Below, in pieces: positions 1 to 64,000 of a stretch of DNA of 64,000 nt (the stretch's first letter is position 1; each line of letters starts with the position of its first letter). Under the pieces are notes generated by a model that was given only the letters and a program-made list of their open reading frames with translations, did no database searches and had not been told where the DNA came from. The position numbers were made by a program, and so were the translations under genes. Source of the DNA: Vagococcus xieshaowenii (lineage in GTDB: Bacteria > Bacillota > Bacilli > Lactobacillales > Vagococcaceae); contig NZ_CP038865.1 of assembly GCF_004792515.1 (NCBI RefSeq), positions 580,001 through 644,000 on the forward strand, read 5' to 3'.

Positions 1-159
1 GCAGGTGAATTCTTGCGTGAGAAAATCCAACAATATTTTGATCAATTTACGTTTAAACAAGTCCGTGAAAGTACCGCGATTAAATTGGCAGTATTAGGTA
101 ATGATGCGGGTATTATAGGTGCAGCATCACTAGCGTTAACATTTAATGAAGAGAAATAG
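1..159 (+). CDS. glk: ROK-family glucokinase, C-terminal fragment
   Basis: The window opens inside this gene, so only the last 52 codons are present. The end resembles the C-terminal helix of ROK glucokinases, with the conserved stretch LGNDAGIIGAASLAL before the stop. The family phosphorylates free glucose with ATP in the cytosol. A rhodanese-like gene follows after 15 bases, probably in the same transcript. The ATP- and zinc-binding parts lie outside the window, so identity rests on the C-terminus only. Confidence 0.8.
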   Translation, partial: AGEFLREKIQQYFDQFTFKQVRESTAIKLAVLGNDAGIIGAASLALTFNEEK

Positions 160-174
160 AAAAGAGGAACATCA

Positions 175-558
175 GTGAATTATTTAACAATTATATTATT
201 ACTCGTTTTATTAGGCATGATCGGTAGAGAATTATACTTTAAATTTATGGCAAAAAAATCAGCTAAACTTGTTTCACAAGATGAATTTAAAGAGCATTTC
301 AGAACAGGACAGTTAATTGATTTACGTGAAAGTGATGTGTATCGTGCTAGCCATATTTTAGGTGCACGTAATTTACCTTATTCAACGTTTAAACAAAGTT
401 ATGTTGGGTTAAGAAAAGATCGTCCGGTATTATTATATGATCAAAGTAAAACAATGAGTGTTCGTATTGCAAACTTCTTAAGAAAACAAGGTTATACAGA
501 TATTTATATCTTAAAAGAAGGTTTTGCAGGATGGACAGGGAAAGTAAAACATAAATAA
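175..558 (+). CDS. Membrane-anchored rhodanese-like protein lacking the catalytic cysteine
   Basis: This 127-residue protein starts at GTG, behind an AGAGGA ribosome site about 8 bases upstream. Residues 1-16 form one hydrophobic segment, so it is probably a single-pass membrane protein with a cytosolic rhodanese fold (residues about 33-125). The usual landmarks are present: LIDLRE near 48-53 and the GFAGW turn near the end. The active-site loop, which carries Cys in sulfurtransferases, reads LYDQSK with Asp89, and the protein has no cysteine at all. It should therefore not transfer sulfur and may be a binding module. It sits downstream of glucokinase, an arrangement I recall from related bacteria. 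Its exact role is unknown. Confidence 0.85.
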   Translation: MNYLTIILLLVLLGMIGRELYFKFMAKKSAKLVSQDEFKEHFRTGQLIDLRESDVYRASHILGARNLPYSTFKQSYVGLRKDRPVLLYDQSKTMSVRIANFLRKQGYTDIYILKEGFAGWTGKVKHK

Positions 559-567
559 TTTGTTCTA

Positions 568-623
568 CCACTATAAAATAAGACCTCGCTATTAATCATT
601 AGCGAGGTCTTATTTTATAGTGG
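568..623. terminator. Perfect 24-bp inverted repeat, bidirectional terminator
   Basis: Arms 568-591 and 600-623 are exact reverse complements around an 8-base loop. The base of the stem is A/T rich, giving T-rich tracts on both strands. It separates the rhodanese gene from the convergent DUF1827 gene, whose stop codon (615-617) lies inside the right arm. Confidence 0.9.
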
Positions 624-896
624 AAAGGTTATTTCTACTAACTTATCGGTACGAATCATGTCTAATTTTTCGATAGTTTCATGATTGGGTACAAGACGAT
701 CTAGTACGAATTCAATTTCATTGTCTTTTATTTTTCTTTGTTTGTTTTGGATGACAACTTCTTTATGCTTACGAGCTTCGGAATAAATGATGTTAGTTTT
801 TCCTAACGTGTAGACTTTGACTAGTAAGCTGTCAGTATTTGATAGTTGACTATTGACTAATTTTGCATAACTGTTGGTTACGTCGATTAATTTCAT
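615..896 (-). CDS. DUF1827 family protein
   Basis: This is a 93-residue protein of the DUF1827 type, recognised from the opening MKLIDVTNSYAKLVNSQL and overall length. The family is small, soluble, restricted to Lactobacillales and of unknown function. I place the start at the ATG at 896, because the longer frame's GTG at 905 lies inside the ribosome site (AAGGAG, 8 bases before the ATG). It lies downstream of clpE on the same strand, a pairing I recall from enterococci and streptococci. A terminator after clpE (977-1014) suggests it also has its own promoter; a weak TTTATT/TAAAAT pair is visible upstream. Confidence 0.75.
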   Translation of the reverse strand: MKLIDVTNSYAKLVNSQLSNTDSLLVKVYTLGKTNIIYSEARKHKEVVIQNKQRKIKDNEIEFVLDRLVPNHETIEKLDMIRTDKLVEITFPL

Positions 897-976
897 ATGT
901 GTCACTCCTTTATCTACCTTTATACTTATATTTTACAATTTTTTAAGATATTAATAAACTAAAACTCATCAAATAT

Positions 977-1014
977 AAAAAAGAACGCAAGTTTTTTGAC
1001 TTACGTTCTTTTTT
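977..1014 (-). terminator. clpE terminator
   Basis: On the minus strand an 11-bp arm (AAAAAAGAACG and its complement) extends by 4 further pairs past a single mismatch, closes with a 6-base loop and is followed by a T run. It begins only 3 bases after the clpE stop codon. Confidence 0.85.
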
Positions 1015-1016
1015 AG

Positions 1017-3200
1017 TTAACGAATAGCACGAACATAGATGTGATGCTGATCATCAAGATAGGCTTCGTATTGTGTCTTATTAGGCTCATCAAGAAAAAC
1101 TTGTGCTAAGTTATCTTCTAGCTGTTCTTGAATTACTCGTCGTAATGGTCGAGCACCCATTTGTGGGTTGTATCCTAAGTCAACAAGTTTTTCTTTAACT
1201 GTTTGTGGTACCTCGATGTGTAAATGTTGTGTACTTAACATTTGATTAACATCATCAATCATTAAATCAACTATGTTTAATAGGTTTTCTTTAGAAAGAG
1301 CGGAGAATTCAATGATACCGTCAAAACGATTTAGAAATTCAGGTTTAAAGAAATCGCCAAGTTGTGATAGAACAGAGTGAGTAGTTCCTGATAGTGCCGC
1401 GCCAAACCCGACGTTGGCTTCAACAGCCCCTGTCCCAGCGTTACTCGTCATGATGATAATCGTATCTTTAAAGCTGACAGTTCTACCTTGAGAATCAGTT
1501 AAACGACCATCGTCTAGTATTTGTAAAAAGATGTGTAAAACATCTGGATGAGCTTTTTCAATTTCGTCTAGTAAGACTAAGCTATAAGGCGAACGTCTTA
1601 CTTTTTCGGTTAATTGTCCGGCTTCTTGATAGCCAACATAACCAGGAGGAGAACCGATTAATTTGGCGGTGCTGTGTTTATCCATGTATTCACTCATATC
1701 TAAACGGATCATAGCATCCGCAGAGCCAAATAACTCGTAAGCTAATTGTTTAGCTAACTCTGTTTTTCCAACACCAGTCGGTCCTACAAATAAGAACGAG
1801 CCAATCGGACGATTCTTTTTATTTAACCCAATTCGATTACGTCGTATCGCTTTTGCTACTTTATCGATGGCTTCGTCTTGACCGATAACATGGTGTTGTA
1901 ATGCTTCAGATAAGTGTTTTAATTGGTTTTGTTCTTTTTCTTTTAGTTCACCCACGGGAATGCCGGTTTTTTGTTCGACAATGGCTTCCATGTCCTTTTC
2001 GGTAACAGTCGGCATGTCTTCCTCAGCTACTTGATTTTCTTTTAATTTTTCTAAGTGGGTAATTTGATCACGATAGTAAGCGGCTTTTTCAAAATCTTCT
2101 TCTTTAGACGCAATATTTTTTTGCTCGATGGCTTGTTCTAATCGTCGTTCTAACAATTCTGGGTCTAACATTTGAATGGTTAAATTCTTTTTAGAGCCAG
2201 CTTCATCTAATAAGTCGATGGCTTTATCTGGTAAGAAGCGATCTTGAATATATCGGCTTGAAAGATTTACCGCCGCACTGATTGCTTCATCATCATATTT
2301 GACGTGGTGATAATCCTCATAACGTGTTTGAATCCCTTTTAATATTTCAAGTGTTTCTTCTACAGTTGGTTCATCAACTTGTACAGGTTGTAAGCGACGT
2401 TCTAAAGCTGCGTCTTTTTCAATGATTCGGTACTCAGCTAATGTTGTTGCACCAACTAATTGAAGTTTACCTCGTGCCAATGCGGGTTTTAAAATATTCC
2501 CAGCATCCATATTGCCATCACCAGCTGAACCGGCACCAACGATTTCATGGATTTCATCGATGAACAAAATAATTTGTTGATTGGCTTCGACTTCATCCAT
2601 CAATTGTTTCATTCGTTCTTCGAATTGCCCGCGAATGCCTGTTCCTTGAACAAGTGAGACGACATCTAATTGGATAACTTCTTTATCCTGAAGTTTTTGA
2701 GGGACATCGTTGTTGACTATTTTTAAGGCTAATCCTTCTACTACGGCAGTTTTACCTACACCAGGTTCACCAATTAATACAGGATTATTTTTGGTTCTTC
2801 TATTTAGTATTTCGATGACGCGAGTGATTTCTTCATCTCGACCAATAACTGGATCGATACGCCCTTGTCTAGCTTCTTCGGTTAAATTTAAACCGTATTC
2901 AGCAAGTAGACTTTGAGCTTGTCCGGGTCCTTGTGGTGGCTGGCTAGGTCCTTGTCCTTGAGTGGGTGGTATTTGTCTAATATTGCCTTGATTGAATTGC
3001 TGAGATAATGCTCGATACCAATCATCTATAGAACTAAAACCATAAGGATCTTGTGCCATATTAGTGGACATAGGTTGATTAGGCCCTTGATTTAATTGAC
3101 GATAACATTTTTGACATAGATATACTTTGTTGGTTTGATTACCTGTCATAATAGAAAGAGTAATGGTTGCTTGATTTTGTTTACAATTTTGGCAAAGCAT
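1017..3200 (-). CDS. clpE: ATP-dependent Clp protease ATP-binding subunit ClpE
   Basis: ClpE is a HSP100 unfoldase that feeds damaged proteins to ClpP. The 727-residue protein has an N-terminal zinc finger (C3, C6, C29, C32), a Q/P/G-rich linker, a first AAA+ module with Walker A GEPGVGKT, a UVR-like coiled region, and a second AAA+ module with GPTGVGKT. The zinc finger and central UVR region separate ClpE from ClpC and ClpB. The start is set at the ATG at 3200, since the GTG three codons earlier falls against the AAGGA ribosome site. A consensus promoter and a CtsR operator lie directly upstream, so it is almost certainly a class III heat-shock gene. Confidence 0.96.
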
Positions 3201-3242
3201 AAGTGTCACTTCCTTTTTAATAAACTAAAGGTCAATTATTTT

Positions 3243-3261
3243 ACTGACCTTTTTTGACCTT
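3243..3261 (-). promoter_or_regulatory. CtsR operator of clpE
   Basis: The minus strand reads AGGTCAAAAAAGGTCAGT, two direct GGTCA heptads spaced by three bases, matching the CtsR box (RGTCAAA-NAN-RGTCAAA) apart from the end of the second heptad. It lies just downstream of the -10 element, a repressing position. A further, inverted GGTCA half-site is at 3230-3234. Confidence 0.88.
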
Positions 3262-3268
3262 TGAAATA

Positions 3269-3297
3269 ATTATACTGAGTTTCGTTATATAATTCAA
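3269..3297 (-). promoter_or_regulatory. clpE sigma-A promoter
   Basis: On the minus strand, -35 TTGAAT (3292-3297), a 17-base spacer and -10 TATAAT (3269-3274). The spacing is ideal and the CtsR box follows immediately. Confidence 0.85.
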
Positions 3298-3408
3298 GAA
3301 TTAACCCTTTTGTCAAAAAATAGGGGAACAAAAGGTTAAAAAATACATAAGGAGTATTTCTACCGTCCTGCTGTATATGATGAAAGCGAATTAATTGTGA
3401 TAAAAAAG

Positions 3409-3437
3409 TTGTAAGGAATTGAAAAAAATGGTAATGT
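3409..3437 (+). promoter_or_regulatory. Candidate ptsHI promoter
   Basis: TTGTAA (3409-3414), 17-base spacer, TAATGT (3432-3437). It is a moderate match to sigma-A elements, about 84 bases before the ptsH start. Confidence 0.4.
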
Positions 3438-3520
3438 TAACAGTTGAAAGGGATATTTTTAAGCTTATTTAAAAAAGTCCCCAAAAAAAATTTGTTTAAG
3501 ACAAAGGAGAACGATCAATT

Positions 3521-3787
3521 ATGGAAAGAAAAGAATTTAACATTATCGCTGATACAGGAATCCACGCTCGTCCAGCTACTTTATTAGTTCAAGCTGCAAG
3601 CAAATTCACTTCTGATATCAACTTAGAGTACAAAGGTAAATCAGTAAACTTAAAATCTATCATGGGCGTTATGTCTTTAGGTGTTGGCCAAGGTGCTGAT
3701 ATCGCTATTACTGCTGAAGGTGCTGACGAAGTAGAAGCAATCGCTGCTATTACTGAAGCAATGCAAAAAGAAGGTTTATCTGAATAA
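3521..3787 (+). CDS. ptsH: Phosphocarrier protein HPr
   Basis: HPr (88 residues) passes phosphate from enzyme I to the sugar-specific EIIA proteins. The phospho-accepting His15 sits in GIHARPAT. The regulatory Ser46, in [11 protein letters not shown], is the site used by HPr kinase for CcpA-dependent catabolite control in Firmicutes. The ribosome site AAAGGAG is 8 bases upstream. The stop overlaps the ptsI start by one base, so translation is coupled. MtlA/MtlF encoded at 46-50 kb are among its likely clients. Confidence 0.98.
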
Positions 3788-5508
3788 TGTCTAATATGTT
3801 AAAAGGTATCGGAGCGAGTGATGGCGTAGCTGTTGCAAAAGCATATATGTTAATCGAGCCAGACTTATCTTTTACTAAACAAACAGTAGAAGATTCTGAA
3901 GGCGAAGTTAATCGCTTAAAAGCTGCTTTAGCTAAAGCGACTGAAGAAATCACTGCTATTCGTGATAAAGCTGCAACAACATTAGGTGAAGAAGAAGCGC
4001 AAGTTTTTGATGCTCATTTAATGGTTTTAGCTGACCCTGAGATGGTTAGCGCTGTTGAATCAAACATTAACGACAACAAAGTTAATGCTGAATCAGCATT
4101 AAAAGAAGTAACAGATATGTTTATCATGATGTTCGAATCTATGGAAGATAATCCATATATGCAAGAACGTGCGGCAGACATTAAAGACGTTACAAAACGT
4201 GTGATTAGTCACTTATTAAATGTTAAATTACCAAATCCATCAATGATTGATGAAGAGGTTATCGTGATTGCTCATGACTTAACACCAAGTGATACAGCAC
4301 AATTAGATCGTCGTTTTGTTAAAGCTTTTGTGACAAACATTGGTGGTAGAACATCTCACTCAGCTATTATGGCTCGTTCATTAGAAATTCCTGCAGTAGT
4401 AGGAACAATGTCAATTACTGATTCAGTAGTTGAAGGACAACTATTAGCTGTTAATGGTATTACTGGTGAGGTTATTGTTGAACCAACAGAAGAAGAACAA
4501 GCAACTGTTAACAAAGCTGGAGCAGATTATGCTGCATTGAAAGCTGAATGGGATAAATTAAAAGATGCTAAAACAGTTACGGCTGATGGTAAGCATTTTG
4601 AGTTAGCTGCTAATATTGGAACACCTAAAGATTTAGAAGGTGTTAACAATAATGGTGGTGAAGCAGTTGGTTTGTACCGTACAGAATTCTTATACATGGA
4701 TTCTCCTGAATTACCATCTGAAGATGCTCAATTTGAAGCATACAAAGCGGTATTAGAAGGCATGAATGGTAAACCAGTTGTGGTTCGTACAATGGATATT
4801 GGTGGAGATAAAGAATTACCTTACTTACCATTACCACACGAAATGAACCCATTCTTAGGTTACCGTGCATTACGTATTTCATTAGTAGAAGATGATATGT
4901 TTAGAACACAATTACGTGCTTTATTACGTGCATCTGTATACGGTCAATTACGTATTATGTTCCCAATGGTAGCAACATTAAAAGAGTTCCGTGCTGCTAA
5001 AGCAATGCTTGAAGAAGAAAAAGCTAAATTAATCGCTGATGGTGTCGTGATTGCAGATGATATCCAAGTGGGTATCATGATTGAAATCCCTGCAGCAGCT
5101 GTTATTGCTGATAAATTTGCGAAAGAAGTTGACTTCTTCTCAGTAGGAACAAACGATTTAATCCAATATACTATGGCGGCAGACCGTATGAACGAACGCG
5201 TTTCTTACCTATATCAACCATATAACCCATCAATCTTACGTTTAATCAAACACGTAATCGATTCAGCACATGCTGAAGGTAAATGGGCTGGTATGTGTGG
5301 TGAGATGGCTGGCGATCAAACAGCTGTTCCTTTACTAGTAGGTTTAGGATTAGATGAGTTCTCAATGAGTGCAACAAGCATCTTAAAAACACGTAGCTTA
5401 ATGAAACGTTTAGATTCAACTAAGATGGCTGAATTAGCTAACAAAGCAATCAATGATTGTGACACAGCTGAAGAAGTTGTTGCGTTAGTTGAAGAATATA
5501 CTAAATAA
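3787..5508 (+). CDS. ptsI: PTS enzyme I (PEP-protein phosphotransferase)
   Basis: Enzyme I autophosphorylates from PEP and donates to HPr, the first step of every PTS sugar uptake. The 573-residue length is typical. The phosphohistidine is His191 in [13 protein letters not shown]; the PEP-binding C-terminal barrel contains [12 protein letters not shown] and the GMCGEMAGD loop. It forms a two-gene operon with ptsH, closed by the hairpin at 5517-5552. Confidence 0.98.
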
Positions 5509-5516
5509 TAAAGCTT

Positions 5517-5552
5517 AAACTCGAAAATCTTTATGATTTTCGAGTTTTTTTT
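5517..5552 (+). terminator. ptsHI terminator
   Basis: A 13-bp perfect stem (5517-5529 with 5535-5547), 5-base loop and an eight-T run. Confidence 0.93.
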
Positions 5553-5625
5553 GATTGATGCATGTTCATATTCTGATTTTGTAATCAATAATACACCGCT
5601 AGTCTGATGATTTATTTGAGAAATA

Positions 5626-5634
5626 TGGTATATT
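5626..5634 (+). promoter_or_regulatory. Extended -10 promoter before the glycosyltransferase
   Basis: TGGTATATT fits an extended -10 element; no good -35 is present at the right distance. It lies 66 bases before the start codon. Confidence 0.45.
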
Positions 5635-5699
5635 AGTCTTAATAAATTGGTATTATAGACGGAGATAAAAGGTTTAAAAAATGATTGCGAGGGTTTGGT

Positions 5700-6932
5700 A
5701 TGAAAGTGGGGATTTTTACCGATACATATTTTCCACAAATAAGTGGTGTGTCTACATCAATTAGAACACTAAAAAATGAATTAGAAGCATCGGGTCATGA
5801 AGTGATTATTTTTACAACAACAGATCCACAGGTGCAAAAAAAAGAAGAGAATATTGTTCGTTTGCCTAGTATTCCATTTATTTCTTTTAAAGATAGACGA
5901 ATGGTTATTAGGGGAATGATTCATGCGTATGAAGCAGCCAAGTATCATGAATTAGAGCTAGTACATACGCAAACAGAATTTGGCGTAGGAATATTAGGGA
6001 AATTTGTTGCTAAAAAGTTAAACATTCCGATTGTTCATACGTATCATACGATGTATGAAGACTATCTACATTACATTGCAAAAGGGATTATCGTTAAGCC
6101 ACAACACGTGCGTTTGATGACACGTAAATTTTGTCAACATTTAGATGGTGTAATCTGTCCCAGTCATCGTGTTGAGAACAAGTTGCATGAGTATGACATA
6201 GAAGTGCCTATGGCGATTATTCCAACAGGTATCGATTTACAACAATTTTCTGATCAGAGTAAGGATGACGTATTAACTCGTCAGCAATTGGGAATTTCGG
6301 ACGACACGAAGATTTTGTTGTCGTTAAGTCGTTTGTCTTATGAAAAAAATATACAAGCAATTATCGAAGGCATGGCTCACATAATAGAAAAAGATACTCA
6401 CTACCATTTGATCATAGTAGGAGATGGGCCTTATCGACAAGCGTTAGAAGATAGAGTTATCGAGTTGTCATTATCGTCTTATGTGACATTTGTTGGTGAA
6501 GTCGCTAATCAAGAGGTTAATCAGTATTACCGTTTAGCCGATTATTTTGTATCATTGTCTACTTCAGAATCACAAGGACTGACTTATATTGAGGCTTTAG
6601 CCGCTAAAACACCGATTATTGCTAAAGAGAATGCGTATTTAAACCAACTGATTGAAAACAAAGAGATGGGATTATTATTATCTTCTGCTGAATCATTTGC
6701 TGAAAAATTTATGGTTTATCAAGAGCAAGTATTAGATCATTCGCCACATTTTTTTGAAGGGAAGTTACAAGAGATTTCAAGTCAAACTTTTGGAAAAAAA
6801 GTGATGGATTTTTATGAAGAACTTATTGAAACTTACAACAATCAATTGGTGGCAACACAAGAGCCGTTGTTAAGACCAAAAAAACTGGTTGCACGTACTA
6901 TGAAAGTTATCAAAAGAACTAAGAAAATATAA
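5700..6932 (+). CDS. GT4 glycosyltransferase, probable diacylglycerol glucosyltransferase (LafA/BgsB type)
   Basis: This 410-residue GT-B enzyme has the N-terminal signature GIFTDTYFPQISGVSTSIRT, the HTYHTMYEDYLHYIAKG segment and the C-terminal donor motif SESQGLTYIEAL. These are features of the streptococcal/enterococcal enzymes that glucosylate diacylglycerol to make the glycolipid anchor of lipoteichoic acid. The basic tail (KRTKKI) suits a membrane-surface enzyme. The start is the ATG at 5700 behind GCGAGGG; the TTG at 5685 has no ribosome site. The usual partner that adds the second sugar is not adjacent, so which transfer step it performs is inference. Confidence 0.8.
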   Translation: MKVGIFTDTYFPQISGVSTSIRTLKNELEASGHEVIIFTTTDPQVQKKEENIVRLPSIPFISFKDRRMVIRGMIHAYEAAKYHELELVHTQTEFGVGILGKFVAKKLNIPIVHTYHTMYEDYLHYIAKGIIVKPQHVRLMTRKFCQHLDGVICPSHRVENKLHEYDIEVPMAIIPTGIDLQQFSDQSKDDVLTRQQLGISDDTKILLSLSRLSYEKNIQAIIEGMAHIIEKDTHYHLIIVGDGPYRQALEDRVIELSLSSYVTFVGEVANQEVNQYYRLADYFVSLSTSESQGLTYIEALAAKTPIIAKENAYLNQLIENKEMGLLLSSAESFAEKFMVYQEQVLDHSPHFFEGKLQEISSQTFGKKVMDFYEELIETYNNQLVATQEPLLRPKKLVARTMKVIKRTKKI

Positions 6933-6952
6933 TTCTTAGTTCTTTTTTTTTT
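6914..6952 (+). terminator. Terminator overlapping the end of the glycosyltransferase gene
   Basis: A 12-bp perfect stem (6914-6925 with 6933-6944) is followed by T residues. The stop codon (6930-6932) is in the loop, so the left arm also encodes the last lysine-rich residues. Confidence 0.88.
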
Positions 6953-6997
6953 GCAAATTTATAGGTATGATAGAGGTAATAAAGGGGGCTATAAATT

Positions 6998-7867
6998 ATG
7001 AAAATTGGCTTTATCGGCACAGGTGTTATGGGTGCTTCAATTGTTAAACATCTAATGAATGCAGGACATGAATTAATTGTTTACAATCGTACGAAATCAA
7101 AAACAGATAAATTAGTATCACTAGGGGCTACATGGGCAGATACGCCAAAAGAAGTAGCTGAGATGTCGTCGTTAGTTTTTTCAATGGTCGGCTACCCACA
7201 AGATGTGGAAGAAATTTATTATGGAGAATCAGGCGTTTTTGCAACGGATGTCACAGGTAAAATTTTGATAGATATGACAACAAGTACACCAACGTTAGCT
7301 CAACGCATTGCTCAAACAGCTAAAGAGCGTGGTGCCTACAGTTTGGATGCACCAGTATCAGGTGGCGATCTAGGTGCCAAAAATGGCACGCTAACTATCA
7401 TGGTAGGTGGAGAAGAAGACGTTTATCAACAAATCCAACCGATTTTTGAGTTGTTTGCTAAAACAATCAATTTACAAGGGACAGCTGGTAAAGGTCAACA
7501 CACGAAGATGGCCAATCAAATCATGATTGCAGGAACAATGACAGGGATGACCGAATTATTAGTCTATGCTAAGGCAGCGGACTTAGATTTAGAAAAAGTG
7601 ATAGCAACAGTTGGTGGCGGTAGTGCTGCAAATTGGTCATTAACCAACTATTCACCACGTATTCTTAAAGAAGACTTCACACCAGGATTTTTCGTGAAGC
7701 ATTTTATTAAAGATTTAAAAATTGCACTAGATGAAGCTGAGAAAATGAATCTTACACTACCAGCTACAACATTGGCTAAAGAGTTGTATGAACAACTGGC
7801 AGCTCAAGGCTATGAAAATAATGGGACACAGTCATTAATTAAATTATGGTGGGACGAGAGCGTTTAA
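6998..7867 (+). CDS. NAD(P)-dependent beta-hydroxyacid dehydrogenase family oxidoreductase
   Basis: This 289-residue protein belongs to the 3-hydroxyisobutyrate/6-phosphogluconate dehydrogenase superfamily. The N-terminal Rossmann motif is GFIGTGVMG, the substrate-binding segment DAPVSGGDLGAKNGTL is intact, and the catalytic lysine lies in GKGQHTKMANQ. The C-terminal helical domain contains KDLKIALDEA. The family oxidises small beta-hydroxyacids or reduces semialdehydes such as tartronate or succinate semialdehyde; the substrate cannot be read from sequence. It stands alone, with an AAAGGGGG ribosome site. Confidence 0.9.
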   Translation: MKIGFIGTGVMGASIVKHLMNAGHELIVYNRTKSKTDKLVSLGATWADTPKEVAEMSSLVFSMVGYPQDVEEIYYGESGVFATDVTGKILIDMTTSTPTLAQRIAQTAKERGAYSLDAPVSGGDLGAKNGTLTIMVGGEEDVYQQIQPIFELFAKTINLQGTAGKGQHTKMANQIMIAGTMTGMTELLVYAKAADLDLEKVIATVGGGSAANWSLTNYSPRILKEDFTPGFFVKHFIKDLKIALDEAEKMNLTLPATTLAKELYEQLAAQGYENNGTQSLIKLWWDESV

Positions 7868-7931
7868 TTTAGATTAATTATAGAAAACTTTGATAAATTC
7901 TGTTATTATCAATGCATATTAAACAACTTTT

Positions 7932-7940
7932 TGATACAAT
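7932..7940 (+). promoter_or_regulatory. Extended -10 promoter before the YkuJ-like gene
   Basis: TGATACAAT, 35 bases before the start codon, is a candidate extended -10 element without a clear -35. Confidence 0.4.
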
Positions 7941-7974
7941 GTAACAGGAAGCGAAATTAAAGGAGGCTTGCCTT

Positions 7975-8208
7975 ATGAAAAGTTCAAAACTAGTAGCCAT
8001 TCTTAAACGCTTGGATGCTATGACAGAAACAACTGAAACAGAAGTACAAACTCGTCGTTTTGAAAACGAAGGTGTTGAAAAATGCTTAGTTAATTACGAT
8101 CCAACGACTAGTACGTTTGAGTTGACTGAATCAGGCTCACAAGAAGTTTATCAATTTGACGATATCGACTTCGTTGCGATGGAAATTTTTGAATTATTAG
8201 ATGCATAA
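7975..8208 (+). CDS. YkuJ-family small protein
   Basis: This 77-residue acidic soluble protein resembles YkuJ of Bacillus subtilis. Shared features are the length, an N-terminal helix (ILKRLDAMTE), a central RRFENEGVEKCLVNY strand region, and the end FDDIDFVAMEIFELLDA. The family's function is unknown. A strong AAAGGAGG ribosome site precedes the ATG. A hairpin at 8212-8251 follows. Confidence 0.72.
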   Translation: MKSSKLVAILKRLDAMTETTETEVQTRRFENEGVEKCLVNYDPTTSTFELTESGSQEVYQFDDIDFVAMEIFELLDA

Positions 8209-8211
8209 TTA

Positions 8212-8251
8212 ATTTAAGGAGCTAAGACTAACAGGTCATAGCTCCTTAAAT
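8212..8251 (+). terminator. Hairpin after the YkuJ-like gene
   Basis: A 13-bp perfect inverted repeat (8212-8224 with 8239-8251). It lacks a clean T run, so it may be a weak terminator or an RNA-stabilising structure. Confidence 0.55.
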
Positions 8252-8290
8252 ATTAACTAAATACGAACGATGATACACAAAGGAGTTAGC

Positions 8291-9232
8291 ATGATGAATA
8301 AAGGAATAATTGAAATGCCTGAGAATTATCAACATCATATGACATTAGGGCAGATTGCTTTTGAGGAAGAGCGATTTAATGAAGCCTTAAATCATTTTCA
8401 ATTAGCGTATAACTTAGAAAATCAATTAGAAGCCAATCGTTGGTTAGTTAAGTCTGCGTTGGTATTAAATGAGTATGCGCTAGCTGAAACTGTTATGGAA
8501 GAACGCTTGAATGATTATTTAACAGATAATGATTCATTGCGTCTTTATATTGAGGCGTTAGTTGGTTTGAAAAAGTTTCAACGTGCGCGTTTATTTATTG
8601 AAGTTTATGCTCAGGGAACTAGTAAAGAAGAACTTATGGTGTTGTTAAATCAAATGGAAGAGCAAACCGTTCGTTTCGAAGGAGCTAAAGTTCAAAAAAG
8701 TATTGGGAAATTATCATCATGGTATCCTGAACCGCATGAGATCACGTCGTTTTTGGAGCAGTTAAATCAACTACCGTATGAGTCATTTCTTAAATTAGTA
8801 ACACAAGTACTAGCAGATGCTAATCATTCGCTAATGCTTCGTAATCAATTATTGAATATGTTGACGTTACTAAAGGTTGAACAACATGTGAAGATTCTAA
8901 ATTATAAAGATGAATGGCAAGAAGTGTCACCAAAAGAGTTGGAAGTATTAGGCAGAGAAACGACTTATTTACAAGTATCAGCTATATTAAATAAACTAGT
9001 TGGGGAACAACCTAATGTATTAAACCAACTGTTAGCTGATCAACGACGCTTCTTTAATATTCTTTATCCTCTTGCACAACAAGAGATTCAATCAATTGAA
9101 AATTGGTTAAGTGTGACATTAGCTCCGTATAATGGTGTGGTACGTTTACCGATTGATCAACAGTTAGAAGAGGATGTAGAAGAACTAGATGTATTTAATA
9201 TAATTATTGAAAAAATGGGTTTAAAAAAATAA
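8291..9232 (+). CDS. Tetratricopeptide-repeat protein (YsoA-like position)
   Basis: This 313-residue soluble protein has TPR-like helices in its first ~130 residues (for example YQHHMTLGQIAFEEERFNEA and ALNHFQLAYNLE) and a less repetitive C-terminal half. TPRs mediate protein contacts; the partner is unknown. The start is the ATG at 8291, six bases after AAAGGAG; the ATG at 8270 precedes that ribosome site and is not used. It lies upstream of tig and clpX, the position of the TPR gene ysoA in B. subtilis. Confidence 0.75.
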   Translation: MMNKGIIEMPENYQHHMTLGQIAFEEERFNEALNHFQLAYNLENQLEANRWLVKSALVLNEYALAETVMEERLNDYLTDNDSLRLYIEALVGLKKFQRARLFIEVYAQGTSKEELMVLLNQMEEQTVRFEGAKVQKSIGKLSSWYPEPHEITSFLEQLNQLPYESFLKLVTQVLADANHSLMLRNQLLNMLTLLKVEQHVKILNYKDEWQEVSPKELEVLGRETTYLQVSAILNKLVGEQPNVLNQLLADQRRFFNILYPLAQQEIQSIENWLSVTLAPYNGVVRLPIDQQLEEDVEELDVFNIIIEKMGLKK

Positions 9233-9257
9233 GCTAATAACGAATTATTAATTATCG

Positions 9258-9286
9258 TTTACTTTTAATTATTAATATTGTATAAT
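9258..9286 (+). promoter_or_regulatory. tig sigma-A promoter
   Basis: TTTACT (9258-9263), 17-base spacer, TATAAT (9281-9286), 47 bases before the start of tig. Confidence 0.82.
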
Positions 9287-9333
9287 TTGAAGGTATGTAA
9301 ACGAATAAATTACTATGTGGAGGGACTATATAC

Positions 9334-10617
9334 ATGACAGCCAAATGGGAAAAAAAAGGCACAAATGATGGAGTATTATCATTTGAAATTAGCCAAGAAT
9401 TAATCCAACCAGAATTAACAAAAACTTTTAATAAAGTGAAAAGAAATATCTCAGTACCAGGATTCCGTAAAGGAAAAATTTCTCGTCAAATGTTCAACAA
9501 AATGTACGGAGAAGCAGCGTTATATGAAGATACATTAAACGCTTTGTTACCAGCAGCATACGATGCAGCGGTACAAGAAGCTGGAATTGAGCCAGTTGCT
9601 CAACCACAAGTTAACGTTGAAAAAATGGAAGCTGAAGGCGCTTGGGAAATCACTGCTGAAGTAACTGTAAAACCTGAAGTTAAATTAGGTGAATACAAAA
9701 ACTTAACAGTTGAAAAACAAGACCGTGAAGTAACAGAAGAAGAAGTTGACGCAACTATCGAAGAAAAACGTCAATCATTAGCAGAATTAGTCTTAAAAGA
9801 AGATGATGCTGCTGAAGCTGGCGATACAGTTGTTATCGACTACAAAGGAATGAAAGATGGCGTTGCGTTTGATGGCGGAACTGCAGAAAACCAATCATTA
9901 GAATTAGGTTCAAACACATTCATCCCTGGATTTGAAGAACAATTAATCGGCGCTAAAGCTGGCGATGCTGTTGAAGTGAAAGTGACTTTCCCTGAAGAGT
10001 ATCATTCAGAAGATTTAGCTGGAGCTGACGCTGTATTTGAAGTAACAGTACACGAAGTTAAAGCTAAAGAATTACCAGAATTAGACGATGAATTCGCTAA
10101 AGATGCAGATGAAGAAGTTGAAACATTTGCTGAATACAAAGAAAAAGTACGTGCTTCATTAGTTGAAGCTAAAGAAAAAGCTGCTAAAGAAAAAGTTGAA
10201 GAATTAGCAATCGAACAAGCAGTTGCTAATGCTGAAATCGTTGAATTACCACACGTAATGGTACATGACGAAGTTCACCGTGCAATGGATGAGTACTTAG
10301 GAAACATGCAACGTCAAGGGATCTCTCCTGAGTTATACTACCAAATCACTGGTACAACTGAAGCAGACTTACACAAACAATTTGAAGCTGATGCTGACAA
10401 ACGTGTGAAAACAAGCTTAGTAATCGAAGCAGTTGCTGCTGCTGAAGCTACTGAAGTAACAGAAGAAGATATTAACAATGAAATCAAAACATTATCAGCA
10501 ACTTACGGTATGGAAGAAGATGCTATCCGTAAAGCTTTAACACCTGAAATGTTAAAACATGATATCGTATTGAAAAAAGCTTTAGACGTTATTACTGAAA
10601 CAGCTAAAGAAGCTTAA
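9334..10617 (+). CDS. tig: Trigger factor (ribosome-associated chaperone, peptidyl-prolyl isomerase)
   Basis: Trigger factor binds nascent chains at the ribosome exit tunnel. The 427-residue protein has the ribosome-binding signature [13 protein letters not shown] near residues 44-56, a central FKBP-type PPIase domain ([20 protein letters not shown] to [12 protein letters not shown]) and an acidic helical C-terminal chaperone domain. Strongly biased codons suggest high expression. It is monocistronic: promoter at 9258, terminator at 10631. clpX follows. Confidence 0.97.
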
Positions 10618-10630
10618 TTCATTATCAAGT

Positions 10631-10672
10631 AAAAGAGTGAAGGCATTCGTTCCTTTACTCTTTTCTTTTTCT
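10631..10672 (+). terminator. tig terminator
   Basis: A 13-bp stem including one G-U pair (10631-10643 with 10652-10664), 8-base loop and a T-rich tail. Confidence 0.9.
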
Positions 10673-10755
10673 TTAAGAGTAAAGTAAATCATTTTATTCT
10701 AGCTCATTTTATGATAGACTAAATTGAAGAGTAAGGTGAGGAGGCCAGGAAAAAT

Positions 10756-12015
10756 ATGTATGATGAAACAATGGATGGGAACAATACAGTACGCTGTTCT
10801 TTTTGTGGAAAGCCACAAGATGAGGTACGTAAAATTGTCGCTGGTCCCGGTGTATATATTTGTAATGAATGTATTGAATTATGCAAAAATATAATGGATG
10901 AAGAATTATATGAAGCATCAGTCCAAGAATTTTTAGAAGTACCAAAACCAAATGAAATTTTGGACTTTTTAAATAACTATGTGATTGGTCAAACGCGTGC
11001 TAAGAAAGTTCTTTCGGTAGCCGTTTATAATCACTACAAACGTATCACAGCAATGGATACAGAAGAAAATGATGATATTGAACTACAAAAAAGTAATATT
11101 TGTTTAATTGGTCCAACTGGATCTGGTAAAACATTTATTGCACAATCATTAGCTAAAACATTAGATGTACCGTTTGCTATTGCTGATGCCACAAGTTTAA
11201 CTGAAGCAGGATACGTTGGGGAAGACGTTGAAAACATTTTATTAAAACTGTTACAAGCAGCGGACTTCAATGTGGAACGCGCAGAACGTGGGATTATTTA
11301 TATTGATGAGATTGATAAAATTGCTCGTAAGAGTGAAAATGTCTCAATTACACGTGATGTTTCAGGTGAAGGTGTGCAACAAGCTTTATTGAAGATTCTA
11401 GAAGGAACGGTTGCAAGTGTACCGCCACAAGGTGGACGTAAGCACCCACAACAAGAGTTCATTCAAATCGATACGACAAATATATTATTTATCGTAGGTG
11501 GGGCATTTGACGGTATTGAAACGATGGTAAAAGAGCGATTAGGGGATAAAGTAATCGGTTTTGGCACATCATCTAAGAAATTAGATGAGAACCAAAGTTT
11601 AATGCAAGAGATTATTCCAGAAGATTTATTGAAATTCGGTTTAATCCCTGAATTTATCGGGCGTTTACCTGTGATGGCAGCGTTAGAGAAGTTAACAGAA
11701 GACGACTTAGTTCGTGTGTTAACCGAACCCAAAAATGCCTTAGTTAAACAGTACAAAAAATTATTTGACATCGATGGAGTAGAATTAGAAATTGAAGAAG
11801 ACGCATTAAAATCAATTGCTAATCAGGCAATCGAACGTAATACAGGAGCGCGTGGCTTACGCTCAATTATGGAGAATGTTATGATGGATATCATGTTTGA
11901 GATTCCACATCGTGAAGATGTCGAAAAAGTTGTTGTGACCAAAGCAACAGTTGAAGATTTAGCTGAACCATTGTTAGTGTTAAAAAACGAAGCTTCTGAA
12001 AAAGCAGCTGAGTAA
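10756..12015 (+). CDS. clpX: ATP-dependent Clp protease ATP-binding subunit ClpX
   Basis: ClpX is the single-ring AAA+ unfoldase that delivers tagged substrates to ClpP. The 419-residue protein has the zinc-binding domain (C14, C17, C36, C39), Walker A GPTGSGKT (119-126), Walker [11 protein letters not shown], and an acidic, alanine-ending tail. It follows tig and precedes engB, as in many Firmicutes. A GAGGAGG ribosome site lies about 11 bases before the ATG. No CtsR box is visible, unlike clpE. Confidence 0.97.
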
Positions 12016-12034
12016 ACGTTATAGACAGTTGATT

Positions 12035-12101
12035 GTTGGAAGGCCATAAAGGAATGCGCTCAAAATAAATGAACGCTACCATAGGACTTCCAACTTTTTT
12101 T
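12035..12101 (+). terminator. Long branched terminator between clpX and engB
   Basis: Outer arms GTTGGAAG (12035-12042) and CTTCCAAC (12087-12094) continue inward by CC/GG and further short GG/CC and GCG/CGC pairs, then a seven-T run follows. The 44-base region between the arms folds on itself imperfectly. Confidence 0.82.
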
Positions 12102-12125
12102 ATGAAGTAGATGAGGTGAATTTAA

Positions 12126-12713
12126 ATGCAAGTGAATCAAGCAGAAATTTTAATTAGTGCCGTGGCACCTAAGCAATATCCCGATACAGGATTACCAGAA
12201 ATTGCTTTAGCTGGACGTTCGAACGTAGGGAAATCATCATTTATCAATACGTTAATCAATCGTAAAAATTTAGCAAGAACCTCAAGTAAACCAGGAAAAA
12301 CGCAAACCTTGAACTTTTACTTAATTGAGAATAAATTTCATTTTGTGGATGTACCAGGCTATGGTTACGCGAAGGTTTCTAAGACGGAAAAAGCTAAATG
12401 GGGACCAATGATTGAAACGTACTTTACACAACGTGAAGAATTGCGTGCAGGAATTGTGGTCGTTGACAGTCGACATGCGCCAAGCAAAGAAGACATTCAA
12501 ATGTATGAATTTTTGAAATACTACGATATTCCAACCATTGTTGTCGCAACAAAAATTGATAAGATCCCACGAGGAAAATGGAACAAACACGAATCGTTGG
12601 TTAAAAAAGGGTTAGGATTCCAACCTGAAGATGATTTTGTAATGTTCTCATCTGAAACCAAGCAAGGCAAAGAACAAGCATGGGAAATTATTGAAAAATA
12701 TTTAGACTTATAG
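12126..12713 (+). CDS. engB: Ribosome biogenesis GTPase EngB (YihA/YsxC)
   Basis: EngB is an essential GTPase of large-subunit assembly. The 195-residue protein has G1 GRSNVGKSS, a G2 threonine region (KPGKTQT), G3 [10 protein letters not shown] and G4 TKIDKI. Length and motif order match the TrmE-Era-EngA-YihA superfamily. The ribosome site is GAGGTG. It is closed by the hairpin at 12737-12768. Confidence 0.96.
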
Positions 12714-12736
12714 CAGTTTATCAATTGGGACAGATG

Positions 12737-12768
12737 AAGTTGTGACCAACGGGATCACAACTTTTTTT
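12737..12768 (+). terminator. engB terminator
   Basis: A 9-bp perfect stem AAGTTGTGA/TCACAACTT, 9-base loop and a seven-T run. Confidence 0.92.
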
Positions 12769-12870
12769 ATGGCTATTGATTGTCCCAAATTAATGAAAAA
12801 ATAACTTGAATAAGCTATAATTAAAGTTAAAACATAGCTAACAAGCATGGCTTGTTTGAAAGGAGATTTC

Positions 12871-13398
12871 ATGTTTTCTAAACATAAACCGACCTGGATG
12901 TTGGAAGCCATTTACCAACTAACACCGGAACAATTAGCTAAACATCAAATTAAAGGTATTTTAACCGATTTGGATAATACCTTAATTGCGTGGAATAACC
13001 CTGAAGGTACGGATGAATTACGTCAATGGATTGCGACGATGAATCAAGCAGGTATCAACGTCATAGTCGTGTCGAATAATAATCCAGAACGTGTCCAAAA
13101 AGCGTTAGAATCGTTGCAACTTGATTTTGTTGCCAATGCGATGAAACCTTTTAGTAAAGGGATTAAAGAAGGCGTTGAAAAATTAGGATTAACAGCACAT
13201 GAAGTTGTCATGGTAGGCGATCAGGTAATGACAGATGTCAGAGCTTCAAATGGAGCAGGTGTACGCTCTATTTTAGTCAAACCCATCGTGAATACTGACT
13301 CGTGGAAGACACAGTTGAATCGTGCAATGGAAAAAGTGGTCATGAAATCATTAGCGAAACAACATCAAGATATGAAGTGGAGAAGTGATTTAGGATGA
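12871..13398 (+). CDS. yqeG: YqeG-family HAD phosphatase
   Basis: This 175-residue HAD superfamily (IIIA) phosphatase has motif I DLDNTLIAW with both aspartates, motif II VVSNN and motif III MVGDQVMTDV. In Firmicutes it heads the yqeG-yqeH-yhbY-nadD-yqeK-rsfS operon; related enzymes dephosphorylate phosphatidylglycerophosphate or small phosphoesters, but the substrate here is unproven. The start is the ATG at 12871, 6 bases after AAAGGAG; the ATG at 12847 lies upstream of it. The last four bases overlap yqeH (ATGA), so translation is coupled. Confidence 0.93.
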   Translation: MFSKHKPTWMLEAIYQLTPEQLAKHQIKGILTDLDNTLIAWNNPEGTDELRQWIATMNQAGINVIVVSNNNPERVQKALESLQLDFVANAMKPFSKGIKEGVEKLGLTAHEVVMVGDQVMTDVRASNGAGVRSILVKPIVNTDSWKTQLNRAMEKVVMKSLAKQHQDMKWRSDLG

Positions 13399-14516
13399 GC
13401 GAAGAATTATTAGAAGAGATTAAATGTATTGGGTGTGGCGCAACCATTCAAACCGAAAACAAAGATGAGTTGGGATATACCCCTCAATCAGCACTAGATA
13501 AAGGCTTAGAAACAGGTGATGTTTACTGTCAGCGTTGTTTTAGATTAAGACATTATAATGAAATCCAAGATATTAGTTTAACAGATGATGATTTCTTACG
13601 TTTACTTAATTCTATCGGTAACGAAGATGCATTGATTGTTAATGTAGTGGATATCTTTGACTTTAATGGGAGCTTAATCCCAGGATTGCATCGTTTCGTT
13701 GGAAATAATCCTGTTTTATTAGTGGGTAACAAAGTAGATATTCTACCTAAGTCATTAAAACGTGGAAAGTTAACACAATGGATGCGAGAACGTGCCCATG
13801 AAGTTGGGTTACGACCGGTTGATGTGCATTTAACAAGTGGTAAAAAACCAGCAGAAATGGCTGAGCTATTAGCGAAGATTGAAGAATACCGTGATGGTAA
13901 AGACGTGTACGTAGTTGGGGTAACTAACGTTGGTAAATCAACGATTATTAACGGCATTATCAAAGCAACAGCAGGCGTTCAAGAATTAATTACAACGTCT
14001 CAATTTCCAGGAACTACGTTAGATAAAATTGAGATTCCATTAGATGATGGTCATTTCTTGGTCGATACACCAGGAATTATTCATCAACATCAAATGGCGC
14101 ATTATTTAAGCAAAAAAGATTTAAAAATTACGAGTCCAAACAAAGAAATCAAACCCAAAACGTATCAATTAAATCCTGAACAAACACTGTTCTTAGGTGG
14201 ATTAGCACGTTTTGATTTCATTAAAGGGGAACGTAATTCATTCACAGTTTATATCGAAAATAATTTAGATTTACACCGTACCAAATTAGAAAAAGCTGAT
14301 GCTTTTTACGAGAAACATGTAGGTGGTTTATTAACCCCTCCACATCAAGAGGACGTGGCTGAATTCCCAGAATTAGTTCGTTACGAATTTTCTATTGATG
14401 GTTCAACTGATATTGTCTTTTCAGGCCTAGGTTGGATTTCTGTCAAAGGTAAAGCTGTTGTGGCTGGTTATGCGCCTAAAGGTGTAGCAGTTGTTGTTCG
14501 TAAAGCATTGATTTAG
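13395..14516 (+). CDS. yqeH: Ribosome biogenesis GTPase YqeH
   Basis: YqeH is a circularly permuted GTPase needed for small-subunit assembly. The 373-residue protein starts with a treble-clef zinc finger (CIGCG and CQRCF). G4 (NKVDILP) comes before G1 (GVTNVGKST), followed by G3 (DTPG), the order diagnostic of circular permutation. The C-terminal part probably binds RNA. It overlaps yqeG by 4 bases and is followed by yhbY after 18 bases. Confidence 0.97.
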   Translation: MSEELLEEIKCIGCGATIQTENKDELGYTPQSALDKGLETGDVYCQRCFRLRHYNEIQDISLTDDDFLRLLNSIGNEDALIVNVVDIFDFNGSLIPGLHRFVGNNPVLLVGNKVDILPKSLKRGKLTQWMRERAHEVGLRPVDVHLTSGKKPAEMAELLAKIEEYRDGKDVYVVGVTNVGKSTIINGIIKATAGVQELITTSQFPGTTLDKIEIPLDDGHFLVDTPGIIHQHQMAHYLSKKDLKITSPNKEIKPKTYQLNPEQTLFLGGLARFDFIKGERNSFTVYIENNLDLHRTKLEKADAFYEKHVGGLLTPPHQEDVAEFPELVRYEFSIDGSTDIVFSGLGWISVKGKAVVAGYAPKGVAVVVRKALI

Positions 14517-14534
14517 AGAAGAGGAAAAATATAG

Positions 14535-14852
14535 ATGGTCTATTTAAAAGGTAAACAAAAGCGTTTCTTACGCAGTCAAGCACATCACTTAAACCCAATT
14601 TTTCAAATAGGTAAAGGTGGGCTAAACAATCCAATGTTAGCTCAAATTGATGAAGCATTAGAAAAAAGAGAATTAATAAAAATTAACTTACTACAAAACA
14701 CAGATGAAGTGGCTGAAGATGTTGCTGCAGTGATTGAAAAAGCACTTGGAGCAAACGTGGTTCAAATTATCGGTCGTGTATTAGTGGTCTATAAAGCATC
14801 TAGCCGAGAAAAATACCAACAATTTTCAGTATTAGTGAATAAAATGAGATAA
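14535..14852 (+). CDS. yhbY: CRM-domain ribosome assembly RNA-binding protein YhbY
   Basis: This 105-residue protein is a single CRM (KhbY-type) domain. It starts with LKGKQKRFLRSQAHHLNP and carries the conserved loop QIGKGGLN (the GxxG-type RNA-binding turn). Bacterial members associate with pre-50S particles. It is in the yqeG operon between yqeH and nadD. Confidence 0.93.
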   Translation: MVYLKGKQKRFLRSQAHHLNPIFQIGKGGLNNPMLAQIDEALEKRELIKINLLQNTDEVAEDVAAVIEKALGANVVQIIGRVLVVYKASSREKYQQFSVLVNKMR

Positions 14853-14866
14853 TAGGAGTGATTGTT

Positions 14867-15514
14867 ATGCATCGTTTCAATCAATTATTTTCTGAACCTT
14901 TAACGCAAGTGAAGGTAGAAGTGAGTACGATAAATCAAAGAAAACGTGTGGGTATATTGGGCGGTAGCTTTAATCCTGTCCATTATGCGCATTTGATGAT
15001 GATTGATCAAGTTCATCACCAGTTAGGATTGGATGAAGTTTATTTGATGCCAACGAACATTCCCCCTCATAAAGAAGGAAAAAAAACGCTAGATAGTAAG
15101 CATCGTGTGGCGATGCTAACGTCAGCAGTTACTGATTTCCCACATATAGGAATCGAAACAATCGAACTTGAACGGGATCAAAAGAGCTATACGTTTGATA
15201 CGATGATGGAACTACAAAAACGTCATCCTGAGGTTGATTACTTTTTTATTATTGGTGGCGATATGGTGGAAGATCTGCCTAATTGGTATCATATTGAGGA
15301 GTTACAACAAATGGTTCAATTTGTGGCAGTACGTCGACCGGGTTATGAAGTACAGAGTGATTACCCGTTAATTTGGGTAGATATTCCTCAAATGGATATT
15401 AGTTCAACAACGATTCGTCACAATATTGCAACGGATTGTAGTGTGAATTTTATGCTCCCAACGTCTGTTATCGACTATATAAGGAAAGAAGGCTTGTATC
15501 GAGATGAAGTATAG
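14867..15514 (+). CDS. nadD: Nicotinate-nucleotide adenylyltransferase
   Basis: NadD adenylates nicotinate mononucleotide to deamido-NAD in NAD synthesis. The 215-residue protein has the nucleotidyltransferase motifs GGSFNPVHYAHL (HxGH-like) and ISSTTIR. A longer than usual N-terminal extension of about 26 residues precedes the GILGGSFNP strand. The start is the ATG at 14867, 8 bases after AGGAG; the GTG at 14858 lies within the ribosome site. It overlaps yqeK by 11 bases. A niacin-type transporter gene is further along the window (32633). Confidence 0.95.
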   Translation: MHRFNQLFSEPLTQVKVEVSTINQRKRVGILGGSFNPVHYAHLMMIDQVHHQLGLDEVYLMPTNIPPHKEGKKTLDSKHRVAMLTSAVTDFPHIGIETIELERDQKSYTFDTMMELQKRHPEVDYFFIIGGDMVEDLPNWYHIEELQQMVQFVAVRRPGYEVQSDYPLIWVDIPQMDISSTTIRHNIATDCSVNFMLPTSVIDYIRKEGLYRDEV

Positions 15515-16097
15515 TGGTCGTTATCTTAGTTTAACAAGAGAAGAATTATTAGAACGTGTTCATGCACAAATGAGTGAGAAACGTTTTGTTCATGTGCTAG
15601 GAGTTGAAAAAGCCGCGATAGCTTTAGCAGAGCAATATGGTGAAGACATCGAAAAAGCTAGTATAGCCGCACTTGTTCATGATTACTGTAAAGAACGACC
15701 AGATACCGATTTTCAATCTTATATTGACAAGCAGCTATATCCTGAGGCTATCTCACAATTTGGCAATGAAATTTGGCATGGCTTAGTTGGCGCGGATATT
15801 ATTCATGATGAATTAGGAATAGCTGATTCAGATATATTAAATGCAGTACGCCATCATACAACAGGTTCTGCAAACATGAGTTTATTAGAACAAATTATTT
15901 ACGTGGCTGATTATATTGAAGAAGGTCGTGATTTTCCAGGCGTTGAAGAAGCTCGCCAAAAAGCACGAACTGATTTAGTAGAAGCAGTCGCTTATGAAAC
16001 ACAAAAAACATTGACTTATTTAGTCGAAAAAGGTGTGCCGATTTATCCAAAAACGATTGAAACATACAATGTATGGGTGGCGCATTTATCTAAGTAA
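15504..16097 (+). CDS. yqeK: YqeK HD-domain hydrolase (diadenosine tetraphosphatase type)
   Basis: This 197-residue HD phosphohydrolase has metal ligands in H(GVEKAAIAL), the HD pair in ALVHDYCKE, H in EIWHGLVGAD, H in RHHTTG and D in YVADYIEEGRDF. Characterised YqeK proteins cleave Ap4A symmetrically to two ADP. It starts inside the end of nadD (11-base overlap), so is translationally coupled, and rsfS follows 16 bases after its stop. Confidence 0.93.
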   Translation: MKYSGRYLSLTREELLERVHAQMSEKRFVHVLGVEKAAIALAEQYGEDIEKASIAALVHDYCKERPDTDFQSYIDKQLYPEAISQFGNEIWHGLVGADIIHDELGIADSDILNAVRHHTTGSANMSLLEQIIYVADYIEEGRDFPGVEEARQKARTDLVEAVAYETQKTLTYLVEKGVPIYPKTIETYNVWVAHLSK

Positions 16098-16113
16098 GCA
16101 TCAGGAGGAATTT

Positions 16114-16470
16114 ATGATTACAAGTGAAACATTATTAGAACAAACAGTTCTTGCAGCAGACGATAAAAGAGCAGAGGATATTATGGCCTTAGACGTACGA
16201 GGTATTTCTCTATTAGCAGATTATTTCGTGATTTGTCATGGTAATTCAGAGAAACAAGTAGCAGCTATTGCCTCTGAAATTGTGTCAAAAGCACATGAAG
16301 CCGGTGTTGAAATTGGCCGTGTAGAAGGAAAAGATAAAGGTAAGTGGGTATTAATCGACTTAGGCGATGTGATTGTTCATGTCTTCCACGGAGAAGAACG
16401 TGACTTTTATAATTTAGAAAAATTATGGTCAGATGCGCCTTTAGTTGATATCACTGAATGGGTTGCATAA
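16114..16470 (+). CDS. rsfS: Ribosomal silencing factor RsfS
   Basis: RsfS binds L14 on the large subunit and blocks subunit joining when nutrients fall. The 118-residue protein has the family core ISLLADYFVICHGNSEKQV and the end IVHVFHGEERDFYNLEKLW. The start is the ATG at 16114, 5 bases after CAGGAGGAA; the longer frame runs back into yqeK and has no ribosome site. It is followed one base later by the methyltransferase gene. Confidence 0.96.
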   Translation: MITSETLLEQTVLAADDKRAEDIMALDVRGISLLADYFVICHGNSEKQVAAIASEIVSKAHEAGVEIGRVEGKDKGKWVLIDLGDVIVHVFHGEERDFYNLEKLWSDAPLVDITEWVA

Positions 16471-16471
16471 G

Positions 16472-17206
16472 ATGACGTATGAAAATTTTGCCTTTGTCTA
16501 TGATGAAGTAATGGATACAACGCTTTACGAAGAATGGTTAGATTTTTCTAAACGTCACTTGAATCCTGAAACGAAACAAGTACTAGAGTTAGCTTGTGGA
16601 ACAGGCGCGTTAGCAGTAGAGTTTGCTAAAGCAGGTTATGATGTGACAGCGTTAGACTTATCAGAAGAAATGTTAATGGTGGCTAGTGCGCGAGTGGCGC
16701 AAGAGGAAGAAACATTAGATATTCAATTCGTTCAAGGCGATATGATGGATTTATCCGAAGTGGGAACTTATGATGCGGTGACATGTTTTTCTGATTCGAT
16801 TTGTTACATGCCTGATAGACAAGCGGTTCAGCAAGTATTTGATACGGTTTATAATGCATTAGAAGAAGGAGGTAAATTCATTTTTGATGTGCATTCATTA
16901 CATCAAGTCAATGAAGTTTTCCCCGACTATTCTTATCATTACCAGACGGAAGAGTTCGCCTTTTTATGGGATAGTTTTCCTGGTGAAAAAGAAAATACTA
17001 TTGAACATTTCTTGACGTTCTTCGTTAAAGATGAAGCATCATTTTTACGCTTTGATGAATTACACCGAGAAAGAACGTATTCAATTGAAAATTACTATAC
17101 AATGCTAGAAAATGCTAACTTTAGTTCAATTGAAACCTATGCAGATTTTGAAGACGACATTCCTACTGATGAATCAGCTCGTTGGTTCTTTGTCTGTACA
17201 AAATAA
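16472..17206 (+). CDS. Class I SAM-dependent methyltransferase (YqeM-like)
   Basis: This 244-residue Rossmann-fold methyltransferase has motif I ELACGTGALAVEFAKAG, an acidic residue after strand 2 (ALDLSEEML) and the QGDMMDL post-motif. It is the last gene of the yqe operon, equivalent to B. subtilis yqeM. The substrate is unknown; small-molecule or tRNA targets are possible. The start is the ATG one base after the rsfS stop, with no strong ribosome site, so translation is probably coupled. Confidence 0.88.
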   Translation: MTYENFAFVYDEVMDTTLYEEWLDFSKRHLNPETKQVLELACGTGALAVEFAKAGYDVTALDLSEEMLMVASARVAQEEETLDIQFVQGDMMDLSEVGTYDAVTCFSDSICYMPDRQAVQQVFDTVYNALEEGGKFIFDVHSLHQVNEVFPDYSYHYQTEEFAFLWDSFPGEKENTIEHFLTFFVKDEASFLRFDELHRERTYSIENYYTMLENANFSSIETYADFEDDIPTDESARWFFVCTK

Positions 17207-17245
17207 AAAATGAGGGACGATAAATTTCGTCCCTCATTTTTTATT
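17202..17245. terminator. Bidirectional terminator of the yqe operon and the DUF2187-like gene
   Basis: Arms 17202-17220 and 17227-17245 are a perfect 19-bp inverted repeat with a 6-base loop and A/T-rich ends usable in both directions. It overlaps both stop codons. Confidence 0.93.
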
Positions 17246-17441
17246 CGCATATACTCGATATAGGTACTACTAATCTCTTATTTAAGTCTTCGGATTTTTC
17301 AATGTCTTTTTCTTCACAGCTTTCAACTTCAACTAATGCAGAAAGATCATAAACTTTTTCAACAATCCCAGTGAATTCTTGATTAAATAAAGGACTGCTA
17401 CATTTGTAGCGTTTACCAATCGCGATGTTTGTAATATCCAT
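17241..17441 (-). CDS. Small DUF2187-like (YkvS-type) protein
   Basis: This 66-residue acidic protein has a predicted SH3-like beta barrel: IGKRYKC, then FTGIVEKVYDLSALVEVESC, then RLVVPISSI. That pattern resembles the DUF2187/YkvS family, whose function is unknown. I choose the ATG at 17441, 7 bases after GGAGG; the ATG at 17444 is too close. A promoter is readable upstream (17473-17501). It converges on the yqe operon. Confidence 0.7.
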   Translation of the reverse strand: MDITNIAIGKRYKCSSPLFNQEFTGIVEKVYDLSALVEVESCEEKDIEKSEDLNKRLVVPISSICE

Positions 17442-17472
17442 CATAATTCCTCCAAAACAATAATATAGATGC

Positions 17473-17501
17473 ATATTACCACTCATTATTATTTTTGTAA
17501 A
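17473..17501 (-). promoter_or_regulatory. Promoter of the DUF2187-like gene
   Basis: On the minus strand TTTACA, 17-base spacer, TAATAT. Confidence 0.6.
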
Positions 17502-17624
17502 ACGATTATTAAAAAAACTAATAAATAGATGTAACCGTTTTAATTGTTTTGTAACTTTATTAAAAGTTAAGGTAATCATTTAATATCATTATTATGTATT
17601 ATTTTGTTATAAAACGAATTCTTC

Positions 17625-17653
17625 TTGATTTTATTTACTAAATAGTGTAAATT
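17625..17653 (+). promoter_or_regulatory. Candidate guaC promoter
   Basis: TTGATT (17625-17630), 17-base spacer, TAAATT (17648-17653), 84 bases before the guaC start. Confidence 0.5.
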
Positions 17654-17693
17654 TATTAAGGATAGAAAAACATTTTAAAGATAAATTGTTTTT

Positions 17694-17706
17694 AATGTTC
17701 GGTTTT
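17694..17706 (-). promoter_or_regulatory. PurBox-like operator before guaC
   Basis: The minus strand reads AAAACCGAACATT, an exact fit to the lactococcal PurR box AWWWCCGAACWWT as I recall it. It lies 31 bases before the guaC start and downstream of the candidate promoter. Only one box is evident, so its role (activation or repression) is open. Confidence 0.6.
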
Positions 17707-17736
17707 ATCTAATAAATAATAAAGGGAGTTATCAAT

Positions 17737-18714
17737 ATGAAAATTTTCGATTATGAGGATATTCAATTGGTTCCAAACAAATGTATCGTGAATAGCCGTT
17801 CAGAATGTGACACAACCGTGACACTAGGCCAGCATACATTCAAAATGCCAGTTGTACCTGCAAATATGCAGACAATTGTAGATGAGACTATTTCAGAATG
17901 GTTAGCAGCTAATGGTTATTTTTACATTATGCATCGTTTTGAAGAGGATAAACGTGCACCATTTATTAAGAGAATGCACGAAAAAGGATTAATTGCTTCA
18001 ATTAGTGTGGGTGTAAAAGATTATGAATATGACTTTATTAATGAATTAGTAGAAACAGATTTAAAACCTGAATTTATTACCATAGATATTGCACATGGAC
18101 ATTCGGATTCAGTGATCTCAATGATTAAATATATTAAAGAAAAATTACCTGAAACTTTTGTTATTGCAGGAAATGTCGGCACACCAGAAGCTGTACGCGA
18201 ATTAGAAAATGCTGGAGCTGATGCGACGAAAGTAGGAATCGGACCTGGTAAAGTATGTATTACGAAGATCAAGACTGGTTTTGGAACAGGTGGTTGGCAA
18301 TTAGCGGCCGTTCGTCGTTGTAGTAAAGCAGCACGTAAACCAATTATTGCAGATGGTGGCATTCGTACACATGGTGATATTGCCAAATCTATCCGCTTTG
18401 GAGCAAGCATGGTGATGATTGGTTCACTATTTGCTGGTCACGAAGAATCACCTGGTGAAACGATTGTAGTAGATGGTGTTGTGAAGAAGGAGTATTTCGG
18501 ATCAGCTTCAGAATTCCAAAAAGGTGAAAAGAAAAACGTTGAAGGTAAGAAAATTTGGGTAAACCATAAAGGTTCTTTAGCTGATACGTTAAACGAAATG
18601 CAACAAGATTTACAATCTTCTATCTCTTATGCAGGTGGACGCGATTTAGAAGCGATTCGTAAAGTAGATTATGTAATTGTGAAGAATTCAATTTTTAACG
18701 GTGATACTATTTAA
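17737..18714 (+). CDS. guaC: GMP reductase
   Basis: GuaC reduces GMP to IMP with NADPH, allowing guanine nucleotides to be reused for adenine nucleotides. The 325-residue protein fits type 2 GMP reductases. Catalytic Cys174 is in [11 protein letters not shown]; the phosphate-binding loops are [15 protein letters not shown] and GASMVMIGS. The shorter length and absence of CBS domains separate it from IMP dehydrogenase. It is monocistronic, with a PurBox-like site upstream and a terminator at 18726. Confidence 0.96.
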
Positions 18715-18725
18715 CCGCTAAAGAA

Positions 18726-18758
18726 AAACGCTAGAATTAATTTTCTAGCGTTTTTTTA
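18726..18758 (+). terminator. guaC terminator
   Basis: An 11-bp stem (18726-18736 with 18743-18753) with a 6-base loop and T run. A-rich bases on the left let it also serve the convergent transporter gene. Confidence 0.9.
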
Positions 18759-19287
18759 TGATCTTTTTTAATATTGGATACATGATGCTTACGAATATGA
18801 TGCTGGTTAAAGCATTGATGATCGTAATATATAGTGACCCAATGCTACTTGTTACACTCACATTAAAAGAAGCACCTAATAATAGGCTCATCACGATATT
18901 TTTCATAAAAGTCATCGCTATTTTTGCAAGGGCCCCCGCAATGGTTGCATAAAGATAATTTAGTGTTGATGGATGAAATAATTTAAAAACAGCGGTCACA
19001 ATTCCAGCAACAATAAAACTTTCCAGCACAAAGTAGGGTGCTTCTGCAGCAAATCCGTTTAGAATATCAAAGATAGCAAAACCAATTGAGCCGACGAGTG
19101 CACCGGGGATAAAGCCAAGTAATAAAGTAGCTAATAAAAAGACGCTACTACCAAAGTGAACAAACGGGCTGCCGACTAAAGCAGGTAAAGGGATTCTAAT
19201 GCTCGTAGCAATCGTTACAAGGCTTGCAAAAACGCCAATTAAAATAATAAGTCGAATCGACCATTTATTATGATGAGATGATGTCAT
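18745..19287 (-). CDS. ECF transporter S component, probably for vitamin B6
   Basis: This 180-residue integral membrane protein has about six hydrophobic segments and the small-residue N-terminal helix typical of ECF substrate-binding (S) subunits, here ASLVTIATSIRIPLPALVG. S components share a common ATPase module encoded elsewhere. It is the last gene of an operon with two pyridoxal-kinase-like genes and overlaps the one before by 20 bases, so a pyridoxine-type substrate (PdxU2-like) is the likely assignment. Substrate is inferred from context only. The ribosome site is AAAGGAGG. Confidence 0.78.
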   Translation of the reverse strand: MTSSHHNKWSIRLIILIGVFASLVTIATSIRIPLPALVGSPFVHFGSSVFLLATLLLGFIPGALVGSIGFAIFDILNGFAAEAPYFVLESFIVAGIVTAVFKLFHPSTLNYLYATIAGALAKIAMTFMKNIVMSLLLGASFNVSVTSSIGSLYITIINALTSIIFVSIMYPILKKIIKKR

Positions 19288-20101
19288 ATGTTACGCCTCC
19301 TTTTAGTGAATGTCGGTATGCGCCATGCCAAACATATCCTGTTTTTTTATTTAAATAAACCCCCTCGTTAATCGCAGCATGAACGAATTCTTTTGCTACT
19401 TTAACAGAAGTGATTAAATCATTATTATTTGCTAAATTGGCCGCAATAGCAGCCGAAAAGGAACAGCCAGCGCCGTGATTAGTTTCCACGGATAGTTTAG
19501 GTGAGTGAAAAAGTATAAACTGTTTACCATCAAACAGTAAGTCGAGGGCTTCTTCACCTGATAAACGGGTACCACCTTTTATAACGACCGCTTTGGGTCC
19601 TAACTCATGAATGATTTTAGCCGCTTCTTTCATTTCTTCAATTGTTTCAATACGTTGATTAGCTAGGAGCTCAGCTTCCAATAAATTGGGCGTTACAATC
19701 GTCGCTAATGGGAATAATTGTTTTATCATACGTGTTAATAATGAACGTTGTAACAAGTTTTGGGTGCTTTTAACAGCAGCAACTGGATCAACGACTAATT
19801 GTAGATGTGGTAAACGTTCGATATTTTTCACGATTAAATCAATTAATTCAGGTAGTCCTAAAAGTCCTGTTTTGATAACACGGATGTCTCTACCTGATAG
19901 TGCGGTAGTTAGTTGGTTACTGATAACGTCTAATGGAATTTGAAAAAGCTCATGCTGATTGGTTGTTGGATCCACCGATAAAATACCGGTGATCGTACTG
20001 ATACCAAAGAGGTTAAATTCTTCAAATGTTTTTAAATCTGCTTGTATACCAGCACCACCACCGGCATCAGAGCCGGCAATTGTTAAGATTTTTTTGACCA
20101 T
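19268..20101 (-). CDS. Second PdxK/ThiD-type kinase, lid cysteine absent
   Basis: This 277-residue ribokinase-fold enzyme is clearly paralogous to the upstream gene (same GSDxGGGAGxQADLKTF start, VTPNLLEA, GAGC and WHGAY landmarks). It keeps the catalytic GAGCSFSAA loop, but the lid segment reads DPVAAVKST, with Val110 where the partner has a cysteine. It could phosphorylate pyridoxine/pyridoxamine or hydroxymethylpyrimidine instead of pyridoxal. The start is the ATG at 20101, sharing TGATG with the upstream stop. The arrangement is a tandem duplication with divergence. Confidence 0.85.
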   Translation of the reverse strand: MVKKILTIAGSDAGGGAGIQADLKTFEEFNLFGISTITGILSVDPTTNQHELFQIPLDVISNQLTTALSGRDIRVIKTGLLGLPELIDLIVKNIERLPHLQLVVDPVAAVKSTQNLLQRSLLTRMIKQLFPLATIVTPNLLEAELLANQRIETIEEMKEAAKIIHELGPKAVVIKGGTRLSGEEALDLLFDGKQFILFHSPKLSVETNHGAGCSFSAAIAANLANNNDLITSVKVAKEFVHAAINEGVYLNKKTGYVWHGAYRHSLKGGVTYDIISS

Positions 20102-20931
20102 CACTTATCCTCCACTTGTAAACGTTCGTCAGCGTGGAAGTACGCGCCATGCCAGATGTGTCCAACATAAGAATTAATTGTGACACCGTGTTGAATAGCA
20201 CTTGTCACGAAGTCTTTAGCTAAACTGACAGCTTCTAAAGGAGAAAGACCTTTGGCTAAGCCAGCCGTTGTTGCTGCGGCAAAGGTACAACCAGCACCGT
20301 GATTGTGATGAGTTTCTATTTTAGGACTTGTTAAAGTTACAAAAGTTTCTCCATCATAAAATAAGTCTATCGCTTCTTGTGAATCGAACTGTTTACCACC
20401 TTTGATGACCACGTTTTTTGCTCCAAGCGCAATGATCTTTTTAGCGGCTTCTTTCATTTCGTCTAATGTGGTGATATCCTCAACTTCAGCTAAAAATTTT
20501 GCCTCTAATAAATTAGGTGTTACGACGGTTGCAAGCGGTAATAGCTGATCTTTTAAACGTAAGACATTCTCAGGTTGTAATAATTCTGTGGTACCTTTGC
20601 AAGCCATTACAGGGTCTATTACGACATAAGGCACATCGAACTGCTTAATGTAGTGGGCGGTTAAATCAATTGTTTCTATATCACCTAACATACCAGTTTT
20701 TAATGCTGTTATGTTTTTTCCTGCAAAAATGGTTGTCAATTGTTGTTCAACTAATGTGGTCGCTAGTGGTGTGACGTGATGTGACCAGTTATCGGATGGA
20801 TCCATCGTAACAATGCTTGTAATAGCATTAAAGCCATAGACACCGTATTCTTGAAATGTTTTTAAATCTGCTTGTAAGCCAGCTCCTCCGCTTGAATCAG
20901 AACCAGCAATGGTTAAAACGTTTGGTATCAT
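20101..20931 (-). CDS. pdxK: Pyridoxal kinase of the dual-cysteine (CC-PLK) type
   Basis: This 276-residue ThiD-like kinase phosphorylates pyridoxal to PLP in B6 salvage. Cys111 in the lid (DPVMACKGT) and Cys215 in NHGAGCTFAAA match the two cysteines known from Staphylococcus aureus pyridoxal kinase, where they form a hemithioacetal with the substrate aldehyde. The N-terminus VLTIAGSDSSGGAG is typical. The start is the ATG at 20931 behind AGAAGG; the ATG six codons earlier precedes that site. It is the first gene of the B6 operon, divergent from a MocR regulator. Confidence 0.93.
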   Translation of the reverse strand: MIPNVLTIAGSDSSGGAGLQADLKTFQEYGVYGFNAITSIVTMDPSDNWSHHVTPLATTLVEQQLTTIFAGKNITALKTGMLGDIETIDLTAHYIKQFDVPYVVIDPVMACKGTTELLQPENVLRLKDQLLPLATVVTPNLLEAKFLAEVEDITTLDEMKEAAKKIIALGAKNVVIKGGKQFDSQEAIDLFYDGETFVTLTSPKIETHHNHGAGCTFAAATTAGLAKGLSPLEAVSLAKDFVTSAIQHGVTINSYVGHIWHGAYFHADERLQVEDK

Positions 20932-20965
20932 ACTTGAACCTTCTTTCATTTACATCTTTTTCTGT

Positions 20966-20994
20966 ATTATAAAACATAAATCTCTTGCACAAAA
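20966..20994 (-). promoter_or_regulatory. pdxK operon promoter
   Basis: On the minus strand TTTTGT, 17-base spacer, TATAAT. Its -35 overlaps the -35 of the divergent regulator promoter. Confidence 0.6.
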
Positions 20995-21013
20995 CATCCA
21001 GTAGGGGTATATT
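20985..21013 (+). promoter_or_regulatory. pdxR promoter
   Basis: TTGCAC (20985-20990), 17-base spacer, TATATT (21008-21013), 32 bases before the regulator start. Confidence 0.8.
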
Positions 21014-21026
21014 GGACCCATCCAAT
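20995..21026. promoter_or_regulatory. Probable PdxR operator: two direct and one inverted half-sites
   Basis: CATCCA occurs at 20995-21000 and 21019-21024, and the inverted half TTGGA at 21012-21016 completes the palindrome ATTGGA-N4-TCCAAT (21011-21026). MocR regulators commonly bind two direct repeats plus one inverted half. The palindrome overlaps the pdxR -10, consistent with autorepression. Confidence 0.6.
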
Positions 21027-21044
21027 TAATCGTGAGGTGTGTGT

Positions 21045-22478
21045 ATGGAGTGGCAAGTATTAAGAACAAGTTCGGTTCCCTTATATCAACAATTAGTCAC
21101 AGCTATCAAACAAAAAATAATGACAGGTGAACTTATTCCAGGAGATCGTTTACCATCAGAACGTCACTTGTCGGAGCAATTGCAAGTCAATCGCTCCACG
21201 ATAATTCGGGCGTATGATGAATTAGCAGCTGAAGGCATAGTGACTAAGAAGCGGGGAAGTGGTACCTTAGTTAGTCATGAATTTGATGTGAAGAGTCGTT
21301 ATGTGATGAATTGGCGAAGGTTTTTAAAAGCTGATGAAGAAGAAACAAGCCCAAGTTATTTATATAAAAAAGCGTTACAACACCAATTGACATGTTATGA
21401 AGAAACGATCATCGACGGTTATACTGGTGAATTACCTCAAACCATGATTCCACCGTTTAATTTGAAAGAAATGAAATGGCATGATTTTTTACAAGCAGGT
21501 GTAGAGACAGAAGCATTTGGTATTGCGTCGTTACGTCATATGCTAGTAGAATTTATTGACCAACAGTTAGATTATCAAATGAACGTCAATGAGCTATTAT
21601 TAACCGCTGGGGGACAACAAAGTTTATTTTTTATTATCAATGCGTTATTAAAAACAGGTGATATCGTAGCAATTGAAAGTCCATCTTATTTTTATTCATT
21701 ACCGATGTTTGAGAACTTAGGGATCAAAACGATTGGGATACCAATGGAAGAAGATGGCATTAATTTATCTTATCTTGAGAAAATGATAAAAAATAATGCG
21801 ATAAAGATGTTGTTTGTTACGCCATCTTTTCAAAATCCAACGACTATTAGTATGAGCTTAGAGCGAAAAAAAGCGCTCATTGCGTTATGCGAAAAATATC
21901 AAGTGATTATAGTAGAAGATGATGTCTATGGGTTATTAAGTTACAAAACTAATAAGGAATCCCTACTAAAAAAATTATCAAGCGAAAATGTGATTTATGT
22001 TGGCTCACTTACTAAAGTATTGGGGAAAACGATTCAATTAGGGTGGGTGAACGCCCCACAGCGGGTGTTAGATGCATTAGTGAAAATTAGAGAAGATTGG
22101 GAGCAACCTTTGTCGGTGTTTCCGCAAATGCTTGTTAGCCAATTAATGATGTCAGCAGATTTCCCCGTATTGGTCGATCAATTAAGGCAAAATTTGTACC
22201 AAAAAGTTACGTTTTTGCATCGGTTAATTCAGTCTGAATTAGGGACAATGTTCCGCTGTGAAATGCCAAAAGGTGGGTATTATTTATGGCTAACATATGA
22301 GGGAGAAAGACTAAATGTCAACGATTGGGAATTTCTACTTAAAGAAAAAATATTAGTTTTTCCTAGTTTTTTATTAACCGATAATGCTCAAAGTATACGT
22401 ATAAATGCGGCCAATTTGAGAACTAACGAAATGGTATATTTGGTTCATGTATTGAAAAACAGATTAACAAAAAAATGA
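21045..22478 (+). CDS. pdxR: MocR/PdxR-family regulator (GntR HTH fused to aminotransferase)
   Basis: This 477-residue fusion has an N-terminal GntR winged helix (about 1-75: PLYQQLVTAIKQKI, LPSERHLSEQLQVNRST) and a class I aminotransferase fold binding PLP through Lys324 (GSLTKVLGK). MocR proteins sense PLP and control B6 genes. Divergence from the pdxK operon with a shared operator supports that role; direct evidence is lacking. The start is the ATG at 21045 after GTGAGG; the GTG at 21039 is too close. Confidence 0.88.
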   Translation: MEWQVLRTSSVPLYQQLVTAIKQKIMTGELIPGDRLPSERHLSEQLQVNRSTIIRAYDELAAEGIVTKKRGSGTLVSHEFDVKSRYVMNWRRFLKADEEETSPSYLYKKALQHQLTCYEETIIDGYTGELPQTMIPPFNLKEMKWHDFLQAGVETEAFGIASLRHMLVEFIDQQLDYQMNVNELLLTAGGQQSLFFIINALLKTGDIVAIESPSYFYSLPMFENLGIKTIGIPMEEDGINLSYLEKMIKNNAIKMLFVTPSFQNPTTISMSLERKKALIALCEKYQVIIVEDDVYGLLSYKTNKESLLKKLSSENVIYVGSLTKVLGKTIQLGWVNAPQRVLDALVKIREDWEQPLSVFPQMLVSQLMMSADFPVLVDQLRQNLYQKVTFLHRLIQSELGTMFRCEMPKGGYYLWLTYEGERLNVNDWEFLLKEKILVFPSFLLTDNAQSIRINAANLRTNEMVYLVHVLKNRLTKK

Positions 22479-22489
22479 ATAACTAATCC

Positions 22490-22538
22490 AAAAAACAAAT
22501 AATCTGATGAATAATGATTAGATTATTTGTTTTTTTTA
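22490..22538 (+). terminator. pdxR terminator
   Basis: A 16-bp perfect stem (22490-22505 with 22520-22535), 14-base loop and T run. Confidence 0.9.
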
Positions 22539-22623
22539 AATTGATAAAAACGTATGAAATAAAGCTTTTTTAGATACTATATATAAAAAAAATCAGTATT
22601 AAAAAAAAAACAACGAAAAAACC

Positions 22624-22652
22624 TTGCATTTTATTTTTTATTCTAATATACT
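22624..22652 (+). promoter_or_regulatory. fabT-fab operon promoter
   Basis: TTGCAT (22624-22629), 17-base spacer, TATACT (22647-22652). The first FabT palindrome starts at the last base of the -10. Confidence 0.85.
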
Positions 22653-22696
22653 TTGACTATCAAATCATTTGATTATCAAAGTATTTGATTTTCAAA
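22652..22696. promoter_or_regulatory. Three phased FabT operators
   Basis: TTTGACTATCAAA (22652-22664), TTTGATTATCAAA (22668-22680) and TTTGATTTTCAAA (22684-22696) are three FabT-type palindromes spaced exactly 16 bases apart. They cover the expected transcription start and leader up to the ribosome site, so binding would block initiation. A degenerate TTTGA half follows at 22701. Confidence 0.9.
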
Positions 22697-22728
22697 CTAA
22701 TTTGAAAAAATTCATGAAGGAGTTTCAA

Positions 22729-23169
22729 ATGGGAACAGATCTTGATTTAATCAATTCCGCTTTAGTGGCTGTCTTTAATGACATCTTAACCATTGAGGAA
22801 TCTGAATTACGTAAAAGTCAATTTGACGATATATCAATCAAAGAGATGCACACAATTGAAGCGATTGGACTTCATAATGAACGTACATCTTCAGAGGTTG
22901 CCAAACGATTATCCGTCACAGTCGGGACGCTAACTGTTGCGATTAATAATTTGGAAAAAAAGGGTTATGTTGAACGCGTTCGGTGTGAATCAGATCGTCG
23001 CGTTGTAAGACTTAAACTAACGAATCGTGGACGTTTATTTTATCGTGTGCATGCTCATTTCCATAAAAAAATGGTACAAGCTGCGTTAACCGATATGAAT
23101 GAAGATGAAAAAAATGCCTTAATCAAAGGACTAGGCAACTTACATGATTTCTTGAAAAAAAGTTATTAG
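22729..23169 (+). CDS. fabT: Fatty acid synthesis repressor FabT (MarR family)
   Basis: FabT is a MarR-type dimer that represses the fab cluster when bound to acyl-ACP with long acyl chains. The 146-residue protein has the winged helix TSSEVAKRLSVTVGTLTVAINNLEKKGYVERV and the wing CESDRRVVRLKLT. The start is the ATG at 22729, 6 bases after AAGGAG; the longer frame translates its own operators. It is the first gene of the fab operon and its promoter carries its own sites, so it is autoregulated. Confidence 0.96.
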   Translation: MGTDLDLINSALVAVFNDILTIEESELRKSQFDDISIKEMHTIEAIGLHNERTSSEVAKRLSVTVGTLTVAINNLEKKGYVERVRCESDRRVVRLKLTNRGRLFYRVHAHFHKKMVQAALTDMNEDEKNALIKGLGNLHDFLKKSY

Positions 23170-23191
23170 GTAAGGATTAAGGAGAGTCAAG

Positions 23192-24163
23192 ATGAATTAT
23201 TCACGTATCACACAATGCGCTCACTATGTACCAGAAAAAATCATTCATAATGATGAATTAGCTACAATGATTGAGACGAGTGATGAATGGATTTATCAGC
23301 GAACAGGCATCAGACAGCGTCATGTGGTAACAGATGAGAATACGTCAGATTTGTGTGCAAATGTTGCGCAACAGTTATTAACCAAACGTGGTATTGAGGC
23401 AAATCAAATTGACTTTATTCTAGTTGCTACAGTGACACCCGATTATCAAATGCCATCAACAGCTTGTTTAGTACAAGGATTAATTGGTGCAAACAATGCT
23501 TTTGCGATGGATATCACCGCAGCGTGTTCGGGATTTGTCTATGCATTAAGTATGGCAGATAAGTTAATTCAAAGCGGGAACTATCAACGAGGTATAGTTA
23601 TTGGTGCAGAAACCATGTCAAAAGTTATTGATTGGACAGACCGTTCAACTGCCGTATTATTCGGTGATGGAGCTGGCGGTGTTTTGTTAGAAAACACTGA
23701 AACCAAACATATTTTGGCAGAGAATCTTCAATCTGATGGCTCAAGAGCTAACAGTTTAACGGCTGGCTTTACTAATAATCAAAGTCCATTCTTTAAAGGG
23801 GACCTATTAGGAAATCAGTATTTAGAAATGGATGGTCGTCAAATATTCGACTTTGCATTGAAAGATGTCTCAAAAAATATTTGTCACACAATGGCACAAC
23901 TTGATAATCAAACAATTGATTATGTATTAGCCCATCAAGCAAACAAACGTTTACTAGATGCAATGGCTAAAAAAACCAAACTTCCTAGAGAAAAATTTCT
24001 AGATAATATGGAATTTTTCGCAAATACTTCAGCAGCCTCGATACCTATTTTGTTATCAGAAGCTGTAGAAAAAGAAATACTCACCTTAAACAGTAAACAA
24101 CAAATTCTATTAACAGGATTTGGTGGCGGTTTGACCTGGGGTAGCCTAGTTGTCAAACTGTAA
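23192..24163 (+). CDS. fabH: Beta-ketoacyl-ACP synthase III
   Basis: FabH condenses acetyl- or branched acyl-CoA with malonyl-ACP to start each fatty acid. The 323-residue thiolase-fold enzyme has Cys112 (DITAACSGF), the AHQANKR histidine and the FANTSAAS asparagine. It lies 22 bases after fabT with the ribosome site AAGGAGAG. Confidence 0.97.
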
Positions 24164-24204
24164 TATAAAAAATTAAAACATAAGATAAATCGGAGGAAAT
24201 TATA

Positions 24205-24435
24205 ATGGCAACTTTTAACAAAATTCAAGAAATTATCGTGGATCAATTAGGTAAAGAAGAAGAGGAAGTACAATTAACAACAAACTTCCGTGAAGAATTA
24301 GAAGCAGATAGCTTAGACTTATTCCAAATTATTAACGATATTGAAGATGAATTTGACGTGAAAATTGAAACAGACGAAGGTCTTAATACAGTTGAAGACT
24401 TAGTGAAATTCGTAGATAGCGAATTAGCTAAATAG
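24205..24435 (+). CDS. acpP: Acyl carrier protein
   Basis: This 76-residue acidic four-helix protein carries the growing acyl chain on phosphopantetheine attached to Ser36 in EADSLDLF. The ribosome site is CGGAGGA. A terminator immediately after (24452) and the 215-base gap before fabK suggest that acpP is made in excess over downstream genes. Confidence 0.97.
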
Positions 24436-24451
24436 TCAGATGAAAGCAATT

Positions 24452-24479
24452 AGCTTAGAACTTGCTTCTAAGCTTTTTT
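24452..24479 (+). terminator. Terminator or attenuator after acpP
   Basis: Perfect 9-bp stem AGCTTAGAA/TTCTAAGCT, 5-base loop, six Ts. It sits inside the fab cluster, so it probably sets partial read-through. Confidence 0.88.
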
Positions 24480-24555
24480 AATTACAAAGACAAAAATAGG
24501 TGACTTGGTAACTATAAAGCTTTTAGTAATAAATGATGAAAATGTGCTATGAATT

Positions 24556-24585
24556 TTGACGAATGAGTAACATAATAAGTCTATT
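24556..24585 (+). promoter_or_regulatory. Candidate internal fabK promoter
   Basis: TTGACG (24556-24561), 18-base spacer, TCTATT (24580-24585). This is a weak match, proposed because a terminator separates acpP from fabK. A TTGGTTG/CAACCAA inverted repeat (24597-24603 with 24627-24633) lies between it and the ribosome site. No FabT palindrome is seen here. Confidence 0.3.
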
Positions 24586-24650
24586 TGTATTAGAAGTTGG
24601 TTGAAACAGAACGAATACTTATCAAACAACCAAAATGAGAAGGTGAAAAG

Positions 24651-25616
24651 ATGAAAAATTCAAAATTATGTCAGATGTTGGGAATTGACTATCCTATTAT
24701 TCAAGGAGCAATGGCTTGGGTTGCAGAAGCTAATCTCGCAAGCGCGGTATCTAATGCTGGAGGTTTAGGTATTATTGCTTCAGGACATGCACCAAAAGAA
24801 TTTGTAAAAGAACAAATTGAGAAAGCTAAACAATTAACGGATAAACCGTTTGGTGTCAACATCATGTTAATGTCACCCTTTGTTGACGATATTGTTGATT
24901 TAGTCTGTGAAGAACGTGTCAAAGTGGTAACAACTGGTGCAGGTTCTCCAGGGAAATATATGGAAAAATTTAAAGCCGCGGGGATTACCGTTATTCCTGT
25001 TGTTGCTTCTGTCGCTTTAGCTAAGCGTATGGAATCCGATGGTGCTCATGCAGTGATAGCTGAAGGAATGGAAGGCGGCGGTCACATTGGGAAGACAACG
25101 ACAATGGCACTTGTACCTCAAGTTGTTGATGCGGTTAACATTCCAGTAATTGCTGCAGGTGGTATTGGTGATGGCCGAGGTGTCGCCGCTGCCTTAATGT
25201 TAGGTGTTGACGCGGTACAATTAGGCACGCGTTTCTTAGTTGCACAAGAATCAACGATTCATGAAAATTATAAAAAAGCAGTTTTAAAAGCAAATGACAC
25301 AAGTACAGATATCACAGGTTTAGCAACAGGTCATCCCGTACGAGGATTACGTAATAAATTAACACGTGAATATAACAAAACAGAACGTATTGAAGCTGGA
25401 AAAGAAAATCCAGATTGGGAATTATTAGAAGATCTAGGAAAAGGTGCTTTGAAACGTGCGGTTGTAGATGGAGATACAAAAAACAGCTCTATGATGTCAG
25501 GACAAATTGCCGGAATGGTCAATAAAGAAAATCAAACGTGCCAAGAAATTGTGGAAGAATTAGTTCACGACTGCCAACAAGTGATGACGCAAAAAATGGC
25601 TGCGTGGGTTGAATAG
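24651..25616 (+). CDS. fabK: Enoyl-ACP reductase II (FMN-dependent)
   Basis: FabK reduces the enoyl-ACP double bond in each elongation cycle using FMN and NAD(P)H; it replaces FabI in many Lactobacillales. The 321-residue TIM barrel has PIIQGAMAW at the start, AEGMEGGGHIG, and the FMN phosphate loops AAGGIGDGRG and GVDAVQLGTRFL. It starts the second block of the fab cluster (fabK-fabD-fabG-fabF), genes spaced by a few bases. Confidence 0.97.
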   Translation: MKNSKLCQMLGIDYPIIQGAMAWVAEANLASAVSNAGGLGIIASGHAPKEFVKEQIEKAKQLTDKPFGVNIMLMSPFVDDIVDLVCEERVKVVTTGAGSPGKYMEKFKAAGITVIPVVASVALAKRMESDGAHAVIAEGMEGGGHIGKTTTMALVPQVVDAVNIPVIAAGGIGDGRGVAAALMLGVDAVQLGTRFLVAQESTIHENYKKAVLKANDTSTDITGLATGHPVRGLRNKLTREYNKTERIEAGKENPDWELLEDLGKGALKRAVVDGDTKNSSMMSGQIAGMVNKENQTCQEIVEELVHDCQQVMTQKMAAWVE

Positions 25617-25628
25617 AGGGAAAAAACA

Positions 25629-26585
25629 ATGAAAATTGGTTTTATTTATAGCGGTCAAGGAGCTCAATATCATGGTATGGGAAAAGAGTTATATGAAACA
25701 TCTAAAACTTTTTCCAAAACAATCGATGAAGCGAGTGAGGCGTTAGGTTGGGATATGAAGGAATTACTGTTTAATGAAGCATCGTCTTTGAATGAAACAG
25801 AATTTACTCAGCCAGCGGTTCTAGCGTTAAGTACCGCAATTGATCGTTTATTGCGTGAAGAAGGAATTATTCCTGAGATGGTAGCTGGATTAAGTTTAGG
25901 TGAGTATTCAGCTTTGGTAGCAAGTGGTGCACTTAAATTTGATGAAGCGCTACGTCTTGTTCAAAAGCGTGGTCGCTGGATGACAGAGGCCGTTCCTAGC
26001 GGAGAAGGTGCGATGGCTGCTGTGATGAATGTTGACAGACAAATCATTGAACAAACATGTGAAGAAGTCAGTCGCTCACATGGAGTGGTGATAGCGGCTA
26101 ATTATAATATGCCAGGACAAATTGTTATTTCTGGAGAAACAGCTGCTGTAGAAGAAGCGCAACAACGTTTATCAGAACAACCTAAAAGTAAAGTTGTCAG
26201 ATTAAATGTCAGTGGCCCGTTCCATACACCGTTACTAGCACCTGCTGCAGATAAGTTAGAAACAGCATTATCTCATCTAGCTATTCACGAGATGAGCATT
26301 CCTGTTGTTTCGAATGTTGATGGTCACGTGATTTCATCAGCAGAGGAAATCGCTCCAACATTGGTTAAGCAAATTAAATCTCCTGTTTATTGGGAAGAAT
26401 GTGTTCAAACAATGATTGAAAAGGGCATCGATACCTTTGTGGAAGTTGGGCCAGGTAAAGCATTGCGAAGTTTTGTGAAAAAAATTGATCGCAAGGTAGC
26501 CGTTTTTAATGTTGAGAATTCTCAAACGTTCGAAAAACTGATAAGTAAAATTAAAGAATATGAGGAAACACAAAATGATAAATAA
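25629..26585 (+). CDS. fabD: Malonyl-CoA:ACP transacylase
   Basis: FabD moves malonyl from CoA to ACP. The 318-residue protein has the GQGAQYHGMG oxyanion loop, nucleophile Ser89 in GLSLGEYSA and the catalytic histidine in SGPFHTPLL. Its last 11 bases overlap the fabG start. Confidence 0.97.
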   Translation: MKIGFIYSGQGAQYHGMGKELYETSKTFSKTIDEASEALGWDMKELLFNEASSLNETEFTQPAVLALSTAIDRLLREEGIIPEMVAGLSLGEYSALVASGALKFDEALRLVQKRGRWMTEAVPSGEGAMAAVMNVDRQIIEQTCEEVSRSHGVVIAANYNMPGQIVISGETAAVEEAQQRLSEQPKSKVVRLNVSGPFHTPLLAPAADKLETALSHLAIHEMSIPVVSNVDGHVISSAEEIAPTLVKQIKSPVYWEECVQTMIEKGIDTFVEVGPGKALRSFVKKIDRKVAVFNVENSQTFEKLISKIKEYEETQNDK

Positions 26586-27306
26586 AACAGTTGTGGTAAC
26601 GGGGAGTACCCGTGGTATTGGTTATGGGATCGCGTTAGCGTTTGCCCAAAAAGGCGCTAATATTGTGCTTAATGGACGTAAGCCATTAGATGAGACATTA
26701 CTACAGTCATTTAATGAATTAGGTGTAAAGACACACTATGTTCAAGGTGATGTTCAAAATATGGAAGATGCAGCGAAACTCATTACTGAAGCAAAAGAAG
26801 TGTTTGGTTCAGTGGATGTATTAGTAAATAATGCCGGCATTACGAATGATAAATTAATCATGCGCATGTCTGAAGAAGACTTTGATTCAGTTATCAATGT
26901 GAACTTGAAAGGAACGTTCAATACTATTCAACAAGTCTCAAGTGTGATGTTGAAACAAAAATCAGGCACGATTATTAATTTATCGAGTGTCGTAGGTTTA
27001 ACAGGTAATGCAGGACAAGCTAATTACGCGGCAAGTAAAGCAGGGGTTGTTGGTTTAACTAAATCAGTCGCTCGTGAATTATCAGCGCGTGGTATTACTT
27101 GTAATGCGATTGCACCAGGTTTCATTGAATCTGATATGACAGATGTATTGAGTGATAAAGTAAAAGAAGTAGCCAAAACACAAATTCCTTTAAAGCGTTT
27201 TGGTAAAGTAGAAGAAGTGGCACAAGCCGCTATCTTCTTATCAGAAAATCGCTATATTACCGGTCAAGTATTAAATGTTGACGGTGGTATGGTAATGAAT
27301 GGATAG
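26575..27306 (+). CDS. fabG: 3-oxoacyl-ACP reductase
   Basis: FabG reduces beta-ketoacyl-ACP with NADPH. This short-chain dehydrogenase of 243 residues has TGSTRGIG, NNAG, catalytic Ser (NLSSVVG) and YAASKAG. The start is the ATG at 26575, 9 bases after GAGG and inside the end of fabD; the ATG at 26560 is less well placed. Confidence 0.96.
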   Translation: MINKTVVVTGSTRGIGYGIALAFAQKGANIVLNGRKPLDETLLQSFNELGVKTHYVQGDVQNMEDAAKLITEAKEVFGSVDVLVNNAGITNDKLIMRMSEEDFDSVINVNLKGTFNTIQQVSSVMLKQKSGTIINLSSVVGLTGNAGQANYAASKAGVVGLTKSVARELSARGITCNAIAPGFIESDMTDVLSDKVKEVAKTQIPLKRFGKVEEVAQAAIFLSENRYITGQVLNVDGGMVMNG

Positions 27307-27316
27307 GAGGATCCAC

Positions 27317-28564
27317 ATGAATACAAGACGAGTAGTCATTACAGGACAAGGGGCAGTGACTCCTTTAGGAAATACAGCAGAAACGTTTTGGGAAGGCTTA
27401 AAAGCTGGGAAAAACGGGATTGCACCTATTCAGCGTTTTGACGCTAGCCAAACAGGTGTCACAGTAGCAGCCGAAGTAAAAGACTTCGATCCAACGCTGT
27501 ATATGGAGAAAAAACAAACAAAGCGTATGGATGCTTTCTCAATTTATGGGATTGCTGCAGCTAAGCAAGCTTTAGCTGATAGTGGTTTAGTTCTTGGTGA
27601 TAATGTTGACCCACATCGTACTGGCGTTATTGTTAGCTCTGGGATTGGTGGTATGACAACTATCCAAGAACAAGTAATCAAAATGAAAGAACGTGGACCT
27701 AAGCGTGTAGCGCCTTTCTTTGTCCCAATGTCTATCGGCAATATGGCAGCTGGAAATATTTCGATTGAACTAGGTGCTAAAGGCGTTTGTTCATGTGTCG
27801 TTACCGCGTGTGCATCGGCAACTAATGCTATAGGGGATGCGTTCCGTTCTATTAAGCATGGGTATCAAGATGTTATTTTTGCGGGTGGTGCAGAAGCGAC
27901 TATTTGTGAAATTGGTATTTCAGGATTTGCAGCACTAACGGCATTAACAACAGCTGAAGATCCAAATCGTGCGTCAATTCCTTTTGATAAAGAACGTGGT
28001 GGCTTTGTCATGGGAGAAGGAGCAGGAGTAGTGGTTCTGGAAGAGTTAGAACATGCTAAAGCGCGTGGTGCTAATATCTTAGCTGAAGTGGTAGGGTATG
28101 GTGCTAATAGTGATGCTTATCATATGACGAGTCCAACGCCAGATGGTTCTGGGGCAGGACGTTGCATGATGTTGGCTATGGAAGAAGCTGGTATTAAACC
28201 TGATCAAGTAGACTACATTAATGCTCATGGTACTGGAACGCCAACTAACGACGGGGCAGAGACAACAGCGATTAAATATGCGTTAGGTGATGCAGCGTAT
28301 AAAGTTGCTATTTCAAGCAGCAAGTCGATGACTGGGCATTTATTAGGAGCAGCAGGAGCGATTGAAGCAATGGCCTGTATTGGCGCATTACAAGAAGATT
28401 TTGTCCCACCTACTATTAACTATCAAGTAGATGATGAAACATGTGACCTAGATTATGTGCCAAATATTGGGCGTGAACGTAATGTTCAATACGCATTAAC
28501 GAACTCTTTAGGATTTGGTGGCCATAATGCTGTTTTATGTTTGAAAAAATGGGCAGGTGAGTAA
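27317..28564 (+). CDS. fabF: Beta-ketoacyl-ACP synthase II
   Basis: FabF performs elongation condensations. The 415-residue enzyme has Cys165 in VVTACASATN and two catalytic histidines in HGTGTPTND and TGHLLGAAG. The start is the ATG at 27317, 6 bases after AGGAGG; the ATG six codons upstream precedes the ribosome site. The stop TAA is followed one base later by accB. Confidence 0.97.
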   Translation: MNTRRVVITGQGAVTPLGNTAETFWEGLKAGKNGIAPIQRFDASQTGVTVAAEVKDFDPTLYMEKKQTKRMDAFSIYGIAAAKQALADSGLVLGDNVDPHRTGVIVSSGIGGMTTIQEQVIKMKERGPKRVAPFFVPMSIGNMAAGNISIELGAKGVCSCVVTACASATNAIGDAFRSIKHGYQDVIFAGGAEATICEIGISGFAALTALTTAEDPNRASIPFDKERGGFVMGEGAGVVVLEELEHAKARGANILAEVVGYGANSDAYHMTSPTPDGSGAGRCMMLAMEEAGIKPDQVDYINAHGTGTPTNDGAETTAIKYALGDAAYKVAISSSKSMTGHLLGAAGAIEAMACIGALQEDFVPPTINYQVDDETCDLDYVPNIGRERNVQYALTNSLGFGGHNAVLCLKKWAGE

Positions 28565-28565
28565 G

Positions 28566-29030
28566 ATGAATTATTCAGAGTTAAGAGAGTTATTAACACA
28601 ATTTGATGAATCATCTGTAAGATTTATCGATTTAACCAATGGCGACTTTCATTTAGTTTTAAATAAAGACAAAGCGGAATTTGTTCAACCCACTGTACCA
28701 CTAGCAGTATCTGCTCCAGTAAATGTGGAAGAATCGACAGTTAGCGAACCTATCGCGCAAGATCAAGTTACCGAGACTGCGCCAGTTGTGACAACAGCTG
28801 AACAAATTACCTCACCTTTAGTAGGTGTCGCATATTTAAAACCAGCACCAGATCAGCCGGTATTTAAATCAGTTGGTGATAGTGTGAAAAAAGGCGACGT
28901 ACTATGTATTGTCGAAGCAATGAAAGTTATGAACGAAATTGTGAGCGATCGCGATGGTGTGATTGTTGAAATTAATATAGAAAATGAAGAAGTAGTTGAA
29001 TATGGTCAAGCCCTATTCACTGTCCAATAG
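28566..29030 (+). CDS. accB: Biotin carboxyl carrier protein of acetyl-CoA carboxylase
   Basis: AccB carries the carboxybiotin between AccC and AccAD. In this 154-residue protein the biotin is attached to Lys120 (EAMKVMNEI) in the C-terminal barrel, after a Pro/Val/Thr-rich flexible linker (about 40-80). The start is the ATG at 28566; the upstream GTG belongs to the end of fabF. Confidence 0.96.
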   Translation: MNYSELRELLTQFDESSVRFIDLTNGDFHLVLNKDKAEFVQPTVPLAVSAPVNVEESTVSEPIAQDQVTETAPVVTTAEQITSPLVGVAYLKPAPDQPVFKSVGDSVKKGDVLCIVEAMKVMNEIVSDRDGVIVEINIENEEVVEYGQALFTVQ

Positions 29031-29042
29031 GAGGAAAAATAA

Positions 29043-29474
29043 ATGCAATTAAATGTACAAGAAATTATGGAAATCATACCAAATCGTTACCCAATTATGA
29101 TGGTTGACCGTGTGCTAGAATTAGTACCTGGTAAACACGTTGTCGCGATTAAAAACGTTACCTACAATGAACAGTTTTTCCCAGGTCATTTCCCAGGTGA
29201 AGCCGTTATGCCAGGTGTCTTAATTTTAGAAGCACTTGCACAAACAGGTTCAATTCCTTTATTAAAGAGTGAAGAATTCGAAGGACAAACAGGCTACTTA
29301 GGTGGTATTGATAAAGTGAAATTCCGTCAAAAAGTTGTCCCAGGTGATGTGTTACGTATGGAAATGGAAATCATTAAACGTAAAGGGAATATTGGTGTTG
29401 GTAAAGCAACTGCTTCTGTAGATGGAAAAGTAGTTTGTTCAGCATTGATGACATTTATTATCGGAGCTAAATAA
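29043..29474 (+). CDS. fabZ: 3-hydroxyacyl-ACP dehydratase FabZ
   Basis: FabZ dehydrates beta-hydroxyacyl-ACP. The 143-residue hot-dog-fold protein has His49 in FFPGHFPGE and Glu63 in [10 protein letters not shown]. In E. faecalis a FabZ paralogue (FabN) at another locus makes unsaturated acids; this copy, in the acc/fab cluster, is expected to be the ordinary dehydratase. Its start lies 12 bases after accB. Confidence 0.95.
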
Positions 29475-29475
29475 T

Positions 29476-30843
29476 ATGATTAATAAAGTTTTGATTGCCA
29501 ATCGTGGTGAAATCGCTGTTCGCATTATTAGAACGTGTCGTGAACTAGGCATTCAAACGGTGGCGGTTTTTTCTGAAGCAGATCGGTATGCTCTTCATAC
29601 CGAACTTGCTGATGAAGCTGTTTGTATTGGGCCAGCTCGTTCAAGTGATTCTTACTTAAATATGGAGAATATCCTGAGTGCTGCAGTTAGCCTAGGGGCA
29701 GATGCGATTCATCCAGGATTTGGTTTTTTAGCTGAAAATAGTCGTTTTGCAGAGATGTGTGAAGCGTGTCAAATTAAGTTTATTGGACCAAAGGCTACAA
29801 CCATTGATGAGATGGGCAATAAAATTAATGCCCGTGCGTTGATGATTAAAGCGGGTGTACCAGTTATTCCAGGTAGTGACGGTGTGATTGAAACGCCAGA
29901 AGAAGCTCATCAACTTGCCAAAGAAATTGGTTTTCCTGTCATGCTAAAAGCAGCTGCAGGTGGTGGAGGTAAAGGGATTCGTAAAGTTTTATCAGTGGAA
30001 GAGTTGACAGCACAATTCCAATCAGCTCAACAAGAAGCATTAGCTGCATTTGGTAACGGAGACATGTATTTAGAAAAAATTATCTATCCAGCAAAACATA
30101 TTGAAGTACAAATATTAGGTGATGCATTTGGTCATGTGATTCATTTAGGAGAACGTGACTGTTCATTACAGCGTAATAATCAGAAAGTTTTAGAGGAAGC
30201 CCCTGCATTTGGTTTGCCAACGGATGTTCGTCAACAAATTGGTGAAGCAGCTGTTCGTGCAGCCAAAGCAGTAAACTATGAAAATGCAGGAACAATTGAA
30301 TTTTTAGTAGATGAATCCAATCAATTTTACTTTATGGAAATGAATACACGTATTCAAGTTGAGCATCCGGTAACTGAGATGATCACACAGGTGGATATTG
30401 TCGCTGAGCAATTAAATGTAGCAAGTGGTCTACCTTTAACGCTTAAACAAGAAGATATTAGGATTCAAGGTCATGCTATTGAATGCCGAATTAATGCTGA
30501 AAACCCAAGTTTTAATTTTGCACCTAGTCCAGGTAAGATTACCGAGTTATTGTTACCTGCAGGTGGATTAGGGATTCGAGTAGATAGTTCGGTCTATCAA
30601 GGCTATACGATTCCACCTTATTATGATTCAATGATTGCCAAAGTCATCACACATGGTAAGACACGTGAAGAAGCATTAAATAAAATGCATCGTGCGTTAG
30701 TTGAGTTAGTAATTGAAGGTGTATTGACTAATCAAGAATTTCAAATGGATTTAATTAGTCATCCAGATGTTAGAGTGGGTCATTATAATACCGCATTTTT
30801 ACAAGAAACATTTTTACCTCAGTGGCTTCCTCAAGAAGCATAG
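29476..30843 (+). CDS. accC: Acetyl-CoA carboxylase biotin carboxylase subunit
   Basis: AccC carboxylates biotin on AccB using ATP and bicarbonate. The 455-residue ATP-grasp enzyme has the KVLIANRGEIAVRI start, the glycine-rich loop KAAAGGGGKGIR, catalytic region EMNTRIQVEHPVTE and the GHAIECRINAE segment. Its start lies one base after fabZ. Confidence 0.97.
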   Translation: MINKVLIANRGEIAVRIIRTCRELGIQTVAVFSEADRYALHTELADEAVCIGPARSSDSYLNMENILSAAVSLGADAIHPGFGFLAENSRFAEMCEACQIKFIGPKATTIDEMGNKINARALMIKAGVPVIPGSDGVIETPEEAHQLAKEIGFPVMLKAAAGGGGKGIRKVLSVEELTAQFQSAQQEALAAFGNGDMYLEKIIYPAKHIEVQILGDAFGHVIHLGERDCSLQRNNQKVLEEAPAFGLPTDVRQQIGEAAVRAAKAVNYENAGTIEFLVDESNQFYFMEMNTRIQVEHPVTEMITQVDIVAEQLNVASGLPLTLKQEDIRIQGHAIECRINAENPSFNFAPSPGKITELLLPAGGLGIRVDSSVYQGYTIPPYYDSMIAKVITHGKTREEALNKMHRALVELVIEGVLTNQEFQMDLISHPDVRVGHYNTAFLQETFLPQWLPQEA

Positions 30844-30862
30844 GTGAAGGAGGCAAGTACAA

Positions 30863-31726
30863 GTGGCACTATTTAAAAAGAAAAAATACATTAAATTAAC
30901 CCCTTCTTCAAATAATAAAGAAGATAAACAGCCAAAACCTTCAGTTCCAGATAATTTATGGGAAAAATGTCCTAGTTGTAAAAAAATTATTTATACAAAA
31001 GATTTGGGTACAACGAAAACATGCCAGCATTGCGGGTACTGTTTCCGATTAGATTGTCGTGAACGATTGTTTATGACGGTGGATGAACATTCTTTTGAAG
31101 AATGGGATTCTGACATTAAGGTAGTTAATCCTATAAGCTTTCCTGGATATGAAGAGAAGTTGAAAAAAATGCAAGCAACGACAGGTTTGCATGAAGCTGT
31201 AATTACAGGGCAAGGAACAATTGAACAACAACCTGTAGTCATTGCAATCATGGACAGTCAGTTTATCATGGGTAGTATGGGTCATGTTGTCGGTGAAAAA
31301 ATTACGCGTGCCTTTGAACGAGCGACTGACTTAAAGTTACCGATTATTATCTTCACCGCTTCTGGAGGTGCTCGCATGCAAGAAGGGATTATTTCTCTGA
31401 TGCAAATGGCAAAAATTTCAGCAGCAGTAAAACGACATGCTAAACAAGGTTTGTTATATATTACTGTTTTAACAGATCCTACAACAGGTGGTGTCACCGC
31501 CAGTTTTGCTATGCAAGGGGATATTATTTTAGCGGAACCTCAAGCGACCATTGGATTTGCCGGCAGACGTGTAATTGAACAAACAATTCGTCAGGAATTA
31601 CCAGAAGAGTTTCAAAAGGCGGAGTTCTTACTTAAAAAAGGCTTTGTTGATAAAATTGTTGCACGACATGAATTAACGAAAATACTGGCGCAACTTTTAG
31701 CATTTCATCAAGGAGGGAATAGGTAA
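30863..31726 (+). CDS. accD: Acetyl-CoA carboxylase carboxyltransferase subunit beta
   Basis: AccD with AccA transfers CO2 from carboxybiotin to acetyl-CoA. The 287-residue crotonase-fold subunit has an N-terminal zinc ribbon (CPSCK and CQHCG) and [12 protein letters not shown] plus [10 protein letters not shown]. It starts with GTG behind AAGGAGG. The stop overlaps the accA start by one base. Confidence 0.97.
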
Positions 31727-32517
31727 TGGTAACACAAAAGAAAGCTAACGAACTTGTTGCCTTAGCTAGACACCCAAAACGCTTTACGCCACTTCAATAC
31801 ATAGAAGAATTATTTGATGAATTTATTGAATTTCATGGCGATCGTTATTATGGAGATGATGCGGCAGTAGTCGGTGGCATTGCCTATCTTAATGAGCAAC
31901 CAGTCACAGTAATTGGAATTCAAAAAGGCCGTGATTTAGAAGAAAATTTAAAACGCAATTTTGGTTCTCCTCATCCAGAAGGTTACCGTAAAGCGCTACG
32001 CTTAATGAAACAAGCTGAAAAATTCAATCGTCCAATTATAACGTTTATTAATACACCAGGGGCATTCTGTGGAATCGAAGCAGAAGAACGTGGTGAAGGT
32101 GAAGCCATTGCGCGGAATCTTTATGAGATGAGTGATTTAAAGGTGCCAATTATTTCTGTCTTTTGTGGTGAAGGTGGTAGTGGTGGTGCCATTGCATTGG
32201 GTGTTGCCGATTCAGTATTAATGCTAGAGTATAGTATATACTCCATATTATCGCCAGAAGGCTTTGCGTCTATTTTATGGAAAGATAGCAGTCGTGCCTC
32301 TGAAGCGGCAGAAATGATGAAATTAACTTCTTACGATTTAAAAGATTTACAGGTAGTAGATAAATTGATTCCTGAACAATTAGAGGGTAAAACACTAGAA
32401 CAAGTAACGATTAATACTTACTTGAAACACGAATTAGTTAAAACACTAGAACAACTAGCAGGATTAGAGCTAGACAGCTTATTAGAAAAAAGGTATCAAC
32501 GATTCAGACAATATTAG
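31726..32517 (+). CDS. accA: Acetyl-CoA carboxylase carboxyltransferase subunit alpha
   Basis: This is the alpha half of the carboxyltransferase, 263 residues. It shows [39 protein letters not shown] and [15 protein letters not shown], which shape the biotin and CoA sites. It is shorter than enterobacterial AccA (about 319), as usual in Lactobacillales. It is the last gene of the fab cluster; a terminator follows. Confidence 0.97.
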
Positions 32518-32526
32518 TGAAAAAAT

Positions 32527-32559
32527 GAGTGACGACAGTTCTGTCGTGCTCTTTTTTTT
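32527..32559 (+). terminator. fab/acc cluster terminator
   Basis: GAG plus ACGACA arms (bulged) around a short loop centred on 32539, followed by eight Ts. Confidence 0.88.
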
Positions 32560-32591
32560 ATAAAATAATATCAACTAAATATATTTAATGT

Positions 32592-32597
32592 TATAAT
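32592..32597 (+). promoter_or_regulatory. Candidate -10 before the niacin-type ECF gene
   Basis: TATAAT at 32592-32597 lies 36 bases before the start; no convincing -35 is seen 17 bases upstream. Confidence 0.4.
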
Positions 32598-32632
32598 TCT
32601 TACAAACATTTTAGCAAATTTAAGGAGGAAGT

Positions 32633-33196
32633 ATGAGTCAATTCAGTCAAGTCAAAAAAATTACATTTTCAGCTATTTTGGTGGCAATCGGTATTTTAAT
32701 TCCAATGGTTATGCCAATTAAATTAATGATTGAACCTGTTTCATTTACTTTAGCTAGTCATGTGCCAATTTTTTTAGCTATGTTTATTTCACCGGGAGTG
32801 GCTATTGCGGTAGCAGTAGGAACAGGTTTTGGTTTTCTGTTGTCATTTCCTATTACGATTGCTTTAAGAGCTTTTTCACATGTGATATTTGCTTATTTAG
32901 GGGCATTATGCTTGAAAAAAAATCCAACAATTATTAGAAATAAACAGAAAAATGCAGTATTTGCCGTTGTAATTGGTCTAATTCATACCGTTGTTGAGGC
33001 TATGGTTGTATTCATTTTATTTATTAATAAGGGAATACCTGGCGCTGAGTATACGAATGCCTATATCACGAATATGCTATTAATTTTACTGATAGGTGGT
33101 TTAATTCATAGCGTAGTAGATTACTATTTAGCTTTTTATATCGCTAAGCGAACCGAACGATTGTTTCCGTTACCAGTATTTTCAAACAGCAAATAA
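32633..33196 (+). CDS. ECF transporter S component, NiaX-like (niacin)
   Basis: This 187-residue membrane protein has about six hydrophobic segments and a sequence type (SAILVAIGILIPMVMP, TLASHVPIFLAMFISP) that I associate with the niacin S component NiaX of streptococci and enterococci. It would supply nicotinate for NadD-dependent NAD synthesis. The shared ECF ATPase module is not in the window. It is monocistronic, with AAGGAGG before the ATG and a terminator shared with the next gene. The substrate is inferred. Confidence 0.72.
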   Translation: MSQFSQVKKITFSAILVAIGILIPMVMPIKLMIEPVSFTLASHVPIFLAMFISPGVAIAVAVGTGFGFLLSFPITIALRAFSHVIFAYLGALCLKKNPTIIRNKQKNAVFAVVIGLIHTVVEAMVVFILFINKGIPGAEYTNAYITNMLLILLIGGLIHSVVDYYLAFYIAKRTERLFPLPVFSNSK

Positions 33197-33230
33197 ATAA
33201 AGACAAGGTGATGATCACCTTGTCTTTATT
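33196..33230. terminator. Bidirectional terminator between convergent genes
   Basis: A perfect 16-bp inverted repeat (33196-33211 with 33215-33230) around three bases; both flanking stop codons fall in its arms. Confidence 0.9.
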
Positions 33231-33414
33231 TTGTCTCTTCACGTGTTGCTTGTGCTTTTTTTTCTAATTCGATAAATTTATCGGCTTCATTTTGGGCGAT
33301 TTTGTTACGTCGATCCATCTCTTCTTGCTCAAATGATAAATCAGTATCCAAATCAACGATAAACTCAGCAAATTTTTTATCTAATTCATCTGTTTTGTTG
33401 TACTTAATTGCCAT
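33226..33414 (-). CDS. Small charged protein, SPJ_0845-like
   Basis: This 62-residue hydrophilic, largely helical protein is rich in Lys and Glu (EQEEMDRRNKIAQNEADK). Length and composition recall the SPJ_0845-type small proteins of streptococci and enterococci, function unknown; the family assignment is tentative. A good ribosome site (AGGAGG) precedes the ATG. Its promoter is interlocked with that of the divergent 475-residue gene. Confidence 0.6.
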   Translation of the reverse strand: MAIKYNKTDELDKKFAEFIVDLDTDLSFEQEEMDRRNKIAQNEADKFIELEKKAQATREETK

Positions 33415-33445
33415 TATTATTCCTCCTGCTTAGTAAGATATTTTA

Positions 33446-33475
33446 TTTATACTATACAACTTACTAGGGTATAAT
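33446..33475. promoter_or_regulatory. Interlocked divergent promoters
   Basis: Plus strand: TTATAC (33447-33452), 17 bases, TATAAT (33470-33475). Minus strand: TTATAC (33469-33474), 17 bases, TATAAA (33446-33451). Each -10 overlaps the other's -35, so two polymerases cannot occupy the site together. Confidence 0.7.
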
Positions 33476-33495
33476 GGAAGTAGGAGGAGATTTTT

Positions 33496-34923
33496 ATGAG
33501 GAAAAGTTTAGAACAAGTCTACGTTATGATTCAATCCAATAAACTTGAGTCAACTGACGTCATAGAGTCTCAGGTCAATGATTGGTTTTGGTTAGGGAAA
33601 TTATTATCAAATCAAGACATATTACTGTACCAAGAAATAGTCGAGGGTGACTTAGTTGAACATGATGAACGCGTATTTTCTAAAAAAATACCCACATGGT
33701 CCAAACAAATAAGGACACATTTAACGGCAAAAAATAATCAAGTCTCTTGTGAATGCTATGTAGAAAATGGTTATCTAGCTCAAACCATATTGTTATCATT
33801 TGAACGATACAAAGAAATGCAATCTTTAATTGAGGATTATATTGATTGTCGAATGATGAATAAAGGTTTATATGCTTATATACGTGATTATCAAGAATAT
33901 CTCAGTCATAACTTATTTTATTTAGAAGAACGCGATCAGTACATAGAGCAGGAATTGCCATTGTTAAGAAAAATGAAGAATGATGAACATGAAACGGTTG
34001 TCGACTGTAGTCAATTATCTGGCTATGATCTGATGTACGAACGCTTATGTCTGACATCTTGTTGGAAGATGTGGTTTAGTTCCCTTTATTATCATCTTGT
34101 CCCGAAACAAGCTTTTTTAGATGTTCAACAAGTGGACAGTATTGAAGAATTAGACAACGAAGTGATTAAAATCAAATTATTTGATTCCCCAGTTGATTGG
34201 CCAATACCTGCTAATCAACATTTTCAAAAGTTATTTAGGAAACAATTAGGATTCGATCAAATTGAATGGATAAATGGTGTTGGCGTTCTAGAAGATCCTT
34301 ATGCAGAATTCATTAAAGCACCGCAAATGATTCAAATGATTCAATATCAAAATGATTATTTACAACCGATTGAAAAAAATAAAGCGACGCATTTTGTTTC
34401 TCGCATGTTTAATTATACTGAACAGGTCTATATAGAATCTAGGCAACACGGCCAACTGAATTATCAAGCCTATTTTCCTTTTGAAATAAAGGAAACCAAA
34501 GAAAATTTGGCCTATTGGTTGTTAAACACGGAATATTGTTTAGATGGAGGAACGGAAGCATTTACTTATTACATTGATTATTATTTAAGAGCATTACAAA
34601 AGTTATCAATGTATAAAAAACAGGCCACCGTTTTAAAATTTTATTTGCCAGAAAAAGCATTTAATCAGTTAGCACTAGACAATTTAGTTCAGTCACTTAC
34701 TGAAAAGAAATATTTGATTTATCCGTCGTTAGATAACAATCATTACTTGGTTGTAAAATATGGTCAAACAATGAGCATCCAATTTGAGCAAGCGAATAAA
34801 TTACGTGAGGACACGAAAAATTGGCGACAACCAACAGAAGACGAAATAAAAGAAAAGCAAGAATCGCTAGATGATAAAATAAAAAACTTTTTCCATCAAA
34901 ATAGCGTAAAAAAAGAAGAATAA
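33496..34923 (+). CDS. Protein of unknown function, 475 residues
   Basis: I do not recognise this family. The protein is soluble-looking, with no signal peptide or membrane segment, is rich in Tyr, Gln and acidic residues, and has a strongly charged, Lys/Glu-rich C-terminal tail (about 440-475). Cysteines are scattered and no nucleotide-binding or catalytic motif stands out. The ribosome site AGGAGGAGA is strong and the promoter near consensus, so expression is likely. It has its own terminator and is monocistronic, divergent from the small charged protein. Codon use looks like its neighbours, so transfer is not indicated. Confidence 0.75.
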   Translation: MRKSLEQVYVMIQSNKLESTDVIESQVNDWFWLGKLLSNQDILLYQEIVEGDLVEHDERVFSKKIPTWSKQIRTHLTAKNNQVSCECYVENGYLAQTILLSFERYKEMQSLIEDYIDCRMMNKGLYAYIRDYQEYLSHNLFYLEERDQYIEQELPLLRKMKNDEHETVVDCSQLSGYDLMYERLCLTSCWKMWFSSLYYHLVPKQAFLDVQQVDSIEELDNEVIKIKLFDSPVDWPIPANQHFQKLFRKQLGFDQIEWINGVGVLEDPYAEFIKAPQMIQMIQYQNDYLQPIEKNKATHFVSRMFNYTEQVYIESRQHGQLNYQAYFPFEIKETKENLAYWLLNTEYCLDGGTEAFTYYIDYYLRALQKLSMYKKQATVLKFYLPEKAFNQLALDNLVQSLTEKKYLIYPSLDNNHYLVVKYGQTMSIQFEQANKLREDTKNWRQPTEDEIKEKQESLDDKIKNFFHQNSVKKEE

Positions 34924-34925
34924 AG

Positions 34926-34974
34926 AAGCACCGCAAGTATCCGTCGTTTAGCGGAATATTTGCGATGCTTTTTT
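34926..34974 (+). terminator. Terminator of the 475-residue gene
   Basis: A long imperfect stem (AAGCA-CGCAA-TAT-CCG arms with single mismatches) and a T run ending at 34974. Confidence 0.85.
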
Positions 34975-34975
34975 G

Positions 34976-36085
34976 TTAATGAAGTGGTGTAATATAGGGG
35001 TCAGGTGAGTAATTGGTTGCATCAAGCTCAGTAGGTTGTTTTGTAATCAGTTGTGCTAACATTTTTCCAATCATGGGCCCAGTTGTCAGTCCGGATGATC
35101 CTAAGCCACTTGCGACTAATAATTGGGTAGTGTGTGGAATAAATCCAAAGAATGGTAAAAAGTCAGAAGTATAAGCGCGTGTGCCGACTCTGACTTCTTT
35201 CAAGTCATCCATCGAAACGTCAGGTAAATAATGATGCAGATTATTAAACATTTCCTGAGTGGCTGAAATATCTACGGTTAAATCAAAGTCTTGTTCATTT
35301 TCATGAGTAGCCCCAATTAATAATTTATCGTCACCGATAGGGATAATATCACCTTCACCAGTTGGAATGACCACTGGGAGTTTACTGCGTGTATTTTCAT
35401 GATGAAACACTAATAACTGTCCTTTTTGAGGGCGAACATCAACTTCAAAACCAAGTGGGGTTAACAGCTCACTTAACCAAGGACCTACTGCAAGGACGAT
35501 ATAATCAAACGTCTCCTGTTCATTGTTTGTTGAGACTAGCCATTGATCGTTCTTTCGGACAATAGATGAGACACGTTCGTTTTTAATAGTGCCTCCTTGT
35601 TGTTGAATAGTGCGTGTCAAAGATTCAAGTAACGATTTACCATCTACTCTAGCACCACCAGATAAAAAAACAGCCTCTTCATTAGTTGTTAACTCAGGAT
35701 ATAAAGCGTTAATTTCTTCAGGCGTTACTTTTTTTACGTTTCCTATTTCAGGAGATTCTAATAGTCGCTTAGTTCCGATAGCTAATGTTTTATCTAATGT
35801 TTTAGGATTTTTTTTAAACATTAAAGTACCAACTTGTTGATAAGAAAGGGCTGCTTGCTCGTCTAATTCGGCTATTAAGCTAGGGTATAATTTTGCCCCC
35901 ATGCGTGCTAAGTTATACCAATTTTGATTTCTACGTTGAGATAACCAAGGGGAAATAATACCAGCGCTGGCTTTAGTTGCTTGTCCCTTATCGTCATCGA
36001 ATAAAACAACTTCCATTCCTTCTTTCGTTAAATAATGGGCGGTTGTTTTACCCACAATTCCTCCACCAATAATGCCTACTTTCAT
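34976..36085 (-). CDS. FAD-dependent amino-acid oxidase/dehydrogenase family protein (DAO type)
   Basis: This 369-residue protein has the N-terminal FAD motif GIIGGGIVGKTTAHYLTKEG, KASAGIISPWLS, a second FAD-contact region (DYIVLAVGPWLSELL) and the C-terminal GLGSSGLTTGP. This is the glycine oxidase/D-amino-acid dehydrogenase superfamily; the substrate is unknown. It begins at the ATG directly after the stop of the cation exporter gene, so the two form an operon. The functional link is not obvious. Confidence 0.87.
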   Translation of the reverse strand: MKVGIIGGGIVGKTTAHYLTKEGMEVVLFDDDKGQATKASAGIISPWLSQRRNQNWYNLARMGAKLYPSLIAELDEQAALSYQQVGTLMFKKNPKTLDKTLAIGTKRLLESPEIGNVKKVTPEEINALYPELTTNEEAVFLSGGARVDGKSLLESLTRTIQQQGGTIKNERVSSIVRKNDQWLVSTNNEQETFDYIVLAVGPWLSELLTPLGFEVDVRPQKGQLLVFHHENTRSKLPVVIPTGEGDIIPIGDDKLLIGATHENEQDFDLTVDISATQEMFNNLHHYLPDVSMDDLKEVRVGTRAYTSDFLPFFGFIPHTTQLLVASGLGSSGLTTGPMIGKMLAQLITKQPTELDATNYSPDPYITPLH

Positions 36086-36973
36086 TTATTCAGACTCCTT
36101 TTCTTGTAAAGGTTCGACGTGTATATCTGTATCAAATACATTATATTTGTCTGATAACAATTGTTCAATAGTTTCCGTAATGTCATGACTTTCTTCAACA
36201 GTAATGTGTGGGTCCATAAACACAACGACATCCAAAAAAATATTCGCGCCGTAAGAACGACCCTTAATGTCTTTAACACCCTCAACACCTTCAATATGTA
36301 GAATATCTTTTTTATACTTTCTTAATTCCTCAATAGAAAAGCCATCTGACAGGCTGTAGCTACTTTCTTTAAAAATATCAAACCCTGTTTTAATAATCAC
36401 TAAGCCAATAATTAAAGCGGTCAATCGGTCAATCCAAATTAAATTGAAAGAAGAAGCAAAAACAGCTATGGCTGTCCCAATACTAGTAATTGCATCGGAT
36501 AGATTATCTTTTGCAGCAGCATCTAGTGCGTGACTTTTTACTTTTTTTGCTAAGCGGTGATTGTAAAGATAGACCCCAAACATGAAAATAGCAGAGACGA
36601 TACCAACAATCGCAGCGATACTATCAGGGACATCCGTTTGTTTATTGAAGAGGTGCGTTAGTGCTTCAACGAAGACTTGTCCACCGACGACAATCATAAC
36701 AAGAGAAGTTAGTAAGCTAGCTAAACTCTCCATTTTCCAATGACCATAGCGATGATCGTCGTCGGCTGGTTTCCTAGCTAATCTTAAGCCGATTAAGACG
36801 GTAATCGAAGCGACAATGTCGGTTGCGTTATTTAATCCATCGGCAAAGAGTGCTTTTGAGTGTGTCAAATCACCTACAACTAATTTAAATACAGCTACAA
36901 TAACATAGGCAATGATACTTACAATGGCCCCTCTTTCCGCCATTTTTAATTGAGCTTCTCTTTCTTTTATCAT
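36086..36973 (-). CDS. Cation diffusion facilitator family exporter
   Basis: This 295-residue CDF transporter has about six membrane segments and a C-terminal cytosolic domain ending in a metal-binding style segment (VVFMDPHITVEESHDIT). The signature HSKALFADGLNNATD and DDDHRYGHWKMES carry the transport-site Asp/His residues. CDFs exchange Zn, Mn, Co or Fe for protons; DGxxNAxD-type sites often handle Mn. The ribosome site is poor, so the start (36973) is less certain; an internal ATG is at codon 11. Confidence 0.87.
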   Translation of the reverse strand: MIKEREAQLKMAERGAIVSIIAYVIVAVFKLVVGDLTHSKALFADGLNNATDIVASITVLIGLRLARKPADDDHRYGHWKMESLASLLTSLVMIVVGGQVFVEALTHLFNKQTDVPDSIAAIVGIVSAIFMFGVYLYNHRLAKKVKSHALDAAAKDNLSDAITSIGTAIAVFASSFNLIWIDRLTALIIGLVIIKTGFDIFKESSYSLSDGFSIEELRKYKKDILHIEGVEGVKDIKGRSYGANIFLDVVVFMDPHITVEESHDITETIEQLLSDKYNVFDTDIHVEPLQEKESE

Positions 36974-37012
36974 ATTTAGGAAACCTACTTTCTGAAAAAT
37001 TTCATAAGGAAA

Positions 37013-37041
37013 ATTATACCAAATAAAAAATTCAGATGCTA
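37013..37041 (-). promoter_or_regulatory. Promoter of the CDF/FAD-oxidoreductase operon
   Basis: On the minus strand TAGCAT, 17-base spacer ending TGG, TATAAT (an extended -10). Confidence 0.65.
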
Positions 37042-37108
37042 TGTTTCAAGTGAACCAAAATAATTAGAAATATTTAACCAAAAATTTTTTTTGTTTGACC
37101 ATTTTTCG

Positions 37109-37137
37109 TTGACAGAGAAAAAGTGAAGTGGTATGAT
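37109..37137 (+). promoter_or_regulatory. glnA promoter
   Basis: TTGACA (37109-37114), 17-base spacer, TATGAT (37132-37137): the strongest-looking promoter near this gene, giving a leader of about 107 bases. Confidence 0.85.
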
Positions 37138-37250
37138 TGTTTCAATCATTGATTAATAGGCGTTTTGATGTTTTTTTGACGAATGGTATAGTTCGGTTTT
37201 TAGCTATATTTTTCAATGAAAAAGATGTTAGAAGGGAAATACATACAATA

Positions 37251-38582
37251 ATGGATAAGAAAATTGCAGAAATTAAACAGTTAGCAAAAGAAGAAGACGT
37301 TCATTTTTTACGTCTAATGTTTACAGACATTCTAGGTGTGATTAAAAATGTCGAGGTACCGATTAGTCAGCTAGATAAGGTATTAGACAATAAGATGATG
37401 TTCGATGGTTCTTCAATTGAAGGATTTGTTCGTATTGAAGAAAGCGATATGTATTTATACCCTGATTTAGATACATGGCTAGTATTCCCTTGGGAGACAA
37501 GTCATGGTAAAGTAGCGCGCTTAATTTGTGACGTCTACACACCAGATGGAGAGCCATTTGCTGGAGATCCTCGTGGCAACTTAAAACGCAACCTTAATAA
37601 AATGAAGGAATTAGGATTTACTGATTTCAATTTAGGAGCAGAACCAGAATTCTTCCTATTTAAACTTGACGCAGATAACAAACCAACGCTTAATTTAAAT
37701 GATGATGGTGGTTATTTTGATTTATCACCAACAGACTTAGGTGAAAACTGCCGTCGTGAAATCGTATTAGAATTAGAAAAATTAGGCTTTGAAATTGAAG
37801 CATCTCATCATGAATGCGCATCTGGGCAACATGAAATTGATTTCAAATACGAAAATGTTTTAAAAGCCTGTGATGAAATTCAAACATTTAAACTAGTGGT
37901 AAAAACAATTGCTCGTAAACACGGCTTACACGCAACCTTTATGCCAAAACCAATTCATGGTATCGCAGGTTCAGGTATGCATTGTAATATGTCATTATTT
38001 AAAGATGGCGACAATGTTTTCTATGATCCAAAAGACGAACGTGAATTAAGCCAAACAGCTTATCAATTTTTAGCAGGTTTAATTGAGCACGCACGTGGTT
38101 ATACAGCTGTATGTAATCCATTAGTAAACTCATATAAACGCTTAGTACCTGGATATGAAGCACCTGTATATGTAGCATGGAGTGGTCGTAATCGTTCACC
38201 ACTAATTCGTATTCCTGCTTCTCGTGGCTTATCGACACGTTTGGAATTACGTTCAGTTGACCCATCAGCTAATCCATACTTAGCAATGGCTGCTTTACTA
38301 GAAGCTGGATTGGATGGTATTCGTCGAGAATTAACGCCTCCTGCTGAAGTGAACCAAAATATTTATGAAATGACACAAGCAGAACGCGACGCAGCAAGTA
38401 TTAAAGATTTGCCATCAACGTTGCACAACGCGGTGAAAGATTTCAAAAAAGATGACACCATGAAAGCCGCATTAGGGACTCATATTTTTGAAAGCTTTAT
38501 TGCATCAAAAGAGCATGAATGGGCAGATTATAGAGAACGTGTCACACAATGGGAAATTGATACCTATTTAACTTTATATTAA
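37251..38582 (+). CDS. glnA: Type I glutamine synthetase
   Basis: GlnA joins ammonia to glutamate using ATP. The 443-residue protein fits the GSI-alpha dodecameric class: [18 protein letters not shown], the catalytic [17 protein letters not shown] and the RIPASRG loops are present. The Tyr-adenylylation segment of GSI-beta is absent, as expected in Firmicutes. The start is the ATG at 37251 by family length; the frame stays open 38 codons upstream, but that part lies downstream of the promoter and has no similarity. The ribosome site GAAGGG is about 13 bases away, unusually far. No glnR gene precedes it. Confidence 0.96.
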
Positions 38583-38605
38583 AGCCAATGATTTAACTAA
38601 GTATT

Positions 38606-38641
38606 AAAAGGTTGTCGCATGATTAGTGCGACAACCTTTTT
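38606..38641 (+). terminator. glnA terminator
   Basis: A 14-bp perfect stem (38606-38619 with 38627-38640), 7-base loop and Ts. Confidence 0.93.
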
Positions 38642-38735
38642 GTATATTTTCTTTTTATTTGATGAGCTGTTAGTTTGTGATTCGAAGGTTTTATAAAAAA
38701 ATGGAGGTTGTATTTAGAGATAATAAGTTGTATCA

Positions 38736-38755
38736 ATTGATAATGAGAATCGTAG
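38736..38755. promoter_or_regulatory. Upstream Fur-family-like box
   Basis: TGATAATGAGAATCG at 38738-38752 resembles GATAAT-type Fur hexamers and shares TGAGAATC with the downstream box. The right half is degenerate. Confidence 0.4.
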
Positions 38756-38778
38756 TCGTTTCTGTTAACATTCATCTC

Positions 38779-38807
38779 TAGCAAAAAATTATATACGGGG
38801 GTATAAT
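38779..38807 (+). promoter_or_regulatory. P1B ATPase promoter
   Basis: TAGCAA (weak -35), 17-base spacer, TATAAT (38802-38807). Confidence 0.6.
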
Positions 38808-38810
38808 AAA

Positions 38811-38832
38811 TACATGAATAAGTATTCATGTA
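38811..38832. repeat. Perfect 10-bp inverted repeat at the transcription start
   Basis: TACATGAATA (38811-38820) and TATTCATGTA (38823-38832) are exact complements around two bases. They begin about 4 bases after the -10, so this is either an operator or a hairpin at the RNA 5' end. Confidence 0.75.
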
Positions 38833-38850
38833 TTGAGAATCATTCTTAAT
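38832..38850. promoter_or_regulatory. Fur/PerR-family box
   Basis: ATTGAGAATCATTCTTAAT is a 9-1-9 inverted repeat with one mismatch and fits the 7-1-7 Fur core TGAnAAT-n-ATTnTCA except the final pair. It lies in the untranslated leader of the metal ATPase, a repressing position. Confidence 0.75.
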
Positions 38851-38878
38851 TAGTGGATATAAAAATGGAGGGATTATT

Positions 38879-40804
38879 ATGGGAGTAACACATACTTCAT
38901 GTCAAGGAAGTCATGAGACTAATGAGCATCATGGCAAAGTTCCTGTTATTTTATTTTTTGTGGGATTGATTGTTTTTATCATTGCATTATTTTTTGAAAG
39001 TAAAAGTGTGACTCAAAATAGTTTAATGACATGTTCCATGATTTTGGCAGGTTATCATGTGATTGAAGAGGGAGTCATTGACACGATCAATCATACTAAA
39101 GAAAAAGGGAAGTTTACCCCAAATGTTCATGTATTGATGACACTAGCTGCATTAGGAGCAATGGTAATTGGGGATTTTTCAGAAGGTTCATTGTTAATTT
39201 TGATATTTGCAGGCTCACATTTTTTAGAAGATTACGCAGAAGGAAAAAGTAAAAAAGAAATCACTAACTTGATGAAGTTAAATCCAACGGAAGCTCGCTT
39301 ATTAGATGAAGAAGGTAACAGTCAAGTGGTGCCAATTTCACAGGTGAAAGTGGGCGATAAATTACAAGTATTAAACGGAGATCAAATAGCAACAGATGGT
39401 ATTATTTTATCAGGTTTGAGTTCTATTGATGAAGCAGCTATTACCGGTGAAAGCATTCCTAGAGAAAAGACGGTGGGTGATGAAGTATTTGGTAGTACGA
39501 TTAATGGAACAGGTACATTTGTTATGGAAGTAACAAAAGCTAGTGAAGACACGTTATTTTCTCAGATTATTAAGATGGTAAATCAAGCACAAGATAATCA
39601 ATCACGCACGGCGACAAAAATTCAACGTTTGGAACCAATTTACGTTAAATTAGTTTTGGTCCTTGTTCCTTTATTTATTTTATTAGGCGGAACAATTATT
39701 GGTTGGACTTGGTACGAAAGTTTTTATCGTGGGATGGTATTCTTAACAGTTGCTTCTCCATGTGCACTAGCAGCCAGTGCCGTTCCAGCTAGTTTGTCAG
39801 CTATTTCAAACTTAGCTAAAAGAGGTGTGTTATTTAAAGGTGGCGCTTATTTATCTAAGCTAGCAGAAGTTAAAGCTATTGCATTTGATAAAACAGGCAC
39901 CTTAACCGCGGGTAAACCCGTTGTTACGGATACTTATTTTGTTAAAGGAATTGAGGAAGAAACATTAATTAACGTGATAGTATCAATGGAAAAACAAGCC
40001 AATCATCCGTTAGCTGAAGCCATTGTATCGCATTATCCTGACGCTAATTCTTTAGCAATAGAAATTGACAATCAAATTGGTAAAGGTTTAGTGGCTCGTC
40101 TTGAGGAAACACATTATCAAATTGGTAAACCTAGTTTGTTTGATAATATTTCTAAAGAAATTTGTGAGTATCAAGAAAAATTTGCTAAAGAGGGAAAAAC
40201 CGTTGTTCTTGTCGCGGTGAATGAACAAGTAGTAGGAATCATTGCGATGTTAGACGTCCCAAATGATTCAGCACAACCTGTTATGAAGTCGTTGAAGTCT
40301 CAAGGGATTCATACGGTAATGATTACTGGAGACTCTGAGATCACTGGTCAAGCAGTTGGGGGAATGATAGGCGTAAATGAAGTTTTTGGTAATGTATTGC
40401 CAGAAAATAAATCAAAAATTGTGGAACAATTACAACAACAATATGGTGTTGTTGCCATGCTTGGTGACGGGGTGAATGATGCGCCAGCTTTAGTTGCAGC
40501 AGATGTAGGGGTTGCAATGGGAGAAGGAACAGATATTGCAATGGACGTAGCGGATGCCGTATTAATGAAAAATGATTTGAATAAGTTTAACTATGCCTTT
40601 CAAGTAGCAAAAAAACTTGATAAAATCACGATGCAAAATATCATTTTCTCAATGTCCGTTATTGTTTTATTAGTGATATTGAACTTTATTGGTAAAATGA
40701 ATTTGCCATTTGGGGTTGTTTTCCACGAAGGAAGCACCATTTTAGTTATTTTAAATGGTTTAAGAATGTTGATTCCATTAAAAAACGAAAAAGAGCGCTC
40801 TTAA
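38879..40804 (+). CDS. P1B-type heavy-metal ATPase, probable Fe(II) exporter (FrvA/PfeT/PmtA type)
   Basis: This 641-residue P-type ATPase has actuator TGES (189-192), transport motif SPC (293-295), phosphorylated Asp337 in DKTGTLT, the HP dipeptide (NHPLAE) and MLGDGVNDAPAL. There is no CxxC metal-binding domain; instead a short Cys/His-bearing N-terminus (HTSCQGSHETNEHH). SPC with VPASLSAIS and a Fur-type operator point to the PfeT (B. subtilis), FrvA (Listeria) and PmtA (Streptococcus) group that expels ferrous iron, rather than copper or cadmium pumps. Metal specificity is inference. The ribosome site is GGAGGG. Confidence 0.88.
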   Translation: MGVTHTSCQGSHETNEHHGKVPVILFFVGLIVFIIALFFESKSVTQNSLMTCSMILAGYHVIEEGVIDTINHTKEKGKFTPNVHVLMTLAALGAMVIGDFSEGSLLILIFAGSHFLEDYAEGKSKKEITNLMKLNPTEARLLDEEGNSQVVPISQVKVGDKLQVLNGDQIATDGIILSGLSSIDEAAITGESIPREKTVGDEVFGSTINGTGTFVMEVTKASEDTLFSQIIKMVNQAQDNQSRTATKIQRLEPIYVKLVLVLVPLFILLGGTIIGWTWYESFYRGMVFLTVASPCALAASAVPASLSAISNLAKRGVLFKGGAYLSKLAEVKAIAFDKTGTLTAGKPVVTDTYFVKGIEEETLINVIVSMEKQANHPLAEAIVSHYPDANSLAIEIDNQIGKGLVARLEETHYQIGKPSLFDNISKEICEYQEKFAKEGKTVVLVAVNEQVVGIIAMLDVPNDSAQPVMKSLKSQGIHTVMITGDSEITGQAVGGMIGVNEVFGNVLPENKSKIVEQLQQQYGVVAMLGDGVNDAPALVAADVGVAMGEGTDIAMDVADAVLMKNDLNKFNYAFQVAKKLDKITMQNIIFSMSVIVLLVILNFIGKMNLPFGVVFHEGSTILVILNGLRMLIPLKNEKERS

Positions 40805-40819
40805 TTGAGTGCTCTTTTT
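40788..40819. terminator. Shared terminator with both stop codons in its loop
   Basis: Arms AAAAAGAGC-G-CTC (40788-40800) and GAG-T-GCTCTTTTT (40807-40819) surround TTAATT. The ATPase stop (40802-40804) and the convergent hydrolase stop (40801-40803) both use that loop. Confidence 0.9.
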
Positions 40820-41574
40820 GTATGCTTTTCGATAAATTGAGCGATAACTTCCATCAGATCAGGCGTAACTAAGTGCCCTTCGTTATCTCCAGTTACAAAG
40901 ACAACCTCTTTGGCATAGTCATTACCTTTTATTTCATGATAAAAGTTTTTCGCCTCGCTATAAGGTATCTTTGAATCTTCTGTACCGTGCCAAATGAATA
41001 AGGGACGTGAATTAATCGTTTCAGGTGATAAGCCAAGGTCATAATTAGGGATCCAATTAAGCAGTCGGATTAAATCAGGAGCCACATCAATACTGCGCTC
41101 TGCTTTTATTCGCGTTTGCATATGATTGAAGTAGCTAACTGGTGTCGGAGTTCCCATAATGCTTACGCCAATAGCAATTTCAGGATGTTGGCGCATTAAA
41201 GCGGCAGTTGTGATACCTCCCATAGAGTACCCACCCACGATAATGGGGTAGTCACCTAGCCAATCATGATGCTTGAAATAATCAATCATAAGGTTGAATT
41301 CCATAATATTATATTGAATGCTTGTCCAAAAGGTAAAAGATGGAATGGAAGAACGTGCCCATTTTTTTCGTTCGCCATGAAACATCGCATCGGGTAAAAT
41401 AACTCGGAAGCCTTTTTTGGCAATTTTACGCGCTTGTGTTAGTAATAATTCTTTACTTGTTTGCCAACCGTGATAAAAAATGACTAAAGGTAATTGTTTA
41501 GAGGAATAATCACTAGGCACCACTTCTAATGTAGGGATTTCTTTGATCATTCGTTTACGAATCGTTAATTTCAT
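40801..41574 (-). CDS. Alpha/beta hydrolase (dienelactone hydrolase/esterase-like)
   Basis: This 257-residue cytosolic alpha/beta hydrolase has oxyanion segment FYHGWQTS, nucleophile elbow GGYSMGG (Ser117), acid residue in WHGTEDSKIP and histidine in DNEGHLVTPD. The family includes acyl and peptide esterases; the substrate is unknown. It overlaps the convergent ATPase gene by four bases. Confidence 0.85.
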   Translation of the reverse strand: MKLTIRKRMIKEIPTLEVVPSDYSSKQLPLVIFYHGWQTSKELLLTQARKIAKKGFRVILPDAMFHGERKKWARSSIPSFTFWTSIQYNIMEFNLMIDYFKHHDWLGDYPIIVGGYSMGGITTAALMRQHPEIAIGVSIMGTPTPVSYFNHMQTRIKAERSIDVAPDLIRLLNWIPNYDLGLSPETINSRPLFIWHGTEDSKIPYSEAKNFYHEIKGNDYAKEVVFVTGDNEGHLVTPDLMEVIAQFIEKHTKRALN

Positions 41575-41674
41575 AATAAAAACTCTTTTCTTGGTATTTG
41601 TCTTATAGTATAAGGAGTTTATCGTCTATTTGGCAAAGAATGTCTCTTGAATATTTTCGTTCAAGTCATTTTTG

Positions 41675-41683
41675 TGCTATAAT
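41675..41683 (+). promoter_or_regulatory. cshB extended -10 promoter
   Basis: TGCTATAAT, 39 bases before the start codon; the -35 region is weak. Confidence 0.65.
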
Positions 41684-41721
41684 GCTACGGGAACAAATGA
41701 AAGGAAATAGAGGTGAAAAGT

Positions 41722-43080
41722 ATGGGAACATTTAATCAAATGAATTTAGCAGACTTTTTAATAAAAGGAATAGAAGCAAAAGGTTTTAAAGAACCAACGG
41801 AAGTACAAGCTCGTTTAATCCCGGTCATTTTGAAGGGACGTAGTGTTGTAGGACAATCACAAACTGGTTCTGGTAAAACTCATACCTTCTTATTACCTTT
41901 AATGAGTAAGCTAGATGCAACAAAAGATGAGGTACAATTAGTTATTACAACGCCTAGTCGTGAGTTGGCTAACCAAATTTATAATGCGACATTAGAGATG
42001 GCAGAATTTAGCGAAGAAGAGATTCGCGTATCAATTTTCGTTGGTGGAACAGATAAGCAACGACAATTAGATAAATTAGGGAACAAACAACCACACATTG
42101 TTATCGGAACACCGGGTCGAATTCTTGATATGATCAATGAACAAGCCTTAAAAATTCATACAGCAACAGCCTTTGTTGTCGATGAAGCCGATATGACATT
42201 AGACATGGGATTCTTAAATGAAGTCGATCAAATTGCTGGACGTTTACCAGAGAACTTACAAATGTTGGTTTTCTCAGCAACCATTCCAGAAAACTTAAAA
42301 CCATTCTTAAAGAAATATATGGCCAACCCATTAATCGAAGTCGTAGAATCAAAAACAGTTATTTCAGATACCATTGACAACTGGTTGATTTCAACGAAAG
42401 GGAAAGACTCAAATAAATTAATTTATGATTTATTACATGTGGGTCAACCTTACTTAGCGATTGTTTTTGCTAATACTAAATCACGTGTTGATGACATTAC
42501 CGAATACTTGAAACAATGTGGTTTAAAAGTGGCTAAAATTCATGGCGATTTACCACCACGCGAACGTAAACGTGTGATGAAACAAGTTCAAAACTTAGAT
42601 TTCCAATACGTTGTGGCAACGGATTTAGCTGCACGTGGGATTGATATCGAGGGTGTTTCTCATGTAATTAATGCAGAAGTACCAAACGAATTAGAATTCT
42701 TTATTCACCGTGTTGGACGTACTGGACGTAATGGATTAGATGGTACAGCGATTACATTGTACGAACCAGGTGATGAACAAGCAATTATCCAATTAGAAAA
42801 AATGGGTATCTCATTCAATCCAAAAGAGTTCCGTAAAGGCGAGCTAGTCGACACTTATGATCGTAACCGTCGTGAAAAACGTGAAAAACAAACGGCCGTT
42901 GAAATTGATCCAAAAATTAAAGGCATGGTTAAAAAGAAAAAGAAAAAAGTAAAACCAGGCTATAAGAAAAAAATTAAATGGGCAATTACAGAAGAAGAGC
43001 GTAAAAAACGTAAAATTACCAATCGTACGAAAGCACGTGCTGACCGTAAAGAACGAAAAGAACAATTTAGCAAAAAATAA
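41722..43080 (+). CDS. cshB: DEAD-box RNA helicase (CshB-like)
   Basis: This 452-residue SF2 helicase remodels RNA, probably in ribosome assembly and cold growth. Motifs in order: Q-motif (FKEPTEVQARLIP), I SQTGSGKT, Ia TPSRELA, II VDEADMTLDMG, III SAT, V ATDLAARGID and VI HRVGRTGR. The C-terminal tail (about 390-452) is extremely Lys/Arg-rich, as in CshB. The start is the ATG at 41722 after AGAGGTG; the GTG at 41713 is inside that site. Confidence 0.92.
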   Translation: MGTFNQMNLADFLIKGIEAKGFKEPTEVQARLIPVILKGRSVVGQSQTGSGKTHTFLLPLMSKLDATKDEVQLVITTPSRELANQIYNATLEMAEFSEEEIRVSIFVGGTDKQRQLDKLGNKQPHIVIGTPGRILDMINEQALKIHTATAFVVDEADMTLDMGFLNEVDQIAGRLPENLQMLVFSATIPENLKPFLKKYMANPLIEVVESKTVISDTIDNWLISTKGKDSNKLIYDLLHVGQPYLAIVFANTKSRVDDITEYLKQCGLKVAKIHGDLPPRERKRVMKQVQNLDFQYVVATDLAARGIDIEGVSHVINAEVPNELEFFIHRVGRTGRNGLDGTAITLYEPGDEQAIIQLEKMGISFNPKEFRKGELVDTYDRNRREKREKQTAVEIDPKIKGMVKKKKKKVKPGYKKKIKWAITEEERKKRKITNRTKARADRKERKEQFSKK

Positions 43081-43093
43081 ACATGTTTTACCG

Positions 43094-43121
43094 GGCATCC
43101 TCAAAAGAGGATGCCTTTTTT
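43094..43121 (+). terminator. cshB terminator
   Basis: Perfect 9-bp stem GGCATCCTC/GAGGATGCC, loop AAAA, six Ts. Confidence 0.95.
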
Positions 43122-43137
43122 ACTAGTTTCTTCATAT

Positions 43138-43153
43138 AATGACCTATACCAAT
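43138..43153. promoter_or_regulatory. dre-like (NagR) site 1 upstream of the glmS promoter
   Basis: The minus strand reads ATTGGTATAGGTCATT; the first 10 bases fit the NagR/DasR palindrome ATTGGTATAGACCAAT. It lies 12 bases before the -35. Confidence 0.5.
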
Positions 43154-43165
43154 TTAAAGAAAAGT

Positions 43166-43194
43166 TTGACAAAGGTCTGTCGTTTTATTATGAT
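43166..43194 (+). promoter_or_regulatory. glmS promoter
   Basis: TTGACA (43166-43171), 17-base spacer, TATGAT (43189-43194). Confidence 0.88.
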
Positions 43195-43224
43195 TTATAT
43201 GTTTCTAAAAAAGATTTAAGGAGG

Positions 43225-43240
43225 ATAGGTGTATACCAAT
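43225..43240. promoter_or_regulatory. dre-like (NagR) site 2 in the glmS leader
   Basis: ATAGGTGTATACCAAT matches the palindrome at 14 of 16 positions on the minus strand. It shares TATACCAATT with site 1 and lies about 25 bases after the expected transcription start. Confidence 0.6.
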
Positions 43241-43333
43241 TGGATAGCGCCAGTTCTATTTTACAAAAATAGAAGACGAGGAGAGATCTTATCGAATAAT
43301 TCGGCGGGTAGTTCTCGGGGAGTGGGCTCCTAA
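43229..43333 (+). CDS. Possible 34-codon leader reading frame across the glmS ribozyme
   Basis: GTG at 43229 lies 4 bases after a perfect Shine-Dalgarno AAGGAGG (43218-43224), and the frame stays open for 34 codons to TAA at 43331-43333. It runs through the ribozyme cleavage site and core helices. The predicted peptide begins MYTNWIAPVLFYKNRRR and resembles nothing I know. The frame may be accidental, because the sequence is constrained as RNA. What argues for translation is the strong ribosome site with no other frame behind it. Confidence 0.35.
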   Translation: MYTNWIAPVLFYKNRRRGEILSNNSAGSSRGVGS

Positions 43334-43380
43334 GATTTCTAACAAAACTTACTGAAAAGAAAGCACAAAAGAGAAATCAA
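43246..43380 (+). ncRNA. glmS ribozyme (glucosamine-6-phosphate-activated)
   Basis: Conserved elements appear in order: the cleavage site A-GCGCCAG (cut expected between 43246 and 43247); a perfect TTCTATTTT/AAAATAGAA stem; GACGAGGAGAGA; TATCGAA; TTCGGCGGGTAGTTCTC; GGAG-TGGG-CTCC; and closing arms GATTTCT (43334-43340) and AGAAATC (43372-43378). When glucosamine-6-phosphate is abundant, the RNA cuts itself and the glmS message is degraded. The P4-type hairpin region is short but recognisable. Confidence 0.93.
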
Positions 43381-43429
43381 CCACTAGAAACACATTTTAA
43401 AATTTATAGATGAAAGTTGGAAAAGAAAA

Positions 43430-45250
43430 ATGTGTGGAATCGTAGGATTAATTGGATTAGAAAATGTTACTGAAGGATTAGTGAATGGCTTAAGTCACTT
43501 AGAATATCGTGGGTATGACTCAGCAGGCGTGTATGTTGATACACCAGGTGCTATGAGTTTCACTGTTAAAACAAAAGGTCGTATTAATGACCTGCGAGAA
43601 GAAATTGAAAAAACAGGTGACGTGACAGGTTTCCGTGGAATTGGTCATACACGTTGGGCAACACATGGTAAACCAAAAACAGAAAATGCGCACCCTCATA
43701 CATCATACAATGGTCGTTTTGTGTTAGTACATAACGGGGTTATCGAAAACTTCAAAGAAATCAAAGATAATTATATCAATGATGAATGGTTACAAGGTGA
43801 AACTGATACAGAAATGATCGTTCACTTAGTGGCTAAAATCGCTGAAGAAGAAAACTTATCAGCAAAAGACGCCTTTAAGAAAGCTTTAACGATTGTTGAA
43901 GGTTCATATGCGTTTGCTTTAGCTGATAAAGAAGAACCTGAAGTATTATATGTGGCAAAAAATAAAAGTCCGTTGTTAGTCGCTAGTGGTGAAGACTTTA
44001 ACGGAGTATGTTCAGATGCGCTAGCTTTAATCGAATTAACGAATCAATTTGTTGAGATTAACGATAAAGAAATGGTGACAGTCACTAAAGAAGGTATCAT
44101 GATTGAAGATTTAGCTGGCCAAGTACAAGAACGAAAGGCAATTGAATTTTCAATTACTGCTAACGATTTAGCTTTAGGAACATATGAACATTACATGCTA
44201 AAAGAAATCGAAGAACAACCAGCTGTTATGCGTAATATTCTAGCTCACTACGTTAACGAAGATGATGAAGTTGTCGTGGACGATGAAATTGTTGAAGCGT
44301 TCTCTAAAGCAGACCGTGTTTATATTATTGCTTGTGGTACTAGTTGGAATGCTGGTTTAGTAGGTAAGACTATTATCGAAACATTAGCGGGTATTCCAAC
44401 TGAAGTTCATTTAGCGAGTGAGTTTGGCTATAACACACCTTTACTATCAGAAAAACCATTCTTCATCTATCTAAGTCAAAGTGGTGAAACAGCTGATAGT
44501 CGCCAAGTACTTGTAAAAACAAATAAATTAGGTTATCCAGCTTTGACTGTAACGAATGTTGCGGGTTCAACGTTATCACGTGAAGCAAACTATACAATGT
44601 TATTACATGCTGGTCCTGAAATTGCGGTCGCTTCAACCAAAGCATACACAGCCCAAATTGCTGTCTTATCAATTTTAGCAAGTGTAACGGGTAAAAATAA
44701 AGGGATCGAAGTAGCACAGAATTTCGATGTGAAACAAGAATTAAGTTTAGTCGCAAACAACATGGATAGTCTATTAACGGATGAAAATAAATTCCCATCG
44801 TTAGTTCATAATTTATTAGCTGAAACAAGAAATGCTTTTTATATTGGTAGAGGAACAGATTATTCTGTTTCATTAGAAGCATCGCTTAAATTAAAAGAAA
44901 TTTCATACATTCAATGTGAAGGTTTTGCTTCAGGTGAATTAAAGCATGGAACGATTGCTTTAATCGAGGAAGGTACACCAGTCATTGCGTTGATTACTGC
45001 AGACCATACAAATTTACAAACGAGAAGTAATATTCAAGAAGTAAAAAGTCGTGGAGCGAAAACATGTATTATTTCTATGGAAGATGTCGCACAGGAAGGT
45101 GACGATGTCGTCTTACCACATGTTCATCCGCTTTATACAGCATTGGTAAGTGTCTTGCCAACACAATTGATTGCATACTACGCAACCTTAGAACGTGGTC
45201 TTGACGTTGATAAACCACGTAACTTAGCGAAGAGTGTAACAGTAGAATAA
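43430..45250 (+). CDS. glmS: Glutamine--fructose-6-phosphate aminotransferase (isomerizing)
   Basis: GlmS makes glucosamine-6-phosphate, the first committed amino sugar for peptidoglycan and teichoic acids. The 606-residue enzyme has N-terminal nucleophile Cys2 (MCGIVGLIG), the glutaminase loops GHTRWATHG and HNGVIEN, and two SIS domains (ACGTSWNAG, LSQSGETADS). The ribosome site is weak and A-rich (GTTGGAAAAG), in keeping with control at the message level. nagB, encoding the opposing enzyme, is the next gene. Confidence 0.98.
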   Translation: MCGIVGLIGLENVTEGLVNGLSHLEYRGYDSAGVYVDTPGAMSFTVKTKGRINDLREEIEKTGDVTGFRGIGHTRWATHGKPKTENAHPHTSYNGRFVLVHNGVIENFKEIKDNYINDEWLQGETDTEMIVHLVAKIAEEENLSAKDAFKKALTIVEGSYAFALADKEEPEVLYVAKNKSPLLVASGEDFNGVCSDALALIELTNQFVEINDKEMVTVTKEGIMIEDLAGQVQERKAIEFSITANDLALGTYEHYMLKEIEEQPAVMRNILAHYVNEDDEVVVDDEIVEAFSKADRVYIIACGTSWNAGLVGKTIIETLAGIPTEVHLASEFGYNTPLLSEKPFFIYLSQSGETADSRQVLVKTNKLGYPALTVTNVAGSTLSREANYTMLLHAGPEIAVASTKAYTAQIAVLSILASVTGKNKGIEVAQNFDVKQELSLVANNMDSLLTDENKFPSLVHNLLAETRNAFYIGRGTDYSVSLEASLKLKEISYIQCEGFASGELKHGTIALIEEGTPVIALITADHTNLQTRSNIQEVKSRGAKTCIISMEDVAQEGDDVVLPHVHPLYTALVSVLPTQLIAYYATLERGLDVDKPRNLAKSVTVE

Positions 45251-45255
45251 AGACA

Positions 45256-45289
45256 AAAAAGTGTTGTAGCATATGCTGCAACACTTTTT
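45256..45289 (+). terminator. glmS terminator
   Basis: An 11-bp stem AAAAAGTGTTG/CAACACTTTTT extended by AGCA/TGCT past one mismatch. Confidence 0.92.
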
Positions 45290-45315
45290 AATTAAAATTT
45301 TTATAGGATAAAATA

Positions 45316-45344
45316 TTGCAATTGGTCTATAAATGGTATATGAT
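45316..45344 (+). promoter_or_regulatory. nagB promoter
   Basis: TTGCAA (45316-45321), 17-base spacer, TATGAT (45339-45344). Confidence 0.8.
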
Positions 45345-45358
45345 TGGGCTATACCAAA
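45321..45358. promoter_or_regulatory. Two dre-like (NagR) sites at nagB
   Basis: ATTGGTCTAT at 45321-45330 is a full half-site inside the promoter spacer. ATTGGGCTATACCAAA (45343-45358) is a palindrome over the -10 end and expected start. Both positions would repress nagB. Confidence 0.65.
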
Positions 45359-45383
45359 AAAAGATGTTATGGAGGTCTCACCT

Positions 45384-46094
45384 ATGAAAATTATTACTGT
45401 AAAAGATCAAGTTGAGGGTGGAAAAAAAGCCTTTGAAATTTTAAATGAAGAAATGAAAGCAAATAGAGTACAAGTGCTTGGGTTAGCAACAGGTAGTACA
45501 CCAGTTACTTTTTATCAAGAAGTGGTTAAAAGTGATTTAGATTTTTCAGATGTAACATCAGTTAACTTAGATGAATATGTTGGTTTATCAAAAGATAATG
45601 ATCAAAGCTATGATTACTTCATGCATGAACATTTATTTAATGCAAAACCATTTAAAGAAAACTATTTACCAAATGGTTTAGCAGAAGATGCTGAAGCTGA
45701 GTGTGCTCGCTATGACCAAGTTATTGAAGAACATCCAATCGATATTCAAATTTTAGGAATTGGTGAAAATGCGCATATCGGTTTTAATGAGCCAGGCACG
45801 TCATTTGAGATGACTACTCATAAAGTGAAATTAACTGATTCAACGATAGAAGCGAATAGTCGTAACTTCAAGAAAAAAGAAGATGTGCCGACATATGCTT
45901 ATTCAATGGGAATTAAGTCAATTATGAGTGCTAAAAAAATTATTTTGCTAGCTTTTGGTGAACAAAAAGCGCAAGCAATTAAAGATTCAATTGAAGGACC
46001 AGTAACAGAAGAAGTACCTGGTAGTGTATTACAGAACCATGCAGATGTCACTATTATTGCTGATGAAAAAGCGGCATCATTACTAAGTAAATAA
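45384..46094 (+). CDS. nagB: Glucosamine-6-phosphate deaminase
   Basis: NagB converts glucosamine-6-phosphate to fructose-6-phosphate and ammonia, the reverse direction to GlmS. The 236-residue protein has [20 protein letters not shown], the catalytic [15 protein letters not shown] and KKIILLAFG. The start is the ATG at 45384, 8 bases after GGAGG; the longer frame begins in the promoter. The C-terminal allosteric lobe of E. coli NagB is absent, as usual in Gram-positives. Confidence 0.97.
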
Positions 46095-46195
46095 TAGCTT
46101 AGAAGGCCCTTGATTTTTGGGAAATTATTTATTGTAGAAATATAGCCATTCGTCAAATAATGTTGACAGGCTAAAAATTGATAAAATTAAGTATT

Positions 46196-46223
46196 GGTGA
46201 AGTGTAAAAGCTTCACCTTTTTT
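46196..46223 (+). terminator. Terminator between nagB and mtlA
   Basis: 7-bp stem GGTGAAG/CTTCACC, 8-base loop, six Ts, about 100 bases after nagB. Confidence 0.88.
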
Positions 46224-46373
46224 GTTATGCTATGGAAAATTACTCCTTGCAAACTATAAAGTTTATCACGTACATTTTTTACAGCTTTTTTACGATAATG
46301 ATGAAAGGAATATATGGCTTCATGTTCACTCGTATAGAAGCGTCATAAGTTAACGATTCATCAATTGTATAGG

Positions 46374-46394
46374 CTGTCACTTTTTTTGTGCCAA
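46374..46394. promoter_or_regulatory. Candidate MtlR binding site
   Basis: CTGTCACT-N5-TGTGCCAA resembles the B. subtilis MtlR inverted repeat TTGNCACA-N4-TGTGNCAA as I recall it; the right half is exact. It ends 18 bases before the mtlA -35, an activating position. Confidence 0.5.
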
Positions 46395-46412
46395 AGTTAC
46401 CACTTTAATTTA

Positions 46413-46441
46413 TTGAAAAGGCTTTCTTATCGTCGTATGAT
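46413..46441 (+). promoter_or_regulatory. mtl operon promoter
   Basis: TTGAAA (46413-46418), 17-base spacer, TATGAT (46436-46441). Confidence 0.78.
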
Positions 46442-46476
46442 TAAATCAATAAAAGAACGAAAGAGGAGGATTTATT

Positions 46477-47910
46477 ATGGAAAACGTAACTTCAAAAAAA
46501 TCAACAAAAGCAAAAGTTCAGAAGTTTGGTAGTTTTTTAAGTGGCATGGTAATGCCAAATATTGGTGCATTTATTGCTTGGGGAGTGATCACGGCATTAT
46601 TTATTGAAACAGGATGGGCACCTAATGCTAAATTAGCGGAAATGGTTAGTCCGATGCTTACATACTTATTACCTTTGTTAATTGGATACACAGGTGGTGG
46701 GATAGTTTATGGTCAACGTGGATCAGTCGTTGGGGCAATTGCTACTTTTGGTATTATTGCTGGATCAGGTATTCCAATGTTTATCGGTGCGATGATAATG
46801 GGTCCTTTAGGAGGATGGGTCATCAAAAAATTTGATGATTTATTTAAAGATAAAATTCGTGCCGGTTTTGAAATGTTAGTTAATAATTTTTCAGCGGGAT
46901 TATTAGGTTTTGCACTAGCTATTCTAGCTTTTTATGGTATTGGTCCAGTAGTTGAGAGATTAACGAATTTAATGGCAAGCGGTGTAGAATCAATTATTAA
47001 TGCTAACTTATTACCTTTAGCCAATATTTTCATCGAACCAGCTAAAATTTTATTCTTGAATAACGCAATCAACCATGGTATTTTGACGCCGATCGGAGCT
47101 GAACAAGCGCTAGAGGCAGGAAAATCAATCTTATTCTTATTAGAAACTAATCCAGGTCCAGGTCTTGGTGTATTATTAGCCTTCTCTTTATTTGGTAAAG
47201 GCGCAGCTAAATCTTCTGCACCCGGTGCTGTTATTATTCATTTCTTAGGTGGTATTCATGAAATTTACTTCCCTTATGTAATGATGAAACCAATGCTATT
47301 CTTAGCAGTTATTGCAGGTGGTGTATCAGGAACATTTACTTTTCAATTATTAGACGCTGGTTTACAAGCGACAGCATCACCAGGTTCTATTTTGGCTATT
47401 ATCGGTATGACACCTAAAGGCGGTTATTTACCAGTGATTTTAGGTGTGTTAGTTGCGACAATCGTGTCATTCTTGGTATCAATGGTTATTTTAAAAGCTG
47501 ATAAAAATGACGGAGATGATTTTGCTACTCAAAAAGAAAAAGTAGCGGCTTCTAAAGCTGAAAGTAAAGGTCAAGTGGTGAGTGAAACAATAGTTGTTGA
47601 AAAATCTAATAATCCATCAATCGAGGACGTTAAGAAGATTATTTTTGCGTGTGACGCAGGTATGGGTTCAAGTGCAATGGGGGCTTCAATCTTAAGAGAT
47701 AAAGTGAAAAAAGCGGGACTTAATTTATCCGTAACCAATTCAGCTATTAATAATTTATCAGATGATGATGAAGCGTTAATTATCACACAAGAAGAATTAA
47801 CGGAACGTGCTAAAGCTAAATCACCAAGTTCATTGCATGTAAGTGTTGATAATTTCTTATCAAGTCCTAAATATGATGAAGTAGTAGAAAAATTAAAAAA
47901 ATTAAATTAG
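46477..47910 (+). CDS. mtlA: PTS mannitol transporter subunit IICB
   Basis: MtlA imports mannitol and phosphorylates it to mannitol-1-phosphate. The 477-residue protein has an EIIC membrane domain (to about 345) with the substrate signature GGIHEIYFPYVMMKP, a charged linker, and an EIIB domain with phospho-Cys392 (FACDAGMGSSAMG). EIIA is a separate gene (mtlF). A hairpin separates it from mtlR and should make mtlA the most abundant message. Confidence 0.97.
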   Translation: MENVTSKKSTKAKVQKFGSFLSGMVMPNIGAFIAWGVITALFIETGWAPNAKLAEMVSPMLTYLLPLLIGYTGGGIVYGQRGSVVGAIATFGIIAGSGIPMFIGAMIMGPLGGWVIKKFDDLFKDKIRAGFEMLVNNFSAGLLGFALAILAFYGIGPVVERLTNLMASGVESIINANLLPLANIFIEPAKILFLNNAINHGILTPIGAEQALEAGKSILFLLETNPGPGLGVLLAFSLFGKGAAKSSAPGAVIIHFLGGIHEIYFPYVMMKPMLFLAVIAGGVSGTFTFQLLDAGLQATASPGSILAIIGMTPKGGYLPVILGVLVATIVSFLVSMVILKADKNDGDDFATQKEKVAASKAESKGQVVSETIVVEKSNNPSIEDVKKIIFACDAGMGSSAMGASILRDKVKKAGLNLSVTNSAINNLSDDDEALIITQEELTERAKAKSPSSLHVSVDNFLSSPKYDEVVEKLKKLN

Positions 47911-47916
47911 TTTAGA

Positions 47917-47949
47917 AAATCAAAAAGCAGCCTGTCTGCTTTTTGATTT
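47917..47949 (+). terminator. Intra-operon terminator after mtlA
   Basis: 14-bp perfect stem (47917-47930 with 47936-47949), 5-base loop. The T run lies within the arm, so termination may be partial. Confidence 0.82.
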
Positions 47950-47973
47950 ATTTCGTATTCAGGAGGTGAGAAG

Positions 47974-50022
47974 ATGTTTTCTAGTAGAGAAAAAACGCTA
48001 ATAAATTACTTATTAGATTCCCCCGATGGTCGAACTAGGGAATCACTAGAAGAATGGTTAGGCGTAAGCAAACGAACATTGTATCGAGAATTATCAAGCA
48101 TAGAACAAACACTCCAAAAAAGGCAACTGTCTTTAATTAAACCCCAAAAAGGTAGTTATGCGATAGTTGGTGGAGAAGAGGAATTGCTTAAGTTACAGCA
48201 AGATGTTGCTAATAATCAAGTGGATACACCAAGTATAGTTGAAAGACAAAGTAACTTAGCGTGTATGTTGTTATTAGCGGATGATTTTTTAATTGCTGAA
48301 GGATTGGCTATTGATTTATTAGTGAGTGAGAGTACAATCTATAACGATTTATCTGTTATTGAACAAAGTTTTGAAGCTTATAATCTTTCGTTATTAAAAA
48401 AGAAAAATTCAGGCATTATTGTAACTGGACGAGAAAATGAACGTCGCCAATTGTTAAGTAATTTAATCTATAGTGGCACGTCAGAATATGAATTTTTTAG
48501 TTGGATTAATCAATTAATGACTAAGTTTGAAGTGCCTCAACCTAGCAATAATTTTTTTACGTTTATTTCAAATGAAGCGTTAATTTTTTCCATTAATCAA
48601 ATGAAACTTTTTGCTAAATATTTTGGTAAGGTAACAGACAATCAAATCAAACAAGTGATGATTATTATTGCACTAGCTTATGATCGCATTTCGCAGTTAC
48701 ACTTTATTGAACAATCGCCAAATGAAACGGTCCAATCTAGAAAAAAAGAGCATATTATGGCAAATGAAATCATTGAAAATTTGAGCCATAACTTATCGAT
48801 GGAAATACCACTTGTTGAAAATCAGTATTTAGAAAAACAGTTACAGGGAGTTAACTATAAAGAACCACAAAATTTATTATTTGATACATTTAATATTTCG
48901 TTATCATTTAAGGTTAGAGATCTTATTAAAAAGGTTTCATTGAATTATGGGGTGGATTTTTCTAAAGATGAGCAATGCTACTATGACTTATTGACACATT
49001 TGGATGCAGCGATTCGGAGAAGTGATTCGTTACCTGTAGAAATTGGTTCGCCAGTTTTACAAGGAGTTAAGGCTAAATATGCGGGTTTATATGAAGAAAT
49101 AATTACGGGAGTAAAGGAAGTATTTCCAAGTGTTCAATTTAATGGGGATGAGATAGGTTATCTCTTGCTTCATTTTGCGACGTCTTTAGAAAGGTATCCG
49201 GAAACAACGGAAATTTCAGCATTGATTTTTTGTTCTAGCGGGATGGGAACTTCAAAAATTTTGGAAAGTCGTTTTATAAAATATCTTCCGGAAATTAGTC
49301 AAATTACCGTTGCTAAACTATCGGAAATGGACCAAATCGATTTTCGTCAATTTGATTTGATTTTTTCAACAATTTATTTGCCAAATTTTCCTCTGCATTA
49401 CAAAATGATCTCTCCTCTTTTATTAGATGAAGAAGTAATAGAAGTAAAAAAAATGATTCAACAAATTGAACCTAAAAAGAAAACGAATCTTGAGTTTAGT
49501 AACAATCAAGAAGAAGGACCGTCTTTTGATGAGTTATTTGAGCTAATGAATGAAGCAAATCAACTTCTACAACTATTCCAATTAAAGCAGGTTGAAAATC
49601 AAGCTTCTTTAGAAGGAACAATAAGCGACATCATGAAACAGTTGGAACCAAAGAAAATATCAGATGCGACTATCCTAACTAAGAAAATTTTGAAGCGACA
49701 TGCTAAGGCGGGCGTTGGGATTCCTAAGACGAATTTAGGACTTTTCCATACAAGTGATAGTAAAGTTAAGGTGACATTTTTTGGTATTTATGAATTAGAA
49801 AATAGTATTGAAATAAAAGGGATGGATAAGCAAACCATCCAATTAAAAAGAATATTGTTGATGTTGATGCCGGAAGAAAATAATGAAAATGCGCAGTTGT
49901 TATTAGGACGTATTAGTAGCTCAATTGTTGAAAAAGAAGAGAATCTTCAAGTATACCAATTTGGTGATAGGCAAGCTATTTACAAGTTGCTGAGTGATCT
50001 GTTTTTAAGAGAAATGAAATAA
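47974..50022 (+). CDS. mtlR: PRD-containing mannitol operon activator MtlR
   Basis: This 682-residue activator is built as N-terminal helix-turn-helix units (REYSLEEWL-like region, SKRTLYRELSSIEQ), two PRD domains with phosphorylatable histidines (about 200-400), an EIIB-like domain (IFCSSGMGTSK) and a C-terminal EIIA-like domain (GVGIPKTNLGLFHTSDSKV). Phosphorylation by HPr and MtlF/MtlA reports on mannitol and glucose supply. It sits between mtlA and mtlF, as in enterococci. The ribosome site is AGGAGGTG. Confidence 0.93.
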   Translation: MFSSREKTLINYLLDSPDGRTRESLEEWLGVSKRTLYRELSSIEQTLQKRQLSLIKPQKGSYAIVGGEEELLKLQQDVANNQVDTPSIVERQSNLACMLLLADDFLIAEGLAIDLLVSESTIYNDLSVIEQSFEAYNLSLLKKKNSGIIVTGRENERRQLLSNLIYSGTSEYEFFSWINQLMTKFEVPQPSNNFFTFISNEALIFSINQMKLFAKYFGKVTDNQIKQVMIIIALAYDRISQLHFIEQSPNETVQSRKKEHIMANEIIENLSHNLSMEIPLVENQYLEKQLQGVNYKEPQNLLFDTFNISLSFKVRDLIKKVSLNYGVDFSKDEQCYYDLLTHLDAAIRRSDSLPVEIGSPVLQGVKAKYAGLYEEIITGVKEVFPSVQFNGDEIGYLLLHFATSLERYPETTEISALIFCSSGMGTSKILESRFIKYLPEISQITVAKLSEMDQIDFRQFDLIFSTIYLPNFPLHYKMISPLLLDEEVIEVKKMIQQIEPKKKTNLEFSNNQEEGPSFDELFELMNEANQLLQLFQLKQVENQASLEGTISDIMKQLEPKKISDATILTKKILKRHAKAGVGIPKTNLGLFHTSDSKVKVTFFGIYELENSIEIKGMDKQTIQLKRILLMLMPEENNENAQLLLGRISSSIVEKEENLQVYQFGDRQAIYKLLSDLFLREMK

Positions 50023-50036
50023 GGAGTGAATGAGAT

Positions 50037-50474
50037 ATGGAATTAACAAAAGAAATGATTGTCTTAAAACAAGAAATAACAACAAAAGAAGAAGCAATTA
50101 AAAAAGCGGGTAATTTGCTAGTAGAAAATGGTTGTGTTGATGAAGCGTATGTTGATGCAATGTTTGAACGTAATGAGATGCTATCAACTTATATGGGCAA
50201 TTTTATTGCGATCCCTCATGGTACTGATGAAGCGAAAAAGTATGTGAAGAAAAGTGGTATTTCAGTTGTACAGATACCAAATGGTGTACGTTTTGGTGAT
50301 GATGAAGACGAAAAAATGACAATGATGGTGTTCGGGATTTCTGGAATTGGCAATGAACATTTAGAAATTTTACAAAAAATTGCTATTTTCTGTGCTGACG
50401 TTGAAAATGTGGTGAAATTAGTTTCTGCCAACACGGAAGAAGAAATAATTAGTCTATTACAGGAGGTAGAGTAA
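50037..50474 (+). CDS. mtlF: PTS mannitol transporter subunit IIA
   Basis: MtlF takes phosphate from HPr and passes it to MtlA. The 145-residue protein has the active histidine His61 in FIAIPHGTDEAKK and the end NEHLEILQKIA. It is 14 bases after mtlR and one base before mtlD. Confidence 0.96.
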   Translation: MELTKEMIVLKQEITTKEEAIKKAGNLLVENGCVDEAYVDAMFERNEMLSTYMGNFIAIPHGTDEAKKYVKKSGISVVQIPNGVRFGDDEDEKMTMMVFGISGIGNEHLEILQKIAIFCADVENVVKLVSANTEEEIISLLQEVE

Positions 50475-50475
50475 G

Positions 50476-51606
50476 ATGAAAAAAGCAGTCCATTTTGGTG
50501 CAGGTAATATTGGTAGAGGATTCATTGGAGAAGTGCTAAGCAAAAATAATTATCAAATAACATTTGTTGATATTAACGAAACAATTATTGATGCTTTAGC
50601 AACTCGCGGTAATTATCAAATTGAATTAGCAAGTGATGATAAAGCAATCATTGAAGTGAATCATGTGACAGGGTTAAACAATGGTAAGGAACCAGAAGCA
50701 GTAGTGGAAGCTGTTGCTGAAGCGGATATCGTGACAACAGCTATTGGTCCTAATATTTTACCTTATATTGCTGAATTAATTGCTAAAGGATTAATTGCCA
50801 GAAAAGCGCAAAGTATAAATGATCCCATCGATATTATTGCATGTGAGAATATGATTGGTGGAAGCAAGTTTTTACAAAGTGAGGTTGAAAAATATCTTGA
50901 TTCAGAAATGAAGGATTATTTATCAACATATGTTGGTTTTCCCAATGCGGCGGTAGATCGAATTGTGCCTAATCAATCACACGAAGATGCATTGTTTGTC
51001 TCAGTTGAGCCTTTCCGCGAATGGGTGATCGATGAATCGATGTCAAAAAATGCTCAAGATAAATTAGAAGGGGTTATTTACGTCGAAGATTTAGAACCAT
51101 ATATTGAAAGAAAGTTATTTTCTGTTAATACTGGGCATGCGACGGTTGCATATACAGGAGCATTTTTGGGTTATAAGACAATTGATGAAGCAATGAAAGA
51201 CGATCGAGTCTTAAAACAAATTCAACAAGTGTTAACAGAAACAGGTAGTTTATTAATTGATAAATGGCAATTTGATCAGGAGGCACATCATCAATATACT
51301 CAAAAAATTATACATCGTTTTGAAAATGCGAATATTTCAGATGATATTACGCGTGTTGCTAGAACACCAATCAGAAAATTAGGTTATGATGAACGTTTTA
51401 TTCGTCCAATTCGAGAACTTGCGTCTCGTGGATTAAACTTTGATTACTTAGCAAAAACAGTTCAGATGATATTAGATTATAAAGATCCAAAGGACGAAGA
51501 AAGTGTAAAACTTCAAGAAATGCGCCAATCAGCAAATGATACTGACGTTTTATCAGCAGTGACAGGTATTAAAGATAAAGCCTTAATTGAAAAAATATTA
51601 AGCTAG
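50476..51606 (+). CDS. mtlD: Mannitol-1-phosphate 5-dehydrogenase
   Basis: MtlD oxidises mannitol-1-phosphate to fructose-6-phosphate with NAD. The 376-residue protein has the N-terminal dinucleotide motif HFGAGNIGRGFIG and the catalytic KxxxxNxxH region (KLFSVNTGHATVAY). It is the last mtl gene, with ribosome site AGGAGG inside the end of mtlF. Confidence 0.97.
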   Translation: MKKAVHFGAGNIGRGFIGEVLSKNNYQITFVDINETIIDALATRGNYQIELASDDKAIIEVNHVTGLNNGKEPEAVVEAVAEADIVTTAIGPNILPYIAELIAKGLIARKAQSINDPIDIIACENMIGGSKFLQSEVEKYLDSEMKDYLSTYVGFPNAAVDRIVPNQSHEDALFVSVEPFREWVIDESMSKNAQDKLEGVIYVEDLEPYIERKLFSVNTGHATVAYTGAFLGYKTIDEAMKDDRVLKQIQQVLTETGSLLIDKWQFDQEAHHQYTQKIIHRFENANISDDITRVARTPIRKLGYDERFIRPIRELASRGLNFDYLAKTVQMILDYKDPKDEESVKLQEMRQSANDTDVLSAVTGIKDKALIEKILS

Positions 51607-51615
51607 TAAAATAGC

Positions 51616-51665
51616 AAAAGCCCCTTCTCGAGAAGCACGAATCGTGATCAAGAGATGGGGCTTTT
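51616..51665 (+). terminator. mtl operon terminator
   Basis: Outer stem AAAAGCCCC/GGGGCTTTT continued by TCTC/GAGA past one mismatch, with small inner palindromes (TTCTCGAGAA and CACGA-A-TCGTG). Confidence 0.85.
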
Positions 51666-51688
51666 ATTGATACCTATTTAGCTTTTCC

Positions 51689-52633
51689 TTAAGCTTGTTT
51701 AATTTCTTCTACTTTCATTTGTTCAAAATAATGTGAATAGTTACTTTTAGATACATAACCCGTACGTTCTTCCAACGCATTCAATGTCCCTAAGGTCATC
51801 GCACGTTTGATTAACGTTTCAATATCTTCATTTTGGTCAAGTGCTATTGCGATGCCAGCAACGGTTGAATCACCGCTACCTACTGCATTTTCAACGTCTA
51901 TTTCAGGCACACTTGCTTTGTAGTAGTGAGAACCAAATTTTACAAACGCACCATCACCCCCCATTGAAATGACAATCAATTCAATACCTTCAAAAATCGG
52001 ATCATCTAATAATTGAATGATTGCTTGGTAGTCGCTTGTGTCAATAGTTTTGCCAGAAAGTTCTTGAATTTCATCCAAGTTAGGCTTGATAGCGTATGGG
52101 TTAATAGGAGAATTTAGTACTTCTTTTAGCGTAGCTCCCGAAGCATCAATAATTACTTTGGCCTGATTTTCCTGAGCACGTTGCATTAGTGCAATGTAGT
52201 ATTCAGGAGTTAGACCTTGTGGCAAACTACCTGCTAAAGCAACCACTGTCGCATTAGAAATTAGTTCATCATAGTGTGTGATAAAATCATCGGCTTCTTT
52301 TTTGCTGATAGTTGGCCCATCTTCAAGAATTTCGGTTTGTTGCCCATCATGTAAAATAGCAACCGAATTGCGTGTCTCCCCTTCAATTTGGAAAAAAGCA
52401 TGTGTCATACCGTCATCGTTCATTGAAGCTTCGACGGTTTGTTTTAAATTGTGTCCTAAAAAGCCAGTGGCGATATTCTTAGATCCCATTAAAGTGGCTA
52501 CTCTTGAAACATTTAACCCTTTACCACTAGGAAATTTTTTTACATTATGAGTACGAGTTACCCCGTTAATCGTTAAAGTTTCTAAATCATAAACTAATTC
52601 TACTGTGGGATTTAACGTTACGCTAACAATCAT
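51689..52633 (-). CDS. PfkB-family hexose-phosphate kinase (1-phosphofructokinase/tagatose-6-phosphate kinase type)
   Basis: This 314-residue ribokinase-fold kinase has VTLNPTVELVYDL, GGKGLNVSR-type substrate loop (FPSGKGLNVSR), and catalytic NAVGSGDSTVAGIA. That combination belongs to the FruK/LacC group acting on fructose-1-phosphate or tagatose-6-phosphate. No fru or lac genes are adjacent, so the substrate is unresolved. The start is the ATG at 52633 after GGAG; the ATG five codons upstream precedes that site. Confidence 0.88.
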   Translation of the reverse strand: MIVSVTLNPTVELVYDLETLTINGVTRTHNVKKFPSGKGLNVSRVATLMGSKNIATGFLGHNLKQTVEASMNDDGMTHAFFQIEGETRNSVAILHDGQQTEILEDGPTISKKEADDFITHYDELISNATVVALAGSLPQGLTPEYYIALMQRAQENQAKVIIDASGATLKEVLNSPINPYAIKPNLDEIQELSGKTIDTSDYQAIIQLLDDPIFEGIELIVISMGGDGAFVKFGSHYYKASVPEIDVENAVGSGDSTVAGIAIALDQNEDIETLIKRAMTLGTLNALEERTGYVSKSNYSHYFEQMKVEEIKQA

Positions 52634-52744
52634 TTTTGCACACTCCATTCTATAGTTTATGTTATTTTATCATTGTATTAGCCATTGAAACAATTTATAT
52701 GCCGACGTCTGTAATGATATTTTTCTTATTTTTTTTAAGAAATG

Positions 52745-52753
52745 TGCTACAAT
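52745..52753 (+). promoter_or_regulatory. tsaB extended -10 promoter
   Basis: TGCTACAAT, 35 bases before tsaB; the -35 region is a weak T-rich stretch. Confidence 0.5.
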
Positions 52754-52787
52754 TATTCAGAGTATAAATGGAAAGGCTAGATGAATA

Positions 52788-53504
52788 ATGAAAATTTTAG
52801 CAATAGATACATCTAATCAAACATTAAGCCTAGCGGTACTAGAAGATGAACGTGTATTAGCAAGTTACAGCTCTTCAGTAAATAAAAATCATAGTGTCAC
52901 GTTAATGCCAATGATTGAGACAATGTTTGCCCAAATAAAAATGAGTCCTAAAGATATCGAACGAATTGTCGTAGCGCAAGGACCAGGCTCGTATACAGGA
53001 CTTAGAATTGGTGTAACGACCGCCAAGACGTTAGCTTGGACACTAGGAGCTGAACTAGTTGGTGTTTCAAGTTTGGCAAATTTAGCAGCTTCGGTTGGGC
53101 AAGTATCAGGAGTAATTATCTCATTGTTTGATGCGCGACGTGGCAATGTTTATGCAGGTGGTTACCGTTGGGAACAAGGGATGTTAACAGAAGTTATTCC
53201 AGATCAACACATCGAATTAGGGACGCTTTTGAATCAATTAAAAGAAATAAATGAACCTATTACGATTGTTGGAGAGTTAACCGATCAGTTGAAAGAGACC
53301 GTTTTAACTGCAGAATTACCAATGTATCAATTAGTGTTGTCGCCAGTTTTAAATAGTGCCTATCTAGGGAAAATGGGTTACCAGGCAACAGCTGTTGTTG
53401 ATCCAGATGCGTTTGTTCCAACGTATTTGAAATTAGTGGAAGCAGAAGAAAAATGGTTAGAAACTAATCCTGTTCTGAGGGAAGATTATGTGGAAAAAGT
53501 CTGA
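52788..53504 (+). CDS. tsaB: tRNA t6A biosynthesis protein TsaB
   Basis: TsaB partners TsaD and TsaE in adding threonylcarbamoyl to A37 of ANN-decoding tRNAs. The 238-residue protein has the ASKHA N-terminus ILAIDTSNQTLSLAV, the KNHSVTLMP segment and the GPGSYTGLRIG loop. Its end overlaps the first acetyltransferase by 17 bases, in the tsaB-rimI-tsaD operon. Confidence 0.95.
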   Translation: MKILAIDTSNQTLSLAVLEDERVLASYSSSVNKNHSVTLMPMIETMFAQIKMSPKDIERIVVAQGPGSYTGLRIGVTTAKTLAWTLGAELVGVSSLANLAASVGQVSGVIISLFDARRGNVYAGGYRWEQGMLTEVIPDQHIELGTLLNQLKEINEPITIVGELTDQLKETVLTAELPMYQLVLSPVLNSAYLGKMGYQATAVVDPDAFVPTYLKLVEAEEKWLETNPVLREDYVEKV

Positions 53505-54036
53505 ATTGCTTCAAAAAGTTAAAGATGTTATAAAAAAAGATCCATTCATGATTCAAGATACTGTCGCAGTCTTAACACAGGTATCTTACCGAGAAGTACG
53601 GCTGGATGAAATCAAGTCGTTACAAGCTATTCAAAAAGCGGTGTATCAAGATCGTTCATCTTGGAGCCGATATGCATTTTTAGCAGAGTTAAATGGTAAT
53701 AAACCTATCAAGTATATTGTGGCGGATTATCGAGGGACTATTATTGGTTTTGGAGGTATTCGCATTGAAGACTCAAATGCTCATATTACGAATTTAGCGG
53801 TATTACCTGATTATCAAGGAAATGGCATTGGAAGTAATTTGTTAGAGCAATTGCTAGTGTTTGCTGAAAATTGCGAGGTTCAAACGCTTAGCCTAGAAGT
53901 GCGTACTTCAAATGATAAAGCCCAACGCTTGTATAAAACAATTGGGTTTAATGTGACGAAGACTGAGCCTAATTATTATCGTGATGGTGAAGATGCTTAC
54001 TTCATGCGTTTAGATAAGCGTGTGCAAGGTGAATAA
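53488..54036 (+). CDS. GNAT N-acetyltransferase (first of two RimI-type)
   Basis: This 182-residue GNAT protein has about 30 extra N-terminal residues before the fold. The acetyl-CoA loop is VLPDYQGNGIGSNLL, followed by LEVRTSNDKAQRLYKTIGF and YYRDGEDAYFMRL. It resembles RimI, which acetylates ribosomal protein S18. With a second RimI-like gene next door, their division of labour is unknown. It begins inside tsaB. Confidence 0.87.
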   Translation: MWKKSELLQKVKDVIKKDPFMIQDTVAVLTQVSYREVRLDEIKSLQAIQKAVYQDRSSWSRYAFLAELNGNKPIKYIVADYRGTIIGFGGIRIEDSNAHITNLAVLPDYQGNGIGSNLLEQLLVFAENCEVQTLSLEVRTSNDKAQRLYKTIGFNVTKTEPNYYRDGEDAYFMRLDKRVQGE

Positions 54037-54037
54037 G

Positions 54038-54469
54038 ATGAGTGATGGATTAGCTAATCAATTATGGCAGGTCGCTCAAGCTAGTTTTACTTTTGGTTCG
54101 CCATGGACGATTGAGCAATTTGAAGAAGATTTACAAAATAAATCCTCAAGTTGGCTATTAAAACGTAACGAATCTAATGAAGTAGTGGCGTTTCTACAAT
54201 ATCGTGTAGTATTGGATGAAGCAGAAATATATCATATTGCAGTATCATCAGCCTATCAGTCACAAGGGCTAGGTAAGGATATGCTCTATGAATTAATAGA
54301 AACGTTAACGGAAACAAATGTTGAAAAAATTTTTTTAGAAGTAAGAGAAAGTAATGAACAAGCGCGTCGCTTTTATCAAAAGCATGCGTTTGTGGAGATA
54401 GGTGTTAGAAAAAACTATTATCATCATCCGATTGACAATGGGCTGATGTTAATGAAGGAATTGAAATGA
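54038..54469 (+). CDS. rimI: Ribosomal protein alanine N-acetyltransferase RimI
   Basis: This compact 143-residue GNAT protein has VSSAYQSQGLGKDML (acetyl-CoA loop), FLEVRESNEQARRFYQKHAF and the end YYHHPIDNGLMLMKEL, as in RimI. The expected role is acetylation of the S18 N-terminus. The start is the ATG at 54038, one base after the previous stop, behind AAGGTG; the GTG at 54020 lies inside the preceding gene. Confidence 0.88.
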   Translation: MSDGLANQLWQVAQASFTFGSPWTIEQFEEDLQNKSSSWLLKRNESNEVVAFLQYRVVLDEAEIYHIAVSSAYQSQGLGKDMLYELIETLTETNVEKIFLEVRESNEQARRFYQKHAFVEIGVRKNYYHHPIDNGLMLMKELK

Positions 54470-54478
54470 GGTCTTTTT

Positions 54479-55510
54479 ATGGAAATTTTTACAAAAGAAC
54501 GTCGTCTTGTATTAGCAATTGAGTCAAGCTGTGATGAAACAAGTGTAGCGGTGGTTGAGGATGGAAATCAAATTTTATCCAATATTGTAGCCTCTCAAGT
54601 GTTATCTCATCAACGATTTGGAGGAGTAGTTCCTGAAGTGGCAAGTCGTCATCATGTTGAACAAATTATTTCTTGTTTAGAAGATGCCCTAAAAGAAGCT
54701 AACGTAACGGTTGATGAGCTGAGTGCGGTAGCTGTTACAGAAGGGCCTGGCTTAGTCGGTGCGTTATTAATTGGAATCAGCGCAGCGAAAGCTTTTGCTT
54801 TTGCTAATAATCTCCCTCTAATTCCTGTTAATCATATGGCCGGTCATATATATGCCGCAAGATTTGTCGAAGAAATGACCTTTCCTTTAATGGCGCTATT
54901 GGTTAGTGGTGGACATACCGAGCTTGTTTACATGAAAGCCGATGGAGAATTTGACATAATAGGTGAAACGCGCGATGATGCGGCAGGTGAAGCCTATGAT
55001 AAAGTAGGACGTGTCTTAGGGTTACGTTATCCAAGTGGTAAAGAAATTGATGAAATGGCCCATAAAGGACAAGATGTTTATAACTTTCCACGTGCAATGA
55101 TAAAAGAAGATCATTTTGATTTTAGTTTTAGTGGGTTGAAGAGCTCGTTTATTAATCGCGTTCATAATGCTGAGCAAAAAGGCGAAACACTATCTACAAT
55201 CGACTTAGCGGCAAGTTTTCAAGCAAGCGTGGTGGAGGTGCTAGTCAACAAAACCGTTCGTGCCTGTCAAACGTATGACGTGAAACAATTAATCGTAGCA
55301 GGTGGTGTAGCGGCTAACAAAGGCCTAAGAGAAACGATGACGCAAACAATGAAAGAGACATTACCAGAGGTAAACGTAACGTTTCCCCCATTAAAATTAT
55401 GCGGAGATAACGCTGCGATGATTGGTTCAGCTGCCTTTGCAGCTATCAACCAACAACAAGTTGCTGATATGACGCTAAATGCAATTCCAAGTTTAGTTTT
55501 AGGTGAATAA
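54479..55510 (+). CDS. tsaD: tRNA N6-adenosine threonylcarbamoyltransferase
   Basis: TsaD transfers threonylcarbamoyl from its adenylate to tRNA A37. The 343-residue ASKHA protein has [15 protein letters not shown], metal ligands His119 and His123 (NHMAGHIYA), VSGGHTEL and [12 protein letters not shown]. It completes the tsaB-rimI-tsaD operon; a terminator follows. Confidence 0.97.
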
Positions 55511-55520
55511 GAAATGATTA

Positions 55521-55553
55521 AAAAGATTGGTAGTGATTTTGCCAATCTTTTTT
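55521..55553 (+). terminator. tsaD terminator
   Basis: 10-bp perfect stem AAAAGATTGG/CCAATCTTTT, 11-base loop, Ts. Confidence 0.9.
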
Positions 55554-55586
55554 AGATTTTTTGGAGGAATAATAAGCGGAAATTAC

Positions 55587-55615
55587 TTGACAATAAAACG
55601 CCAATATATTAATAT
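55587..55615 (+). promoter_or_regulatory. rpoBC promoter
   Basis: TTGACA (55587-55592), 17-base spacer, TAATAT (55610-55615). The leader is about 230 bases long. Confidence 0.85.
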
Positions 55616-55698
55616 ATATAGGCGCGTATGTTAGCTTTTTAAATAGGAGAAATCTGGGTGAAATATTGTCCATTCAGCATTTCTAAATACTGAAGCAA

Positions 55699-55750
55699 AG
55701 ATAGATACTCACAAAAAAATGAGCAGAAGATCTATTTTTGGTTTTTTTTT
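55699..55750 (+). terminator. Possible attenuator in the rpoB leader
   Basis: CTCA/TGAG and ATAGAT/ATCTAT arms with an asymmetric internal loop are followed by a long T tract (55742-55750). It is weaker than the other terminators in the window and placed before the rpoB ribosome site. Confidence 0.45.
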
Positions 55751-55790
55751 GCCTAAAAATCGGCTAACTATGACGGATTAATATAAACTT

Positions 55791-55816
55791 AACATTTGTA
55801 ATGTTTTTGTAACATT
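55791..55816 (+). other. Mutually exclusive hairpins before rpoB
   Basis: AACATT (55791-55796), AATGTT (55800-55805) and AACATT (55811-55816) are three complementary arms. The middle one can pair with either neighbour, so two alternative hairpins are possible just before the ribosome site. Confidence 0.5.
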
Positions 55817-55850
55817 AGATGTTTAGGAATAAACAGAAGGGGTGAAGAGC

Positions 55851-58800
55851 TTGGCTGGACACGTAGTAAAATACGGCAAACATCGCGAAAGAAGAAGTTT
55901 CGCCAGGATCAGTGAAGTACTAGAATTACCAAATTTAATCGAAATTCAAACAGACTCTTATGATTGGTTCTTAAAAGAAGGACTAAAAGAAATGTTTGAG
56001 GATATCTTACCTATTAAAGATTTTAGCGATAAATTATCGTTAGAGTTTGTAGGATATGAACTTAAAGAACCAAAATACACAGTAGAAGAAGCTCGTTCGC
56101 ATGACGCAAACTACTCTGCACCTATTCATGTAACTTTAAGATTAGACAACAAAGCAACTGGCGAAATCAAGTCACAAGAAGTATTCTTTGGTGATTTCCC
56201 ACTTATGACTGAAATGGGAACTTTCATCATCAATGGTGCTGAACGTGTTATCGTTTCTCAGTTAGTTCGTTCTCCAGGTGTTTACTATCACAGTAAATTA
56301 GATAAAAATGGTCGTGAAAGTTTTGGAACAACAGTAATCCCTAACCGTGGTGCATGGTTGGAATTAGAAACAGACGCTAAAGATATTTCATACGTACGTA
56401 TCGACCGTACGCGTAAAATTCCATTAACTGTTTTAATTCGTGCTCTAGGTTATGGTTCAGATGATACTATCTTAGAAATGTTAGGAGATAACGAAAGTTT
56501 ACGCTTAACTATCGAAAAAGATATTCATAAGAATGCTTCAGACTCACGTGCTGAAGAAGGATTAAAAGACATCTATGAACGTTTACGTCCAGGTGAGCCT
56601 AAAACAGCTGACAGTTCTCGTAGCCTGTTATACACTCGCTTCTTCGACCCAAAACGCTATGATTTAGCAGCAGTAGGTCGCTATAAAGTAAATAAAAAAT
56701 TAAGCCTAAAAACACGCTTATTAAATCAAGTGTTAGCTGAAACATTAGTGGACGCTGAAACTGGTGAAATTATCGTTGAAAAAGGTACTGAAATTACACA
56801 CGAAGTAATGTCAGAATTAGCACCTCATTTAGACAAAGGATTAAACAATGTGACTTACTATCCAACTGAAGATGGTGTGATTACTGATCCAATGACGATT
56901 CAAGTGATTAAAGTCGTTTCACCTAAAGATCCAGATCGTGTCGTTAACGTTATCGGCAATGGTCAAATTGGTGATGAAACACGCGTAATTACTCCAGCGG
57001 ATATTATTGCTGAAATCAACTACTTCTTTAATTTACAAGAAGGTATCGGACAAACGGATGATATCGACCATTTAGGTAACCGTCGTATTCGTGCGGTTGG
57101 TGAGTTATTACAAAATCAATTCCGTATCGGGTTAGCTCGTATGGAACGTGTGGTTCGTGAACGTATGTCTATTCAAGACACTGATACATTAACACCACAA
57201 CAATTAATCAATATTCGTCCAGTGGTTGCTGCGATTAAAGAATTCTTTGGTTCTTCTCAGTTATCACAGTTCATGGACCAAACAAACCCACTTGGTGAGT
57301 TAACACATAAACGTCGTCTATCTGCCTTAGGGCCTGGTGGTTTGACTCGTGACCGTGCCGGTTATGAAGTACGTGACGTTCATTATTCCCATTATGGTCG
57401 TATGTGTCCAATTGAAACGCCTGAGGGACCAAATATCGGGTTAATCAATAGTTTATCAAGTTATGCCAAAATTAATAAATATGGTTTCATTGAAACACCT
57501 TATCGTCGTGTTGATCGTAAAACTGGTCAAGTAACGGATCAAATCGATTACTTAACAGCTGATGAGGAAGATCACTATATGGTTGCCCAAGCTAACTCTC
57601 CATTAGCAGAAGATGGTACATTTGCTAATGATGTTGTTATGGCGCGTATCCAAAGTGATAACTTAGAAGTATCTATCGATAAAGTTGACTACATGGACGT
57701 TTCTCCAAAACAAGTAGTTGCGGTAGCGACATCATGTATTCCTTTCTTAGAAAACGATGACTCTAACCGTGCCTTGATGGGTGCGAACATGCAGCGTCAG
57801 GCTGTTCCTTTAATTCAACCACGTTCACCATTTGTAGGAACTGGTATGGAATATAAAGCAGCACATGACTCTGGTTCAGCATTAGTTGCTAAACATGATG
57901 GTGTAGTTGAATTTGTGGATGCTAACGAAGTACGTGTCCGTCGTTCAAACGGTACATTAGATAAATATGCAGTAACTAAATTCCGTCGTTCAAACGCTGG
58001 TATGTGTTATAACCAACGTCCTATCGTTAAATTAGGTGAAGTCATTGATGCTGGTGACACATTAGCAGACGGCCCATCTATGGAAGAAGGCGAAATGGCT
58101 TTAGGTCAAAACGTTTTAGTTGCCTTCATGACATGGGAAGGTTACAACTATGAGGATGCGATCATCATGAGTCGTCGTTTAGTTAAAGACGATGTTTATA
58201 CATCTATTCATATTGAAGAATATGAATCAGAAGCTCGTGATACAAAACTTGGGCCTGAAGAAATTACACGTGAAATTCCAAATGTCGGAGAAGACGCACT
58301 TAAAAATCTTGACGAAATGGGTATTATCCGTATCGGTGCTGAAGTTGTCGATGGAGATATCTTAGTTGGTAAAGTAACACCTAAAGGGGTAACTGAATTA
58401 TCAGCGGAAGAGCGCCTATTACATGCTATCTTCGGTGAAAAAGCTCGTGAAGTTCGTGACACATCATTACGCGTACCACATGGTGGTGGCGGTATTGTTC
58501 ACGATGTTAAAATCTTTACACGCGAAGGTGGAGACGAATTATCACCAGGTGTTAACATGTTAGTACGTGTGTACATTGTACAAAAACGTAAAATTCATGA
58601 AGGGGATAAGATGGCCGGACGTCATGGTAATAAAGGGGTAGTTTCTCGTATCATGCCTGAAGAAGATATGCCATTCTTACCAGATGGAACACCTGTTGAT
58701 ATCATGTTGAATCCATTAGGGGTACCTTCACGTATGAATATCGGTCAGGTATTAGAATTACACTTAGGTATGGCCGCTCGTCAATTAGGTATTCATGTTG

Positions 58801-59399
58801 CAACACCAGTATTTGATGGTGCTTCAGAAGAAGATGTTTGGGAAACAGTTAAAGAAGCTGGAATGGCTTCAGATGCGAAAACAATTCTTTATGATGGTCG
58901 TACAGGTGAAGCCTTTGATAACCGTATCTCAGTTGGTGTAATGTACATGTTGAAACTTGCTCACATGGTTGATGACAAGTTACATGCTCGTTCAACTGGA
59001 CCATACTCATTAGTAACGCAACAACCACTTGGAGGTAAAGCTCAATTTGGTGGACAACGTTTTGGTGAGATGGAAGTTTGGGCACTAGAAGCTTATGGTG
59101 CTGCTTACACATTACAAGAAATCTTAACTTACAAGTCTGATGATGTTGTTGGACGTGTGAAAACATATGAAGCGATTGTTAAAGGAGAGCCAATTCCAAA
59201 ACCTGGTGTTCCTGAATCATTCCGCGTATTAGTTAAAGAATTACAATCATTAGGTCTAGATATGCGCGTTCTTGACGCTGAAGATCAAGAAATTGAACTT
59301 CGCGATATGGATGATGATGAAGACGACATGATTACAGTTGATGCATTAACGAAGTATGCTCAAGAGCACGCTGAAAAAAATGCTGAGAAAAAAGACTAG
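55851..59399 (+). CDS. rpoB: DNA-directed RNA polymerase subunit beta
   Basis: This is the 1182-residue beta subunit of RNA polymerase. The rifampicin pocket ([19 protein letters not shown], then [14 protein letters not shown]) looks wild type. The catalytic-centre segments [12 protein letters not shown] and [13 protein letters not shown] are intact, and the tail is strongly acidic. I choose the TTG at 55851, 6 bases after AAGGGGTG; the GTG at 55842 overlaps that ribosome site. It forms an operon with rpoC, separate from ribosomal protein genes in this window. Confidence 0.98.
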
Positions 59400-59455
59400 T
59401 TCAAACAAATTGTATTGTGCTGTGTTTTTAAAGAAGGAAATGGAGGGAACACCTT

Positions 59456-62400
59456 TTGATCGATGTAAATAAATTCGAAAGTATGCAAATTGGTTTAGCT
59501 TCTCCAGAAAAAATTAGAAGCTGGTCTTATGGTGAGGTTAAAAAACCTGAAACAATTAATTATCGTACACTAAAACCTGAACGTGATGGTTTATTCTGCG
59601 AACGCATTTTCGGTCCTAGCAAGGACTGGGAATGTGCTTGTGGTAAGTACAAACGTATCCGTTATAAAGGGATTGTCTGTGACCGCTGTGGAGTAGAAGT
59701 AACGCGCTCAAAAGTACGTCGTGAAAGAATGGCGCATATTGAGTTAGCTGCTCCTGTTTCTCACATCTGGTACTTTAAAGGAATTCCAAGTCGTATGGGT
59801 CTAATTTTAGATATGAGCCCACGTGCGTTGGAAGAAGTTATCTACTTTGCTTCATACGTAGTAACAGAGCCTGGTGATACTACTTTAGAGAAAAAACAAT
59901 TATTAACTGAACGTGAATATCGCGAAAAACGTGAACAATATGGTCAATCATTCCAAGCCGCTATGGGTGCTGAAGCTATCCAAACGTTACTTGAAAATGT
60001 TGAATTAGAAAAAGAAGTAGCAGAACTTAAAGAAGAGTTGAAAACTGCTTCAGGTCAAAAACGTACACGTGCGATTCGTCGTTTAGATATTTTAGAAGCA
60101 TTCCGTCAATCAGGTAATAACCCTGCATGGATGGTTATGAATGTTATTCCAGTAATTCCTCCAGATTTACGCCCAATGGTTCAATTAGAAGGTGGACGTT
60201 TTGCGGCAAGTGACTTGAACGATTTATATCGTCGTGTGATTAACCGTAACAACCGTTTGAAACGTTTATTAGATTTGATGGCACCAAATATTATCGTGCA
60301 AAATGAAAAACGTATGCTACAAGAAGCAGTAGATGCGTTAATTGATAATGGTCGTCGTGGCCGTCCAGTTGTTGGACCAGGTAACCGTCCATTGAAATCT
60401 CTTTCTCATATGTTGAAAGGGAAACAAGGTCGTTTCCGTCAAAACTTATTAGGTAAACGTGTTGACTATTCAGGTCGTTCGGTTATCGTTGTAGGACCAT
60501 TCTTAAAAATGTACCAATGTGGTTTACCAAAAGAAATGGCGATTGAATTATTCAAACCATTTGTAATGCGTGAACTAGTTCAACGTGAATTAGCAAGCAA
60601 CATCAAAAATGCTAAGCGTAAAATTGAACGTTTAGAAGATGATGTATGGGATGTATTAGAAGATGTTATTAGAGAACATCCAGTTTTACTTAACCGCGCA
60701 CCTACATTACATAGACTTGGTATCCAAGCATTCGAACCTGTCTTAGTTGAAGGTCGTGCCATTCGTCTTCACCCATTAGTATGTGAAGCCTACAATGCCG
60801 ATTTCGATGGAGACCAAATGGCGGTTCACGTTCCATTGAACGATGAAGCGCAAGCAGAAGCTCGTTTGTTAATGTTAGCAGCACAAAATATCTTGAACCC
60901 TAAAGATGGTAAACCTGTAGTAACACCATCTCAGGATATGGTATTAGGTAACTACTACTTAACAATGGAAGAAGAAGGCCGTGAAGGTGAAGGAATGGTA
61001 TTCCGTGACTTGAACGAAGCCATCTTAGCTTACAAAAATGGTTATGTCCATTTACATACACGTGTTGGGTTACAAACGTCAGCACTTAAAGACAAACCAT
61101 TTACTGAATGGCAAAAAGACCGTATTTTATTAACAACAGTTGGTAAAATCATGTTTAACGAAATTATGCCAACAGAGTTCCCTTACTTAAATGAACCAAC
61201 TGACTATAACTTAGTTGTTGAAACACCAAACAAATATTTTGTTGAGCCTGGTACAGATATTAAAGAAGCGATTAAAGCGCAAGAACCTGTTTTACCATTC
61301 AAGAAAAAACATTTAGGTAATATTATCGCTGAAGTCTTCAAACGATTCAAAATTACTGAAACATCACGTATGTTAGACCGTATGAAAGATTTAGGTTATA
61401 CACATTCTACACATGCTGGTATTACAGTAGGGGCAGCTGATATTTCTAACTTGCAAGAAAAAGCTGCTATGATTGATGAAGCCCATAAACAAGTTGAAAA
61501 TGTGACAAAACAATTCCGTCGTGGATTAATCACAGATGACGAACGTTATGAACGTGTAATCGGCGTATGGAATAAAGTAAAAGATGAAATTCAGAAGAAA
61601 CTGATGGAAACATTAGATGATCGTAACCCAATCTTCATGATGAGTGATTCTGGAGCCCGTGGTAATATCTCTAACTTTACTCAGTTAGCTGGTATGCGTG
61701 GATTGATGGCCGCTCCAAGTGGACGTATCATGGAATTACCGATCGTTTCTAACTTCCGTGAAGGACTATCTGTCTTAGAAATGTTTATCTCTACCCATGG
61801 TGCTCGTAAAGGAATGACCGATACAGCCTTGAAGACAGCCGATTCTGGTTACTTAACACGTCGTTTAGTTGACGTTGCTCAAGATGTTGTTATTCGTGAA
61901 TCTGATTGTGGTACGGACCGTGGTTTAGAAATTTCTGCTATTCGTGATGGTAATGAAATTATCGAACCTTTAGAGGAGCGTTTATTAGGTCGTTATGCAC
62001 ATAAAACAGTTATTCATCCAGAAACTGGCGATGTAATCGTTGCTAAAGGTGAATTAATTGACGAAGATAGAACTAAAGCAATTATTGAAGCGGGTATTGA
62101 GAAAGTAACAATTCGCTCAGTCTTTGCATGTAACACGCCTCATGGAGTATGTAAAAAATGTTACGGACGTAACATGGCAACTGGATCAGAAGTTGAAGTT
62201 GGTGAAGCAGTGGGTACAATCGCTGCCCAATCAATCGGTGAACCTGGTACTCAGTTAACAATGCGTACGTTCCATACGGGTGGGGTTGCCGGAGATGATA
62301 TTACACAAGGTTTACCTCGTATCCAAGAAATTTTTGAAGCACGTAATCCTAAAGGACAAGCGGTTATTACTGAAGTAACTGGTATAATTTCTGAAATTAG

Positions 62401-63109
62401 CGAAGACCCAGCAACACGTACTCGTGAAATCACTGTAACTGGTCAAACAGATACAAGAACTTATACAGTTCCTTATACAGCAAAACTTAAAGTTCAAGAA
62501 GGCGATGCTATTCATCGTGGGGATGCTTTAATGTATGGTTCTATTGAACCAAAACAATTATTACAAGTTCGTGACGTGATTTCTGTAGGAACTTACTTAC
62601 TAGGTGAAGTACAAAAAGTATACCGTATGCAAGGGGTAGAAATTGGCGACAAACACGTGGAAGTAATGGTTCGACAAATGTTACGTAAAGTTCGTGTAAT
62701 GGATCCAGGTGATACTGATATCTTACCTGGTACATTAGTAGATATTGCTGACTTCAAAGCTAGCAACTATCAAACATTGATTGCTGGTGGTATTCCAGCA
62801 ACAGCACGTCCTGTATTAATGGGAATTACAAAAGCATCGATTGAAACAAATAGTTTCTTATCTGCTGCGTCATTCCAGGAAACAACGCGTGTGTTAACAG
62901 ATGCTGCAATTCGTGGAAAACGCGATACGTTATTAGGATTGAAAGAAAATGTTATCATCGGTAAGATTATTCCTGCCGGTACAGGTATGGCTAAATACCG
63001 TAACATGGAGCCTAAAGAAGTTGGCGTAGCAAGCGAAAATGTTTATAGCATTAGCGACATCGAAGCTAAAATGGCTGCCGAAGACGCTTTACATGTAAAC
63101 GAAGACTAA
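59456..63109 (+). CDS. rpoC: DNA-directed RNA polymerase subunit beta'
   Basis: This is the 1217-residue beta' subunit. It has the N-terminal zinc site (CACG and CDRCG), the catalytic magnesium loop [13 protein letters not shown], the second zinc cluster ([13 protein letters not shown]) and bridge-helix region. It starts with TTG, 8 bases after GGAGGG, giving [10 protein letters not shown], the family's usual beginning. It is 56 bases after rpoB. Confidence 0.98.
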
Positions 63110-63146
63110 AAAAATGCTTAGAGAAAATTTCTCTAAGCATTTTTTT
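63108..63146. terminator. Bidirectional terminator of rpoBC and the stress-protein gene
   Basis: A near-perfect 18-bp stem (ATGCTTAGAGA core with long A/T ends); the rpoC stop and the convergent gene's stop fall at its two bases. Confidence 0.93.
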
Positions 63147-63576
63147 AATTCCTAACGATTAGTACGCTACAGTGTGCATTAGATGTCGCGTAGTGAGCAA
63201 TAGAACCTAACATGGATTCACTTATCATATGTTTACCAGTTGCCCCTAGAACGATTAAATCAGCTTTTAAATCAACGGGTAATGTTAATGATAACATTTT
63301 TTTTGGTGACCCTTCAACGACTAACGTAAACACATCATGAAAATCATCGTTTGCTGCTTGTTCTTTTAAGTGTGCTAAATTTTCTTCTGCTTCCCTAGTC
63401 AATTCATTGATTGCATCTTCAGGTAAGTAATTTGCCAGATTGTTAATGACATGAATGGCGAATAATTTAGCGTGATACATTTTTGCTATTGAAATAGCTT
63501 CTTTAAACGCAATATGAGAGCTTTCAGAGCCATCAATTCCTACAATGATGGTATTGTAATGTTTTGTGTTTGTCAT
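63145..63576 (-). CDS. Universal stress protein (UspA family)
   Basis: This 143-residue protein has the Usp alpha/beta fold: TIIVGIDGSESSHIAF at the start and the ATP-binding G-2x-G-9x-G-S signature GATGKHMISESMLGS near the end, so it is of the nucleotide-binding class. Role: general stress adaptation, partners unknown. The start is the ATG at 63576, 8 bases after GGAGG; the ATG at 63591 lies upstream of that site. A CCAAT-ATA-ATTGG palindrome (63607-63619) lies in its upstream region. Confidence 0.92.
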   Translation of the reverse strand: MTNTKHYNTIIVGIDGSESSHIAFKEAISIAKMYHAKLFAIHVINNLANYLPEDAINELTREAEENLAHLKEQAANDDFHDVFTLVVEGSPKKMLSLTLPVDLKADLIVLGATGKHMISESMLGSIAHYATSNAHCSVLIVRN

Positions 63577-63731
63577 AATAAAATCCTCCATTTTTTTATA
63601 GCGTGACCAATATAATTGGATATTGAAACGCTTACTTATCTAATTATATCGTTTGTGGAGAAAAAAGGGAACTTCTTTGGTTTAGATAAGGGTCTTTATT
63701 CGATACCGAGTGTCCCGTTGACTGGTTAAAC

Positions 63732-63772
63732 AAAGAAATCCGATAGCTTATAACCTGCTATCGGATTTCTTT
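63732..63772 (-). terminator. tRNA-Thr terminator
   Basis: A perfect 16-bp stem (63732-63747 with 63757-63772) just downstream of the tRNA on the minus strand, 9-base loop. Confidence 0.88.
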
Positions 63773-63780
63773 TCTTATGA

Positions 63781-63853
63781 AGCCACCTGCCGGGCTTGAA
63801 CCGGCGACCCCCACCTTACCATGGTGGTGCTCTACCAACTGAGCTAAGGCGGC
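63781..63853 (-). tRNA. tRNA-Thr (anticodon GGT)
   Basis: The minus strand folds as a 73-base cloverleaf: acceptor GCCGCCT/AGGTGGC with one G-U pair, D-arm GCTCAGTTGGTAGAGC, anticodon stem CCACC/GGTGG with loop ATGGTAA (anticodon GGT), and T-arm GCCGG-TTCAAGC-CCGGC. The 3' CCA is not encoded (TCA follows the discriminator T). Confidence 0.96.
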
Positions 63854-63875
63854 AATTAGTTGTCTACAATTTGAC

Positions 63876-63904
63876 AGTATAGCGTATACAGATAATAATT
63901 TCAA
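63876..63904 (-). promoter_or_regulatory. tRNA-Thr promoter
   Basis: On the minus strand TTGAAA, 17-base spacer, TATACT, 22 bases before the tRNA 5' end. Confidence 0.82.
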
Positions 63905-64000
63905 TAGGAATTAAATAGATATTTTGATACTTTTTATTTTTACTAAGTTTTATTTAAGTTAAATATGATAAGATATTAATAAAGAAAAAAGAGGGCTGAT
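63905..64000 (+). other. Upstream region of a gene beyond the window
   Basis: A/T-rich, with TATGAT/AAGATATT-like -10 candidates near 63964-63980 and a possible ribosome site GAGGG at 63992-63996. This suggests a plus-strand gene starting just past the end; nothing more can be said. Confidence 0.35.

Follow-up and report, generated by a model that had tools for sequence, protein, structure and literature searches.

What does a strong Shine–Dalgarno (SD) sequence do in the leader of glmS, upstream of the site at which the glmS ribozyme cuts its own message? The question is raised by a 64,000-nt stretch of Vagococcus xieshaowenii DNA (contig NZ_CP038865.1, positions 580,001–644,000; hereafter ‘the window’), for which it had been proposed that ribosomes translate from this SD straight through the ribozyme. 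The features of the locus, in window coordinates, are as follows.

43140–43155, + strand: upstream NagR (dre)-like operator, TGACCTATACCAATTT, resembling the dre sites of S. pneumoniae PglmS
43166–43194, + strand: sigma-70 promoter, TTGACA-17-TATGAT, 11/12 consensus bases
43200–43207, + strand: 5′ strand of the P0 helix, UGUUUCUA, at the predicted transcription start, placed by covariation
43218–43224, + strand: orphan SD, AAGGAGG, proposed site of 30S docking and of an RNase J roadblock
43227–43243, + strand: NagR (dre)-like operator within the leader, AGGTGTATACCAATTGG; the proposed GTG start lies inside it
43229–43333, + strand: 34-codon frame, GTG to TAA, not conserved and probably not a gene
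43235–43388, + strand: glmS ribozyme (RF00234), cleavage at 43246/43247
43385–43392, + strand: 3′ strand of the P0 helix, UAGAAACA, directly past ribozyme helix P4
43390–43435, + strand: start-codon hairpin, ACACAUUUU (43390–43398) / AAAAUGUGU (43427–43435)
43430–45250, + strand: glmS, glucosamine-6-phosphate synthase, 606 aa

The RF00234 match scores 86.6 bits against a gathering threshold of 37, placing the element within the ribozyme family. GCGCC starts at 43247, the first base past the cut, and the gene itself starts at 43430, its product sharing 68% identity over the best segment with GlmS of Vagococcus elongatus. Two promoter-like sites were found in 43000–43450 (1.4 expected); from the near-consensus promoter at 43166–43194, transcription is predicted to start near 43201.

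An orphan Shine–Dalgarno before the cleavage site

The perfect AAGGAGG reported for 43218–43224 is present to the letter, followed by ATAG and then GTG at 43229–43231. Its strength is likewise borne out: with the 16S tail (TGGATCACCTCCTTTCTA, which occurs 5 times in the window's genome) the 48 nt before the ribozyme give a duplex of −12.1 kcal/mol (mean of shuffles −7.7 kcal/mol), whereas the 30 nt before glmS give −7.5 kcal/mol, in keeping with the weak ribosome site ascribed to the gene. No gene evidently served by the orphan SD lies downstream of it, as had also been remarked. The leader pairs with the 16S 3′ end as strongly as is looked for in a STAB-SD. Since the message is predicted to begin near 43201, the SD would lie about 17 nt into it, a predicted position that would also suit a STAB-SD.

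For counts across leaders, an SD was scored when a match to the 16S complement was 5 bases long or longer and included part of the GGAGG core. Such an SD precedes the cleavage site in 108/137 Lactobacillales leaders (31/38 genera) and in 48/69 leaders from other Bacilli (38/54 genera), and a core match is found in 21/45 leaders from other Bacillota (mean duplex energy −12.0 kcal/mol, shuffles −8.5). Mean energies with the 16S tail were −10.5 kcal/mol in Lactobacillales (n = 137; dinucleotide shuffles −7.2) and −13.4 in other Bacilli (n = 69; dinucleotide shuffles −9.2), with values of −3.7 and −6.9, respectively, for the DNA 102–150 nt before the cleavage site. Some leaders from other Bacilli carry 10–11 bases of the 16S complement, for example TAGAAAGGAGG. 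The equivalent stretch before riboswitches of the same order contained an SD in 0/29 purine and 3/30 TPP cases. Recurrence in relatives shows the SD to be no chance match; across the leaders compared, it is a conserved part of many glmS leaders.

It is missing, nonetheless, from 29/137 Lactobacillales leaders. In the window's own family 13/27 leaders have it and 14/27 do not, while it is present in 23/29 leaders of family f5 and 32/34 of family f8. By eye, a number of Enterococcus avium-like and Aerococcus-like leaders (L003, L004, L007, L008, L010, L015 and L016) have no SD, and in these a small hairpin (ATC...GAT) ends at the cleavage site.

The distance from the end of the SD core to the cut is narrowly distributed in Lactobacillales (median 21 nt, middle half 19–23) and looser elsewhere (median 26, middle half 23–45, in other Bacilli; median 47 in other Bacillota). 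When the usual gap between an SD and its start codon is added to the reach of the 30S toeprint, the sum comes close to this distance, so that a docked 30S subunit would just fit before the folded ribozyme. The toeprint lies at +16 from the start codon (PMC5419742).

Over 30 nt, the ribosome sites of glmS itself averaged −9.6 kcal/mol in Lactobacillales and −11.2 in other Bacilli. In Lactobacillales, energies of −8 or below were reached by 111/137 leaders and by 127/136 of the gene's own sites (48 nt being tested in the former and 30 nt in the latter), while 60/137 leader SDs, against 3/136 own sites, passed −12.

The reading frame through the ribozyme

The frame described for the window exists, running for 34 codons from GTG 43229 to TAA at 43331–43333 and crossing the cleavage site at 43246/43247, so that an SD and an open frame are found together there. 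It is, however, absent from all three relatives searched within the genus, each of which has a ribozyme above the cut-off. In L026 (genome G003) the GTG is followed by TAG at codon 2; L027 (G002) has no SD and meets a TAA immediately ahead of the cut; and in L028 (G001), whose leader is identical over 200 nt to that of V. elongatus (L002), the frame ends at a TAG spanning the cleavage site. Early stops or a missing SD beside a retained ribozyme, which the original prediction had named as evidence against itself, are thus what these relatives display. Furthermore, mononucleotide shuffling leaves all 33 post-start codons of this frame open in 9.6% of cases, so the openness seen in the window may be due to chance.

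Start codons were not enriched after the SD. ATG, GTG or TTG occurred 4–12 nt past it in 20/108 Lactobacillales leaders, compared with 32.1 expected from local composition, and ATG alone in 5/108 (16.9 expected); the 48 SD-bearing leaders from other Bacilli had 11 start codons (18.4 expected), of which ATG accounted for 4 (8.5 expected). Repeating the start-codon count with the SD defined by duplex energy gave 17/97 (29.0 expected) in Lactobacillales, 17/61 (22.7) in other Bacilli and 9/32 (12.9) in other Bacillota, the last with ATG at chance (5 versus 5.9). The deficit is small when one leader is taken per genus (6 versus 10.5 expected; 10 versus 14.6). Start codons being at or below chance, the SD in general appears to serve no frame, and start codons after it are, if anything, avoided. 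In 36/108 SD-bearing Lactobacillales leaders the frame proposed for the window stays open as far as the cut, and 3/108, the window included, have a frame of at least 30 codons. The conserved start codon and open frame that would mark a uORF are therefore not found after the SD across leaders: of the features whose retention in relatives was to be checked, the SD is kept in many leaders and the start codon and open frame are not. Start codons no commoner than chance would fit an SD that is not translated, but in the window itself a GTG does follow, just 4 nt after the SD. The bases around it (GTGTATACCAAT) form, by motif resemblance, part of a NagR-like operator, a further point against a translated frame.

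Sites of the CTATACCAATT type near a nag or glmS promoter are the sign of NagR (dre) control, and two candidates flank the promoter in the window; dre sites of this form, whose letters are given, were tested in the glmS promoter of S. pneumoniae (PMC5110562). An upstream dre-like motif occurs in 27/27 f1 and 36/39 f3 leaders, and motifs on both sides of the promoter in 22/27 and 34/39, respectively, all four counts being without a chance control. There was no leader dre-like match in families f5 (0/29) and f8 (0/34). In most f1 and f3 leaders dre accounts for the bases that follow the SD; start codons numbered 9 (17.9 expected) in families with the leader operator and 11 (14.9 expected) in those without, the shortage persisting in both. 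Conservation as a DNA operator alone was rejected as an explanation of the SD, which is kept in f5 and f8. The two dre-like operators flanking the promoter, a layout shared by most f1 and f3 leaders, suggest that NagR and the ribozyme probably both control glmS. The downstream operator of the window (43227–43243) is transcribed into the glmS leader.

On the evidence of the relatives and the start-codon counts, the reading frame through the ribozyme was rejected. The window's 34-codon frame is probably not a gene, and translation from GTG 43229 through the ribozyme, unfolding the RNA as originally written, is very unlikely. Of the protection that ribosomes were proposed to give the message, binding at the SD is plausible by inference, and movement along the frame is not upheld. 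On the other side stand leaders L202, L302 and L338, exceptional in having a well-spaced ATG after the SD and a frame that passes the cut. Together with L212 and L219, these leaders (of Bacillales type or from other Bacillota) have a full or near-full SD with a start codon 4–6 nt on, and their frames past the cleavage site may encode a genuine leader peptide.

A long-range helix around the ribozyme

Comparison of leaders revealed a helix, here termed P0, in which the bases predicted to begin the transcript (43200–43207) pair with 43385–43392, directly past the ribozyme. Its strands are TGTTTCTA / TAGAAACA in the window and, in other leaders, for example GCTTTTAG / CTAAAAGC, GTATTTCTAA / TTAGAAATAC and GACTACTTAT / ATAAGTAGTC. 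At least 7 P0 pairs at the expected place were found in 99/103 Lactobacillales leaders outside f8 (34/35 genera), representing 84 distinct patterns, with three to six standard pair types per column. For columns −4 to +3 of the 3′ strand, the number of patterns (of 84) that pair is 71, 84, 84, 84, 84, 84, 82 and 79, against maxima of 49, 50, 55, 71, 66, 75, 60 and 49 in 500 shuffles. These column figures, shuffles included, make the support look stronger than it is, since the 99 leaders had been selected for the stem and complementarity had been used to place the 5′ strand. The fair control is provided by swapped pairs, put through the same search as real pairs: 91/103 leaders outside f8 attain a stem score attained by 20% of swapped pairs, and with f8 included a score of 18 is found in 92/137 Lactobacillales leaders versus 14% of swaps.

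Listeria-like f8 leaders differ in arrangement, the partner of GTTTCCTTG being CAAGGAAAC, displaced by about 14 nt downstream, and some other f8 leaders (L074, L156 and L157) gave no convincing P0. In L052 and other Listeria-like loci of L052–L081, a CCUCC adjoining the P0 3′ strand is a possible pairing partner of the orphan SD. No P0 was seen in the 69 leaders from other Bacilli, where 4/69 reached a score of at least 16 (0.08 of swapped pairs) and a second count gave 3/69 (3% of swaps). With P0 present in 99/103 leaders outside f8 and the SD in 32/34 within it, almost none of the Lactobacillales leaders examined is without both.

Of 119 leaders with a stem score of at least 18, 115 had a recognisable promoter, and in 103 of these the 5′ strand of P0 begins 4–7 nt past the −10 element (5 nt in the window), where transcription is expected to start. 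In most compared leaders outside f8, the 3′ strand is offset by −3 to −6 from the end of the RF00234 match, which ends within that strand; P0 is not part of the Rfam model, to which it adds a strongly covarying helix. In the window the minimum-energy fold lacks P0, and forcing it costs 0.8 kcal/mol relative to the free minimum. Covariation and the predicted start site together place the first bases of the message in a pairing, as in a 5′-terminal stem. We conclude from the covariation that P0 is a new helix, conserved in many Lactobacillales glmS leaders.

A candidate detachable 5′ stabiliser

Messages of Bacilli are reported to be stabilised both by a strong SD that no start codon follows and by occlusion of the 5′ end (PMC3997798), and start-codon-free stability is reported for ermC and ompA (PMC7509114). 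Since both determinants sit on the piece that is cut away, the simplest reading is a STAB-SD/5′-occlusion stabiliser made removable by a ribozyme: the region before the ribozyme would be a detachable 5′ stabiliser, composed of SD and P0 and removed by self-cleavage, a view that we hold with about even confidence. Its parts are well supported, sequence comparison establishing the conservation and position of the SD, the lack of a start-codon excess after it, and the covariation and position of P0; the mechanism, comprising 30S docking, protection and loss of protection on cleavage, is one that we infer, and it stands about as good a chance of being right as wrong.

According to this model, the first approximately 8 bases of the glmS transcript would pair past the ribozyme in P0, hiding the 5′ end. 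In the space from this helix to the cut, a ribosome or its 30S subunit would dock on the start-less SD and block RNase J, as in STAB-SD leaders; by these two means the uncleaved message would last. Glucosamine-6-phosphate would induce self-cleavage, on which the SD and the P0 5′ strand would leave on a short 5′ fragment and the coding part would be left with an unprotected 5′-OH end, open to RNase J. P0 occurs in Lactobacillales, often together with the SD; in many other Bacilli the SD is found and P0 is not.

In the cryIIIA (cry3A) leader of Bacillus thuringiensis, as in the window, an SD-like sequence complementary to the 16S tail lies near the 5′ end; this STAB-SD is not used for translation, and by binding 30S it stops RNase J1 (PMC4113751, PMC3997798). 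The window SD differs in lying on a fragment cut off by a ligand-driven ribozyme, so that the putative protection would be removable. On hbs mRNA of B. subtilis, too, a ribosome blocks 5′–3′ decay, guarding against RNase J1; there, however, the ribosomes initiate translation, and the glmS leader has no conserved start codon. Pairing of the first bases hinders RppH and RNases both in bla with a 5′ hairpin (PMC3997798) and in yflS, whose 5′ end pairs with the sRNA RoxS (PMC5419742). P0, in contrast, is a long-range pairing in cis that encloses a ribozyme, and its 5′ strand lies ahead of the cut. A 5′-terminal stem is a stabiliser in ompA as well. The B. subtilis glmS leader has the same ribozyme and gene as the window, and its cleaved mRNA, with a 5′-OH end, is degraded by RNase J1 (PMC3997798, PMC3328962, PMC11780869). 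The accounts of it, in the portions available, attribute the switch to the 5′-OH end and mention neither a stabilising SD nor a helix outside the ribozyme.

In the open-access literature, as far as its partial coverage goes, neither an SD upstream of the glmS cut nor a helix that closes the ribozyme was found described, and the passages on ‘glmS’ and on ‘STAB-SD’ do not bring the two together. If SD and P0 do protect, self-cleavage discards a dedicated stabiliser, beyond making a vulnerable end, and this would help to account for the tight control of one message by one cut. Against a stabiliser stand the presence of the SD in only 13/27 leaders of the window's family and its absence from the genus relative L027; P0 could, moreover, retain the 5′ fragment after cleavage, which would weaken the idea of stabiliser loss. 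Further points on that side, from the results above, are the lack of P0 in other Bacilli, the looser SD-to-cut distance outside Lactobacillales, the strength of the gene's own sites, which the leader SD does not always surpass, the window's minimum-energy fold without P0, the small start-codon deficit per genus and the well-spaced ATG of a few leaders.

Other readings give the two elements different work. P0 might merely insulate or close the ribozyme fold, with the SD a purine-rich, single-stranded spacer. P0 does enclose the whole ribozyme, much as P1 closes a riboswitch, and beyond P4 the place of its 3′ strand is nearly fixed. A spacer, however, would not account for an SD that pairs with the 16S tail better than shuffles of equal composition do and is complementary to it over as many as 11 nt, nor does P0 sit at the ribozyme edge, being found instead at the predicted first transcript bases; this reading is rather unlikely. 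Regulation of ribozyme folding by pairing of the SD with CCUCC in the ribozyme is suggested by the CCUCC beside the P0 3′ strand of Listeria-like f8 leaders and by the occurrence of CCTCC, in Lactobacillales, in 22/108 leaders with an SD and 0/29 without. The remaining 86/108 SD leaders lack CCTCC, however; in other Bacilli it is found in 28/48 leaders with an SD and 16/21 without; and native stems score the same as swapped ones or lower (11.1 versus 11.1; 12.5 versus 12.9). Native pairs being no better than swapped, this pairing was rejected, and we regard it as extremely unlikely.

A further alternative is that the orphan SD loads ribosomes, capturing 30S subunits that P0 would bring near the glmS start, with cleavage removing the loader. 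P0 indeed places the SD near that start, where the window's own site is weaker than the orphan SD (values above) and the glmS AUG lies in the stem of the ACACAUUUU / AAAAUGUGU hairpin, with predicted pairing of 0.90–0.95. Set against this, the SD is kept in Bacilli that lack P0, well over 200 nt before glmS, and in Lactobacillales the sites of glmS itself come close to the leader SD in mean strength; loading is accordingly an unlikely role.

The detachable stabiliser might also be coupled to translation. Positions 43390–43392 of the window are common to the P0 3′ strand and the start-codon hairpin, and in the folding program forcing P0 shortens that hairpin, an overlap that would allow a switch. 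Intact RNA would form P0 and keep the start hairpin short; cleavage would remove the orphan SD together with the 5′ strand of P0, and the full 9-pair hairpin would then close on the AUG, ending translation before decay. A single cut would in that case turn off loading, translation and stability together. Of the 137 Lactobacillales leaders, 93 were tested for a hairpin at the start codon, and 33 of these gave a score of at least 16, compared with 9% of swapped pairs. That the Lactobacillales glmS ribozyme also governs translation by this sharing of bases is, in our estimation, improbable to the same degree as loading. The weak glmS ribosome site lies in the loop of the hairpin (43390–43435), and some relatives have the hairpin with altered letters.

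Two further dre-like sequences (ATTGGTCTATA and GGGCTATACCAAA) lie at 45320–45359 of the window, upstream of the gene after glmS, which we take to be nagB (glucosamine-6-phosphate deaminase). In addition, glmS leaders from named Lactobacillales that, by a pattern rule, lack the ribozyme (L009, L011, L012, L013, L014, L018, L019 and L025) have, by eye, a dre-like sequence near the promoter.
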